Assembly: GCA_003577145.1 (NCBI GenBank)
Contig: QEUP01000029.1
Location: 1 to 41,170 of the forward strand
Source: Acidobacteriota bacterium
Lineage (GTDB): Bacteria > Actinomycetota > Acidimicrobiia > Acidimicrobiales > Microtrichaceae
Reading direction: 5' to 3'
Length of the DNA stretch: 41,170 bases
In this document: one piece after another, positions 1 through 41,170 of the stretch
Numbering within the stretch: the stretch's first letter is position 1
How the letters are laid out: each line of letters begins with the position of its first letter
Notes under the pieces: generated by a model
Seen by the model: only the letters and a program-made list of their open reading frames with translations
Told to the model about the DNA's origin: nothing
Databases searched by the model: none
Translations under genes and position numbers: made by a program

Positions 1-862
1 GCAAACCCGGAACCCGCGGCGCAGCCGGCACCGACGGCCCCGTCGCTCCAGCCCGCCCACGCACCGGCAACGAACCCGAGACCTCACCCACCGGCCCGGG
101 AGCAGATGGATTGACGTTCTCCAGCATCTCGCCGCGCTTCATCACTGGAACCGGTCCTGCCTTCAGTTGCGAACGCAGATGTCGATCCACCGACCCCGGG
201 GGTGGTGCGTGGAAGACCGGCGACGGCGAACCACCCCGCGTAGGAAGCTCGTCGCTCGGTGGGGCCAGGATCGGTTCGGCACGCAAACGTGCCCGAAGTT
301 CGCGATCCACCCCCCGTGGGGGCAACGGGGGAACCGCATCAGGAAAGGACTCGGGCGGCGGTGCTGCCTCGTGATCAGGGGGGGGCGGTAACGGCTCGGC
401 ACGCAAACGTGCCCGCAGGCGGGGATCGACCCGACCGGGTGGCGCCGGGATCCCTGAAGGAGTCCGGACATCGGAGGCGACCCGCGGCACGGGTGACGGC
501 GGTTCCTGCTGGGCACCGAGCCAGGATCCAGCATGCGCCGCTCGGCTGTGTCCTGGCGGTCCACCCCCTTCCCCGCCGGTGGCCGCTTGCTTCGCCGCTT
601 TCGCTTCCCGCCTGGCCTGCTTGGCGTCTTGCTTCGCCGCCTTCGCGTCCCGCCTGGCCTGCTTGGCTTCCTGCTTGGCTTGCGCCTTCCTCGCCTTCTT
701 CGCCTCGCGGTCGAACTTCATCGTGAACGCCGGTTCCTCGGACTGGGCCCGTTTGCGGCGACGCGAGGGCTGGAACTCGGCCATCGAGCGCATGGTCTGC
801 TTGCTCGCGTCAAGCAGTTGCTCCTGCCACAGTTCGTTGGGATCCCGATTCCCGCCGGCCAT
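1..862 (-). CDS. Hypothetical protein with charged coiled coil and Pro-rich repeats, C-terminus cut by window edge
   Basis: The frame stays open from ATG at 862 to the left edge (287 residues visible, no stop). GAGGGAG lies 5 nt before the ATG. The N-terminus (about 1-45) is polar. Residues about 48-95 are a very charged Ala/Lys/Arg/Gln stretch (KQARRDAKAAKQ-like), probably a long helix or coiled coil. The rest is Pro/Gly-rich and carries three copies of a short unit, VD(P/R)xLR(A/S)xL(R/K)AxP, about 40 residues apart (around plus-strand 410, 290 and 170). No signal peptide or membrane segment is visible. I do not recognise the family. It follows the cupredoxin gene on the same strand after 124 bp. 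The repeat units could be short helical binding motifs, which is inference. Confidence 0.6.
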   Translation of the reverse strand, partial: MAGGNRDPNELWQEQLLDASKQTMRSMAEFQPSRRRKRAQSEEPAFTMKFDREAKKARKAQAKQEAKQARRDAKAAKQDAKQARREAKAAKQAATGGEGGGPPGHSRAAHAGSWLGAQQEPPSPVPRVASDVRTPSGIPAPPGRVDPRLRARLRAEPLPPPPDHEAAPPPESFPDAVPPLPPRGVDRELRARLRAEPILAPPSDELPTRGGSPSPVFHAPPPGSVDRHLRSQLKAGPVPVMKRGEMLENVNPSAPGPVGEVSGSLPVRGRAGATGPSVPAAPRVPGL

Positions 863-986
863 CAGCGCTCCCTCGGCGACACAGCTAGCCCTGTCGCGGC
901 CCCCAGAATGCCACCTCGGGCACGCCGTGAGAAAGGCACCGCCCTCTCAGCACCGCTGTCGCCGTCGGCACACGCGCAACCCGTCA

Positions 987-1442
987 TCAGCCCTCGACGA
1001 GCCGAATCACCCCCCGCTGACCTCGTGTAGGAGTCCCGTGGATGGTGCAGTAGTACGCATAGTCGCCGGGCTCCTCGAAGGTGTAGGCATAGCTTCCCCC
1101 GGGAGCGAACTGCTCGGTATCGACGCCCTCGAAGCTGCCGTCCTCCACAGGGGTCACATTGTGTTCGTTGCGCCCCACGTTCTCCCACGTGACCTCGGTC
1201 CCCGGACTGATCTCGACGAACGGCGGCTCGAAGGTGTTGTCGGCAGCATCCACCTTCAACGTCGCCTCACCGGTGTGATCCACGAACTCGGAGTCGTCGA
1301 CCTCCAGCGACTGCTCGTCGCCATTGCTGCCGTCCGCCTCGCCACCCGATTCGCCGTCTCCGTCATCGCCACCCGAGCAGGCGGGCAGCACGAGCAGGAG
1401 TGCAAGGATCAACACCGGGACTCGACGCGTGGACAAGAACAT
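987..1442 (-). CDS. Cupredoxin (plastocyanin-like) lipoprotein
   Basis: A secreted blue-copper-type protein of 151 aa. It has an N-terminal hydrophobic segment and lipobox LPAC (Cys22 from the ATG at 1442), then an acidic Gly/Ser linker (about 25-48) and a cupredoxin fold to the end. Expected copper ligands are His94 (in NEHN), Cys132 and His135 (in YYCTIHG). The axial position, normally Met, is Gln142 (RGQRG). A TTG three codons upstream (1451) could also serve as start, but ATG places the basic residues directly before the hydrophobic core. No clear Shine-Dalgarno sequence is visible. It lies 45 bp after the membrane-anchored HTH gene on the same strand and may be co-transcribed. The role is probably extracytoplasmic electron transfer; the partner is unknown. 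Confidence 0.88.
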   Translation of the reverse strand: MFLSTRRVPVLILALLLVLPACSGGDDGDGESGGEADGSNGDEQSLEVDDSEFVDHTGEATLKVDAADNTFEPPFVEISPGTEVTWENVGRNEHNVTPVEDGSFEGVDTEQFAPGGSYAYTFEEPGDYAYYCTIHGTPTRGQRGVIRLVEG

Positions 1443-1487
1443 GGACGGCAACGGTAATCCCCGGGTTGTCCAGGCTCGAAACTGCAG

Positions 1488-2357
1488 CTACTGGCCGTCT
1501 ACTACGTAGGGCTCCTCGCCCTGAAGCTGGGCGATGGCGTCGCCGATCTCCACATTCGGTTCGACAGGTGCAGACCCGTCGGCACCCGTGCGCTCCGAGA
1601 CCGTCCCCTCCCCCTGATCCCCTGGCTCTCGCTCCTGCACTATGGCCGTTCCGATCTCGACCTCGGGCTCTACGGGGATGGACGAATCGGTGCTCTCGCC
1701 CTGTTCCACCGACGCGCTGGCCGAGCCCGCACCGACGCCGAGAGACGGGTCGGCGGCCCCGGGCTGCACCAGCAGCAGCGCTCCGATACCGGTCACTCCG
1801 ACGAGAACACCGGCAGCAGGAACCAGGATACGGCGGCGAAGTCGCCTGGTGAGGACTCCGACGCTGTCCCCGGGATCGGCCATGAGGCTTTCGAGGTCTG
1901 CCCTGACGCTGGCGGGAGAGACGTGAAGCGCCTTGCCCAGGACCTCCAGATCATCGCTGCGCAGGGCGATCTCCCGTCCGGGCTGAAGCTTGCGCATGGA
2001 GTAGATCAACGACAGGTAACGACCGAGGATCGCATTGGAGTCGAGCGACCCGTCGACCTCGGCTGTCTGCTCTCCGGCGATGATGCGACCCTCGTCGAGG
2101 TCGATCACCAGTTCCGACCGGGCCGGCACCAGCCTCGAGGTGTCCAAGCCGTAGATCCGGGCCACAGTCGCCAACTCGACATCAGACAGCGTGCGCCTGC
2201 CGTTCTCGACCTCAGCCAGCACCGTCACGCTCAAGCCACCGGAAGAGCCGGCCAGATCCTCCAGGGAGAGCCCCTCGGCGGTTCGCGCGTCTCGCAGCAG
2301 GCGGCCCAGCCGCCCGGGCGGTACGAGTCCAAGGGGTGCCGTGCCGTCGGTGTCCAT
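1488..2357 (-). CDS. Membrane-anchored HTH (XRE-like) regulator
   Basis: 289 aa from the ATG at 2357; longer upstream frames lack features. Residues about 15-75 form an XRE-type helix-turn-helix (RLGRLLRDAR..GLSLEDLA..LAEVENGRR..LATVARIYGLD). A middle region (about 80-175) follows, then a basic stretch (RRLRRR) and one membrane helix (ILVPAAGVLVGVTGIGALLL). The extracytoplasmic tail is acidic and contains two copies of PVEPxVEIGxAIxQ. The order (cytoplasmic DNA-binding domain, transmembrane helix, outside tail) fits a one-component membrane regulator or a RodZ-like scaffold; the sequence does not decide between them. A perfect 18-bp palindrome lies 13 bp upstream of the start and may be its operator. 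Confidence 0.82.
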   Translation of the reverse strand: MDTDGTAPLGLVPPGRLGRLLRDARTAEGLSLEDLAGSSGGLSVTVLAEVENGRRTLSDVELATVARIYGLDTSRLVPARSELVIDLDEGRIIAGEQTAEVDGSLDSNAILGRYLSLIYSMRKLQPGREIALRSDDLEVLGKALHVSPASVRADLESLMADPGDSVGVLTRRLRRRILVPAAGVLVGVTGIGALLLVQPGAADPSLGVGAGSASASVEQGESTDSSIPVEPEVEIGTAIVQEREPGDQGEGTVSERTGADGSAPVEPNVEIGDAIAQLQGEEPYVVDGQ

Positions 2358-2370
2358 GGTCTCTGTATCG

Positions 2371-2388
2371 ACCTCGATCGATCGAGGT
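2371..2388. promoter_or_regulatory. 18-bp perfect palindrome, candidate operator
   Basis: ACCTCGATCGATCGAGGT is its own reverse complement over all 18 bases. It lies in the 74-bp divergent gap between the HTH regulator (start 2357) and a small membrane protein (start 2432). The position suggests autoregulation by the HTH protein and control of both genes. That is inference from position and symmetry only. Confidence 0.5.
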
Positions 2389-2431
2389 TGAACTGAAACC
2401 GCGGGCAGCCGCTTCCTATCATGGGAAAGCC

Positions 2432-2737
2432 GTGGACCAACCTGACCCCCGCCCCACGACATCGCCGAGTGCCCTGCCCTCGGTCCGAGCACGGCTCCTC
2501 GCGTTCTCGGCCATCGTCCTCGCAGGCTTGGCCGGGGGCTTCATCGGCTTCGCCTTCGCCGACTTCCAGTGTGAGGGAGCGTGCGGAGCCCACCAGGGCG
2601 TCGGCGCCATCTGCGGGGCATTGCTGGGCGCAGCAGGGGTGGCGGTGGTCTCCGTGCTGACGCTGAAGGCGATGGGAGAGTGGGGAACCATCCAGGGCCG
2701 GGATGAGGGTCATGAGATAGATCGAAACATCAGCTGA
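2432..2737 (+). CDS. Small membrane protein, two predicted helices
   Basis: 101 aa from GTG at 2432, with GGGAAAG just upstream. A TATCAT box at 2417-2422 could be its -10 element. An upstream ATG at 2421 is in another frame. A short Pro-rich N-terminus is followed by a helix (about 20-42, LLAFSAIVLAGLAGGFIGFA), a loop with two cysteines (CEGAC) and a second helix (about 58-82). The C-terminus is charged and cytoplasmic-like. It is divergent from the HTH regulator, and its last 8 bases overlap the end of the convergent PIG-L gene. I do not recognise the family. Confidence 0.6.
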   Translation: MDQPDPRPTTSPSALPSVRARLLAFSAIVLAGLAGGFIGFAFADFQCEGACGAHQGVGAICGALLGAAGVAVVSVLTLKAMGEWGTIQGRDEGHEIDRNIS

Positions 2738-3422
2738 ACGTCACGACCCTGAAGCTCTCGGCGTGACCCAGGCCCTCACGGCGGCCCTGCTCGGCTGTGC
2801 TCTCCCTCACGAGGTCGCCGACCAGATCCAATCGGTCGCCCAACTGGCTGCTGTGGCAGCTGAGCGCTTCGGCCTTGGCCTCCAGACTGCCCGACACGTC
2901 GATGAACGTGTCGGGTTCGAGCGTCCCCGAGAGATACACCGCTCGCACCTGATGCGCTGGACCGGTCCCGGGGAAATACAACGGGCTCGCCGCCGACGGG
3001 GCACACGAGTCGAGCACGGCCCAGCCCAGCTCCCGGTGATCGTGATGGTTCACATAGCCGCTACCGAAGAAGACAGCGGTGGGATCGTGGGTCAAGACGA
3101 CCTCAGGACGGAATTCGCGCACGGCTCGTACCAGCTCTTCGCGCAGGGTCGTGGTGTTCTCGATCTCGCCGTCGGCGAGGCCGAGGTTGAGGCGCTCACG
3201 GACACCGAGGACGCGATCGGCCGCGGCCGCCTCAGCGAGACGAATGGATGCCAGCTTCTCGGGGTCGACTTCAGGATCCAGCGAACCCTTCTCGCCCCGT
3301 GCGACCACCACGATGAGTATGTCCGCGCCGTCGCGGGCCCAGCCGATGAGCGTCCCCCCGCAGGCCACCTCGGGATCGTCGGGATGCGCATACACGGCGA
3401 GCGCCCGAGTGGGTGTGCTCAT
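2730..3422 (-). CDS. PIG-L/LmbE-family N-acetylglucosaminyl deacetylase-like protein
   Basis: 230 aa. It has the family hallmark AHPDD (residues 12-16), with His and Asp as zinc ligands and catalytic base, and a later HHDHRELG carrying the third zinc ligand. Family members are zinc deacetylases acting on GlcNAc-linked substrates (MshB of mycothiol and Mca-type amidases in Actinobacteria); the substrate here is not determinable. The ATG at 3422 is joined directly to a group II intron-like element (3423-3733), and a second ATG with a TAGGAT box lies beyond it. No Shine-Dalgarno sequence precedes the ATG at 3422, because the bases before it belong to the element's 3' end. The gene probably depends on that element for translation in some way. 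Confidence 0.9.
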   Translation of the reverse strand: MSTPTRALAVYAHPDDPEVACGGTLIGWARDGADILIVVVARGEKGSLDPEVDPEKLASIRLAEAAAADRVLGVRERLNLGLADGEIENTTTLREELVRAVREFRPEVVLTHDPTAVFFGSGYVNHHDHRELGWAVLDSCAPSAASPLYFPGTGPAHQVRAVYLSGTLEPDTFIDVSGSLEAKAEALSCHSSQLGDRLDLVGDLVRESTAEQGRREGLGHAESFRVVTFS

Positions 3423-3733
3423 TGGTAGTCAGGGGCGCGGTGACGTTGCCGGTCCGGTTCCCCATTCCCCTTTCAATCCGTGCGTGCGGTTTTCCCGCAC
3501 ACGGCTCACCGACGGTCTTCTGGACATGGTTACGCGGCCTTCGGGTAGCGGATGGTGCCCATTGAGCGGGGCGTCAAGAGCCTCTTCTTGGAGGGAGCAA
3601 GCGTGCGGGCCGTAGTGCCATCCGGCGCAGCCCGCCGCCTCTCGACGACGAACCGGGGCCTGCCACCGGGCGCTCCAGCGCCTACCCGGACGGGACTTGC
3701 ACCCGCAGGTCTGGTCCAGCCTTCAGGACGCAA
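3423..3733 (-). mobile_element. Group II intron-like mini-element at a start codon, copy 1
   Basis: Read on the minus strand, 311 nt lie between an upstream ATG (3736-3734) and the ATG of the PIG-L gene (3422-3420). The 5' end TTGCGTCCTG resembles the group II consensus GUGYG. It is followed by a CGGG-UGCAAGU-CCCG hairpin like the GUGCAAGUCC segment of intron domain I. Near the 3' end (plus 3475-3507) is a 33-nt hairpin like domain V: GAGCC opening with the AGC triad, CCGUG/CACGG lower stem, two-base CG bulge, UGCGG/CCGCA upper stem and a GAAAA loop. A domain-VI-like stem (AGGGG/CCCCU) follows and ends CUGACUACCAAU, giving the terminal AY. No reverse transcriptase is encoded. A 68-codon frame runs from the upstream ATG to 3530. 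Ends match copy 2 at 38953-39095. Confidence 0.6.
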
Positions 3734-3742
3734 CATGTTCGG

Positions 3743-3748
3743 ATCCTA
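3743..3748 (-). promoter_or_regulatory. TAGGAT -10 box upstream of copy 1 element
   Basis: On the minus strand TAGGAT fits the actinobacterial TAnnnT -10 and is followed after 6 nt by the ATG at 3736. Transcription would start at or near that ATG, so the RNA would begin with AUG and then the intron-like element. No good -35 is visible 16-18 nt upstream. Confidence 0.4.
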
Positions 3749-3797
3749 TCCCCCACCCGGATCGGCTCTGATCATTCGGGCGTCAAGGCCGGACCGC

Positions 3798-3803
3798 TAG
3801 CTT
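3798..3803 (+). promoter_or_regulatory. TAGCTT -10 box of the IMPase-family gene
   Basis: TAGCTT is followed by six bases and then the GTG at 3810, the spacing expected of a leaderless transcript. There is no Shine-Dalgarno sequence before the GTG. Confidence 0.45.
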
Positions 3804-3809
3804 TGGCGC

Positions 3810-4604
3810 GTGGCCCGGCCCCAGGAGCTCCTCGACATTGCAGTCGCCGCCGCGCAGCGGGCTGGTGCGGTCATAACGTCCGGCTTGCGCTCGGGTGTGC
3901 GGTCGATCAATACGAAGTCCACCGCCACCGATCTGGTCACCGAGATGGATCACGCGTCGGAACATACCATCGTCTCGACGATCCTCGCTGCGCGCCCTGA
4001 CGATTCGATCGTTGCCGAGGAAGGAGCCCGTCACGAGGGCTTCTCGGACGTCACCTGGGTCATAGACCCGATCGACGGGACTACGAACTATGTGTACGAG
4101 CATCCCGGATTCGCCATCTCCATCGCCGCCCAAAGAGGGCGCCGGACCATCGCCGGCGTCGTCAGCGATCCGCTCCACGGCGACCTCTACACCGCAACCG
4201 CCGGTGGCGGGGCGTTCCGCAACGGTCTTGGTGTCGTTGTCTCCGGAGAGGAGCAGCTCTCCACTGCTCTGGTGGCGACTGGTTTCTCCTATCTGGCCGA
4301 CCGACGCCGCGAACAGGCACAGGTGCTTTCAAAGCTGATATCGGAGGTTCGTGACATACGACGCATGGGGGCGGCCTCGCTCGACCTGTGCTCGGTCGCC
4401 TCGGGCCGCGTGGACGCCTACTACGAAAGCGGGCTCAGCCCGTGGGATTTCGCGGCCGGGATCCTCATCGCGACCGAGGCTGGGGCGGCCGTCGGCGATC
4501 TGAGCGGTGGTGTGCCGTCGGCTGATTTCGTGCTGGCTTCATCGCCCGGGATCTTCGACGAGCTCCGTCGGCTCCTCCTGAGGAGTGGCGCGGCAGGAGT
4601 GTGA
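3810..4604 (+). CDS. Inositol monophosphatase family protein
   Basis: 264 aa. A Mg2+-dependent, Li+-sensitive type sugar/inositol phosphatase. Visible metal-binding motifs are EE at 70-71, DPIDGTTN at 86-93 (Asp86, Asp89) and WDFAAG at 212-217, which includes the third metal Asp213. Length is normal for the family (about 260). In Actinobacteria such enzymes act on inositol-1-phosphate, histidinol phosphate or PAP-like nucleotides; motif content alone does not pick a substrate. The GTG start is preceded by a TAGCTT box and no ribosome-binding site. It is divergent from the PIG-L gene and its element. Both families occur in mycothiol and phosphoinositide metabolism, but a shared pathway is only a suggestion. 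Confidence 0.9.
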   Translation: MARPQELLDIAVAAAQRAGAVITSGLRSGVRSINTKSTATDLVTEMDHASEHTIVSTILAARPDDSIVAEEGARHEGFSDVTWVIDPIDGTTNYVYEHPGFAISIAAQRGRRTIAGVVSDPLHGDLYTATAGGGAFRNGLGVVVSGEEQLSTALVATGFSYLADRRREQAQVLSKLISEVRDIRRMGAASLDLCSVASGRVDAYYESGLSPWDFAAGILIATEAGAAVGDLSGGVPSADFVLASSPGIFDELRRLLLRSGAAGV

Positions 4605-4684
4605 GGAGGAGGGAAGTGGGGGAGAACCGATTATTTTCACCCGATGCACCCGTTTTGCCCGCATCATGAGGCACCATTGATGCC

Positions 4685-5365
4685 GTGGGTACACGCATCC
4701 TTACCGTCGAGGACGACGAGCGGATCCGTACCGCCGTGAAGATGGCTCTCGAGGACGAGGGGTGGGACGTCGACGAGGCCGAGACCGGCGAGGACGCAAT
4801 CGGCTCCTTCCAACGTAACCCCTCCGACGTGGTCCTCATCGACATCATGCTCCCTGGCATGGACGGTTTCGAGGTCTGCCGTTCGATCCGGCGAGCCAGT
4901 GACGTGCCGATCGTCATGGTCACCGCCAGGGCCGACACCCACGACGTGGTCGCCGGGCTCGAGGCCGGAGCCGACGATTACCTGACCAAGCCGTTCGCGC
5001 CCAAGGAGCTCTCCGCCCGTATCCGTGCGCTTCTACGCCGGGCACGGTCCGGCGACCCTGCCGTATCGCATCTGAGCTTCGGGGATCTCGAGATAGTGCC
5101 TGAGGAAGGCATGGTTCTCAAGGAAGGTGAGGAGGTACACCTCACCAAGACCGAGTTCAGGCTGCTGGTCGAACTGGCCTCCAGCCCGGGCCGGGTGTTC
5201 TCCCGCGAGGTTCTCCTCGAGCGAGTCTGGGGCTACGGCTACTTCGGTGACGGGCGACTCGTAGATGTCCACATCCGCCGCCTGCGAACCAAGATCGAAC
5301 AGGACCCCGCCAACCCGCGCCATGTCGTGACCGTGCGCGGGCTCGGCTACAAGCTCCAGACCTGA
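4685..5365 (+). CDS. mtrA: OmpR/PhoB-type response regulator, MtrA-like
   Basis: 226 aa, GTG start. The receiver domain (1-115) has the acidic pair Glu9-Asp10-Asp11, phospho-acceptor Asp53 in LIDIMLPGMDG, Thr80 and Lys102 (KPF). The winged-helix DNA-binding domain (about 128-225) ends with the usual DVHIRRLRTKIE and VRGLGYKL. The sensor kinase begins 2 nt after its stop, then a GerMN lipoprotein: the gene order of actinobacterial mtrA-mtrB-lpqB, where MtrA controls cell-wall, division and replication genes. The 80-bp upstream gap contains an AT-richer patch (GATTATTTTC) and CACCAT seven nt before the GTG, possibly a weak leaderless -10. Assignment to MtrA rests mainly on context; other OmpR-type regulators look similar. 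Confidence 0.9.
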   Translation: MGTRILTVEDDERIRTAVKMALEDEGWDVDEAETGEDAIGSFQRNPSDVVLIDIMLPGMDGFEVCRSIRRASDVPIVMVTARADTHDVVAGLEAGADDYLTKPFAPKELSARIRALLRRARSGDPAVSHLSFGDLEIVPEEGMVLKEGEEVHLTKTEFRLLVELASSPGRVFSREVLLERVWGYGYFGDGRLVDVHIRRLRTKIEQDPANPRHVVTVRGLGYKLQT

Positions 5366-5367
5366 CC

Positions 5368-6816
5368 GTGACCGCTAGCGCGCGGTTTCGCACGAGGCCT
5401 CGGGTCGGCCTGCGGGCACGCATCACCATCTCATTCGCTCTCGGGGCGCTGCTGCTCTCTCTCCTCCTCGCGAGCACGACGCTCAGCATCACAAGGGACA
5501 ACCTGCTCACGGAGCGTGAGTCCGAAGCTGTGACCCGAACCGCCGAGAACGCCACCGCGATCAAAGGCACCATCAGCGCCGAGGACTTCGACGGCGCCGC
5601 ACAACTAGGTGCACTGCGAACGCCGGCGTCTCCGGTGCTGATCGTCGACACCCAGACGGGGACCGAGAACTACAGCCTCGACACCAGGCTCGGGGCCGAC
5701 GCGCTCGACCATTCATTGCAGGAGGCCGTCGAGCTCGACGGGATCGCCGCGAAGATGAGATACGAGCACGACGGAAGCCCGCTGCTCGCCGTCGGCATCC
5801 CGCTCCCGGAGCAGGAGGCCTCCTATTTCGAGATCACCGACCTCTCCGAGATAGAGAGCGACCTCGAGAGTCTCGGTATCACCCTCATCGGTGCCGCCGC
5901 CATCACGACACTGGCCGGCGCGGCGCTCGGATCCTGGGCCAGCCGACGCGCCCTACGACCTCTGTCCGACATCAGCGCGGCGGCCGAAGCGATTGCGCAG
6001 GGACGCCTCGAGACCCGCCTGGATTCCGCCGACGACGCCGAGCTCGAGCCTCTCGTGTCGTCGTTCAACGAAATGGTGTCGGCCCTCGAGCACAGGATCC
6101 GAAGGGATGCCCGCTTCGCCTCTGACGTGAGCCACGAGCTGCGGTCGCCGCTGATGACGCTCTCCGCGTCCGTCGATGTCCTGAACAACCGGCGTGACGA
6201 GCTGCCTGATGAGGCCTCCCAGATGGCACTCGACCTGTTGGTGAAAGATGTCGAGCGGTTCAACCAACTCGTCGAGGACCTCCTCGAGATCTCGCGGTTC
6301 GATGCAGGTGCTCACCGCCTCGAGCAGTCACCGGTCAACATCATCGAGACCGTGCGGGCCGCGGTCGAGGCGTCCGCGACGGACGCAGTTCCTGTCGACT
6401 ACGACCCCAGCCTGCGTGACACGGTGTTCCTCTGCGACAAGCGCAGAGTCGTGCGCGTCCTGGCGAACTTCTTGGACAACGCGCAGAAATATGCCGGAGG
6501 CGCCACCAGGGTGACGGCCGAGCGGGGCCCCGACCAGACCATCCTCATCGCGGTCGAGGACGCCGGTGCGGGCGTACCGGACGACGAGAAGGAGCGGATC
6601 TTCGATCGCTTCAGCAGGGGCGAGATGGGTGGTACCCGACAGGCCGACCGCGGGGTGGGGCTCGGCCTGGCGCTCGCTTCGGAGCATGCTCACCTCATGG
6701 GAGGGCGGGTCTGGGCCGAGGACCGCCCCAACGGCGAGTGCGGGGCCCGCTTCGTGTTCGAGATGCCCGTCCACGCTCCCGAGGCCCAAGATGTCCCCAT
6801 GGAGCCGATCACATGA
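5368..6816 (+). CDS. mtrB: HAMP-containing sensor histidine kinase, MtrB-like
   Basis: 482 aa, GTG start 2 nt after the regulator. Transmembrane helix 1 is at about 18-40, an extracytoplasmic sensor region of about 125 residues follows, and helix 2 is at about 168-190. HAMP (about 190-242) ends in RDARFASDVSHELRSPL, with phospho-acceptor His256. The HATPase_c domain has an N box (ANFLDNAQKYAGG), G1 (VEDAGAGVPD), F (IFDRFSR) and G2 (GVGLGLAL) motifs, so it should be catalytically competent. The C-terminus overlaps the next lipoprotein by ATGA. In mycobacteria the MtrB sensor domain and LpqB interact; the same pairing is plausible here. No Shine-Dalgarno sequence is seen, so translational coupling to mtrA is likely. 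Confidence 0.92.
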   Translation: MTASARFRTRPRVGLRARITISFALGALLLSLLLASTTLSITRDNLLTERESEAVTRTAENATAIKGTISAEDFDGAAQLGALRTPASPVLIVDTQTGTENYSLDTRLGADALDHSLQEAVELDGIAAKMRYEHDGSPLLAVGIPLPEQEASYFEITDLSEIESDLESLGITLIGAAAITTLAGAALGSWASRRALRPLSDISAAAEAIAQGRLETRLDSADDAELEPLVSSFNEMVSALEHRIRRDARFASDVSHELRSPLMTLSASVDVLNNRRDELPDEASQMALDLLVKDVERFNQLVEDLLEISRFDAGAHRLEQSPVNIIETVRAAVEASATDAVPVDYDPSLRDTVFLCDKRRVVRVLANFLDNAQKYAGGATRVTAERGPDQTILIAVEDAGAGVPDDEKERIFDRFSRGEMGGTRQADRGVGLGLALASEHAHLMGGRVWAEDRPNGECGARFVFEMPVHAPEAQDVPMEPIT

Positions 6817-7577
6817 GACGACCGTCGTCGCTGCTGCTCGTGGCGGTGATCTTCCTCGCGGTGTCGTGCGGGATACCGCTCGACAGCAGCCCCCGCTCGA
6901 TCCCGGACGAGGAATTGGCGGCGGTCACCACCACAACCACCACAACTGTCGTGGAGAGCGGCGAGAAGGCCCTCTTCTACTACTTCGCCGGTGACGACAA
7001 GCTTCTCATGACCAGCCGGGAGGTCGAGCGGCTCACCCCCGACGACGTCATCAGCACCGCGCTGACGCCGCCGTCAGAGGACGATTCCGAGCTCGGACTG
7101 ACGACTCAGGTCCCCGAAGGAACCAGGCTCATCGACTGGCACGTCGACGGCTCGGTGTTGACCATCGACCTCTCCGAGGAGTTCGGCATCCCGCAATCCC
7201 CACAGGTCAGCAAGGCCGCCGCCCAGATCGTCTACTCGATCTCCCAGAACCTCCTGGGAACGGGTGAGCCACTCCGCGTCGACAAGTACCGATTCCAGAT
7301 CGAAGGAGAGGACTTCCCCATCGTCGTGGAAACGGGTCAGAAGGAGACCGTGACGAGGTGCGACTTCACGAACCTCTTACCGGTCACCGAGGAGGCCACC
7401 CAGACCGGTACTGAACCGACCTTCGAGCCGGTTGCCTTCGCCTACTATGCCGGACAGCCCATCGACCAAGAGGTCGGTGACGAGACCAAGGCGCAGGCGC
7501 AGCAGAACGAACTGTGGAACCAGTTCAGCGTGAGCATCGCACTGACTCTCGCCAACTGCAGCGCAGACGACTCCTGA
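6813..7577 (+). CDS. GerMN-domain lipoprotein, short LpqB-like
   Basis: 254 aa from the ATG at 6813, which overlaps the kinase stop as ATGA. The signal peptide ends in a lipobox (LAVSC, Cys19). A Thr-rich linker follows (about 40-48), then a GerMN (sporulation/spore germination M) domain at about 50-165, with LIDWHVDGSVLTIDLSEEF and a conserved QIVYSISQN helix. Classical LpqB is about 550-590 aa with a C-terminal beta-propeller; here that part is absent and replaced by about 80 residues without a clear domain. Position after the MtrAB-like pair supports a role as an outer-face accessory of the kinase. It is probably the third gene of the operon. Confidence 0.85.
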   Translation: MRRPSSLLLVAVIFLAVSCGIPLDSSPRSIPDEELAAVTTTTTTTVVESGEKALFYYFAGDDKLLMTSREVERLTPDDVISTALTPPSEDDSELGLTTQVPEGTRLIDWHVDGSVLTIDLSEEFGIPQSPQVSKAAAQIVYSISQNLLGTGEPLRVDKYRFQIEGEDFPIVVETGQKETVTRCDFTNLLPVTEEATQTGTEPTFEPVAFAYYAGQPIDQEVGDETKAQAQQNELWNQFSVSIALTLANCSADDS

Positions 7578-7626
7578 CAACCTTCTGGGGCGGGGCGACT
7601 ACGATCCGGCCTGAAACAGAGACGAC

Positions 7627-9480
7627 ATGGGCTACTCCCTCGGCATCGACCTCGGTACGACCTTCACCGCCGCAGCGAGGCAGGAGGACGGTCGCGTCGA
7701 GATCCTCCACCTCGGCGAACGGACTCACGCGGCACCGACGGTGATGTTCATCGGCGCCGACGGCTCCATGGCCTTCGGCGACGCAGCCGACCGGCTCGGG
7801 CCTCTCTACCCCGAACGCGTAGCGCGCGAGTTCAAGCGACGGGTCGGCGACCCGACTCCGATCGTCGTGGGCGACACCGGCTACGCGCCGGAGAGCCTCC
7901 TCGCCACCATGCTCGACTGGACATACCGCACGATCGTCTCGTCCCAAGCCGCGGTACCTGAGCGAGTTGCGGTTACTCACCCCGCCAACTGGGGCGATTT
8001 CAAGCTGGCACTGCTGAAAGAGGCAACGGTGGGCGTCGGGCTGGGAGAGGTGATCACGCTCTCCGAACCCGAGGCAGCCGCGATCTCCTACGCCTCTCAA
8101 GAACGCGTCGATCCGGGTACTGTGCTGGCTGTCTATGACCTGGGCGGGGGCACCTTCGACGCCGCGGTACTCCGCAAGGACCAGCGCGGGTTCTCCTTGC
8201 TGGGTCGCCCGGAGGGCATCGAGCGACTGGGTGGAGTGGACATCGATGCTGCTGTGTTCAACCACGTGGCCGGTGCCACGGGCGGCGCGCTCGAAGAACT
8301 CGATCCCGAGGACTCCGACTCCCTGTCAGCGGTCGCCCGGCTCCGCCAGGAGTGCGTCACCGCCAAGGAGGTTCTTTCGGCGGACACCGAAGTCGTCGTT
8401 CCTGTCCTGCTCCCGAACCTCAACACAGAGATCAGGCTCACCCGCAGCGAACTCGAGATGATGATACGACCCTCGCTCACCGAGAGCGTCACCGCTTTGC
8501 GCCGCGCTCTGAGGTCGGCCGAGGTCGAGCCGACCTCGCTGCGATCCGTGCTATTGGTGGGCGGCTCTTCCCGCATTCCACTGGTCGCCCAGATGGTCTC
8601 CACCGAGCTCGGACTCCCGGTTGCCGTCGATGCGCACCCCAAGCACTCCATCGCGCTCGGAGCAGCGATGGCGGCCTCACCTGACCCGGAGTCCTTTGCT
8701 GTCACGGGTAGCGGAGGACCTCCCCCGCCGCGTTCCGGGAGGCCTCCCCCACCGCCGTCAGCCCCACAGCCATCTGCTCCAACACAGCAGCCACCTACGC
8801 CTCCCCCACCACCAGCCCCACGACAGCCGCCCTCACCGGAGCCCGACATGACCGAAACCCCACCACCAGAACAGCCCCTTCAACCAGCTCAGCCCGTCCC
8901 CCCGCCGGGCGCGGGTGTCCCCCCACCGGGCGCGGCCGAGCCGCCTCCACCCGGCAGCGGAGCATTGCCGCCACGTTCGACCTCCGGCAGCGGCTCGAAG
9001 GGTCGCCGCAATCTGATCATCATCCTCGTGATCCTCGTCATCGTGGCGGTCGCTGCGTTGGTGCTGTTCCTGCTCGCCCTGAGCGAAGCTGACGACGAAG
9101 GGGCCATCCCCTTGGCGGATTCCCAGGTTGGCGAATGCTTCGACCGCGTGGGAGGTGGGTTCGTGGAGCTCGACATCATCGAGTGCTCCGACCCTCATGA
9201 CGGCCAGCTCTTCGCTATCGTCACGCCTGCCAGCGCTGAGAGCGACGCCTACCCGGGCGACTCGGAACTCGAAGAGGAAGCCGGTCCCGAGTGCCAAGCG
9301 CAACTCGTCAGGTTCTACGGTGCCCCGGTAGAGGAGGCGGTCGCCACCGGAATAGACTTCGATCCGGTCGTCCCCAGCGAGGCGTCATGGACGCAGGACG
9401 GGATACGCGAAGTCAGGTGCATCGCCATCGATGCTGCCGGTGGGAAGCTCACCGGCAGCATCAAGGGCAGCGGTGGCTGA
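7627..9480 (+). CDS. Hsp70-like ATPase fused to Pro-rich linker, membrane helix and septum-formation domain
   Basis: 617 aa, ATG 49 bp after the lipoprotein gene. Residues 1-355 are an actin-like Hsp70 nucleotide-binding domain: phosphate-1 GIDLGTT (about 4-10), phosphate-2 DLGGGTFD (about 172-179) and adenosine motif LLVGGSSRIP (309-318). There is no Hsp70 substrate-binding domain. A Pro/Gln-rich linker (about 364-448) leads to a single membrane helix (about 462-485, IIIILV-type). The outside domain (about 495-610) has VGECFD, IIECSDPHDGQLFAIV and two later cysteines, the pattern of the septum-formation domain of actinobacterial membrane proteins. Predicted topology is ATPase in the cytoplasm and septum domain outside. 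Position behind the MtrAB-like system suggests a role in envelope growth or division, by inference. Confidence 0.87.
   Translation: MGYSLGIDLGTTFTAAARQEDGRVEILHLGERTHAAPTVMFIGADGSMAFGDAADRLGPLYPERVAREFKRRVGDPTPIVVGDTGYAPESLLATMLDWTYRTIVSSQAAVPERVAVTHPANWGDFKLALLKEATVGVGLGEVITLSEPEAAAISYASQERVDPGTVLAVYDLGGGTFDAAVLRKDQRGFSLLGRPEGIERLGGVDIDAAVFNHVAGATGGALEELDPEDSDSLSAVARLRQECVTAKEVLSADTEVVVPVLLPNLNTEIRLTRSELEMMIRPSLTESVTALRRALRSAEVEPTSLRSVLLVGGSSRIPLVAQMVSTELGLPVAVDAHPKHSIALGAAMAASPDPESFAVTGSGGPPPPRSGRPPPPPSAPQPSAPTQQPPTPPPPPAPRQPPSPEPDMTETPPPEQPLQPAQPVPPPGAGVPPPGAAEPPPPGSGALPPRSTSGSGSKGRRNLIIILVILVIVAVAALVLFLLALSEADDEGAIPLADSQVGECFDRVGGGFVELDIIECSDPHDGQLFAIVTPASAESDAYPGDSELEEEAGPECQAQLVRFYGAPVEEAVATGIDFDPVVPSEASWTQDGIREVRCIAIDAAGGKLTGSIKGSGG
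9430..9462 (+). terminator. 13-bp perfect hairpin at the 3' end of the Hsp70-like gene
   Basis: GATGCTGCCGGTG, a 7-nt loop, then CACCGGCAGCATC: a perfect 13-bp stem inside the last codons, ending 18 nt before the stop and close to the stop of the convergent phosphofructokinase gene at 9490. No T-run follows. It could be a bidirectional terminator or 3' stabiliser for the convergent pair. Confidence 0.4.
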
Positions 9481-9489
9481 TGATCAGGG

Positions 9490-10518
9490 CTAGCTGAAGA
9501 AGCTCTTGGCCACCTCGTAGACAGCAGGGTCGACCTCCTTCAACGTCCCCACCGCCTCGCTCAGTGAAACACGCACGATCTCGCCGCACTGGAGCGCGAC
9601 CATCTTCCCGAAGTCCCCGTCGTGCACAGTGTCGATTGCGGCTATCCCGTACCTGGTAGCGAGTACCCGATCGAACGCGGTGGGGGTACCCCCTCGCTGA
9701 ACATGGCCCAGAGCGGTCACCCGAGTGTCGTACCCGGTCCGTGCCTCGATCTCGTCGGCCAGCAGATTGCCGATGCCGCCGAGGCGAACGTGCCCGAACT
9801 CATCCATTTCGCCCGAGACGAGCTCGAGAGTGCCGGCTTTGGGAGACGCGCCCTCGGCAACGACGACGATCGACGCGTAACGTCCTCGGGCGTGCCTGCG
9901 CTTGATGGACGCACAGACGTCGTCGATGTCGAATGGTTCCTCGGGTATCAAGGTGACGGTGGCACCACCCGCGATCCCGGACCAAAGAGCGATGTGACCG
10001 GCATGGCGTCCCATCACCTCGACGACCATCACGCGGTCGTGCGATTCCGCTGTCGTGTGGAGGCGATCGATCGCATCGGTGCAGATCTGCACCGCAGTAT
10101 CGAAACCGAATGTGAGCTCGGTACCGGAAAGATCGTTGTCAATGGTCTTCGGGACCCCCACCACCGGTACGCCATCGCCATACAGCCTGTTGCCGACCCC
10201 GAGCGTGTCCTCGCCACCGATCGCGATGAGGGCGTCGAGCGATAGCTCGGCGATTGCCCTCTTGGCGTCCTCCGGGCCGCCTTCCACCTTGTACGGGTTG
10301 GTCCTCGACGAACCGAGGACCGTCCCACCCCGAGGAAGGGTGCCCCTCATGCTCTCTACCGACAACGGCTTGGTGCTCTGCTCGAGCACACCGCGCCAAC
10401 CGTCGAGGAAGCCGATCAACTCGTCCCCGTAGACCCATTCTCCTTTGCGCACGATCGCACGAATGACCGCATTCAACCCCGGGCAGTCACCGCCACCCGT
10501 GAGGATCCCGATTCGCAT
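9490..10518 (-). CDS. pfp: 6-phosphofructokinase with pyrophosphate-type active-site residues
   Basis: 342 aa from the ATG at 10518, preceded by a strong GGAGGAAAG; a longer frame upstream has no family similarity. Group III phosphofructokinase, converting fructose-6-phosphate to the 1,6-bisphosphate. Visible are GGGDCPGLN (8-16), GGEDT (101-105), PKTIDND (123-129), MGRHAGHIAL and GHVQRGG. The two phospho-donor positions are Asp104 and Lys124. ATP enzymes of streptomycetes have Gly104/Lys124, whereas Asp104/Lys124 is the pattern of PPi-dependent enzymes such as that of Amycolatopsis methanolica. PPi use is therefore predicted. It is divergent from glycerol kinase across 88 bp, placing glycerol entry next to a reversible glycolytic/gluconeogenic step. 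Confidence 0.93.
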   Translation of the reverse strand: MRIGILTGGGDCPGLNAVIRAIVRKGEWVYGDELIGFLDGWRGVLEQSTKPLSVESMRGTLPRGGTVLGSSRTNPYKVEGGPEDAKRAIAELSLDALIAIGGEDTLGVGNRLYGDGVPVVGVPKTIDNDLSGTELTFGFDTAVQICTDAIDRLHTTAESHDRVMVVEVMGRHAGHIALWSGIAGGATVTLIPEEPFDIDDVCASIKRRHARGRYASIVVVAEGASPKAGTLELVSGEMDEFGHVRLGGIGNLLADEIEARTGYDTRVTALGHVQRGGTPTAFDRVLATRYGIAAIDTVHDGDFGKMVALQCGEIVRVSLSEAVGTLKEVDPAVYEVAKSFFS

Positions 10519-10606
10519 CTTTCCTCCATCAGGCTTCTCGGAGCGGTGCCCGCAGGCGGACTCCGCCGGCAACTCTACGCCACCTTCTCCGGTACCGTGT
10601 CGGCCC

Positions 10607-12085
10607 ATGGCAGTGGTCATGGCCATCGACGCCGGCACGACCGGCGTGCGCTCCTTCGCCATCGACGAGTCCGGTCGGCGGGTGGGGTCGAGCTACCGGG
10701 AGTTCGCCCAGTACTTCCCTGCACCAGGCTGGGTGGAGCACGACCCGCTGGAGATCTGGTCCGCAGTGCAGTCGACCCTCGCTGAGCTGACGTCGGCGCT
10801 CGACGAACCGGTGGCTGCGATCGGCATAACCGACCAGCGGGAGACCACCGTCGTCTGGGACCGCTCGACGGGCAGACCGCTGGCGCCCGCAATCGTCTGG
10901 CAGGACCGCCGCACCGCCGGTCGCTGCGAGGAGTTGGAGGAGTCGGGTGTCCTCCCGCTCATACGGGACCGAACCGGCCTGGTCCTCGATCCGTACTTCT
11001 CGGCCACCAAGCTGGAGTGGCTGCTCGGACCCGGCGGTGTCGAAGCCGGAGCTGACCTGGCCTTTGGCACCGTGGACTCGTGGTTGGCTTGGTGCCTCAC
11101 CGCCGGTCAGGTTCACGTCACCGACACCTCCAACGCGAGCCGCACCCTCCTGTTCGACATCCGGCGGCTGCGATGGGACGAGGAGTTGCTCGACGTGTTC
11201 GGTGTGCCTGCATCGGCTCTCCCCGAGATCCGACCTTCGAGCGGACGAATCGGGGTCACCGGCTCCGAGTGCGCCGCCGGCTCCGGAATCCCCATCAGCG
11301 GCGTGGCCGGGGACCAACAGGCCGCGCTGTTCGGCCAGGCCTGCTTCGAGCCCGGCATGAGCAAGAACACCTACGGGACGGGCTCGTTCGTGTTGATGAA
11401 CACGGGACACTCCTGCCCCGAACCGGCGGAGGGGCTGCTCACGACGGTCGCGTGGACCATCCCGTCGAACGCTCGGCAAGTCACCAACTACGCGCTCGAA
11501 GGCGCTATCTTCGTGACCGGCGCAGCGATCCAGTGGTTGCGTGACGGCCTGAAGATGATCGACTCGGCCGCCGAAACCGGACCTCTGGCGGAATCCTGTC
11601 CGGACACAGAGGGCGTCTACTTCGTCCCCGCCTTCACCGGCCTGGGTAGCCCGCACTGGGACCCGTATGCACGCGGCACCGTGGTGGGCATAACCCGCGG
11701 GGTCGGCCGCGCTCACCTCGCCCGCGCCGTGGTCGAGTCGATGGCTTATCAGACAAGAGACGTCGTCGAAGCGATGAGCACCGCGGCGGCACGCCCGATA
11801 GGAGAGCTGCGCGTCGACGGCGGCGCCTCGGTGATGGACCTGTTGTTGCAGATCCAGGCCGACCAGCTCGGTGTGCCGGTGACCCGGCCGTTGCATCAGG
11901 AGACAACCGCGATGGGGGCCGCTTACCTCGCCGGGTTGGCCGAGGGAGTCTGGACCCTGGACGACATCGCCGCCAACTGGCAGGCGGATCTCAGGGTCGA
12001 GCCCGACCCGGACGAGGGCACCGAGGAGCGCTACCGGCAGTGGCAGCGGGCAGTCCAGCGAAGCCGGGACTGGGCCCGGCGCTGA
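10607..12085 (+). CDS. glpK: Glycerol kinase
   Basis: 492 aa from the ATG at 10607; the frame is open further upstream but similarity begins at MAIDAGTTGVRS. FGGY family; ATP + glycerol to glycerol-3-phosphate. The glycerol-contact residues known from E. coli GlpK are all present: Arg78-Glu79 (DQRETTVVWD), Trp98 (AIVWQD), Tyr130 (DPYFSATK) and Asp-Gln in AGDQQAALFGQ. The ATP-site motifs (NTYGTGSF, ALEG, DGGAS) are intact. A TACCGT box 8 nt before the ATG is a possible -10. The TetR gene follows after 46 bp with its own promoter. A second FGGY kinase at 36663 lacks some of these residues, so this is the true glycerol kinase of the window. Confidence 0.95.
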   Translation: MAVVMAIDAGTTGVRSFAIDESGRRVGSSYREFAQYFPAPGWVEHDPLEIWSAVQSTLAELTSALDEPVAAIGITDQRETTVVWDRSTGRPLAPAIVWQDRRTAGRCEELEESGVLPLIRDRTGLVLDPYFSATKLEWLLGPGGVEAGADLAFGTVDSWLAWCLTAGQVHVTDTSNASRTLLFDIRRLRWDEELLDVFGVPASALPEIRPSSGRIGVTGSECAAGSGIPISGVAGDQQAALFGQACFEPGMSKNTYGTGSFVLMNTGHSCPEPAEGLLTTVAWTIPSNARQVTNYALEGAIFVTGAAIQWLRDGLKMIDSAAETGPLAESCPDTEGVYFVPAFTGLGSPHWDPYARGTVVGITRGVGRAHLARAVVESMAYQTRDVVEAMSTAAARPIGELRVDGGASVMDLLLQIQADQLGVPVTRPLHQETTAMGAAYLAGLAEGVWTLDDIAANWQADLRVEPDPDEGTEERYRQWQRAVQRSRDWARR

Positions 12086-12095
12086 CCGCCGTTTC

Positions 12096-12124
12096 TTGAC
12101 CGGTCGGTCAAGTGACCGTACCTT
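12096..12124 (+). promoter_or_regulatory. Promoter with overlapping TetR-type operator
   Basis: TTGACCGGTCGGTCAA (12096-12111) is a palindrome with 7-bp arms around GT, typical of TetR operators. Its first six bases form a -35 (TTGACC), a 17-nt spacer follows, and TACCTT at 12119-12124 is the -10. The ATG of the TetR gene begins 7 nt later, so the transcript should be leaderless and the repressor should block its own promoter. Confidence 0.8.
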
Positions 12125-12131
12125 CTGCCAG

Positions 12132-12719
12132 ATGGCTCGGCGACTGACTCAACGCGGAAAGGAGCGCCGCCGGCAACTTCTCGACTTCGCCACCGAGCGC
12201 TTCGCCGCCAATGGGTACCACCCGACCTCGGTCGCCGAGATCGTCGAGGGCCTGGGCGTGGGCAAGGGGGTCTTCTACTGGTACTTCGACTCCAAGGAGG
12301 AGCTCTTCGCCGAGATCCTCAAGGAGGCGCAGGCCGATCTGCGGAGGCGGCAGCAGGAAGCCATCGAGAGCGTCGACGATGCTGTATCGCGCATCGAGAT
12401 CGGGATCCGCACTTCGATGGAGTGGGCTGCGGACAACGAGGACCTCTTCACGCTCTTCAGGTTCGCCATCTCAGAGGAGGAGTTCGCCCCGGCGCTGCGT
12501 GCGGGAGCCGACTTGGCGGTGTCGGATGCCGTCCGGCATCTCGAAGACGCCATCGCCAACGGCGACGTGCGCGACGCCGATCCCGACATGCTGGCCTACG
12601 CAATTCTCGGCGTGAACATCCACCTGGCTTCGGTCTTCATCCACGAACGTGGTGTGGCGCCAGCCGATGTCGCGGACCTGGCCGTGTCCTTCTGCCTCGA
12701 AGGTATCCTCGGGCGCTGA
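12132..12719 (+). CDS. TetR/AcrR-family transcriptional regulator
   Basis: 195 aa from the ATG at 12132. The N-terminal helix-turn-helix (about 10-56) reads RRQLLDFATERFAANGYHPT, then VAEIVEGLGVGKGVFYWYF, then KEELF, all typical of TetR. The C-terminal helical domain (about 60-195) binds an unknown ligand. The start is fixed by the promoter, which places the ATG 7 nt after the -10; the frame is open upstream, but through the operator. Autorepression through the palindrome at 12096-12111 is very likely. Targets beyond itself are not visible; the genes on both sides are transcribed away from the operator or convergent. Confidence 0.93.
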   Translation: MARRLTQRGKERRRQLLDFATERFAANGYHPTSVAEIVEGLGVGKGVFYWYFDSKEELFAEILKEAQADLRRRQQEAIESVDDAVSRIEIGIRTSMEWAADNEDLFTLFRFAISEEEFAPALRAGADLAVSDAVRHLEDAIANGDVRDADPDMLAYAILGVNIHLASVFIHERGVAPADVADLAVSFCLEGILGR

Positions 12720-12746
12720 ACGGGCGGTCTCGCAGGCGGGGCCCGC

Positions 12747-13925
12747 TCAGCCGAGCTTGGTCAGCGCGCGCCGGAGGTTGCGGGTGGCCTGGTTGATCCG
12801 CTGCTCGTTCTCGATGAGCGCAAACCGGACGAAGCCGTCGCCGTCCGGGCCGAACCCGACGCCTGGTGAGGTGGCCACGTCGGCATCCTTCACGAGGAAC
12901 GACGCGAACTCGATCGAGCCCATCTCGGCATATGGCTCCGGAATGGGCGCCCAGGCGAACATGGTGCCTCCAGGCGGATCCATGTGCCAGCCCATGCGCT
13001 GGAGACCGCGACAGAGCGTGTCGCGGCGCCCCTGGTAGATCTGATTCACCTGCTCGGGATGGTCACGCGCCTCGTTGAGGGTGACCGTGGCCGCGATCTG
13101 GATGGGCTGGAACGTCCCGTAATCCAGGTACGACTTGAGCTTGGCCAGCGCGGCTATGACCTCGGCATTGCCCAACAGGAAGGCGATGCGCCAACCGGCC
13201 ATCGAAAAGGACTTGGTCATCGAGAAGAGCTCGACGGCGCATTCGGTGGCCCCCTCGGCCTGCAGGATCGACGGAGGCCGGAACCCGTCGTAGCCGAGAT
13301 CAGCGTAGGCGTTGTCGTGCACGAGAACCACCTCGTTCTCGCGGGCAAAATCCACGATGCGCTGCATCCAGGGAAGGTCGACGCAGGTGGTGGTGGGGTT
13401 GTGGGGAAACGACAAGACGATCACGCGAGGCTTGGGCCAGGAGTACTGCCAGCGATCCACGAGGGTGTCGAAGAAGGCCTCGCCGCCGCCTCGCAGTGGT
13501 ATCTCCCGCACCTCCGCACCCGAGAACAAGGGCCCGTATATGTGAATGGGGTAGGAGGGGGAGGGGACGAGAGCGGCATCGCCGGGTTGCAGCAGCGTCC
13601 ACATCAGGTGGCTGAAACCCTCCTTGGCACCAATGGTGTTGATGACCTCGGTCTCGGGATCCACCCCTACGCCGAAGCGGTGCCTGTAGTACCCGGCGAT
13701 GGCCTCACGCAGCTTCGGGATGCCCCTGCTCATCGAGTAACGGTGGTTCCGCGTGTTCCGGGCAGCCTCGGCAAGCTTCTCGACCGCGATCTCCGGTGAC
13801 GGCAGGTCGGGGTTCCCGAAGCCGAGGTCGATGATGTCGGCGCCTTCCCGACGACGCTGGATCTTCAAGGAGTCGATGATCGTGAAGACATACGGTGGGA
13901 GGCTGGTGATCCGGCGGAACTCCAT
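12747..13925 (-). CDS. alaC: PLP-dependent class I aminotransferase, AlaC-like
   Basis: 392 aa. Fold-type I aminotransferase with the PLP lysine Lys238 in SMTKSFSMAGWR, Asp204 in HDNAYADLGYDG, HNPTTT (175-180) and an N-terminal GFGNPDLPSPE substrate segment. The motif set matches the alanine-synthesising AlaC/YfdZ branch (glutamate + pyruvate to alanine + 2-oxoglutarate) more than AspC or LL-DAP aminotransferase, though the latter is related. The ATG at 13925 is 41 bp after the ROK kinase stop on the same strand. It is convergent with the TetR gene, 27 bp apart. Confidence 0.9.
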   Translation of the reverse strand: MEFRRITSLPPYVFTIIDSLKIQRRREGADIIDLGFGNPDLPSPEIAVEKLAEAARNTRNHRYSMSRGIPKLREAIAGYYRHRFGVGVDPETEVINTIGAKEGFSHLMWTLLQPGDAALVPSPSYPIHIYGPLFSGAEVREIPLRGGGEAFFDTLVDRWQYSWPKPRVIVLSFPHNPTTTCVDLPWMQRIVDFARENEVVLVHDNAYADLGYDGFRPPSILQAEGATECAVELFSMTKSFSMAGWRIAFLLGNAEVIAALAKLKSYLDYGTFQPIQIAATVTLNEARDHPEQVNQIYQGRRDTLCRGLQRMGWHMDPPGGTMFAWAPIPEPYAEMGSIEFASFLVKDADVATSPGVGFGPDGDGFVRFALIENEQRINQATRNLRRALTKLG

Positions 13926-13966
13926 GCACGCAGGGTACCCGCGGACACCGCAGCGGACGGAAGCGG

Positions 13967-14926
13967 TTACCCGGCGGCGGATGCAATGAGCGCAGCGCCG
14001 AGCGCTCCGGCTCTCGGACCGAGGCCAGTGAGCGCGATCTCCACAGGAGGGTTGCGGCGGGAGGCGAGCGGGTACTCCAGAAACGACGCTCGTACCCGCT
14101 CGATGAGCATGTCGCCGAGCGGCGCCAGACCACCACCGATGACGATCGCCTCCGGGTCGAAGATGTTGACGAGATTGGCCACGCCGAGGGCCACCCAGCG
14201 AGCGAAGGTGTCCACGACCTCGTTGGCGGCCCCGTCGCCAGTCGCGGCCAGCTCGACGACGAGCTCTCCCGTGACGTCCTCCGTGTTCCCCCCGACTGCT
14301 CGCAGCACACTGGATGCCCTACCGTCGCCGATCGCTTCGCGGGCCAGCCATGCCAGTCCGCTCCCGGAGGCAAAGCGCTCCCAGCAGCCTCTCTGACCGC
14401 AGGGACACAGGGGGCCTTCGGGGTCGATGACCATATGACCGGGCTCCCCCGCCGATCCTCGGTGGCCGCGGTACAGGGAGCCGTCGAGCACGATGCCACC
14501 TCCGATACCGGTGCCGAGCGTGACCAACAGCAAGCTCTGCACCGAACGCCCCAGGCCCAGATCCTGCTCTGCCCGAGCTGCACAGTTGGCGTCATTGTCG
14601 ACGACTGTCGGGACTTGGAGCCGACGCTCGACCTCGCCGCCCACATCGAGACCGATGAGTGCCTTGGCGTTGGGTGCCTCCCACGCCACGTGATCCTGAC
14701 CGAGCAGCGCGGCCAAGCCGATCCCGACCGCGACCACCTCGCCCACTTGCTCGGCAAGGCCCCGTACAAGCGAGCAGATGGAGTCGACGATCTCGGTTCC
14801 AGAGGCCGGTGTGGGGGCCTGACGCTCCGAGAGCACAGCCCCCGGCGAAACCGAGTCAACAAGAAGGGCAAGGGTCTTGGTCCCACCGAGATCGACTCCG
14901 ACCACTGGCCGCTCCGGCGTCAACAC
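13967..14926 (-). CDS. ROK-family sugar kinase (glucokinase-like)
   Basis: 319 aa, GTG start (GAGG is close upstream). N-terminal ATP motif DLGGTKT (12-18), catalytic Asp112 in DNDAN, GTGIGGG (138-144), and the ROK zinc site formed by His164, Cys174, Cys176 and Cys181 (CPCGQRGCWE). ROK proteins of this size without an HTH domain are usually glucokinases or N-acetyl-sugar kinases. The EPGH motif with Glu161 and His164 is present, compatible with glucose. It begins 28 bp after the release-factor-like gene and is followed by the aminotransferase, all on one strand, so the three may share a transcript. Confidence 0.92.
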   Translation of the reverse strand: MLTPERPVVGVDLGGTKTLALLVDSVSPGAVLSERQAPTPASGTEIVDSICSLVRGLAEQVGEVVAVGIGLAALLGQDHVAWEAPNAKALIGLDVGGEVERRLQVPTVVDNDANCAARAEQDLGLGRSVQSLLLVTLGTGIGGGIVLDGSLYRGHRGSAGEPGHMVIDPEGPLCPCGQRGCWERFASGSGLAWLAREAIGDGRASSVLRAVGGNTEDVTGELVVELAATGDGAANEVVDTFARWVALGVANLVNIFDPEAIVIGGGLAPLGDMLIERVRASFLEYPLASRRNPPVEIALTGLGPRAGALGAALIASAAG

Positions 14927-14954
14927 GGCCTCGATTCACCCACGTCGACTTGGC

Positions 14955-16070
14955 TCAATACCGCAGCAGGGCGCCGACGCGCCCGAGGACGTCGAGGTCA
15001 GCGTTGTCGATGCAGATCTCGATTCGACAGGACTGCGCGAGGGCCTCCTCGATCGCTTCCTCGACCACATCATCGACGCGTGCAAGATCACTCCCGCACA
15101 CCGGACAGGTCGGGCCGACGCGTGCAAGCGCGCCGCACTGCTGGCATCGCCAACCGGGGTCCGAGAAGCCCTGGGATACCAGCAGCCGATCGACCCTGCG
15201 CTCGTTCAGGGCCGTAAGGACCTTGTCGAGCCCCGCGGCACCCTTCCCGTTGCCGTGCACAGCCTCCCGGAGCCGGTCGACCGCTCTCGCTTCGGTCTCG
15301 CGCTCCACACGCACCTCGACCTGACGGGCCGCACCTCTTATGTCACCCATGGGCGCACTTGCCGAAACGGTGATGCGACCGGCCAATCGCTCCTTGAGAT
15401 ACGGGTGAAGCTCGGCCTCGAGGAGATGGCAGATCTCATCGGGTGCGCCGATCGTCAAGCGCTCGAAGCCGGAGCCCTGGAAGACGTCGAAGGCCACCCG
15501 TGCGGCGTGACGGACGTGCTGACTGGTCAGGGCAGCAACGTGGTGCTGGGTATCTCCCCGATCCTGTTCTCCACGTTCGTCGTAGTCACGCGGGAGCTCC
15601 TCGAACAGCTCCGAATGATCAACGAGCTCCCCGAGCTCGAAGACGAACATGCGCGCCCTCTGCTTGTCGCACAGCAGGACTCCGAGCCGCTCGGAATCCT
15701 GGAGAATGGCCTCCAGCTGTCCGACCGCAGGTGAGGGGCCGACCGAGACGTGACTACGAACCGGGACCGGGAGGGTGAACGCCTCCCATAGGCCGTGCGC
15801 GCCGCAAGCGAACATCGCCAGGCCCCTCGTGGATGAGCGGTCAACGCCCGCTTTGACGAAATCCTCGATCCGGTGGAGATCCGTCGCGACCGAGCGAGAC
15901 CCGTTGGCGTTCTCCTGAGCACGCCGAAGCAATACCTGCAACTCCCGCTCGTAGTCTTGGTGACGAAGGTATCTTCGGCCATCGACGTCGAGGTAACACG
16001 ACACGACCTCGGCTTGCTCTGCCCGAAATCCGGCCAATTGACGAATCGCATTCTCGGTTATCGCAGGCAC
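14955..16070 (-). CDS. Archaeo-eukaryotic release-factor-like protein (baeRF/Vms1-like) with C-terminal zinc ribbon
   Basis: 371 aa from GTG at 16070, preceded by AGGGGG; a longer reading frame exists but lacks a ribosome-binding site. The N-terminal part (VVSCYLDVDGRRY, ERELQVLLRRAQ) and middle part (GLAMFACG..LWEAFTLPVPV, LGVLLCDKQRARMFVFELGE) match bacterial proteins related to eRF1/Vms1. Residues about 205-300 look like the eRF1 domain-3-type module (LTIGAPDEICHLLEAELHPYL, RLAGRITVSA), and a CxxC-x8-CxxC ribbon (CQQCG, CPVCG) sits near the C-terminus. Homologues are proposed to act on stalled ribosomes or peptidyl-tRNA. I do not see an obvious GGQ in the expected loop. Confidence 0.7.
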   Translation of the reverse strand: MPAITENAIRQLAGFRAEQAEVVSCYLDVDGRRYLRHQDYERELQVLLRRAQENANGSRSVATDLHRIEDFVKAGVDRSSTRGLAMFACGAHGLWEAFTLPVPVRSHVSVGPSPAVGQLEAILQDSERLGVLLCDKQRARMFVFELGELVDHSELFEELPRDYDERGEQDRGDTQHHVAALTSQHVRHAARVAFDVFQGSGFERLTIGAPDEICHLLEAELHPYLKERLAGRITVSASAPMGDIRGAARQVEVRVERETEARAVDRLREAVHGNGKGAAGLDKVLTALNERRVDRLLVSQGFSDPGWRCQQCGALARVGPTCPVCGSDLARVDDVVEEAIEEALAQSCRIEICIDNADLDVLGRVGALLRY

Positions 16071-16130
16071 TGAACCCCCTGGCTGGCGCTGTCGGGAGAT
16101 CGTACGCAAAGAAGCGCCCCGTTTCCGCCC

Positions 16131-17720
16131 TCATGCGAACACCCGCGCGCCGGCCTCGACGACCGCCGCGCGATCCTCACCGAGCTCCCTGCCCCAGCTC
16201 ACCACGTCGGCATCATCGGACAGGTAGATCACCTGGACCACCTCCGCCATCCGTTCGAGTCGATCGAACACGTTGCTGACATCCTCGAACGCCCATCCCT
16301 TCAGTGGCTCGTCCAGTACCAGCGGCACCGAGCCTGCGTAGGAGACGGCCCGCTGGTTCGCCAGCCGCGCCAGTACATACCACTCAACGGCCTCGGCGCT
16401 GGTCCCGCTCGGCCCACCGGCCTCAGGGCCGGTCCCGGCCGCTTCGGGTGCCCCGGCCCCCTCGCTCGTCATGGGGGCACCGGTGCCGAGCAGGTTCTCG
16501 AGTCGGATCGCCGCAGCGTCCCTGGACCTCTGGGCCGCAGCCAGCAGGCTGCGCCTCGCATCCACGAGTGTTTCGAGGTCCTCCAGCCGACCGCCGAGGC
16601 CCGCCAGCTCGTGGATCTCGACCTCGGGGACGACATGAGAGCGCAAGGCCTGTTCGACGTCGTCATCAGCGACATCACCGAGGATCAGCCGGGCCTGCTC
16701 GTGGACGCGCTCCAGTCCGTCAAGGGTCTCGGACCAGTCAGGGTCAGCCTCGATGTAGGCACTCAGCTGAGCCCACTCGGCTTCGGCTCGTTCGAACTCG
16801 CGGCGGGCCTCGGCGAGCTCTCGTTGCGAGTCGGGATCGGTCCCGCGATGAGCAGCTCCCATCACGTAGGAGCTCCAGGTGGGAAAGCCCATCTTGGCGA
16901 GCAGCTCGTCTTGTCCACGTGTTGCTTCTTCGAGGCGCCTGCGGGCACGGCTCGCACCAACGCGACCCTCGGTCTTGCGTTCGGCTGCCAGCACCTCGTC
17001 ATGAGCCCGTTCGAGTGACTCAATGTCCTCGGCTGTCGCCACTGGGACTTCTACCGCGCTCTCGGCGGCCCGCAGCCGCGCCCGGGCAGAGTCGACCCAC
17101 GCGGTGACCACATCGATGTCCCGACCCTCCTGCCCCAGTTGGCCCTCGAGCTCAGCCATCCTTGCCTGAAGGGCGGCAAGCTCATCGGCAAGGGCCAACG
17201 CCTCCGGCGACGTGGCCCCACCACCGATGCCGTGCTGGTCGGGCTCGTGCTCGGGACCGGCATTCGCCTCCTCCCGCAAGGCCTGTTCGAGCAAGGCCTT
17301 CTCCTCCAATGCCTCCTCCAGCGCCTCTTGCAGAATCCGGTACGCCTCGCAGTTGTCAGCGTAGGCACGGCGGGCCGCGGCGACCGCGGGAGAGTCGTCG
17401 GGTTGGTCGGCCGGTGAGTCGGTGGCGGGTCCCTCGATCCTCGAACCGGGCAGGTCCGATGAGCGCACGACGACGTCGACCTCGTCGTGGAGGTCGAGCA
17501 GGTCCAGATTCTCGGGCGTGAGGTCGAGCACGACTCCGTGGGCCTCCACCAGCCCCCCAAGACCGGGTTCACCGGAGCAGGGAATGGCCGACACCGCGCG
17601 CGCAACCCGTTCGCGGGCAGCAGGCCCCAAACCTGTGACAACCGTCACCAAGGGGTGGAGCTCGAGCGATTGCCCGCCGTGCTCGTCTTGCAGCCGCGTC
17701 AACTTCATCTGTCCACTCAT
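16131..17720 (-). CDS. SMC-like coiled-coil protein with degenerate Walker A
   Basis: 529 aa from the ATG at 17720 (AGGA 8 nt upstream); ATG at 17729 is an alternative. The N-terminus resembles the head of an SMC/RecN-type ATPase (MKLTRLQDEHGGQSLELHP, TVVTGLGPAARERVARAV), but the P-loop reads GLGPAAR instead of GxxGxGKS/T. Long heptad-rich helices (about 120-410) with a central break form coiled coils. The C-terminus has a Walker-B-like VPLVLDEPL followed by VIYLSDDADVVSWG. The fold looks like an SMC-type head and arm with ATP binding probably lost or altered. It lies 68 bp after a 90-aa gene and upstream of the release-factor-like gene on the same strand. Function unknown. Confidence 0.75.
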   Translation of the reverse strand: MSGQMKLTRLQDEHGGQSLELHPLVTVVTGLGPAARERVARAVSAIPCSGEPGLGGLVEAHGVVLDLTPENLDLLDLHDEVDVVVRSSDLPGSRIEGPATDSPADQPDDSPAVAAARRAYADNCEAYRILQEALEEALEEKALLEQALREEANAGPEHEPDQHGIGGGATSPEALALADELAALQARMAELEGQLGQEGRDIDVVTAWVDSARARLRAAESAVEVPVATAEDIESLERAHDEVLAAERKTEGRVGASRARRRLEEATRGQDELLAKMGFPTWSSYVMGAAHRGTDPDSQRELAEARREFERAEAEWAQLSAYIEADPDWSETLDGLERVHEQARLILGDVADDDVEQALRSHVVPEVEIHELAGLGGRLEDLETLVDARRSLLAAAQRSRDAAAIRLENLLGTGAPMTSEGAGAPEAAGTGPEAGGPSGTSAEAVEWYVLARLANQRAVSYAGSVPLVLDEPLKGWAFEDVSNVFDRLERMAEVVQVIYLSDDADVVSWGRELGEDRAAVVEAGARVFA

Positions 17721-17797
17721 TCGGCTCATCCTGCTCGCTGATCAAGGGAATTCACCTGCGGCAGCGCCAGGGGCGACAGCGCGTACCTGGCTCTCGT

Positions 17798-18070
17798 TCA
17801 GTCGACTGGGATGTGTTGCACGCGGTAGTTCGCCAGCCGGTCATCGACGCCGGCCGGCGCTGACGGCTTGCCGGCCGCCGACTCGATAGCCGAGCCCAGC
17901 GACGAGATCGCCGAGCTCAGTCGCTCACGATCGTCTACGAAGTCGTCGATCACGTCGAGAAATGCACGGGCGGCCTCTATCAGTTCCTTGGCGGCCGTCT
18001 GGAGGTGCTCCACCCCCTCAGCCGCCCGTCCCTCACGGTCATCGGGTTGCTGGCTCTGCGACTCGGGCAT
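17798..18070 (-). CDS. Small acidic helical protein of unknown function
   Basis: 90 aa from the ATG at 18070. The TTG at 18079, directly after the TAA of the ArsA gene, is an alternative start. It is polar and largely helical (GVEHLQTAAKELIEAARAFLDVIDDFVDDRERL), without cysteines or membrane segments. Conserved short proteins of this kind occur beside ArsA-like ATPases in Actinobacteria, which is only a context argument. It is probably translated by re-initiation from the ArsA gene, since the gap is 9 nt. I cannot assign a function. Confidence 0.65.
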   Translation of the reverse strand: MPESQSQQPDDREGRAAEGVEHLQTAAKELIEAARAFLDVIDDFVDDRERLSSAISSLGSAIESAAGKPSAPAGVDDRLANYRVQHIPVD

Positions 18071-18079
18071 CAGGCTCAA

Positions 18080-19264
18080 TTATGCCCCGCGCCGGCGGGG
18101 CGACCCGCCGAACGTCACGGTCAGCACACCGTTCTTCAGGCTTGCGCTCCTGACCTCCCGCCGGCTGAGAGAGTCGGGCAGCATCACGCTGCGCCGGTAG
18201 GGCCCCACCCGGATGAGCAGCTCACCGGCAACACGACCGACGTCGAGATCACCTCTGTCGGTGAACGGTAGCTCCAGCCTCAGCCGGTACCCCGTGTCCA
18301 CCCTTTCGATGATCATCGGGCTCGACGTGTGCATCGGCTCAGCCGGGTTGCGCGGACCGTAGACCTCCCCTGCAAATGCACGCAGTCGATCGGCGCCCAC
18401 TATCTCGGTTTCGGCGAGCTCGGCTCGCAACACGGGCAAAGGGTCGAAGCCCTCGGTTATCGAGGCCATGTGCTCGGCCTGGAGATCCTTCCACTTCTTG
18501 AACCACGGGTCGTTGACGGCCGTTGGCAGGAGCCGGTTGGCGATGACCGCGTCGACCCGGTAGCCGAACAACGAGAGATAGGTATAGGTACGGCGGGCTT
18601 CGGCGATGACCATGCGCTCGGGATTGACGACGAGGCGAACCGATGTGGTTGCTGGATCGCCGAGGATGTCCTTCACTCCGTCCAGCTGGTCGTAGAACCG
18701 GCGGGTGGCGCCGAACACGTTGTCCCCGGCCACCGGCAGGGAGCTCACCCGCGACAGCACCGGACCCACCAGACGATTGACCCTCCGACCCAGTGGGAAC
18801 ACCCGCTCCATGTACCAGGAGAGGACATCGGGCATGCTGAGGAGCCGGATCGTCTCGGCGGTCGGAGCGCAGTCGACTACCAGCACGTCCCATTCCCCCG
18901 ACCGGGCGTGCGTCTTGATGTCGGTGAGGGAGAAGAGCTCGTCGAGGCCGGGTATCACGGAGAGCTCCTCGGCCTCGAGGCCGTCTGCACCCGCCCAGTT
19001 GAAGACATCCACCAGATAGTCCCGGACCTCGGCCCAGGATTCCTCCATTCGCTCCTGCGCGTCGAGTTGCTGTGCCCAGAGACCGCGTGCGACATCGGTC
19101 GGCTCGGTGGACAAGCACACGTCGAAGGAGTCCGCCAGCGAATGAGCCGGGTCCGTGGACATCACCAGGGTGCGCAAGCCGCTATCGGCGCAACTGATCG
19201 CGGTGGCAGCCGCCGCCGTGGTCTTGCCGACCCCACCCTTGCCGGTGAAGAGCAGAACCCTCAC
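18080..19264 (-). CDS. ArsA/GET3-family ATPase with C-terminal HSP20-like domain
   Basis: 394 aa, GTG start. Deviant Walker A GKGGVGKTT (8-16), then STDPAHSLADSF (switch I) and VVDCAPTAETIRLL (switch II). The middle is the helical substrate-binding part of the family. Residues about 315-390 form a beta-rich domain of the ArsA-HSP20 type (RLRLELPFTDRGDLDVGRV..ELLIRVGPYRRSVMLPDSL). Arsenite-binding cysteines are not evident, so a chaperone or membrane-protein-targeting role is more likely than arsenite export. The start overlaps the stop of the START-like gene as GTGA, so the two are coupled. The pair SRPBCC plus ArsA-type ATPase is common in Actinobacteria. Confidence 0.88.
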   Translation of the reverse strand: MRVLLFTGKGGVGKTTAAAATAISCADSGLRTLVMSTDPAHSLADSFDVCLSTEPTDVARGLWAQQLDAQERMEESWAEVRDYLVDVFNWAGADGLEAEELSVIPGLDELFSLTDIKTHARSGEWDVLVVDCAPTAETIRLLSMPDVLSWYMERVFPLGRRVNRLVGPVLSRVSSLPVAGDNVFGATRRFYDQLDGVKDILGDPATTSVRLVVNPERMVIAEARRTYTYLSLFGYRVDAVIANRLLPTAVNDPWFKKWKDLQAEHMASITEGFDPLPVLRAELAETEIVGADRLRAFAGEVYGPRNPAEPMHTSSPMIIERVDTGYRLRLELPFTDRGDLDVGRVAGELLIRVGPYRRSVMLPDSLSRREVRSASLKNGVLTVTFGGSPRRRGA

Positions 19265-19710
19265 GAAGCCCGTGATTCCACGTAGGCCTTCAGGTCCCGG
19301 AGTGCTGCACGCATGATCTTCTGCTCGGCTCGCCGCTTCAAGAAGCCGGGCATGGGTGCCACCAAGTCGATCTCGAGGTGGTAGGTGACATCCGTTTCGT
19401 CCTCCCGGTCGACCGAAGGAACGAACTCGTAGCGGCCGTCGAGCCTTCGCATCAGATCACCGTTGACGAGCGTCCAGGACAGCCGGTGCGGCTCGTCGTA
19501 CTCGTACTCGAGGGTATAGCTCGTCTTTCGACCGAACGCTGCGGTCTGGAACGCGACGACCGTTGCTCTTCCGTCGCCGTCACGCTCGACGACGTCAGCA
19601 ACCTTCACCTCATTCGCCCACTCGGGGTAGGCCTCGAAGTCGACCACTGCTGAAAAGCAAGCTTCAGCCGGCGCATTGATCGTCGTACGTTGGGTCGCCT
19701 CCTGGGCCAT
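19261..19710 (-). CDS. SRPBCC (START-like) superfamily protein, CoxG/cyclase type
   Basis: 149 aa from the ATG at 19710. It has the pattern of small START-like proteins: an N-terminal strand (RTTINAPAEACFSAVVDFEAYPEW), a set of beta strands forming the ligand cavity, and a long C-terminal helix (FLKRRAEQKIMRAALRDLKAYVES). The family binds hydrophobic ligands such as lipids or polyketides; catalytic residues cannot be inferred. It is the first gene of a co-directional cluster with the ArsA-type ATPase, a 90-aa protein and the SMC-like gene. GTGA overlap with the ATPase suggests the two proteins work together. Confidence 0.85.
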   Translation of the reverse strand: MAQEATQRTTINAPAEACFSAVVDFEAYPEWANEVKVADVVERDGDGRATVVAFQTAAFGRKTSYTLEYEYDEPHRLSWTLVNGDLMRRLDGRYEFVPSVDREDETDVTYHLEIDLVAPMPGFLKRRAEQKIMRAALRDLKAYVESRAS

Positions 19711-19769
19711 GGTCTCCCTCTCCGCGAGCGGTCCCCAACGCTAGACCGCTGGCTCCCCCGCGGGCGATC

Positions 19770-20327
19770 TCAGGACGTGCCGTGCTCGTGCCGAGGATCG
19801 AAGACGCCGTGGCGTGCACCCCACAACCCGGCCAAGCCGAGTCCGAAGAGCGGTACAAGGGTGCCGAACGCCAGGCTCGTGAACGGGCGGGCAGCAGCCG
19901 TGGCGGCGGCTGCCACGATCTCGGTGGCCAACGAGCCCATCAGGTTGAGCTGTGCGGACCTCGGAGCGGATCCCTGGAGGAAGAAGAGACCACCGATCCC
20001 GATCGCATCGGTCGTGCTGCGCGCAATCGCTACCAGGATCGCCCACGCGAACGCAGCCATGCCGAGCGCGAACAGCGTGAGAGACACAGCCAGAGCCGGA
20101 CCCGCGAACACCGAGGGAGACGCGACAGCGAGGATCGCAGTGAGCGCGAACAGACCCGTCCCGACCCATGACGCGATGATGATCGCCGAGCCGGAGTGGG
20201 GTGCCTCCTGGTCGGAGATCCGTTGCTCGCGAGCGGCCCGCTCAGCCTTGCGACGTGCTTGCATCTCGGCGCGGGCTCGGGCTGCGGTAGGACGTCGATC
20301 GCTGCTCCCGGAGCCATGCGATGTCAC
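19770..20327 (-). CDS. Four-helix integral membrane protein
   Basis: 185 aa. I chose GTG at 20327 because it overlaps the glycosyltransferase stop as GTGA and is preceded by AGGAAGG at 6 nt; an ATG at 20345 is in the same frame but within the upstream gene. The N-terminus (about 1-42) is charged and basic (RARAEMQARRKAERAAREQR), followed by four predicted membrane helices at about 45-67, 75-103, 128-147 and 152-175. It is the third gene of the queG-pimB operon. No known family recognised. Confidence 0.75.
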   Translation of the reverse strand: MTSHGSGSSDRRPTAARARAEMQARRKAERAAREQRISDQEAPHSGSAIIIASWVGTGLFALTAILAVASPSVFAGPALAVSLTLFALGMAAFAWAILVAIARSTTDAIGIGGLFFLQGSAPRSAQLNLMGSLATEIVAAAATAAARPFTSLAFGTLVPLFGLGLAGLWGARHGVFDPRHEHGTS

Positions 20328-21445
20328 CGCCGACCTTCCTTCCATTCGTCGAGGGAGCCCTGGAGTCGCGCGGCCAAGACGTCATAGGAGAACTCGTCGA
20401 CTGCCCGGCGTCGCCCGCGCTCGGCCATCTCCCGACGGAGGTCCTCGTCTCTGAGCCTGTCGATCGCCGCAGCCACGGCGGAGGCGTCACCGGCGTGGTC
20501 CAGCACCAGACCTGTCTGGCCCGATATGACGGCTTCATGGGCCCCTCCGCTCCTGCCGGCGATCTGGGGCACGCCGGCCGCGGCAGCTTCGAGGAAGACG
20601 ATTCCGAAACCCTCCTGCTCGAGCCCGAACCAACGGTTCCGGCACAGCATGGCGAACAGGTCGGCGCACCCGTACAGCCCGGGCAGGTCGGCGTCGGGAA
20701 CCCGGCCCAGGAACGTGACCGGTGCCCCCGACGACCTGGCCAGCCGCTCGAGGCGCGACCGGTCGCGTCCCTCACCTGCCACGGCGACCTGGACCTCACC
20801 GGCAAGCATTGCGGCGGCACGAATGAGCGTGTCCATGCCTTTGCGCGGGACGAGCCGACTCACGCCGAGCACGAGCAGCGCCTCGGCATCCAGGCCGAAT
20901 GCCGCTCTCTGCTTGCGCACTTCGACGCGGGTCAGCGGAACGAACCTGTTCGAGTCGACACCCGGTGGAACCGTGACGCAAGCAAGTCCGGTGCCGGCCA
21001 CCCGCTCGGCTTCGGCGCGGGGATAGCCACCAGCCGAGATGACGAACTCCGCGCCCCGGAGAACATGGCGAGCGAGCAGGTTCGAGCCGGGAAGGCGCCC
21101 GGGCACGGCTACCTCCGCACCATGCAGGACCACGGCGTAGGGGTGGTCGAGACGGCCGCCGAGCAGCCCGAGCGGGAGCAGTGGATCGAGTACGACGAGA
21201 TCGGCACGCAGATCCCTGGCCAGCCGGTTCACCCGGCGAGCCAGCCCGGCGGTCGGCAGCAGCACTGCATGCCCCCAGCGCTCCACCGCGAACGGTTGAC
21301 GGCGGTCCCATGCGGCGCTGTCCGTGAAGGAGGAGGTGAGGACAACGAAGTCCTCCGGCCTGAGTCGGCGCCACAACTCCCAGAGGTAGCTCTGAATCCC
21401 ACCTACCTTCGGAGGGAAGTCGTTGGTGACGAGGAGGTGTCTCAC
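20324..21445 (-). CDS. pimB: GT4-family glycosyltransferase, PimB'-like mannosyltransferase
   Basis: 373 aa, GTG start overlapping the queG stop (GTGA). GT-B fold: the N-terminal acceptor domain starts RHLLVTNDFPPKVGGIQSYL, which closely resembles mycobacterial and corynebacterial PimB'. The C-terminal donor domain has VPPGVDSNRF, LGVSRLVPRKGMDTLI and the E-x7-E motif (EGFGIVFLEAAAAG) that holds the nucleotide sugar. PimB' adds the second mannose to phosphatidylinositol from GDP-mannose at the inner face of the membrane. Assignment to PimB' rather than another GT4 rests on the N-terminal signature and should be treated as likely, not proved. Confidence 0.85.
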   Translation of the reverse strand: MRHLLVTNDFPPKVGGIQSYLWELWRRLRPEDFVVLTSSFTDSAAWDRRQPFAVERWGHAVLLPTAGLARRVNRLARDLRADLVVLDPLLPLGLLGGRLDHPYAVVLHGAEVAVPGRLPGSNLLARHVLRGAEFVISAGGYPRAEAERVAGTGLACVTVPPGVDSNRFVPLTRVEVRKQRAAFGLDAEALLVLGVSRLVPRKGMDTLIRAAAMLAGEVQVAVAGEGRDRSRLERLARSSGAPVTFLGRVPDADLPGLYGCADLFAMLCRNRWFGLEQEGFGIVFLEAAAAGVPQIAGRSGGAHEAVISGQTGLVLDHAGDASAVAAAIDRLRDEDLRREMAERGRRRAVDEFSYDVLAARLQGSLDEWKEGRR

Positions 21446-22530
21446 GGCTCGACATGATCCTTCGCCACAGGGCCGGTGGCCATCTCCTCCACCAGATCGA
21501 GGCGTCCTAGTTCAGAGGCGGCCCCGGCCGCGTGCTCGACCAGCAAGTCGTCCTCGGAGCTCAGGTACTCGATCAGAACGGCCTCTACCTCACCGTCGTT
21601 CCCACACGCAGTGTTGCCCAGCACGATGAGCGCGTTTCTCCTCAGGTAACGGGGGTCGCGGCCAGGTATGTACCAGCGACCGTGTCGTTGCATGAGGGTC
21701 TCGTCATCGGCTTTCAGCATTTCTAACGGCGACACCCACGCCCCGACGTCGCCGTCGTGGCCACTGACGGCGACGGTTCCGCTGTCACGGATGTCTGGTC
21801 GATTCAGCGGACAGACCTCCTGGCATTCGTCGCAACCGTAGATCCGGTCTCCGAGGGCACGTCGGTACTCGCGGGGAAACGAGCCCGTCCGCTGGACGAG
21901 CCACGCCAGGCAACGCCGCGAGTCCACCACACCGGGTTCCACGATCGCCCCTGTCGGACAGCCCTCCATGCATCGGCGGCACGTGTGACATCCGTCGGGC
22001 ACGCGTCGTTCAGCCAGCCGTAGGGGGGCGTCGGTGATGACAGACCCGAGGACGAACCAGCTGCCCCGCCCGGGCAACAGGAGGTTGCTGTTCTTCCCGT
22101 ACCAGCCGAGCGCTGCCCGGTAGGCAGCTTCGCGGTCGACCAGGGCGTTGTCGTCGGCAACGGTCCGGGTACTCCAACCCTCGTCCTGGAGCAGGCGGGC
22201 CACTTCGCCGAGCGCCTTCCGAAGGTCCCCGTAGAGGTCCGCTCTGGCATAACGAGCGATTCGACCCTGCGGCCCCGGGGGACGGATCGGCTCAGGGCCG
22301 CCGTAACCCAGGGCTCCGACGACGATCGAGCGCGCGCCCGCCAGAGTGGCTGAGGCATCCGTGGAACGAGCGCTGTTCCGGTAGGTGAACTGCATGCCGC
22401 CGTGCAGGCCTGCGCCCTTCCTCGACTCCAGGTCGCGGCGCGTCGTCATGAACGGCTCGGCGCTGGCTACGCCAACGGCGTCGAGACCGCTGACCCGGCC
22501 CCGCGAGATCACCCGGTCCAGGAGAGTCAT
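21442..22530 (-). CDS. queG: Epoxyqueuosine reductase
   Basis: 362 aa from the ATG at 22530 (GTG at 22536 also possible). QueG carries out the last step of queuosine synthesis, reducing epoxyqueuosine in tRNA with cobalamin and two 4Fe-4S clusters. Cluster ligands are visible: Cys181, 184, 187, 191 and, for the second cluster, Cys207, 233, 236 and 240. The catalytic-region Asp132 is in NALVDREAAYRAALGWYGKN. The C-terminal part (from about 285) has HEAT-like repeats, usual for the family. It is first in an operon of three with pimB and a membrane gene, each joined by a GTGA overlap, and divergent from the GGDEF/EAL gene. Confidence 0.95.
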   Translation of the reverse strand: MTLLDRVISRGRVSGLDAVGVASAEPFMTTRRDLESRKGAGLHGGMQFTYRNSARSTDASATLAGARSIVVGALGYGGPEPIRPPGPQGRIARYARADLYGDLRKALGEVARLLQDEGWSTRTVADDNALVDREAAYRAALGWYGKNSNLLLPGRGSWFVLGSVITDAPLRLAERRVPDGCHTCRRCMEGCPTGAIVEPGVVDSRRCLAWLVQRTGSFPREYRRALGDRIYGCDECQEVCPLNRPDIRDSGTVAVSGHDGDVGAWVSPLEMLKADDETLMQRHGRWYIPGRDPRYLRRNALIVLGNTACGNDGEVEAVLIEYLSSEDDLLVEHAAGAASELGRLDLVEEMATGPVAKDHVEP

Positions 22531-22633
22531 ATCCACGGTTCCATGCTGACAGGACCGCGACCACGGCGCAGCAACGGAAGGCCATCGCCTGCGTGGCAAC
22601 GCGCGAGTACCCTGTAGCCCCGGGGAGGTGGGG

Positions 22634-25603
22634 ATGACGAGTGTAGAGGTCGACCCTGGAGCGACCTTCGAGGCGAGCCTGGGAGGCCTCATCAGGCACG
22701 TGCGGGACGTGGTCGTGCCCATCGACGAGCAAGGGACCATCCTTTACGCCAACGCCGCAACGCGGGGTGTACTCGGCTACAGCCCTGCCGAGGTCGTGGG
22801 ACGCAACGTCTCCGAGTTCGTCCACGTCGACGAACTGTCGATCGCGGCTGCCGACCTGTTGGAACTCCTCGGTGGCCAGCATGAGGACATACCGAGCCTC
22901 TACCGGGTGCGGCATGCCGACGGGTCGTGGCGCTACGTAGAGGCGAGCGCCTCTGTCGCATCCGGCATCGTGCCCGGCGCCGTCGCGGTCCTCACCCTGC
23001 ATGACGCAACCGACCGTGTCCTTGCCGAGGCCAAGATCCGTGACCGGCTCGAGTTCGAAGACCTCGTCGCCCGTATCACAGCGCCTTTCGTCAGCGGTTT
23101 CGCAACGGAGTTCGACAAGGCGGTGGACGAGGCACTGCGCGAGATCGGCGTGCACACGATGGCCGACCACGCCTTCGTGTTCATCGTCGACCAAACGGAC
23201 GGGGGGATCGACAACACCCACGAGTGGTTCGCCCCCGGCGTCGAGCCTGAAGTCGAGACCCGCCGGCGACTGCGGCTGACCGTCTCCGCCGAGACCTTGA
23301 AGGCCCTTTTGGGCGGAATGACCATCGTCGTGGGAGACGTCAGCCTGCTCGACGACACCTTCGCACTGGAACGGGAACAGCTGGAAGCGGGGGCCGTGAC
23401 CTCGATCGCTGTCGCTCCGATGAGGCTGAAGGGATTGGTCATCGGTTTCGTGGGAATCGACTCGACCGAGAACCGGCGCAGCTTCGATCCTGGGGACGCA
23501 GCTGTCCTCCAGTCAGCCGCCGGGATCCTCGCTCACGCGTTCTCGCGGCACGAGGCCGAGCAGCGGTATCGCGGTGTCATCCGCCACTCCCCCCTCCCGA
23601 CCGCCTTGTACGACTCCGAGGGCTACTTCATCGAGGCCAACGGCTCCTACCTCGAGTTGACCGGTCGTAGCACCGACCAGCTCGAGGGCTCGACCGTGCT
23701 GGACATCCTCGCGGCTGATGAGCACGCAGCGGCACGACGCCAGTTCGACGACCTGCGTCGGGGCCTCGTCGAGGTGGCCTCGGCCGAGATGGTGTGCGTG
23801 CGGCCGGACGCCGGCACGCGGCTGGTGGCAGCCCGCAGCTCGGCAGTCCGCGACCGCCGCGGCCGGGTGAAGTTGCTAATCGTTCACGCAGAGGACATAA
23901 CCGAGCGCCGGCGCGCCGAAACCAGTCTCCGCCACAGTGAAGCTCGGTTCCGCTCCGTGTTCGACAACTCGCCGGCGATCTTCACACGCCTGGATCGCCA
24001 CGGCGACCTCCTGTTCGCCAACCAGGCTCTGGCCGACCTGGCAGGGCGCCCGATCGCGAAGCTGCTGGGCCGCAACGTCCGGGAAATCGGACTCGATGAC
24101 GAGGACGAGCGCTGCTGGCTGGACTCGATCGAGCGAGTCCTGTTGACGCGGCAACGTGACGACTTCGAGTGGTCCATCGAGCAGCGCGACGGAACCCGCT
24201 CGTGGTTCCAGACGAGGATCGTTCCCGACCACTCTCCCGAACAGGTACCGCTGGTCCTGGCGATGACGACCGACATCACGCAGCTGAAGAAGATCCAGGC
24301 CGACCTGGTTCACCAGGCCACCCACGATGACCTCACCGGACTGCGCAACCGTCAGGCGCTCCTGGAGGATCTCGAAGACGCGCTCGCGCAGTGCCGCGAC
24401 GGTGAAGGCAGTCCTGCCCTGTTGTTCCTCGACCTGGACCGCTTCAAGGTCATCAACGACTCACTCGGGCACGCCGCCGGTGACCAGCTCCTGGTCGTAG
24501 TGGCCAGGAGGCTGAGCTCGGTCCTGAGGGAATCGGAGATCGTGGCCCGCTTGGGCGGAGACGAGTTCGTGGTGCTCCTGAAGTCCCTCGTAGGGATCGA
24601 TTCGGCTCTCGTGGTCGCCGAGCGGCTCCGCAGGGTGCTCGCAGCGCCCATGACCATCCACGGTCAGGAGCTTTACGCTACGGCCTCGATCGGGGTTGCA
24701 CTCTCCAACGATCAGCTCAGCAGCACAGATCTGCTCCGCCAAGCTGATGCTGCCATGTACCTGGCGAAGGAACGTGGGAGGGACCGCACCGAGGTATACG
24801 AAGCGCACCTGCACGCAGCCGCTTCACGGCGGTTGCGTGCTGAGTCAGAGCTGCGTCACGCTCTCGACAACCACGAGCTGAGGGTCCACTACCAGCCCGA
24901 GATAGAGCTCGAGGACGGAACGGTCACAGGCGTCGAGGCACTCGTCCGCTGGCATCACCCGACGGATGGCCTTCGCCGCGCGGCGGACTTCATCGGCATC
25001 GCCGAGGACACAGGCCTGATCATCGACCTCGGTGGGTGGGTGCTGCGCGAGGCGTGCGGCCAGGGGGGCATCTGGTACCGCCGACAGCCGAGCCGACCGC
25101 TCACGGTGCGAGTGAACCTCTCGGCTCGCCAGATCGGCCACCCGGACCTGGTGAAAGATGTCGCCGACGCTCTGACCGATGGTGGCCTACCCCCCGAACA
25201 CCTGTGTCTGGAGATCACCGAGACGGCCCTGATGGCCGATGCCGCCGCCGTCCTCGAGGTGCTGGAGGACCTCCGATCGCTGGGTCTCCAGCTGGCGGTG
25301 GACGACTTCGGGACGGGTTACTCCTCACTCAGCTACTTGAAGCGGCTCCCCGTCGACGTGCTGAAGATCGATCGGTCCTTCGTCCACGGCATCGGAGTGG
25401 AGGCTCACGACACGGCGATTGCCCGTGCGATCGTCGATCTAGCCCGCTCGCTCGGCCTGTCGACGATCGGCGAGGGAGTCGAAACGCCCGAGCAGCTCGC
25501 GGCGCTACGCCAGATGGGCTGTTGCCGGGCACAGGGATTCCACATCTGCCCCCCTTGCGAGGCGGACGAGATCGAGTTCCCCGACGCCGCCGTAGCTCCC
25601 TGA
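22634..25603 (+). CDS. PAS-GAF-PAS-PAS-GGDEF-EAL cyclic-di-GMP protein
   Basis: 989 aa from the ATG at 22634, with GGGGAGG 5 nt upstream and TACCCT at 22608-22613 as possible -10. Domains in order: PAS (about 10-125), GAF (about 140-310), PAS (about 312-430), PAS (about 435-560), GGDEF (about 570-725), EAL (about 740-985). The cyclase signature GGDEF is intact (641-645). The EAL part keeps EALVRW (from about 768), NLSARQ, EITETALM, DDFGTGYSSL, KIDRSFV and EGVET, so a phosphodiesterase activity is expected too. No membrane segments are seen, so it is a cytoplasmic sensor. Which activity dominates cannot be read from sequence. Confidence 0.95.
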   Translation: MTSVEVDPGATFEASLGGLIRHVRDVVVPIDEQGTILYANAATRGVLGYSPAEVVGRNVSEFVHVDELSIAAADLLELLGGQHEDIPSLYRVRHADGSWRYVEASASVASGIVPGAVAVLTLHDATDRVLAEAKIRDRLEFEDLVARITAPFVSGFATEFDKAVDEALREIGVHTMADHAFVFIVDQTDGGIDNTHEWFAPGVEPEVETRRRLRLTVSAETLKALLGGMTIVVGDVSLLDDTFALEREQLEAGAVTSIAVAPMRLKGLVIGFVGIDSTENRRSFDPGDAAVLQSAAGILAHAFSRHEAEQRYRGVIRHSPLPTALYDSEGYFIEANGSYLELTGRSTDQLEGSTVLDILAADEHAAARRQFDDLRRGLVEVASAEMVCVRPDAGTRLVAARSSAVRDRRGRVKLLIVHAEDITERRRAETSLRHSEARFRSVFDNSPAIFTRLDRHGDLLFANQALADLAGRPIAKLLGRNVREIGLDDEDERCWLDSIERVLLTRQRDDFEWSIEQRDGTRSWFQTRIVPDHSPEQVPLVLAMTTDITQLKKIQADLVHQATHDDLTGLRNRQALLEDLEDALAQCRDGEGSPALLFLDLDRFKVINDSLGHAAGDQLLVVVARRLSSVLRESEIVARLGGDEFVVLLKSLVGIDSALVVAERLRRVLAAPMTIHGQELYATASIGVALSNDQLSSTDLLRQADAAMYLAKERGRDRTEVYEAHLHAAASRRLRAESELRHALDNHELRVHYQPEIELEDGTVTGVEALVRWHHPTDGLRRAADFIGIAEDTGLIIDLGGWVLREACGQGGIWYRRQPSRPLTVRVNLSARQIGHPDLVKDVADALTDGGLPPEHLCLEITETALMADAAAVLEVLEDLRSLGLQLAVDDFGTGYSSLSYLKRLPVDVLKIDRSFVHGIGVEAHDTAIARAIVDLARSLGLSTIGEGVETPEQLAALRQMGCCRAQGFHICPPCEADEIEFPDAAVAP

Positions 25604-25659
25604 AGGCCGTCAGCGGCTGAGCGGCACGGGCAAGGCTCACTCCCGAGAAGCGACCGGGC

Positions 25660-25881
25660 TCACCCCGAGGTGTCGCCTTGCGACTCGAACCGGGCGACCG
25701 ATCCGCCGTCGCCACACCAGCGACAGCTCACGTCCGCCACGGACTCCTCGAGCACCTCCTCGTCCTCCACCGTGAGCTCACCCCCGACCGAGTAGTGGTG
25801 GTAGGCCTTCGTGGTACGGCTGATCACGACGTCGAAGCGCGTGAGGTTGCCGCAGGCACGGCAGCGGTAGCGAAGTGCCAC
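25660..25881 (-). CDS. 73-aa zinc-ribbon protein
   Basis: GTG at 25881 begins a 73-aa protein (VALRYRCRACGNLTRFDVV). It has two CxxC pairs, CRAC near the start and CRWC at about 53-56, enough to bind one zinc ion. An aromatic/His patch (AYHHYSVGG) and an acidic helix (TVEDEEVLEES) lie between them. The start is supported by TACAGT six nt upstream, a leaderless -10 arrangement, although the frame is open further upstream through the divergent gene. Similar short proteins with the same cysteine spacing occur in Acidimicrobiia to my knowledge; no function is known. It is divergent from the exonuclease-UvrC gene. Confidence 0.65.
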   Translation of the reverse strand: MALRYRCRACGNLTRFDVVISRTTKAYHHYSVGGELTVEDEEVLEESVADVSCRWCGDGGSVARFESQGDTSG

Positions 25882-25887
25882 GCCGCG

Positions 25888-25893
25888 ACTGTA
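25888..25893 (-). promoter_or_regulatory. TACAGT -10 box of the zinc-ribbon gene
   Basis: TACAGT on the minus strand is followed after six bases by the GTG at 25881, consistent with a leaderless transcript. No -35 recognised. Confidence 0.4.
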
Positions 25894-25957
25894 CCGGCCG
25901 ACTGGGGGAACACGAGGGTGCTTGACCTCGAACTCCTGTTCGACAACTAATGGTGTG

Positions 25958-27676
25958 ATGTCGGCCTCACCCGCTGCCGTGTCCGCCTCGCCGGGTTGCG
26001 TGCAGCCGTCCTTCGATGAGCTCGGCCTGCCGCTGGCGGAGTGCACCTTCTGCGTCGTCGATCTCGAGACGACCGGAGGATCGCCCCGGGATTGCCGGAT
26101 AACCGAGGTCGGGGCCGTCAGGCTGCGCACAGGTGAATGCCTCGGCACCTTCCAGACACTCGTCAACCCCGGTGTGGCGGTACCCCCCAGCATCAGCATC
26201 CTGACCGGAATCACCGACACCATGGTCATCAAGGCACCGAGGATCGAGGAGGTCCTCCCGGCGTTCCTCGAGTTCCTGGGTGACTCCGTGATCGTGGGTC
26301 ACAACGTGCGGTTCGACCTCGGCTTCCTCAACCACGCCCTCGCCCGCGACGACCGACCCGCTCTCGCAAACCGTTTCGTGGACACCATGGGCCTGGCGCG
26401 GCGCCTGCTGAGGGACGAAGTGCCCAACTGCCGGCTGGACACCCTTGCGGACCGGCTCCGGTTGCCACATCGACCGAGCCATCGTGCTCTCGATGACGCC
26501 ATGGCCACCGCCGATCTGTTGCACTTGATCCTCGAGCGAGCCGGCAGCTTGGGCGTGCTCGGACTCGATGATCTGCTCGCTCTGCCGACCATGGCCGGAC
26601 ACCCCCAATCGGCCAAGCTCCGGCTGACGGAGAAACTGCCCCGCAGTCCGGGCGTGTACCTCTTCCGTGACGGCGTCGGAGGGATCCTCTACGTCGGCAA
26701 GGCCTCGAACCTCCGCCAGCGGGTCCGGTCCTACTTCTCCACCGACACGCGCCGAAAGGTCGGACAGCTCCTCCGCGAGACCCAGCGCATCGACCACAAG
26801 TCGTGTAGCACCGCACTCGAGGCCGAGGTACTCGAGCTCCGGTTGATCCGCCTCCTCGACCCTCGCTTCAACAGGGCCGGCAGGAACTGGCGCAAGTACA
26901 CCTACCTGAAGCTCACGCTCGACGAGCCGTTCCCGAGACTGGCGGTGGCGCGGACCGTGATCGACGACGGGGCCTTCTACCTCGGACCCCTTCCCGGCAC
27001 ACGGTTCGCCCGACGGGTCGCCGAGGCCATCGAGTCGGTGATTCCACTCCGACGGTGTCGCGCCGATGTCAGGCGCAACACACGTATGGCCCCCTGCGCG
27101 CCGGCACAGCTCGGCGTCGCGACCTGCCCTTGCGCAGGAGGAGTCAGCGAGTCCGCCTACCGCTTGATCGTCAGGCGGGCGCTCGTGGGCCTGACCGCCG
27201 ATCCCTCCGTCCTGCTGGACCCGCTGGCAGAGAAGATGACCGATCTCGCCACGCAGGAGCGTTTCGAGGAAGCGGCCGACGTACGCGACCGAGCCGATGC
27301 GTTGGCAACCGCGCTGCGGCGCCAGCGCAGCTTCGATCAGCTCCGTCGCCAGGCACGGCTGGTGGTGGAGGCGGCCGACGGCAGCGGTGCCGAGGTGCGA
27401 CGCGGACGGCTTGTCCGTTCCTGGCCCGGAGTCACCGCCGAAAGGGCCCGGGTAGGAAGCCTTCCCGGGATGGCCGGCAGTCCCCTACAGGCGATTCCCG
27501 ACGACCCGGGCGGACCGGAGACGGGCCCGCTCCCCAAGGAATTGGCCGATGAAGTCCTCTGCCTGGCTCGCTGGTTGGACGACAACGCCGGCCGCCTGAG
27601 GGTGGTACACGTCGACGGCGAGGCCTGCTCCACCCTTCCGCGGCTGCCATCCCTCCGCCCCACCCGGGCGGTGTGA
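25958..27676 (+). CDS. DEDDh 3'-5' exonuclease fused to UvrC-like GIY-YIG endonuclease (Cho-like)
   Basis: 572 aa from the ATG at 25958. The N-terminal DnaQ-like exonuclease (about 28-200) has Asp and Glu in VVDLETTGG, HNVRFDLGFLNH, and HRALDDAMATADLL, so all four acidic residues and the His are in place. The second half begins with a GIY-YIG nuclease (about 222-300, GVYLFRDGVGGILYVGKASNLRQRVRSYF region) and contains a UVR motif (QERFEEAADVRDRADAL). The C-terminal RNase-H-like and HhH domains of UvrC are missing. This architecture is found in mycobacteria and relatives. It probably trims and incises damaged DNA alongside or instead of Cho; the exact step is unproven. Confidence 0.92.
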   Translation: MSASPAAVSASPGCVQPSFDELGLPLAECTFCVVDLETTGGSPRDCRITEVGAVRLRTGECLGTFQTLVNPGVAVPPSISILTGITDTMVIKAPRIEEVLPAFLEFLGDSVIVGHNVRFDLGFLNHALARDDRPALANRFVDTMGLARRLLRDEVPNCRLDTLADRLRLPHRPSHRALDDAMATADLLHLILERAGSLGVLGLDDLLALPTMAGHPQSAKLRLTEKLPRSPGVYLFRDGVGGILYVGKASNLRQRVRSYFSTDTRRKVGQLLRETQRIDHKSCSTALEAEVLELRLIRLLDPRFNRAGRNWRKYTYLKLTLDEPFPRLAVARTVIDDGAFYLGPLPGTRFARRVAEAIESVIPLRRCRADVRRNTRMAPCAPAQLGVATCPCAGGVSESAYRLIVRRALVGLTADPSVLLDPLAEKMTDLATQERFEEAADVRDRADALATALRRQRSFDQLRRQARLVVEAADGSGAEVRRGRLVRSWPGVTAERARVGSLPGMAGSPLQAIPDDPGGPETGPLPKELADEVLCLARWLDDNAGRLRVVHVDGEACSTLPRLPSLRPTRAV

Positions 27677-27719
27677 CACGCACCACAACCTGCTTCCGAC
27701 TCCGATTTGCACGAAGGCG

Positions 27720-27725
27720 TAACCT
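27720..27725 (+). promoter_or_regulatory. TAACCT -10 box of the 27733 gene
   Basis: TAACCT is followed by seven bases and then GTG at 27733; no Shine-Dalgarno sequence is present, consistent with a leaderless transcript. Confidence 0.35.
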
Positions 27726-27732
27726 TGGGAAC

Positions 27733-28449
27733 GTGCGATTGCTCTTCTGGCTGCTCGGGTCGGTACTACTGACTCTCGCACTGATCGCCGCCGCGCTCGC
27801 CCTCGTCGTGTGGCGGCTGAGGCGATCGAACCGCGTCGTCCCCTCGGTCCGCTCGGCCGCGCCTTTGGTGTGGCTCGTATCTCCATCCTCCCTGGCATTT
27901 GCCCACCGACGGCTCAGCAGGAGCGTGGACTCGGTCCGTGCGGCCGACGAATTCCATCCACCTGCCGACCCGACCTCACCGGTTCCTCAACTCATCGATG
28001 ACCTCGAAGCTCAGGCCGTGTCGCTGGACTGCCGCCTCGTCCTCGCCCGTCGGCTCCCCAGATCGGTACGCTCTCGCGAGCACCGCGAGATCCGCCATCT
28101 CGTTGCCCAGCACGAGGCTCTGGCAAACCGCGTGCGGCACCTGATAGTCCGAGACACCGATGACGACGGTGAGCGAATTGCGACGATGACCGATCTCGGT
28201 GATCGCGTGAGAGCACTCGAACAGGGCCATGAGGAGGTCGACCGCGTGATCCACCGGGCCACCGGGTCCTCTCTCGCCGGCGTGTCAGGCGGCCACCCGG
28301 TTGGACACCTCCACCAGCCGCTCCAAGGCGCCGGCCGCCGCACCACAGTCGATGGCGGCGGTCGCCCGATCGATCCCGTCTCCCAAGTCCGCCGCGACGT
28401 CGGCGACGACGAGTCCCGCAGCCGCGTTGAGAACGACCATGTCTCGTAG
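27733..28449 (+). CDS. Single-pass membrane protein of unknown function
   Basis: 238 aa from GTG at 27733, chosen for its position behind a TAACCT box and directly before the hydrophobic segment. The N-terminal helix (LLFWLLGSVLLTLALIAAALALVVW) is followed by a basic stop-transfer (RLRRSNR), so the bulk is probably cytoplasmic. Residues about 90-175 are helical and charged (DDLEAQAV, HREIRHLVAQHEALANRVRHL, RVRALEQGHEEVDRV). The final 55 codons run antisense through the end of trpD and are low-complexity, so the true C-terminus may be earlier or the overlap may be recent. No family recognised. Confidence 0.55.
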   Translation: MRLLFWLLGSVLLTLALIAAALALVVWRLRRSNRVVPSVRSAAPLVWLVSPSSLAFAHRRLSRSVDSVRAADEFHPPADPTSPVPQLIDDLEAQAVSLDCRLVLARRLPRSVRSREHREIRHLVAQHEALANRVRHLIVRDTDDDGERIATMTDLGDRVRALEQGHEEVDRVIHRATGSSLAGVSGGHPVGHLHQPLQGAGRRTTVDGGGRPIDPVSQVRRDVGDDESRSRVENDHVS

Positions 28450-29334
28450 CGGGCCCGTCCCACCACCGAGCACCTCACGAGTCGCGTTCGCGTTTGCATC
28501 GGCGTCACCCACCGCGATCTCTTCGACGGTCGCCTTGGCGATCCCGTAGGCAGCCGGATCGACCTCGAAAGAGGTCACCTCGCCACCGCTCAGCTCGTGC
28601 ACCGTCGAAATCGTCGTAATCGTCAGCTCGTCCAAGCCGTCGTGCCCGTGCACCACCATGGCCCGGACGGCGCCCCGCTCACGCAACACGCCGATCACTG
28701 TAGGAGCCATCGCCGGATCGCTCACTCCTATGACCTGCCGCTTGACCCGGGCCGGGTGTGACAGAGGGCCGAGGAAGTTGAAGACGGTCGGCACAGCCAG
28801 CTCCGACCGGACCGGTCCGACGTGCCGCATGGCAGGATGGAACGAGCGCGCGAAGCAGAAGCCTATGCCGGCCTCCTCCACACAGGACGCGACACCCGGC
28901 CCGTGCAGGTCGACCGCGACGCCGAGCATCTCGAGCAGGTCAGCGGAACCGCTCGCCGAGGAGGCCTTGCGGTTCCCGTGCTTGCACACAGGCGCACCGG
29001 CTCCGGCCACCACGAACGACGCCATCGTCGAGACGTTGAAAGCCCGCCCTCCGAGCGTCCGCGAGCCACCGGTTCCCACGATGTCGACGGTGTCCACGTC
29101 CAACTCGATCGGCTCGGCAGCCTCGAGCATGGCGTCGACCATTCCGGAGACTTCCTCGACGGTCTCGCCCTTGATGCGCAACGCCACGATGAAAGCAGCT
29201 ATCTGAGCATCGGTCGCCTCACCGTCGAGTATCGCGCCGAGGGCCGCGCGCGTCTGCTGCGACGAGAGGTCGGCTCCGGCGGTGAGCGAACCGAGGACCG
29301 CCTTCCATCCGCCCAGTTCCGACAGGGTTGCCAC
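28285..29334 (-). CDS. trpD: Anthranilate phosphoribosyltransferase
   Basis: 349 aa, GTG start. It transfers phosphoribose from PRPP to anthranilate, the second step of tryptophan synthesis. Visible are the N-terminal helical domain (AALGAILDGEATDAQIAAFIVALRIKGET region), NVSTMASFVVAGAG, KHGNRKASSASGSAD and FNFLGPLSHPARV. The PRPP motif normally GTGGD-G reads GTGGSRTLGGRAFN: Asp is replaced by Ser and two residues are inserted. No other trp gene is nearby, which is common in this group. Its 3' end overlaps 165 bp of a convergent membrane-protein frame. A 215-bp spacer with hairpins separates it from whiB upstream. Confidence 0.93.
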   Translation of the reverse strand: MATLSELGGWKAVLGSLTAGADLSSQQTRAALGAILDGEATDAQIAAFIVALRIKGETVEEVSGMVDAMLEAAEPIELDVDTVDIVGTGGSRTLGGRAFNVSTMASFVVAGAGAPVCKHGNRKASSASGSADLLEMLGVAVDLHGPGVASCVEEAGIGFCFARSFHPAMRHVGPVRSELAVPTVFNFLGPLSHPARVKRQVIGVSDPAMAPTVIGVLRERGAVRAMVVHGHDGLDELTITTISTVHELSGGEVTSFEVDPAAYGIAKATVEEIAVGDADANANATREVLGGGTGPLRDMVVLNAAAGLVVADVAADLGDGIDRATAAIDCGAAAGALERLVEVSNRVAA

Positions 29335-29549
29335 GGGCTAGCCCCGATCGTTCACGGTGAGGGCCCGAGCCACTCCCGATGCCGAAGGCAGAAGCCTTCC
29401 TCGGAAGCGTGGTGTCCAAGGGTGTTCACTCCGGAGGTGCTCCGGCTCGTTGGTATTTCGTGTGGTGTCCAAAACCGGGTCCTCCACGGTTGAGGGGGCT
29501 TCCTCGAAGCTACGGCGAGCTGCTCGTGCGAACGCGTGAATGATCAGGG
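29335..29549 (-). other. whiB-trpD spacer with hairpins and an 11-nt direct repeat
   Basis: No gene seen. It contains two perfect short hairpins, GAAGGC-AGAA-GCCTTC (29384-29399) and CCGGAG-GTG-CTCCGG (29431-29445), and two copies of GTGGTGTCCAA (29409-29419 and 29462-29472). These could terminate whiB or shape the trpD leader. I find no tryptophan-rich leader peptide. Confidence 0.4.
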
Positions 29550-29798
29550 CTAGGCAGACTTCTGCTGGCTGCGCTCGCGGCGGCGCTGGCGGACTATCCG
29601 CCGCCGCTCCTTCTCGGTGGCCCCACCCCAGACACCGTCCTTCTCCCGGCGGCTGAGGGCGTGCTCGAGGCAGGGAATCCGCACCGCACAGACATCGCAC
29701 ACGGCCTTTGCCGGCGCGGCATCCTCTTCGCCGGGTGGGTAGAAGATGCGGGGATCAAGCCCTTTGCAGGCCGCGGACTTCTCCCAGGATGTGTCCAT
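29550..29798 (-). CDS. WhiB-family Fe-S transcription factor
   Basis: 82 aa from the ATG at 29798; the frame is open upstream but the family starts here (MDTSWEKSAAC). Four cysteines that hold a 4Fe-4S cluster are present: Cys11, Cys34, Cys37 and Cys43. The G(V/I)WGG turn is at GVWGG, and the basic C-terminal tail (KERRRIVRQRRRERSQQKS) would contact DNA. WhiB proteins are limited to Actinobacteria and their phages. The acidic loop and C-terminal arrangement resemble the WhiB1/WhiB2 type; I cannot choose between them. The gene stands alone with about 190 bp upstream, where I see no clear -10. Confidence 0.95.
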   Translation of the reverse strand: MDTSWEKSAACKGLDPRIFYPPGEEDAAPAKAVCDVCAVRIPCLEHALSRREKDGVWGGATEKERRRIVRQRRRERSQQKSA

Positions 29799-29992
29799 TA
29801 CTTCGTCACTCTCCGTCGAGCTTCCGGCTCTCATCGGGACAGCCAGTGGCAGGAAGGCCCGGGGCCGGAGCGACACCTGTTCGCCCCAGCTGGCTCGCCT
29901 TGCGCCTCCTCGGAGGCGGTCGCCCGATGACGGTCGGCCGAGTATTGCCGGATGCCGTCGAAAAGTCCAAGGCCTTGGCTGAGCACCTCAGG

Positions 29993-30580
29993 TCAGCGGA
30001 GATCCTCCAGCAACGCAGCACGGGTCTCGCCACCCAGTTCGGTCATGTATCGGTAACCGGGGTGCTCGATGGCCAGCGTGACCGCTCCCTCGGCAAAGGC
30101 AGCGATCTGTTCATCGCTCAGCTCGAAACCGATGTAGTGAACCGCAGCCGTGACATCTTGACGGCTGAGCTGCGCCTCGTGGTCGGGGTCGGGAACGCAG
30201 TGCACAACCTCGTCGCCCCCGCCCAGCAGCAACGACACCGACCGCTCGATTCCCACGAGCCTGGGTAGCCATTCCCGCAACTCCGCTTCGGTCGTCAACT
30301 CGATGAACAGGGTCGCCGAGAGATGCCCCGGCTCCGGAATGAGAGGGTTGTAGACGCGGAGCTCGTTCTCGATCTCAACGTCGCTGGTGAGGTTCTCGGC
30401 GCGTGACATCTCCTGGATCTGGAACCGGATCGTGTCACGATTCTCGAACACGAGGCTCACGACCGGACCAACCGATATCCGACGCCGGCGCTTGAGGGCG
30501 ATTATCCGTGCGCGGAACTCGGCCCGCTCCTCCTCGTACGCGCGGTTGTCCACGATGTCGTCGCGGGTGAGCTTGTTCAC
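29993..30580 (-). CDS. DUF3501 family protein
   Basis: 195 aa, GTG start overlapping the upstream Fe-S gene as GTGA. The family signature [20 protein letters not shown] and QIQEMSRAE is visible at about 32-62. Its biochemical role is not known. In many genomes DUF3501 follows a rubrerythrin and a CCG-domain Fe-S oxidoreductase under a Fur/PerR-type regulator, exactly as here, so a part in peroxide or redox stress is the best contextual guess. It is the last gene of that operon. Confidence 0.88.
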
Positions 30581-31929
30581 CGGGCCTCCTCCGGCGCCGA
30601 CCCGCCCCCCGTGTCGTCAGCGAGCCCATACGCACGGGCGAGGATGCTGACAGGATGCACCGGCTTCCTTCCCGTTTCGAGGATGATCGCACCGTGTGCG
30701 AGAGTGCAGTCGCTGGCCACCATGTCGGCGTCCTGCTTGTCGATGGCTGCAGCCAGCTTGGAGGCGACCTTACGTGCCACCTCAAGGTTCTCGGCCCTGA
30801 GCCCCCACGTGCCGTCGATGCCCGAGCACTCGGCGACGAACTGGATCTCGGCCCCGGTCAGCTTCAGCAGGTCCCTGCTCTTGAGGCCGATCTCCTGGGC
30901 CCGCAGGTGGCAAGGCGCATGGTAGGTGAGGGATTGGGGAACATCGCCGGGGAAGGCTGTGTCGAGGACCATGTCGTCTTCTTTGTGCAGCGACAGCAGG
31001 TACTCGCAGGCATCACGGGTGTGCTCTGCGACGAGCTCGGCGTCGGGACCACCGACGTAGGAGACGTAGTCCTTCTTCAGCACATAGCCACAGGTCGGCT
31101 CGGGGACGACAACGGTCAACTCCTCCCCACCCCCTCGGGCCTTGCGAATGGCGGTGGCGAGGACCTCGATGTTCTTGCGCGCCTGGCGCACGAAGGATCT
31201 GTCGTCACCCTGGTGCAACAGCGGGGCCCCACAGCACACCTGCCCGGGGGGCAACAGGCACTCGACGCCGTTGTGCTCGAGAACGGCGACGAGGTCACGA
31301 CCGACCACGGTGTCCTGGTACTCGACCAGACACGTGGGAAAGAGGGCTACCGACGCCTGCCGGTCGCGTCCCAGCCGCGTGGAGCGATTTGCGAACCAGG
31401 TGCTGAACCTCGGTCGCGAGTAGGGCGGGAGCACCCGCTCCTGGGCGATCCCGACCGCCCTCTCCATCATGCGCCGCACCCGTGAGCCCGGTGTTCGGAC
31501 AGCCCGGTTGACCAGCGGCGCCAACAGCGAGCTCACCTTGCCGACGCGGTCTGTGTCGCCCAAGGCCTTGTCGCTCAACCGCTGCTTCAGGCCGCGGCGG
31601 CGGTTACGGAACAGAACCTGATCGGCCCGCATCATCAACCGGGGGAAGTCGATGGCCCACTCGTGCTGCGGTGGCGTGTACGGGCAGTTGAGGTAGCACA
31701 GCTTGCACTGGAAGCACAGGTCGATGACCTGATCCTGCTCGGCCACCGTCAGCTTCGAGGCATCCTGGTCCTCGTGCTCATCGATGAGATCGAACAACGT
31801 CGGGAAGGCCGAACAGAACTTGAAGCACAGGCGGCAGCCATGGCAGAGGTCGTAGACGCGGGTCAGCTCCTGACGGAGATCGCCCTCGTCGAAGTAGTTG
31901 GGATGGAAGGGGTCGTAGGTTGTCGTCAT
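30577..31929 (-). CDS. Fe-S oxidoreductase with two 4Fe-4S and CCG domains (GlpC/HdrD-like)
   Basis: 450 aa from the ATG at 31929. The N-terminal ferredoxin-like part has two clusters, [11 protein letters not shown] and [12 protein letters not shown]. The C-terminal half has two cysteine-rich CCG-type regions ([12 protein letters not shown]; later [15 protein letters not shown]), as in heterodisulfide reductase subunit D, GlpC and LutA. It probably passes electrons to or from rubrerythrin or a disulfide. Despite the glp genes downstream, its operon partners are the Fur-like regulator, rubrerythrin and DUF3501 protein, so a GlpC role is unlikely. Confidence 0.87.
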
Positions 31930-31981
31930 CGGTGGGCAGGCTGGGGATGGCCGTACCATCCCCAGCACGGCAACTCCGGCG

Positions 31982-32401
31982 TCAGGAGACGCTCTCGAGG
32001 CCCTCGGTGAAGCGGCCGGCGTGGCTCTTCTCGGCTCTCGCCAGCGTTTCGCACCACTCGGCGATCTCGTCGAAGCCCTCGTCGCGGGCGGTCTTGGCGA
32101 ACCCGGGGTACATCTCGGTGTACTCATAGGTCTCACCGGCGATGGCGGACCTCAGGTTGTCCTCGGTCGCGCCCACAGGCTCGTCGGTGACTGGATCACC
32201 GACCTCGGCGAGGAAGTCGAAATGGCCGAACGCATGGCCGGTCTCGCCCTCGGCGACGGAGCGGAAGAGGCTTGCGACATCGGGATACCCCTCTACGTCT
32301 GCCTTCTGCGCGAAGTAGAGATAGCGGCGGTTGGCTTGGCTCTCGCCTGCGAAAGCGGTCTTGAGGTTCTCTTCGGTCTTGGAGCCCTTGAGCTCTGGCA
32401 T
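31982..32401 (-). CDS. Rubrerythrin (ferritin-like domain only)
   Basis: 139 aa from the ATG at 32401, with GGAGGG about 10 nt upstream. Di-iron four-helix bundle: [15 protein letters not shown] (Glu), [15 protein letters not shown] (ExxH), [15 protein letters not shown] (Glu) and AEKSHAGRF (ExxH). No C-terminal rubredoxin domain is present, so an outside electron donor is needed; the Fe-S protein encoded next is a candidate. Function: reductive removal of hydrogen peroxide in the cytoplasm. It starts 22 bp after the Fur-like regulator, so the operon is regulator, rubrerythrin, Fe-S protein, DUF3501. Confidence 0.93.
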
Positions 32402-32423
32402 TTGGGGTGACCCTCCTTGGTCG

Positions 32424-32903
32424 TCATGGCATCTTGTCGGACGCGTAGCGTAGGTCGGCCTCGGGGTCGGGCGCGCCGGAAGCGTGTGCCTGCTGGCAGT
32501 TCTCGCACAACCCCCTGAAGACGACCTCGGTACGGGTGATCCGGAAGCCCTGTTCCCTGGCAGCGCCGGTCCGGATCTCGGGGAAATCGCCGTAGACGTC
32601 ACTGACCTGCCCGCAGCGATCGCACACCAGGTGGTGATGAGCATCGAGGTTGGCGTCGAAGCGGGCCGAGCCGGTACCGAGCTCGAGCTGGTGCAGCTCT
32701 CCCATGTCAGCCAGATCGTTGAGGGTCTGGTAGACGGTCTTCAGCGACAGGGTCGGCATCTCCGCCACGGCGGTCTCGTAGACCACCTCAGCGGTCGGAT
32801 GCGCCTCGTTGCCGTAGAGGACGCGGAAGATGCACTGGCGCTGCGGGGTGACCTTCAACCCCCTGGAGCGGAACAGCTCCGTGAGCTCGGCCGGCGATTT
32901 CAC
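32424..32903 (-). CDS. Fur/PerR-family regulator
   Basis: 159 aa, GTG start. The N-terminal winged helix (GLKVTPQRQCIFRVL, LSLKTVYQTLNDLADMG) is followed by a dimerisation/metal domain with DANLDAHHHLVCDRCG and a second pair CENC, giving the structural zinc site. Asp and His at the regulatory site fit either PerR or Fur. Coupling to rubrerythrin favours peroxide sensing (PerR). The start lies 6 nt after TAAGCT, so the message is probably leaderless, and the promoter is covered by AT-rich repeats at 32921-32950. Autoregulation is likely. Confidence 0.92.
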   Translation of the reverse strand: MKSPAELTELFRSRGLKVTPQRQCIFRVLYGNEAHPTAEVVYETAVAEMPTLSLKTVYQTLNDLADMGELHQLELGTGSARFDANLDAHHHLVCDRCGQVSDVYGDFPEIRTGAAREQGFRITRTEVVFRGLCENCQQAHASGAPDPEADLRYASDKMP

Positions 32904-32909
32904 GGTGAC

Positions 32910-32950
32910 AGCTTATCTATAATCATTGTTGATTGACAACTATTGTTGAT
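32910..32950 (-). promoter_or_regulatory. Fur-like gene promoter with AT-rich operator repeats
   Basis: On the minus strand TTGTCA (plus 32934-32939) is the -35, an 18-nt spacer follows, and TAAGCT (plus 32910-32915) is the -10, six nt before the GTG. Within and around it are two copies of ATTGTTGAT (32925-32933, 32942-32950), CAAC-TATT-GTTG (32937-32948) and GTTG-ATTGA-CAAC (32928-32940). The stretch is strikingly AT-rich for this genome, as Fur/PerR boxes are. It lies between the regulator and glpD. Confidence 0.65.
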
Positions 32951-33003
32951 ATTTGCCCCGACTGTGCGGCTGTGGCGTGTGCACACCCCTGGGGGACTGA
33001 TCG

Positions 33004-33009
33004 TAGGAT
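33004..33009 (+). promoter_or_regulatory. TAGGAT -10 box of glpD
   Basis: TAGGAT lies eight nt before the GTG start of glpD at 33018, with no Shine-Dalgarno sequence between. It is a probable leaderless promoter; no clear -35. Confidence 0.35.
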
Positions 33010-33017
33010 GGCCGCCT

Positions 33018-34706
33018 GTGAAACCACGCCCGTTCGTGAGGGACGATTCGCTGGAGGCGCTCGAATCAGAGAGCTTCGATGTCCTGGTGGTCGGTGGGGG
33101 CATCACCGGCGTCGGCGCCGCACTCGACGCGGCATCTCGCGGCCTGCGAACGGCGCTCGTCGAACGAGACGATTTCGCCTCCGGTACGTCCTCGCGGTCG
33201 TCCAAGCTCGTGCACGGCGGGATCCGCTACCTCCAACAAGGCGACATCGGTCTGGTGTACCAGGCACTCGCCGAGCGCCAGCGCCTCCTCGAGAACGCCC
33301 CTCACCTCGTGCAAGTCCTCCCCTTCCTCATCCCGATCTTCAGCACCGAAGGGCTGATCCCCAAGAAGCTCGCCCGGGCGATGGGAAGCGCGATGTGGAT
33401 GTACGACCTCACCGGCGGCGCCCGCATACGCCGTCTGCACAAGCGCATCGACAACCGAGCCGTTCTCGCCCACATGCCGACCCTTCCCCTGGACCGGCTG
33501 GCCGGCGGGTATCTCTACTACGACGCGTCGGCCGACGACGCCAGGCTGACCCTTGCAGTAGCCCGTACCGCAGCGCTGCACTTCGGCGCAGTGATGGCCA
33601 ATGACACGGCCGTCGTCGCGGTTGGCAAGGACCCGAAGGGATGCATCGACGCGGTCGAGGTCGAGGCATCCGGCCACCGCATCCTCATCAGGGCCCGTGC
33701 GGTCGTCAACGCCACCGGGGTCTGGGCCGACACCATTCGCTCGCTCGACGAAGGCCGCGACCCCGAATCCATCCGGCCGGCGAAGGGAATCCACATCACC
33801 GTCCCCTGGCACAAGGTCCGCAACGACATCGCAGCCGTAGTCCCGGTGCGCAGTGATCAGAGGTCGATCTTCGTCGTGCCGTGGGGCGATTTCACCTACA
33901 TCGGCACGACCGATACCGACTACGACGGCCCCCTCGACGACCCGCAGTGCGAGCCTGATGACATCCGTTACCTACTCGACGCGTTCAACGCGGTGTCCAG
34001 CGAAGGGATCAGCGAAAGCGACATCGTGGGAACCTGGGCCGGCCTTCGCCCCCTCGTCCGCTCGGCGCACACCGAACGCACGGCCGACATGAGCCGACGG
34101 CACAAGGTACGGGTGTCCTCCAGCGGACTCGTATCGGTCACCGGCGGCAAGTTGACCACTTACCGCGAGATGGCGGCCGACGCAGTCGATGCCGCCGTCG
34201 ACGAAGTGCTGCTGAGGGACGTCCCGCGAGGGGCCCTCCGCAGCCACACCCGCCGCCTGCCCATCCGCGGTGCCGAGGGCTACGAGACGCTCGGCGTCGC
34301 CTCCGTCTCCTATCCCGGCATCCCGTCTCGGGTCATAGCCCATCTCGGCAGCCGCTTCGGTGGTGAGGCCCGCGTGGTCATGGGCATGATCGAGGATAAC
34401 CCCGACCTGATCGCACCCCTGGTGGAAGGTCTGCCGTACGTGAGAGCCGAGGCCCTCTTCTCGGCCCGCCACGAGATGATGCAGACCCTCGACGACCTCT
34501 TGTCCAGACGTACGCGGGCTCGCCTCCTGGGCCGGGATCCGTCGGCGCGGTCCGCGCCCGCTGTCGCCGATCTCGTCGCTGACGAGTTGGGGTGGGACAG
34601 CGAGCGCAAGAAGCGCGAGGTGAAGGACTACGTGAGCCGTACCGAGGAAGAGCGCCGGTCGGCGTGCCTGCCCGAGTCGGACCTGGCGACATCGATCGGA
34701 GCGTGA
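33018..34706 (+). CDS. glpD: Aerobic glycerol-3-phosphate dehydrogenase
   Basis: 562 aa from GTG at 33018; the open frame reaches back through the AT-rich operator, but similarity begins near this GTG. FAD-dependent oxidation of glycerol-3-phosphate to dihydroxyacetone phosphate at the membrane, with electrons to quinone. The FAD dinucleotide fold VVGGGITGVGAALDAASRG is at about 24-42, followed by SSRSSKLVHGGIRYLQ, TYIGTTDTDYDG and SVTGGKLTTYREMA, all typical. The C-terminal DAO_C domain runs to about 540. It is first of four co-directional genes, followed after 3 nt by an AGPS-like oxidase. Confidence 0.94.
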   Translation: MKPRPFVRDDSLEALESESFDVLVVGGGITGVGAALDAASRGLRTALVERDDFASGTSSRSSKLVHGGIRYLQQGDIGLVYQALAERQRLLENAPHLVQVLPFLIPIFSTEGLIPKKLARAMGSAMWMYDLTGGARIRRLHKRIDNRAVLAHMPTLPLDRLAGGYLYYDASADDARLTLAVARTAALHFGAVMANDTAVVAVGKDPKGCIDAVEVEASGHRILIRARAVVNATGVWADTIRSLDEGRDPESIRPAKGIHITVPWHKVRNDIAAVVPVRSDQRSIFVVPWGDFTYIGTTDTDYDGPLDDPQCEPDDIRYLLDAFNAVSSEGISESDIVGTWAGLRPLVRSAHTERTADMSRRHKVRVSSSGLVSVTGGKLTTYREMAADAVDAAVDEVLLRDVPRGALRSHTRRLPIRGAEGYETLGVASVSYPGIPSRVIAHLGSRFGGEARVVMGMIEDNPDLIAPLVEGLPYVRAEALFSARHEMMQTLDDLLSRRTRARLLGRDPSARSAPAVADLVADELGWDSERKKREVKDYVSRTEEERRSACLPESDLATSIGA

Positions 34707-34709
34707 GGC

Positions 34710-36221
34710 GTGCCCGAGCATCCGCCATTGGGTCCCGGCTCCCCCACCAGCCCGATCGAACTGGCAGCGAGCACTGGCTCTGTGCGGCTTCACTTCGGTG
34801 AGCCCACAGCACTCGACGGCAGCCTCCTGCGCCGGCTCGAAGGGGCTTGCTCGACGGTGAGCACCGAGGCCGGCGAAGTGGTAGAAGCCAGTCGCGACTG
34901 GTGGCCACTCGCCATGTGCTGGGCGTTGGAGGGGGAGGTGGCCGGCCTGGCAGGGGCCGTCGCCCGCCCCGCCACCGTCGAGGAAGTCACCGCGGTGCTG
35001 TCGATCTGCAACGAGGAACGGGTGCCGGTGACGGTCGCGGCGGGTCGCAGCGGGGTATGCGGCAACTCCGTTCCTCTCTTCGGGGGGGTCGTCCTCGACC
35101 TCAACGATCTGGCCGGGATCGTCTCTGTCGACGACACCTCACTGATCGTCGACGTCCTGCCGGGGACGTTCGGCGACCACTTCGAACGAGAGCTTCGCGA
35201 CCAGCACGGGCTGACCGTGGGCCACTGGCCCCAGAGCATGGCGCTGTCCACCGTCGGTGGATGGCTCGCCTGCAGGGGCGCCGGTCAGCTCTCCACGCGG
35301 TACGGGAAGATCGAGGACATGGTCGTGGGGCTGCGCGTGGCCTTGGCCGACGGGAGCCTGATCACGACGGGCGGCAACCCCCGCTCGGCCACCGGACCCG
35401 ACCTCACGCAGGTGTTCGTCGGCTCTGAAGGCACGCTCGGCGTCATCTGCGGAGCCCGTCTGCTCGCCCACCCCGCACCGACACACGAGCAACGGGCAGC
35501 CTATGGCTTTGCGTCGTTCACCGACGGCCTCGACGCCTGCCGCCGGATCTTGCGCCGCGGCGCAACGCCCGCCGTACTGCGCCTCTATGACGTGGTCGAA
35601 AGCGACCGCAACTTCAGCACGGGAAGCCAGCGCAACGTGTTGCTGGTGCTCGACGAGGGAGATCCCGTCATCGTCGAGGCGAGCATGGAGGTCGTCGCGG
35701 CTGAATGCGCCGGTGTAGAGAGCCTCGACGAAAGCCTGCTCGCCACCTGGCTGGATCATCGCAACGATGTCAGCGCCCTCCAGCCGCTTCTACGCGGTGG
35801 TCTCGTCGTCGACACCATGGAGATCGCTGCGCCCTGGGCGGCACTCCCGGAGATCTATGCCGCCACGATTGCCGCCATCACGGCCGTCGACGGCACCCTC
35901 GCAGCCTCGGCCCACCAGTCTCACGCCTACGTCGACGGTGCCTGCTTGTACTTCACCTTCGCCGGCAAGCCCGGACAGGGCCAAAAGGACGCCTACTACC
36001 GCCATGTCTGGGATGCCGGCACCAGGGCGGTGCTCGCCCGCGGCGGCGCGCTCAGCCATCACCACGGGGTAGGCCTCAATCGGGCGCGGTTCATGCGCGA
36101 AGCCCTCGGACCGGCCTTCGGCGTCTTGGAGGCACTCAAGAACGCCCTCGACCCGCGGGGCATCCTGAACCCGGGCAAGCTCGGGCTGGCGTCAGACTTC
36201 GGGACACCCGAGTGGCCATGA
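34710..36221 (+). CDS. FAD-linked oxidase of the alkyldihydroxyacetonephosphate-synthase/GlcD type
   Basis: 503 aa, GTG start 3 nt after glpD. The N-terminal FAD_binding_4 domain (about 75-260) has VPVTVAAGRSGVCGNSVP and GSEGTLGVI. The C-terminal FAD-oxidase domain ends with SHHHGVGLNR (three His near 449-451) and DPRGILNPGKLG. The triple His with the following Arg is the active-site pattern of alkyl-DHAP synthase, which uses acyl-DHAP, a product related to GlpD's dihydroxyacetone phosphate. Similar enzymes act on other glycolate- or lactate-type substrates, so the substrate stays open. It is coupled to the next membrane gene by ATGA. Confidence 0.85.
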   Translation: MPEHPPLGPGSPTSPIELAASTGSVRLHFGEPTALDGSLLRRLEGACSTVSTEAGEVVEASRDWWPLAMCWALEGEVAGLAGAVARPATVEEVTAVLSICNEERVPVTVAAGRSGVCGNSVPLFGGVVLDLNDLAGIVSVDDTSLIVDVLPGTFGDHFERELRDQHGLTVGHWPQSMALSTVGGWLACRGAGQLSTRYGKIEDMVVGLRVALADGSLITTGGNPRSATGPDLTQVFVGSEGTLGVICGARLLAHPAPTHEQRAAYGFASFTDGLDACRRILRRGATPAVLRLYDVVESDRNFSTGSQRNVLLVLDEGDPVIVEASMEVVAAECAGVESLDESLLATWLDHRNDVSALQPLLRGGLVVDTMEIAAPWAALPEIYAATIAAITAVDGTLAASAHQSHAYVDGACLYFTFAGKPGQGQKDAYYRHVWDAGTRAVLARGGALSHHHGVGLNRARFMREALGPAFGVLEALKNALDPRGILNPGKLGLASDFGTPEWP

Positions 36222-36658
36222 CCCAACCGTCGATCGCCCCGGCAACCTTCGACGTGAGGGCAGTCGTGCCGGGCGCCTTGACCACCCTGGTCCTCGCCTT
36301 GGTGGCCGGCGTCGTCAACCAGGTGCTCGTCGATCGAGGCACCATCGAGGAGGGATCACCCCTCGCCTTCTTCTTCTTCCTGCTCATCGTGCTCGCCGGC
36401 GCGGTCGGCGGCTTCGTGAGCGGGCGGCGGGCCCCCGATTCCCCCTTGCTGCACGGCGCGGTAGCCTCCGCCTCCGCCTATCTGCTCGTGCAGGGCATCG
36501 GCGTCATCAGGCGCCTCATCGCCGGTGACCCGCTGAACTGGCTCAGCTACCTCTATCTGGCGGTGCTGATGGCCACCTGCGGCATGTTGGGCGCGCTCCT
36601 GGCCAACCACCGGAACCGCCAGGAGCGAGAGCACCCCGGGCGGACAAGGAAAGGGTGA
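36218..36658 (+). CDS. Small integral membrane protein (four helices)
   Basis: 146 aa from the ATG at 36218, overlapping the oxidase stop as ATGA. Four predicted membrane helices: about 14-36, 48-68, 78-95 and 102-125, with a charged C-terminus (NHRNRQEREHPGRTRKG). The pattern resembles small TIGR04086-like membrane proteins, but I do not recognise it firmly. Its place inside the glp cluster (4 nt before the second FGGY kinase) suggests a transport or membrane-docking role for the cluster, by context only. Confidence 0.75.
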   Translation: MTQPSIAPATFDVRAVVPGALTTLVLALVAGVVNQVLVDRGTIEEGSPLAFFFFLLIVLAGAVGGFVSGRRAPDSPLLHGAVASASAYLLVQGIGVIRRLIAGDPLNWLSYLYLAVLMATCGMLGALLANHRNRQEREHPGRTRKG

Positions 36659-36662
36659 AGCG

Positions 36663-38105
36663 GTGCCGGTCCTGGTGATCGACGTGGGCACCAGCGGAGT
36701 GCGGTCAGTGGTGGTCGGCGCTGACGGCCGCATCTCCCACGAGGCCTACCGCGAGGTGCTGCCCGCCTCACCGGCGCCGGGACTGGTCGAGTTCGATCCG
36801 GTGGAGATGGCCGGCGCTGCCCTCGGCCTGGCCCATCAGGTGCTCTCCGATGCCGGCACGGTCGACGCAGTCGGCATCGCCAACCAACGCGCGTCGACCA
36901 TCGTCTGGGACCGCGCCACCGGCGAGCCGACAGCGCCAGGCCAGGGCTGGCAGGATCTCCGAACTGTCGGCGCCTGCCTCGAGCTACAAGCCGAGGGGAT
37001 ACGCCTGGTGCCGAACCAGTCGGCCACCAAGCTGGCGAACATCCTCGACGAGGTCGACCCTGATCGGACCCGTGATCTGTGCTTCGGCACGGTCGACTCG
37101 TGGATCGTGTGGAACCTGACCGAGGGGCGGTCCCACGTGACCGACCTGTCCAACGGGGGCGTGACCGGACTGCTCAGCGCGGACGGAACGACGCGGAACC
37201 ACAACGTCCTCGACGTGTTGAACATCCCCGAGTCCGTGCTGCCCACGGTCGTCGACTCGAGCGGCGAGGTCGCCCGGGCAACCGCCCTCGACGGCGCGCC
37301 ACCGATCTGCGGCATCGCCGGCGACCAGCAGAGCTCGCTGATCGGCCAGGGCTGCGTTCACCCCGGCCTCGCCAAGATCACCTTCGGCACCGGTGGGATG
37401 CTCGACCTCTGTGTCGGCGAACAGCGGCCGGCCTTCGACCAACGAGGGCCCAACGGCACCTTCGTCATCGCCTGCTGGCGGCGGGCCGGCCACACCGTGT
37501 GGGGTATGGAGGCGATGATCCTGTCGGCGGGGACGAACGTCGAGTGGCTCCGCGACGACCTCGGGGTGATCAGCACGGCCTCTGAGTCCCACGATGTCGC
37601 CGCGCAGTGCAAGGACACCGACGGCGTGGTCTTCGTTCCCGCGCTGCTGGGGCTGGGTACTCCCCAATGGGATTACGGCGCCCGCGGCACGCTCCTCGGC
37701 GTCACCAGGGGGACCGATGCGCCACACGTCGTGCGAGCGGTCCTCGAAGGGGTGGCCCAGCGCGGGGCGGACCTCGTCGAGGCCGCCGAAGCGGACGCGG
37801 GTGTTCGCATGGAGTCGCTGCGCATCGACGGTGGCATGAGCGCCAACCCGACCTTCGTGCAGGCGCTGGCCGACGCCACCCAGCGCCCGATCGAGGTCTC
37901 CTCCGTCCGTGAGGCCACCACTCTGGGGGCTGCATTCCTCGCGGGGCTGTCGATCGGCATCTGGGGCTCGTGGGAAGAGGTCGCCGCCACGTGGCGGCCG
38001 GAGTCGGTGGTGGAGCCGACCCGTGAGCTGGACCGTGCAGCATGGAAGGAGGCCGTCAGGCGAGCCGCAGGGTGGCACGAGGATCTGTCGGCCCTCGAGT
38101 TCTGA
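36663..38105 (+). CDS. FGGY-family carbohydrate kinase, glycerol-kinase paralogue with altered substrate site
   Basis: 480 aa, GTG start 4 nt after the membrane gene. Overall it follows GlpK throughout (IDVGTSGVRS, GIANQRASTIVWD, FGTVDSWIVWNLT, GIAGDQQSSLIGQ, TFGTGGM, RIDGGMSANP). Compared with the true GlpK of this window, the glycerol-contact Glu is Ala77 (QRAS instead of QRET), and the Tyr of DPYFSATK is Asn118 (VPNQSATK). The Trp (Trp96) and the Asp-Gln of GDQQ remain. It should bind ATP but probably phosphorylates a different polyol or sugar. The position after glpD and the AGPS-like oxidase suggests a linked three-carbon or ether-lipid substrate. Confidence 0.88.
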   Translation: MPVLVIDVGTSGVRSVVVGADGRISHEAYREVLPASPAPGLVEFDPVEMAGAALGLAHQVLSDAGTVDAVGIANQRASTIVWDRATGEPTAPGQGWQDLRTVGACLELQAEGIRLVPNQSATKLANILDEVDPDRTRDLCFGTVDSWIVWNLTEGRSHVTDLSNGGVTGLLSADGTTRNHNVLDVLNIPESVLPTVVDSSGEVARATALDGAPPICGIAGDQQSSLIGQGCVHPGLAKITFGTGGMLDLCVGEQRPAFDQRGPNGTFVIACWRRAGHTVWGMEAMILSAGTNVEWLRDDLGVISTASESHDVAAQCKDTDGVVFVPALLGLGTPQWDYGARGTLLGVTRGTDAPHVVRAVLEGVAQRGADLVEAAEADAGVRMESLRIDGGMSANPTFVQALADATQRPIEVSSVREATTLGAAFLAGLSIGIWGSWEEVAATWRPESVVEPTRELDRAAWKEAVRRAAGWHEDLSALEF

Positions 38106-38106
38106 G

Positions 38107-38358
38107 AACGGCTGCCATGGACTCCTCCAGGACCTCGTGCTCTTCGCAGGCGAATGGCAGTTCCCGCTCGATCGCATCGGGACCACGGTGCAGCTCTGGC
38201 AGGGCAGCGCTGATCGCAACGTGCCGCTCAGGCAGGCCCGCGCCTTGGCGAGAGCTCTGCCCGAGCCAGTGCTGCACGAGCTACCCGAGGTAGGTCACAT
38301 GCTGTTCGCCACCCGGGCCGGGGAGATCCTACCGACGATGCCCCCGGAGCAGGCCTGA
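38107..38358 (+). pseudogene. C-terminal remnant of an alpha/beta-hydrolase
   Basis: Directly after the kinase stop, one frame reads ENGCHGLLQDLVLFAGEW, FPLDRIGTTVQLWQGSADRN and LPEVGHMLFATRAGEIL to a TGA at 38358. This is the end of an alpha/beta-hydrolase: the conserved LWxGxxDxxVP with catalytic Asp, and the GH of the catalytic His. The nucleophile elbow and the whole N-terminal part are absent, and no start codon with ribosome-binding site fits. It is about 83 codons out of a usual 270. Probably a deletion relic. It is convergent with the VOC gene. Confidence 0.65.
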
Positions 38359-38367
38359 GGCCCGGAC

Positions 38368-38952
38368 TCAGGCGGGGTCCACGACCCCGGAAGGGGACTC
38401 GGCGAGCGCGGTAGCAGGAGTGGTGGCCAGCCCGCCGGACTCCATCAGCTCCCGGACCGCGGGCACCGGGTCGATGTCGCCGAACAGCGCCCTGTCGGAG
38501 TAGTCGACCTCCCCCTCGGTGACGTCGTGCACCCACCAGGACGCCTCCAGAGCTATCCCCTCGGGATCGGTGAAGTAGATCGATCGGATGAAGCCGTGGT
38601 CGACCACCTCGGTCACCTCGCAGCCGTTCTCCTCGAGGCGGACACGAAGGGCTTCCAGCGCCTCCTCGTCGGGCAAGTCGAACGACACGTGATCGAACTG
38701 GATGGCACGCGGGTCGGGCACGCCCGCCGGCTTCGAGAACGTCTCGAGCTCGGCTCCGGTGTACTCGAAGAAGGCGATGGTGTTGCTCGGTCCGATCTCG
38801 AAGAAGTAGTGGCGGAACCCCGGCGCGGCGATCGTCGCCACCAGCCTCGCCCCGAGGACCCCGTGGTAGAAGCGCACCGTCGTGTCCATGTCGGTCGTGA
38901 TCAGCGCGAGGTGGTTGATACCGCCCCAGCGTGGTCGGTCCGTGTATGTCAT
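38368..38952 (-). CDS. VOC (glyoxalase/dioxygenase) superfamily protein
   Basis: 194 aa. Two beta-alpha-beta-beta-beta modules: the first begins GGINHLALITTDMDTTVRFYHGVLG, the second has FDHVSFDLPDEEALEALRVRL and ends IYFTDPEGIALEASWW. His13 or His14, an internal Glu, His of DHVSF and Glu of ALEAS give the normal metal site. The substrate is unknown; the family includes dioxygenases, glyoxalases and antibiotic-resistance proteins. The ATG at 38952 is joined directly to a group II intron-like element (38953-39095) and has no Shine-Dalgarno sequence of its own. It also overlaps, as ATGA, the stop of a 49-codon leader frame running through that element. Confidence 0.9.
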   Translation of the reverse strand: MTYTDRPRWGGINHLALITTDMDTTVRFYHGVLGARLVATIAAPGFRHYFFEIGPSNTIAFFEYTGAELETFSKPAGVPDPRAIQFDHVSFDLPDEEALEALRVRLEENGCEVTEVVDHGFIRSIYFTDPEGIALEASWWVHDVTEGEVDYSDRALFGDIDPVPAVRELMESGGLATTPATALAESPSGVVDPA

Positions 38953-39098
38953 TGGTAGTCAGGGGCGCTGCCCACGGTGCGAGCCCGCTTCCCCATCCCC
39001 CTTTCAATCCGTTCGGTTTCCCATACCCCGGGCTCTCCGGCGAGCACTCGGGCGCGACCCCCGCCCGCTGGTCTGGTCCGACTCTGAGGACGCACCAT
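38949..39098 (-). CDS. Possible 49-aa leader ORF spanning copy 2 element
   Basis: From the ATG at 39098 the frame stays open through the whole element and stops at TGA (38951-38949), overlapping the VOC start as ATGA. The beginning MVRPQSRTRPAG matches MLRPEGWTRPAG of the equivalent frame in copy 1 (3736-3530). Several differences between the two fall at third codon positions. It may be a translated leader peptide or just a consequence of the element's sequence. Confidence 0.3.
   Translation of the reverse strand: MVRPQSRTRPAGGGRARVLAGEPGVWETERIERGMGKRARTVGSAPDYQ
38953..39095 (-). mobile_element. Group II intron-like mini-element at a start codon, copy 2 (internally shortened)
   Basis: On the minus strand, 143 nt between an upstream ATG (39098-39096) and the VOC start codon. 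The 5' end is GTGCGTCC, exactly the group II GUGYG consensus; 26 of the first 34 bases match copy 1. A CGGGCG-GGGGUCG-CGCCCG hairpin follows. The domain-V-like segment (plus 39006-39035) is 30 nt and imperfect: GAGCC and GAAACC are kept but the stems are weaker. CGGATTGAAAGGGG and the last 17 bases before the start codon match copy 1. Most of what would be domains I-IV is gone and no protein of the intron type is encoded, so catalytic activity is doubtful. Confidence 0.55.
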
Positions 39099-39105
39099 GA
39101 TGCGA

Positions 39106-39111
39106 AGACTA
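39106..39111 (-). promoter_or_regulatory. TAGTCT -10 box upstream of copy 2 element
   Basis: TAGTCT on the minus strand is followed after seven bases by the ATG at 39098. As in copy 1, the RNA would start at this AUG and run straight into the element. No convincing -35. Confidence 0.35.
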
Positions 39112-39188
39112 CGCGGCAATCCGCTCGTTGACCGGTGTCCCGCTCATCGACGTCGCCAAGCGATGGTCGACAACCATGGAGGTCGCGA

Positions 39189-40523
39189 TCAGATGGACGT
39201 GGTCTCGGGATCCGCCTCGCGTCGGGCCCCGCCCTCGGAACCAGCGGCGGGCTCGCCGGGCCCGGCGACGATCTCGGTCGCGATGACCACCACCGCCAAC
39301 ACGATTCCGACCGCTATCACCAGCCCGACCGAGATCTTGGGCACGAGGATCAGCACGGCGAAGGCGATAGCCGCGGCGGTTCCCTCGACCGCCCGCTTGT
39401 GCTCGTGGACCCAGGAGGCGAACTTGCCCCTCGGGCCCTTCACCACCTCTCCCCGGGCCCACCCGAAGACGACGGCCGCCTTGTCCCTGACCCAGACCGC
39501 CGAGCGGGCCGGCCCTACGACCCATGCGAAGACGGCCACCGCGATGCCGAGCGCCAACAGCGCCCCGGTCTGCTCGAACAGCCCCCTGAGGACGATGTCC
39601 CAGGCGCTGTCGGCGGCCTCCCGCGCTCCCTCATCGTCTATCCGGTCGAGCAGCGCGCCTCGAAGCAGGCGGAAAGCGAGGGCGGAGAACAGGGCCGCCG
39701 CGGCAAAGACCACGCCGATCACGGCGATGGAATGGCGCCGATCCTTCGACAGCCACAACGCCGCCCCGAGGAACACGATGGTCATGACGGCCAGGAGCCA
39801 GCTGAGGGCGTCCAGGATCGACAACGCGTCCTGGTAGAGGCCGAGCTGGGCGTCCTCGACCAGGACGATCTGGCCGAGATCGGCAGGCGCCTCGACGTTC
39901 TGGAGCAGGTCGATGCCCGCTTTCTCGAGGGCGTCGAGCGCCCGGTTGGCGAGCTCGCTCAGGTCGAGGACGACCTGACCGTCCCTCCCCTGGAGGACCG
40001 TGTCCTCGCTGCCGTTGATCAGGTTCATCAGGGTCTCGTGGGCGACCCGGTTGGCCTTGGCCCAGATCGAAGCGAACTCGTCGCTGCTGATGACTTCGGT
40101 CACCTTGTCCTGGACGAATCCCTGCACCGCGCCCACCAGCGGCCCGGCCAGCACGTCGAGTTCGTCGCCTAGCACATCCTCGGTGAAGCCCTGCACGTCG
40201 GCGGCAACGAAGATCTGGTTCGTGAGCTTCGTCGACACAGCCGTCGCTACAGCTTCGTCGCTGCTCAGCGGGGCAACTGTCTCCACGTAGGTATCCGTGT
40301 CGGTGATCGTGAGCTCGAACCACACCATCAGGTTCGAGGCGATCAGGGCGATCAGGCCCAGCAGGTAGAAGACGACGATGAACGCGCCCCGCAAACGGGA
40401 CCGTCCCGCTGCGGTCTCTCCGGCTGACTCCGCCAGCTCGGCCCGCAGCCGCTCGTTGTCAGCCCGCAGCCGCTCCACCTCGGTACCGAGATCGAGCCCA
40501 GCCGGGTCAACTGCGTCTCCCAC
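39189..40523 (-). CDS. Multi-pass membrane protein with N-terminal coiled coil
   Basis: 444 aa, GTG start. The N-terminus has a short leucine-zipper-like coiled coil (EVERLRADNERLRAELAES, about 16-34), then a membrane helix (about 47-67). A large extracytoplasmic region of about 180 residues follows (TDTDTYVETVAPLSSDEAVATA, predicted helical). Five more helices lie at about 240-258, 268-290, 318-340, 378-395 and 398-418. The tail is acidic/Gly-rich. Related proteins are annotated only as hypothetical integral membrane proteins in Actinobacteria. It is transcribed toward the element at 38953, but 90 bp of unassigned sequence lie between. Confidence 0.82.
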   Translation of the reverse strand: MGDAVDPAGLDLGTEVERLRADNERLRAELAESAGETAAGRSRLRGAFIVVFYLLGLIALIASNLMVWFELTITDTDTYVETVAPLSSDEAVATAVSTKLTNQIFVAADVQGFTEDVLGDELDVLAGPLVGAVQGFVQDKVTEVISSDEFASIWAKANRVAHETLMNLINGSEDTVLQGRDGQVVLDLSELANRALDALEKAGIDLLQNVEAPADLGQIVLVEDAQLGLYQDALSILDALSWLLAVMTIVFLGAALWLSKDRRHSIAVIGVVFAAAALFSALAFRLLRGALLDRIDDEGAREAADSAWDIVLRGLFEQTGALLALGIAVAVFAWVVGPARSAVWVRDKAAVVFGWARGEVVKGPRGKFASWVHEHKRAVEGTAAAIAFAVLILVPKISVGLVIAVGIVLAVVVIATEIVAGPGEPAAGSEGGARREADPETTSI

Positions 40524-40612
40524 GGCTGCGGACTCTACACCGGTGCGGGCATTCCCCGTTTGGCGTCGGCGCAGACCCTAACGTAGGTGGAATCGCTCAC
40601 CGAGGGGGAGAG

Positions 40613-41020
40613 ATGACACAAGAGAGAACCGTTGAGGGTGTGGGCTGGATTCTCTACGCCAGCATCATGTTGGTGATAGTCGGCGCGCTCAACTTCTTCC
40701 AGGGCATGCTGCTCATAGCACAGGACGAGATCTATGTGACCGGCCCCGACGCGTCTGTCGTCGTGATCGGCGACACCACCACTTGGGGATGGATCATCCT
40801 CATCATCGGAGTCCTCGAACTGCTCGCGGGATTCGGCGTGATCTACGGGCAGCAGTGGGCCCGCTGGTTCGGGATCATCATCGCCAGCCTCGCCATCATC
40901 GGGCAGTTCCCGGTGTTCTTCGGGGCGCATCCACTTTGGTCGCTGGTGGTGATCCTGCTTTGCGCGTTCGTCATCTACGGCCTGGCCGCCTACGGGGGAC
41001 GCGACTTCGCGGACAGCTAG
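40613..41020 (+). CDS. DUF7144-like four-helix membrane protein
   Basis: 135 aa, ATG preceded by GAGGGGGAGAG. Four membrane helices: about 11-36, 56-80, 85-105 and 107-128. GWILYASIMLVIVGALNFFQG and the loop with YVTG match the DUF7144 membrane family common in Actinobacteria, whose function is unknown. TAACGT at about 40580 may be the -10. It is divergent from the 444-aa membrane protein, across 89 bp. Confidence 0.82.
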   Translation: MTQERTVEGVGWILYASIMLVIVGALNFFQGMLLIAQDEIYVTGPDASVVVIGDTTTWGWIILIIGVLELLAGFGVIYGQQWARWFGIIIASLAIIGQFPVFFGAHPLWSLVVILLCAFVIYGLAAYGGRDFADS

Positions 41021-41054
41021 CCGCGCGCCTGGCCACGTGCAGGTCGTCGCTGCG

Positions 41055-41170
41055 TCAGGGCGGCGCCCGCATCGGGGTGGGGGTGGGGATGGTCCGCCAG
41101 GCGAACCAGCGGGCGTCGAGGGTCTCGCCTGTGGGTGGTCGCCAGTTGTGTTGGATGGGCGGGGGCTCTG
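41055..41170 (-). CDS. C-terminal fragment of an ORF entering from the right edge
   Basis: One minus frame is open from the right edge to TGA at 41057-41055, giving 37 residues ending PPIQHNWRPPTGETLDARWF then AWRTIPTPTPMRAPP. The sequence is Pro/Trp-rich and looks like a protein tail, but too little is present for a family. Confidence 0.25.
   Translation of the reverse strand, partial: EPPPIQHNWRPPTGETLDARWFAWRTIPTPTPMRAPP

Follow-up and report, generated by a model that had tools for sequence, protein, structure and literature searches.

The window, by which we mean the whole stretch of 41,170 nt that was analysed, holds two copies of a short element on the minus strand, each running into the start codon of a protein-coding gene and each preceded by a -10-like box. 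Their features are listed below, with the evidence for each in brackets; L and G numbers denote individual loci and genomes.

39106..39111, minus: TAGTCT, -10-like box 5′ of copy 2 (sequence; TANNNT box of the family)
39098 (5′ ATG) to 38950 (3′ ATG), minus: copy 2 as a whole, 149 nt
39096..39098, minus: 5′ ATG of copy 2, putative original VOC start codon and IBS1 of the intron (sequence; L146, L147)
38953..39095, minus: group II intron relic of copy 2, about 70 nt of the start of domain I joined to part of DV and DVI (blastn against full-length introns); it also takes in the ATG at 38950-38952 if the boundary is placed after RTG
38950..39015, minus: 3′ segment of copy 2, with a DV remnant, DVI and CTGACTACCAATG (blastn query 84-149; pattern match)
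38950..38952, minus: 3′ ATG of copy 2, the current VOC start codon, of which the A or the whole codon would be intron-borne (3′ against 5′ codon counts; L080)
38949..39098, minus: open frame of 49 codons from the 5′ ATG of copy 2 (translation)
38368..38952, minus: gene of the VOC/glyoxalase family, 3′ of copy 2 (ORF; Pfam PF00903)
3743..3748, minus: TAGGAT, -10-like box 5′ of copy 1 (sequence)
3736 (5′ ATG) to 3420 (3′ ATG), minus: copy 1 as a whole, 317 nt
3734..3736, minus: 5′ ATG of copy 1, putative original PIG-L start codon (sequence)
3619..3736, minus: 5′ part of domain I of copy 1, including the 5′ ATG (blastn query 1-118 against L130; Rfam group-II-D1D4-4, 30.8 bits)
3563..3615, minus: inverted inner piece of domain I in copy 1, about 53 nt (blastn query 122-174 equals L130 intron 158-108 reversed)
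3420..3567, minus: 3′ part of copy 1, with the end of the RT frame (..GTIRYPKAA-stop), DV, DVI and CTGACTACCAATG (blastn query 170-317 against L042; Rfam Intron_gpII)
2730..3422, minus: gene of the PIG-L deacetylase family, 3′ of copy 1 (ORF; Pfam PF02585)

The genes 3′ of the two copies are unrelated by Pfam (Glyoxalase/VOC, PF00903, and PIG-L, PF02585), and the preliminary description of this DNA was right to recognise in copy 2 a second element of the same family at the start codon of an unrelated gene. The identical 20-nt stretch that it reported to run into the VOC start codon, GCGCCCCTGACTACCAATGA, is found at exactly two places in the window with up to three mismatches allowed (3419-3438 and 38949-38968, both on the minus strand) and in none of 100 shuffles. 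The common design that it proposed is borne out for the TANNNT box and the ATG, but the 7-nt spacer belongs to copy 2 alone (TAGTCT-7-ATG), copy 1 having 6 nt (TAGGAT-6-ATG). At the 5′ end, copy 2 reads GTGCGTCC and copy 1 TTGCGTCC. Elsewhere in the window, positions 258-449 and 580-684 hold short direct repeats of 72 nt (two copies) and 42 nt (three copies).

Both copies are reduced. By blastn against full-length introns, copy 2 (compared with L042) retains about intron nt 1-71 and the last ~65 nt, and has indeed lost most of its middle; copy 1 retains about nt 1-115 and the last ~148 nt, with the inverted domain I piece between them. At gathering thresholds Rfam reports nothing in the window. 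Permissively searched, copy 1 matches Intron_gpII at 3428-3509 (36.1 bits, E 1.6e-5, below the gathering score of 40) and group-II-D1D4-4 below its gathering score of 49, and a weak plus-strand match lies over its inverted piece (3546-3620, 17.1 bits). Copy 2 gives no Rfam group II match; a sub-threshold CRISPR-DR19 match at 39017-39053 on the plus strand (24 of 40 bits) was dismissed as chance. The EBS1 hairpin discussed below is absent from both window copies, as is the RT in the blastn comparison. A search of the assembly (4.05 Mb, 96.6% complete) gave no other copy that we find convincing, the remaining six matches having E 0.6, and the family RT found no match in this genome in a search run without a positive control. 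The two copies are internally deleted group II intron relics, and look dead. The suggestion that copy 2 is a non-autonomous mobile derivative is therefore not supported: EBS1 hairpin and RT are gone from both copies, copy 1 is rearranged, and the search just described returned no RT that might act in trans.

To place these remains, it is helpful to consider how the family is distributed. A first 3′ pattern, TTGAAAGGGG-N20..50-CTGACTAC, matched 7 of 148 genomes, the window's own included, at 12 places, all 12 of them followed by CA-ATG or CA-GTG. A stricter 3′ pattern, in which the flank played no part, was then applied to a collection of 84,980 species (contigs of at least 3 kb) and yielded 115 stretches, every one under an actinobacterial record title, at least five of which coincide with places from the scan of 148 genomes. 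The bases next to the 3′ end were A-ATG in 112, G-ATG in one and A-GTG in two, accounting for all 115. In 106 of these the codon opens a frame of at least 50 codons; of the other nine, four are cut by an end and five (L086, L091, L108, L121, L138) stop within 17 codons. The family is thus defined by a strict 3′ pattern, and diverged members with other habits may escape it. Indeed, a full-length copy on a plasmid of Embleya sp. NBC_00896 (L141), where the PLSDB table carries no feature, has the different 3′ end CCAACTACC-AATG, so the scan pattern misses some family members. Plasmid relatives L142-L144 have RTs of 43-49% identity and other 3′ ends (CCGACCCTAC; CCTGACCCTGC in Leptospira). Viral contigs gave no match to the 3′ pattern. 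A 5′ pattern matched once in a phylum sample of 396 genomes, so either the family is patchy or this pattern is strict. The 3′ pattern of a sister-type intron matched none of 61 genomes of G170's genus, a result uninformative as a control.

Full-length copies with both ends, 1.96-2.0 kb long, were found in 21 rows (20 loci and the Embleya plasmid copy), and it is these that supply the RT-bearing relatives sharing both ends which the preliminary description had proposed to look for. In 20 of the 21 rows an uninterrupted frame of 300 codons or more contains YADD; the frame of L107 stops early. In all three RTs examined we found RVT_1 and GIIM (Pfam) and a TIGR04416 score of 396-427 bits (cut-off 300), and no endonuclease domain among the domains found; the best solved relatives by phmmer are 7uim_D, a group II intron RT/maturase, and 6ar1, the GsI-IIC RT. 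On the RNA side, all four full-length loci searched match RF02003 (group-II-D1D4-4) with 73.6-88.9 bits (gathering 49), and the same four miss the gathering score of the Rfam DV-DVI model (Intron_gpII). The consensus fold of the 3′ end, computed from 66 distinct rows after both window rows, L034 and L055 had been dropped, shows a DV hairpin and DVI, with stems kept through two-sided changes (GC/CG/AU) and a bulged A in the basal helix of DVI; the invariance of this helix is partly imposed, because the scan pattern fixes part of its bases. Ribozyme domains, RT and a folded DV/DVI together identify a family of mobile group II introns, of which the window copies are relics. A conserved RNA directly 5′ of start codons, represented in the window by copies without an RT, might also suggest a leader or riboswitch-like regulatory RNA, domesticated from a group II intron and immobile. 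We regard this as highly improbable, given the YADD-bearing RT frames in nearly all full-length rows, the several unrelated sites occupied per genome, and the orthologous genes that lack the intron.

Such empty sites are informative with respect to the target. VOC orthologs without intron (L146 and L147) read TACCGT-N6/N5-ATG-gene, and an uninterrupted box and start codon was also seen for DedA (L175), queA (L193) and a relB-like gene (L196). By a regular expression that left several loci unread, motif-bearing starts were present at 5/9 loci for purL, 2/3 for DedA, 1/4 for queA, 1/2 for the relB-like gene and 0/2 for an arsR-like gene, and at 2/8 loci for PIG-L, there at different starts. The occupied sites agree. 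Using an anchor that does not include the codon, and leaving out sites with less than 12 nt of flank, we obtained 59 distinct 5′ junctions, all of which end in RTG (43 ATG, 16 GTG); TANNNT lies 6-8 nt upstream in 57 of them (6 nt in 35, 7 nt in 20, 8 nt in two), the exceptions being L258 and L283. With window copy 2 and L141 added, the figures become 61/61 for RTG and 59/61 for the box, against a background of 192 among 39,765 RTG (0.48%) with a box at 6-8 nt in loci L025-L140. Copies are thus non-randomly placed with respect to start codons at both ends, in keeping with the preliminary description. The alignment covers 46 positions as far as the last base of the box, and none of them rises above 0.5 bit apart from the T, A and T of TANNNT; beyond the box, constraint is confined to RTG and the base before it (C in 51/61). 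The aligned flanks contain no -35 signal, and the aligned sites share no long conserved homing target of 20-35 bp. Promoters of M. tuberculosis, leaderless and other, are described as having TANNNT, no -35, a purine start, C at -1 and T at +2 (PMC3898074).

The introns interrupt, at codon 1, purL (in two lineages), holA, nadD, ddl, gatC, smpB, queA and miaB; nine of ten proteins of interrupted genes received their names from matches exceeding a curated cut-off, and the remaining one, a truncated piece at L063, has no match at E 1e-20. The purL copies are those of L016, from a genome of the window's order, and L045, from a Mycobacterium MAG. Whichever of these genes the cell needs must be expressed, by splicing or from an intron-borne ATG. 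It could accordingly be argued that insertion is much less specific than it appears and that only copies at leaderless start codons survive, where both codons are kept and expression persists; the interruption of housekeeping genes does mean that retained expression must matter. Nevertheless, insertion between genes or at dispensable sites would be tolerated, and yet an ATG or GTG follows directly in all 115 stretches, and survival alone does not predict the covariation of intron loop and target described below. Selection on survivors as the sole explanation is therefore very unlikely.

The target appears to be read more narrowly than as any leaderless start. As a control we used 68 leaderless-like, intron-less starts from L025-L140, which replace a set of 176 starts containing repeated orthologs. 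T after the 3′ codon was found at none of 112 distinct 3′ sites (L025-L139) as compared with 9/68 control starts (p 1e-4), and the C before the codon, so frequent in targets, at only 36/68 (p 3e-4). C before TANNNT was found at 32/61 targets and 20/68 control starts, a preference which this control weakens (p 0.01). Preferences beyond TANNNT-SRTG have no explanation in a model of start-codon targeting, and we count them against it. The last of them is also a weak hint that the RNP, through the RT protein or domain I, reads TANNNT as a DNA sequence, promoter activity being irrelevant. This is a real possibility, which we would place somewhat short of even. As a parallel, the RTs of other introns recognise bases 5′ of IBS1. 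Against it, a rigid reading by protein would not be expected to vary in distance. The spacing of box and codon does vary, as transcription start site spacing does, and the lack of a -35 signal likewise resembles the promoters described for M. tuberculosis (PMC3898074).

Where exactly the intron begins and ends bears on which start codon is used. In aligned copies UGCG or UGCA follows the first base, and the ends depart from the GUGYG...AY rule whichever boundary is chosen: if it is placed after RTG, most copies begin with U1 and the 3′ end is UG; if it is placed after RT, the ends are G1 and AU, but with one base extra before UGCG. Because TG is present at both junctions, the exact boundary may lie after R, after RT or after RTG. 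We take the 5′ R to be exon and the 3′ A to be intron, since the codon is ATG in 113/115 cases on the 3′ side compared with 45/61 on the 5′ side, and in view of L080. At this locus of Mycolicibacterium austroafricanum, GTG lies 5′ of the intron and ATG at its 3′ end; in the 14 of 25 loci that were read for relatives of its gene, the start is GTG in ten, the four best-scoring among them, and ATG in four, some of the ATG relatives having similar identity. The intron ends in CTGACTACC-A-ATG, and there is therefore an in-frame start codon at the 3′ junction as well. RTG at both ends would also be expected from a DNA transposon or a recombination product with a 3-bp target duplication. However, a 5′ GTG is combined with a 3′ ATG not only in L080 but also in L083 (of Streptomyces corynorhini), L092, L123 and L128, most of the relatives read for the L080 gene have GTG, and ribozyme domains and a maturase RT are present, leaving this explanation barely credible.

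The aligned 5′ parts contain a conserved hairpin, GCCG-(C)UCAYK...-CGGC, whose closing pair changes from G-C to C-G in some lineages; its pattern was found in 3 of 24 genomes, many of those assemblies stopping inside the intron. We take this domain I loop, UCAYK, as EBS1 and S-R-T-G as IBS1. At 35 junctions loop and codon could be compared. The loop was CAC at eight junctions, all with GTG, and CAU at 22 with ATG and four with GTG (a G-U pair); L140 has CCU with ATG. The next loop base was G with C before the codon in 25 of 26 rows (L103 has G with G), U with G in 8/8, and A with C once (L042). Fisher tests gave p 2e-5 for the codon and 3e-6 for the next base, values that ignore kinship among rows which are not independent: G585, where the loop CACU faces G-GTG each time, supplies six of the eight CAC/GTG rows, and by lineage the association is 3/3 (L042, L107, G585). 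Further, in 14 of the 35 rows the loop was assigned per genome from another copy or reading (six in G585, five in G592, three in G078). Read separately, L028, L083 and L141 have CAUG with C-ATG, C-GTG and C-ATG. Since the loop complements S-R-T-G, EBS1 would read the start codon in much the manner of an initiator anticodon. Of the two explanations first offered for the shared position, the start codon as target and the survival of such insertions only, the covariation of loop and codon favours the former. A 3′ GTG is found in L042 and L107, both with loop CAC, and in two copies of G041, where both 5′ junctions are GTG and no EBS1 loop was found. No 3′ GTG occurs without a GTG at the 5′ junction as well, and in these cases the loop is CAC where readable; G585, with CAC, retains ATG. 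EBS1 may pair with the intron's own 3′ end too.

Judged from these alignments, the junctions show the intron to lie behind a natural RTG, 6-8 nt past TANNNT, with a loop complementary to S-R-T-G. The window elements are thus very probably relics of a group of mobile introns in Actinomycetota, group II introns whose retrotransposition is directed at the start codons of leaderless genes. Under this reading, transcription from the host promoter would begin at the R of the codon (+1) and run through the intron, and the RT would be made from that transcript, perhaps through reinitiation after the reading frame that the host RTG opens. With the pairing of EBS1 and (S)RUG as its guide, splicing would restore 5′-RUG-codon 2, the original leaderless message, and the lariat RNP would reverse-splice at SRTG in a further leaderless promoter, entering the sense strand. 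The 5′ exon of 2-4 nt so predicted is much shorter than is usual for group II introns, which counts against the model. Recognition in DNA is favoured, because the pairing includes the -1 base, which is absent from a transcript starting at R.

How the DNA is opened is a matter on which we offer only a tentative proposal, plausible but less likely than not: an RNP without endonuclease may reverse-splice into the non-template strand that RNA polymerase exposes at the leaderless promoter, with an anti-start-codon EBS1 of 4 nt that pairs at -1 to +3, so that the 5′ exon is roughly the start codon itself. Promoter and start codon would both be borrowed from the host. The conjecture that the promoter bubble is the target, an open promoter offering a single strand at -1 to +3, is drawn by likeness to RmInt1, an intron lacking an endonuclease which is described as using single-stranded DNA at replication (PMC3898094).

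We compared the reading frame starting from the host RTG, which passes through domain I, with the position of the RT. In 12 of the 20 full-length copies with an RT frame, its TGA overlaps a possible RT start (GTGA); in six it ends within 7 nt of one, in L039 it is fused to the RT, and in L043 it ends far off. Given the conservation of domain I, the copies do not count as independent cases, and the RT starts are candidates. The overlap lies at about intron nt 370, for instance in L130, L083 and L107. A conserved protein encoded by the host-RTG frame was considered and rejected, the middle being read in different frames among copies. In the window, the 49-codon frame of copy 2 ends in a TGA that overlaps the VOC ATG (ATGA), and a translational coupling that keeps the VOC gene translated is possible. 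The corresponding frame of copy 1 ends 109 nt before the end of CTACC. Lacking EBS1 and RT, the window copies would neither splice by EBS1 pairing nor move by themselves, and their genes would then be read from the intron-borne ATG. This is probably how both are translated, possibly with coupling through ATGA in the case of copy 2.

Several known systems invite comparison. Group IIC introns insert after intrinsic terminators or at attC (PMC3898094; PMC4424553). The present family resembles them in having an RT without endonuclease domain, a short IBS1 and many unrelated sites tied to a gene-expression signal, a comparison made by features rather than by placing the RT in a class on a tree. It differs from them in that the signal is a -10-like box with a start codon, which EBS1 reads. 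The position directly 5′ of the site, where group IIC introns have a hairpin, is occupied by TANNNT-N6-8-RTG in 59/61 junctions. The absence of an endonuclease domain is shared with RmInt1-type group IIB introns; RmInt1, however, is described as pairing through IBS1, IBS2 and IBS3, whereas the sites of this family share only SRTG and TANNNT. The empty target has the same architecture as that reported for actinobacterial leaderless genes, including C at -1 and T at +2 (PMC3898074); unlike a plain leaderless gene, the occupied site holds an intron that brings a second start codon. Boundaries off GUGYG/AY are also known from introns with shifted splice sites such as C. tetani C.te.I1, whose shift has been linked to altered exon pairing, and in the account given there such introns are connected with neither start codons nor promoters (PMC4424553).

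The same review, from 2015, sets out three target specificities for bacterial group II introns, namely homing sites, terminators and attC (PMC4424553). By its ribozyme and RT the family described here is a group II intron, and its target specificity lies outside those three as the review gives them. Among the matches listed for the open-licence PMC literature, none describes start-codon-specific group II introns, which is no proof of their being unpublished.

In conclusion, if the reading given here is true, specificity for start codons and leaderless promoters would be a fourth kind, present across a whole phylum. EBS1 acting as an anti-start-codon would be a reading mechanism that a single base change can test. 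This raises the questions of whether splicing can proceed with a 5′ exon of 2-4 nt, whether an endonuclease-less intron can use a promoter bubble, and how purL, smpB and other housekeeping genes stay expressed. Such introns would further provide a natural marker for leaderless starts in uncultured actinobacteria, and possibly a tool for insertion at start codons.
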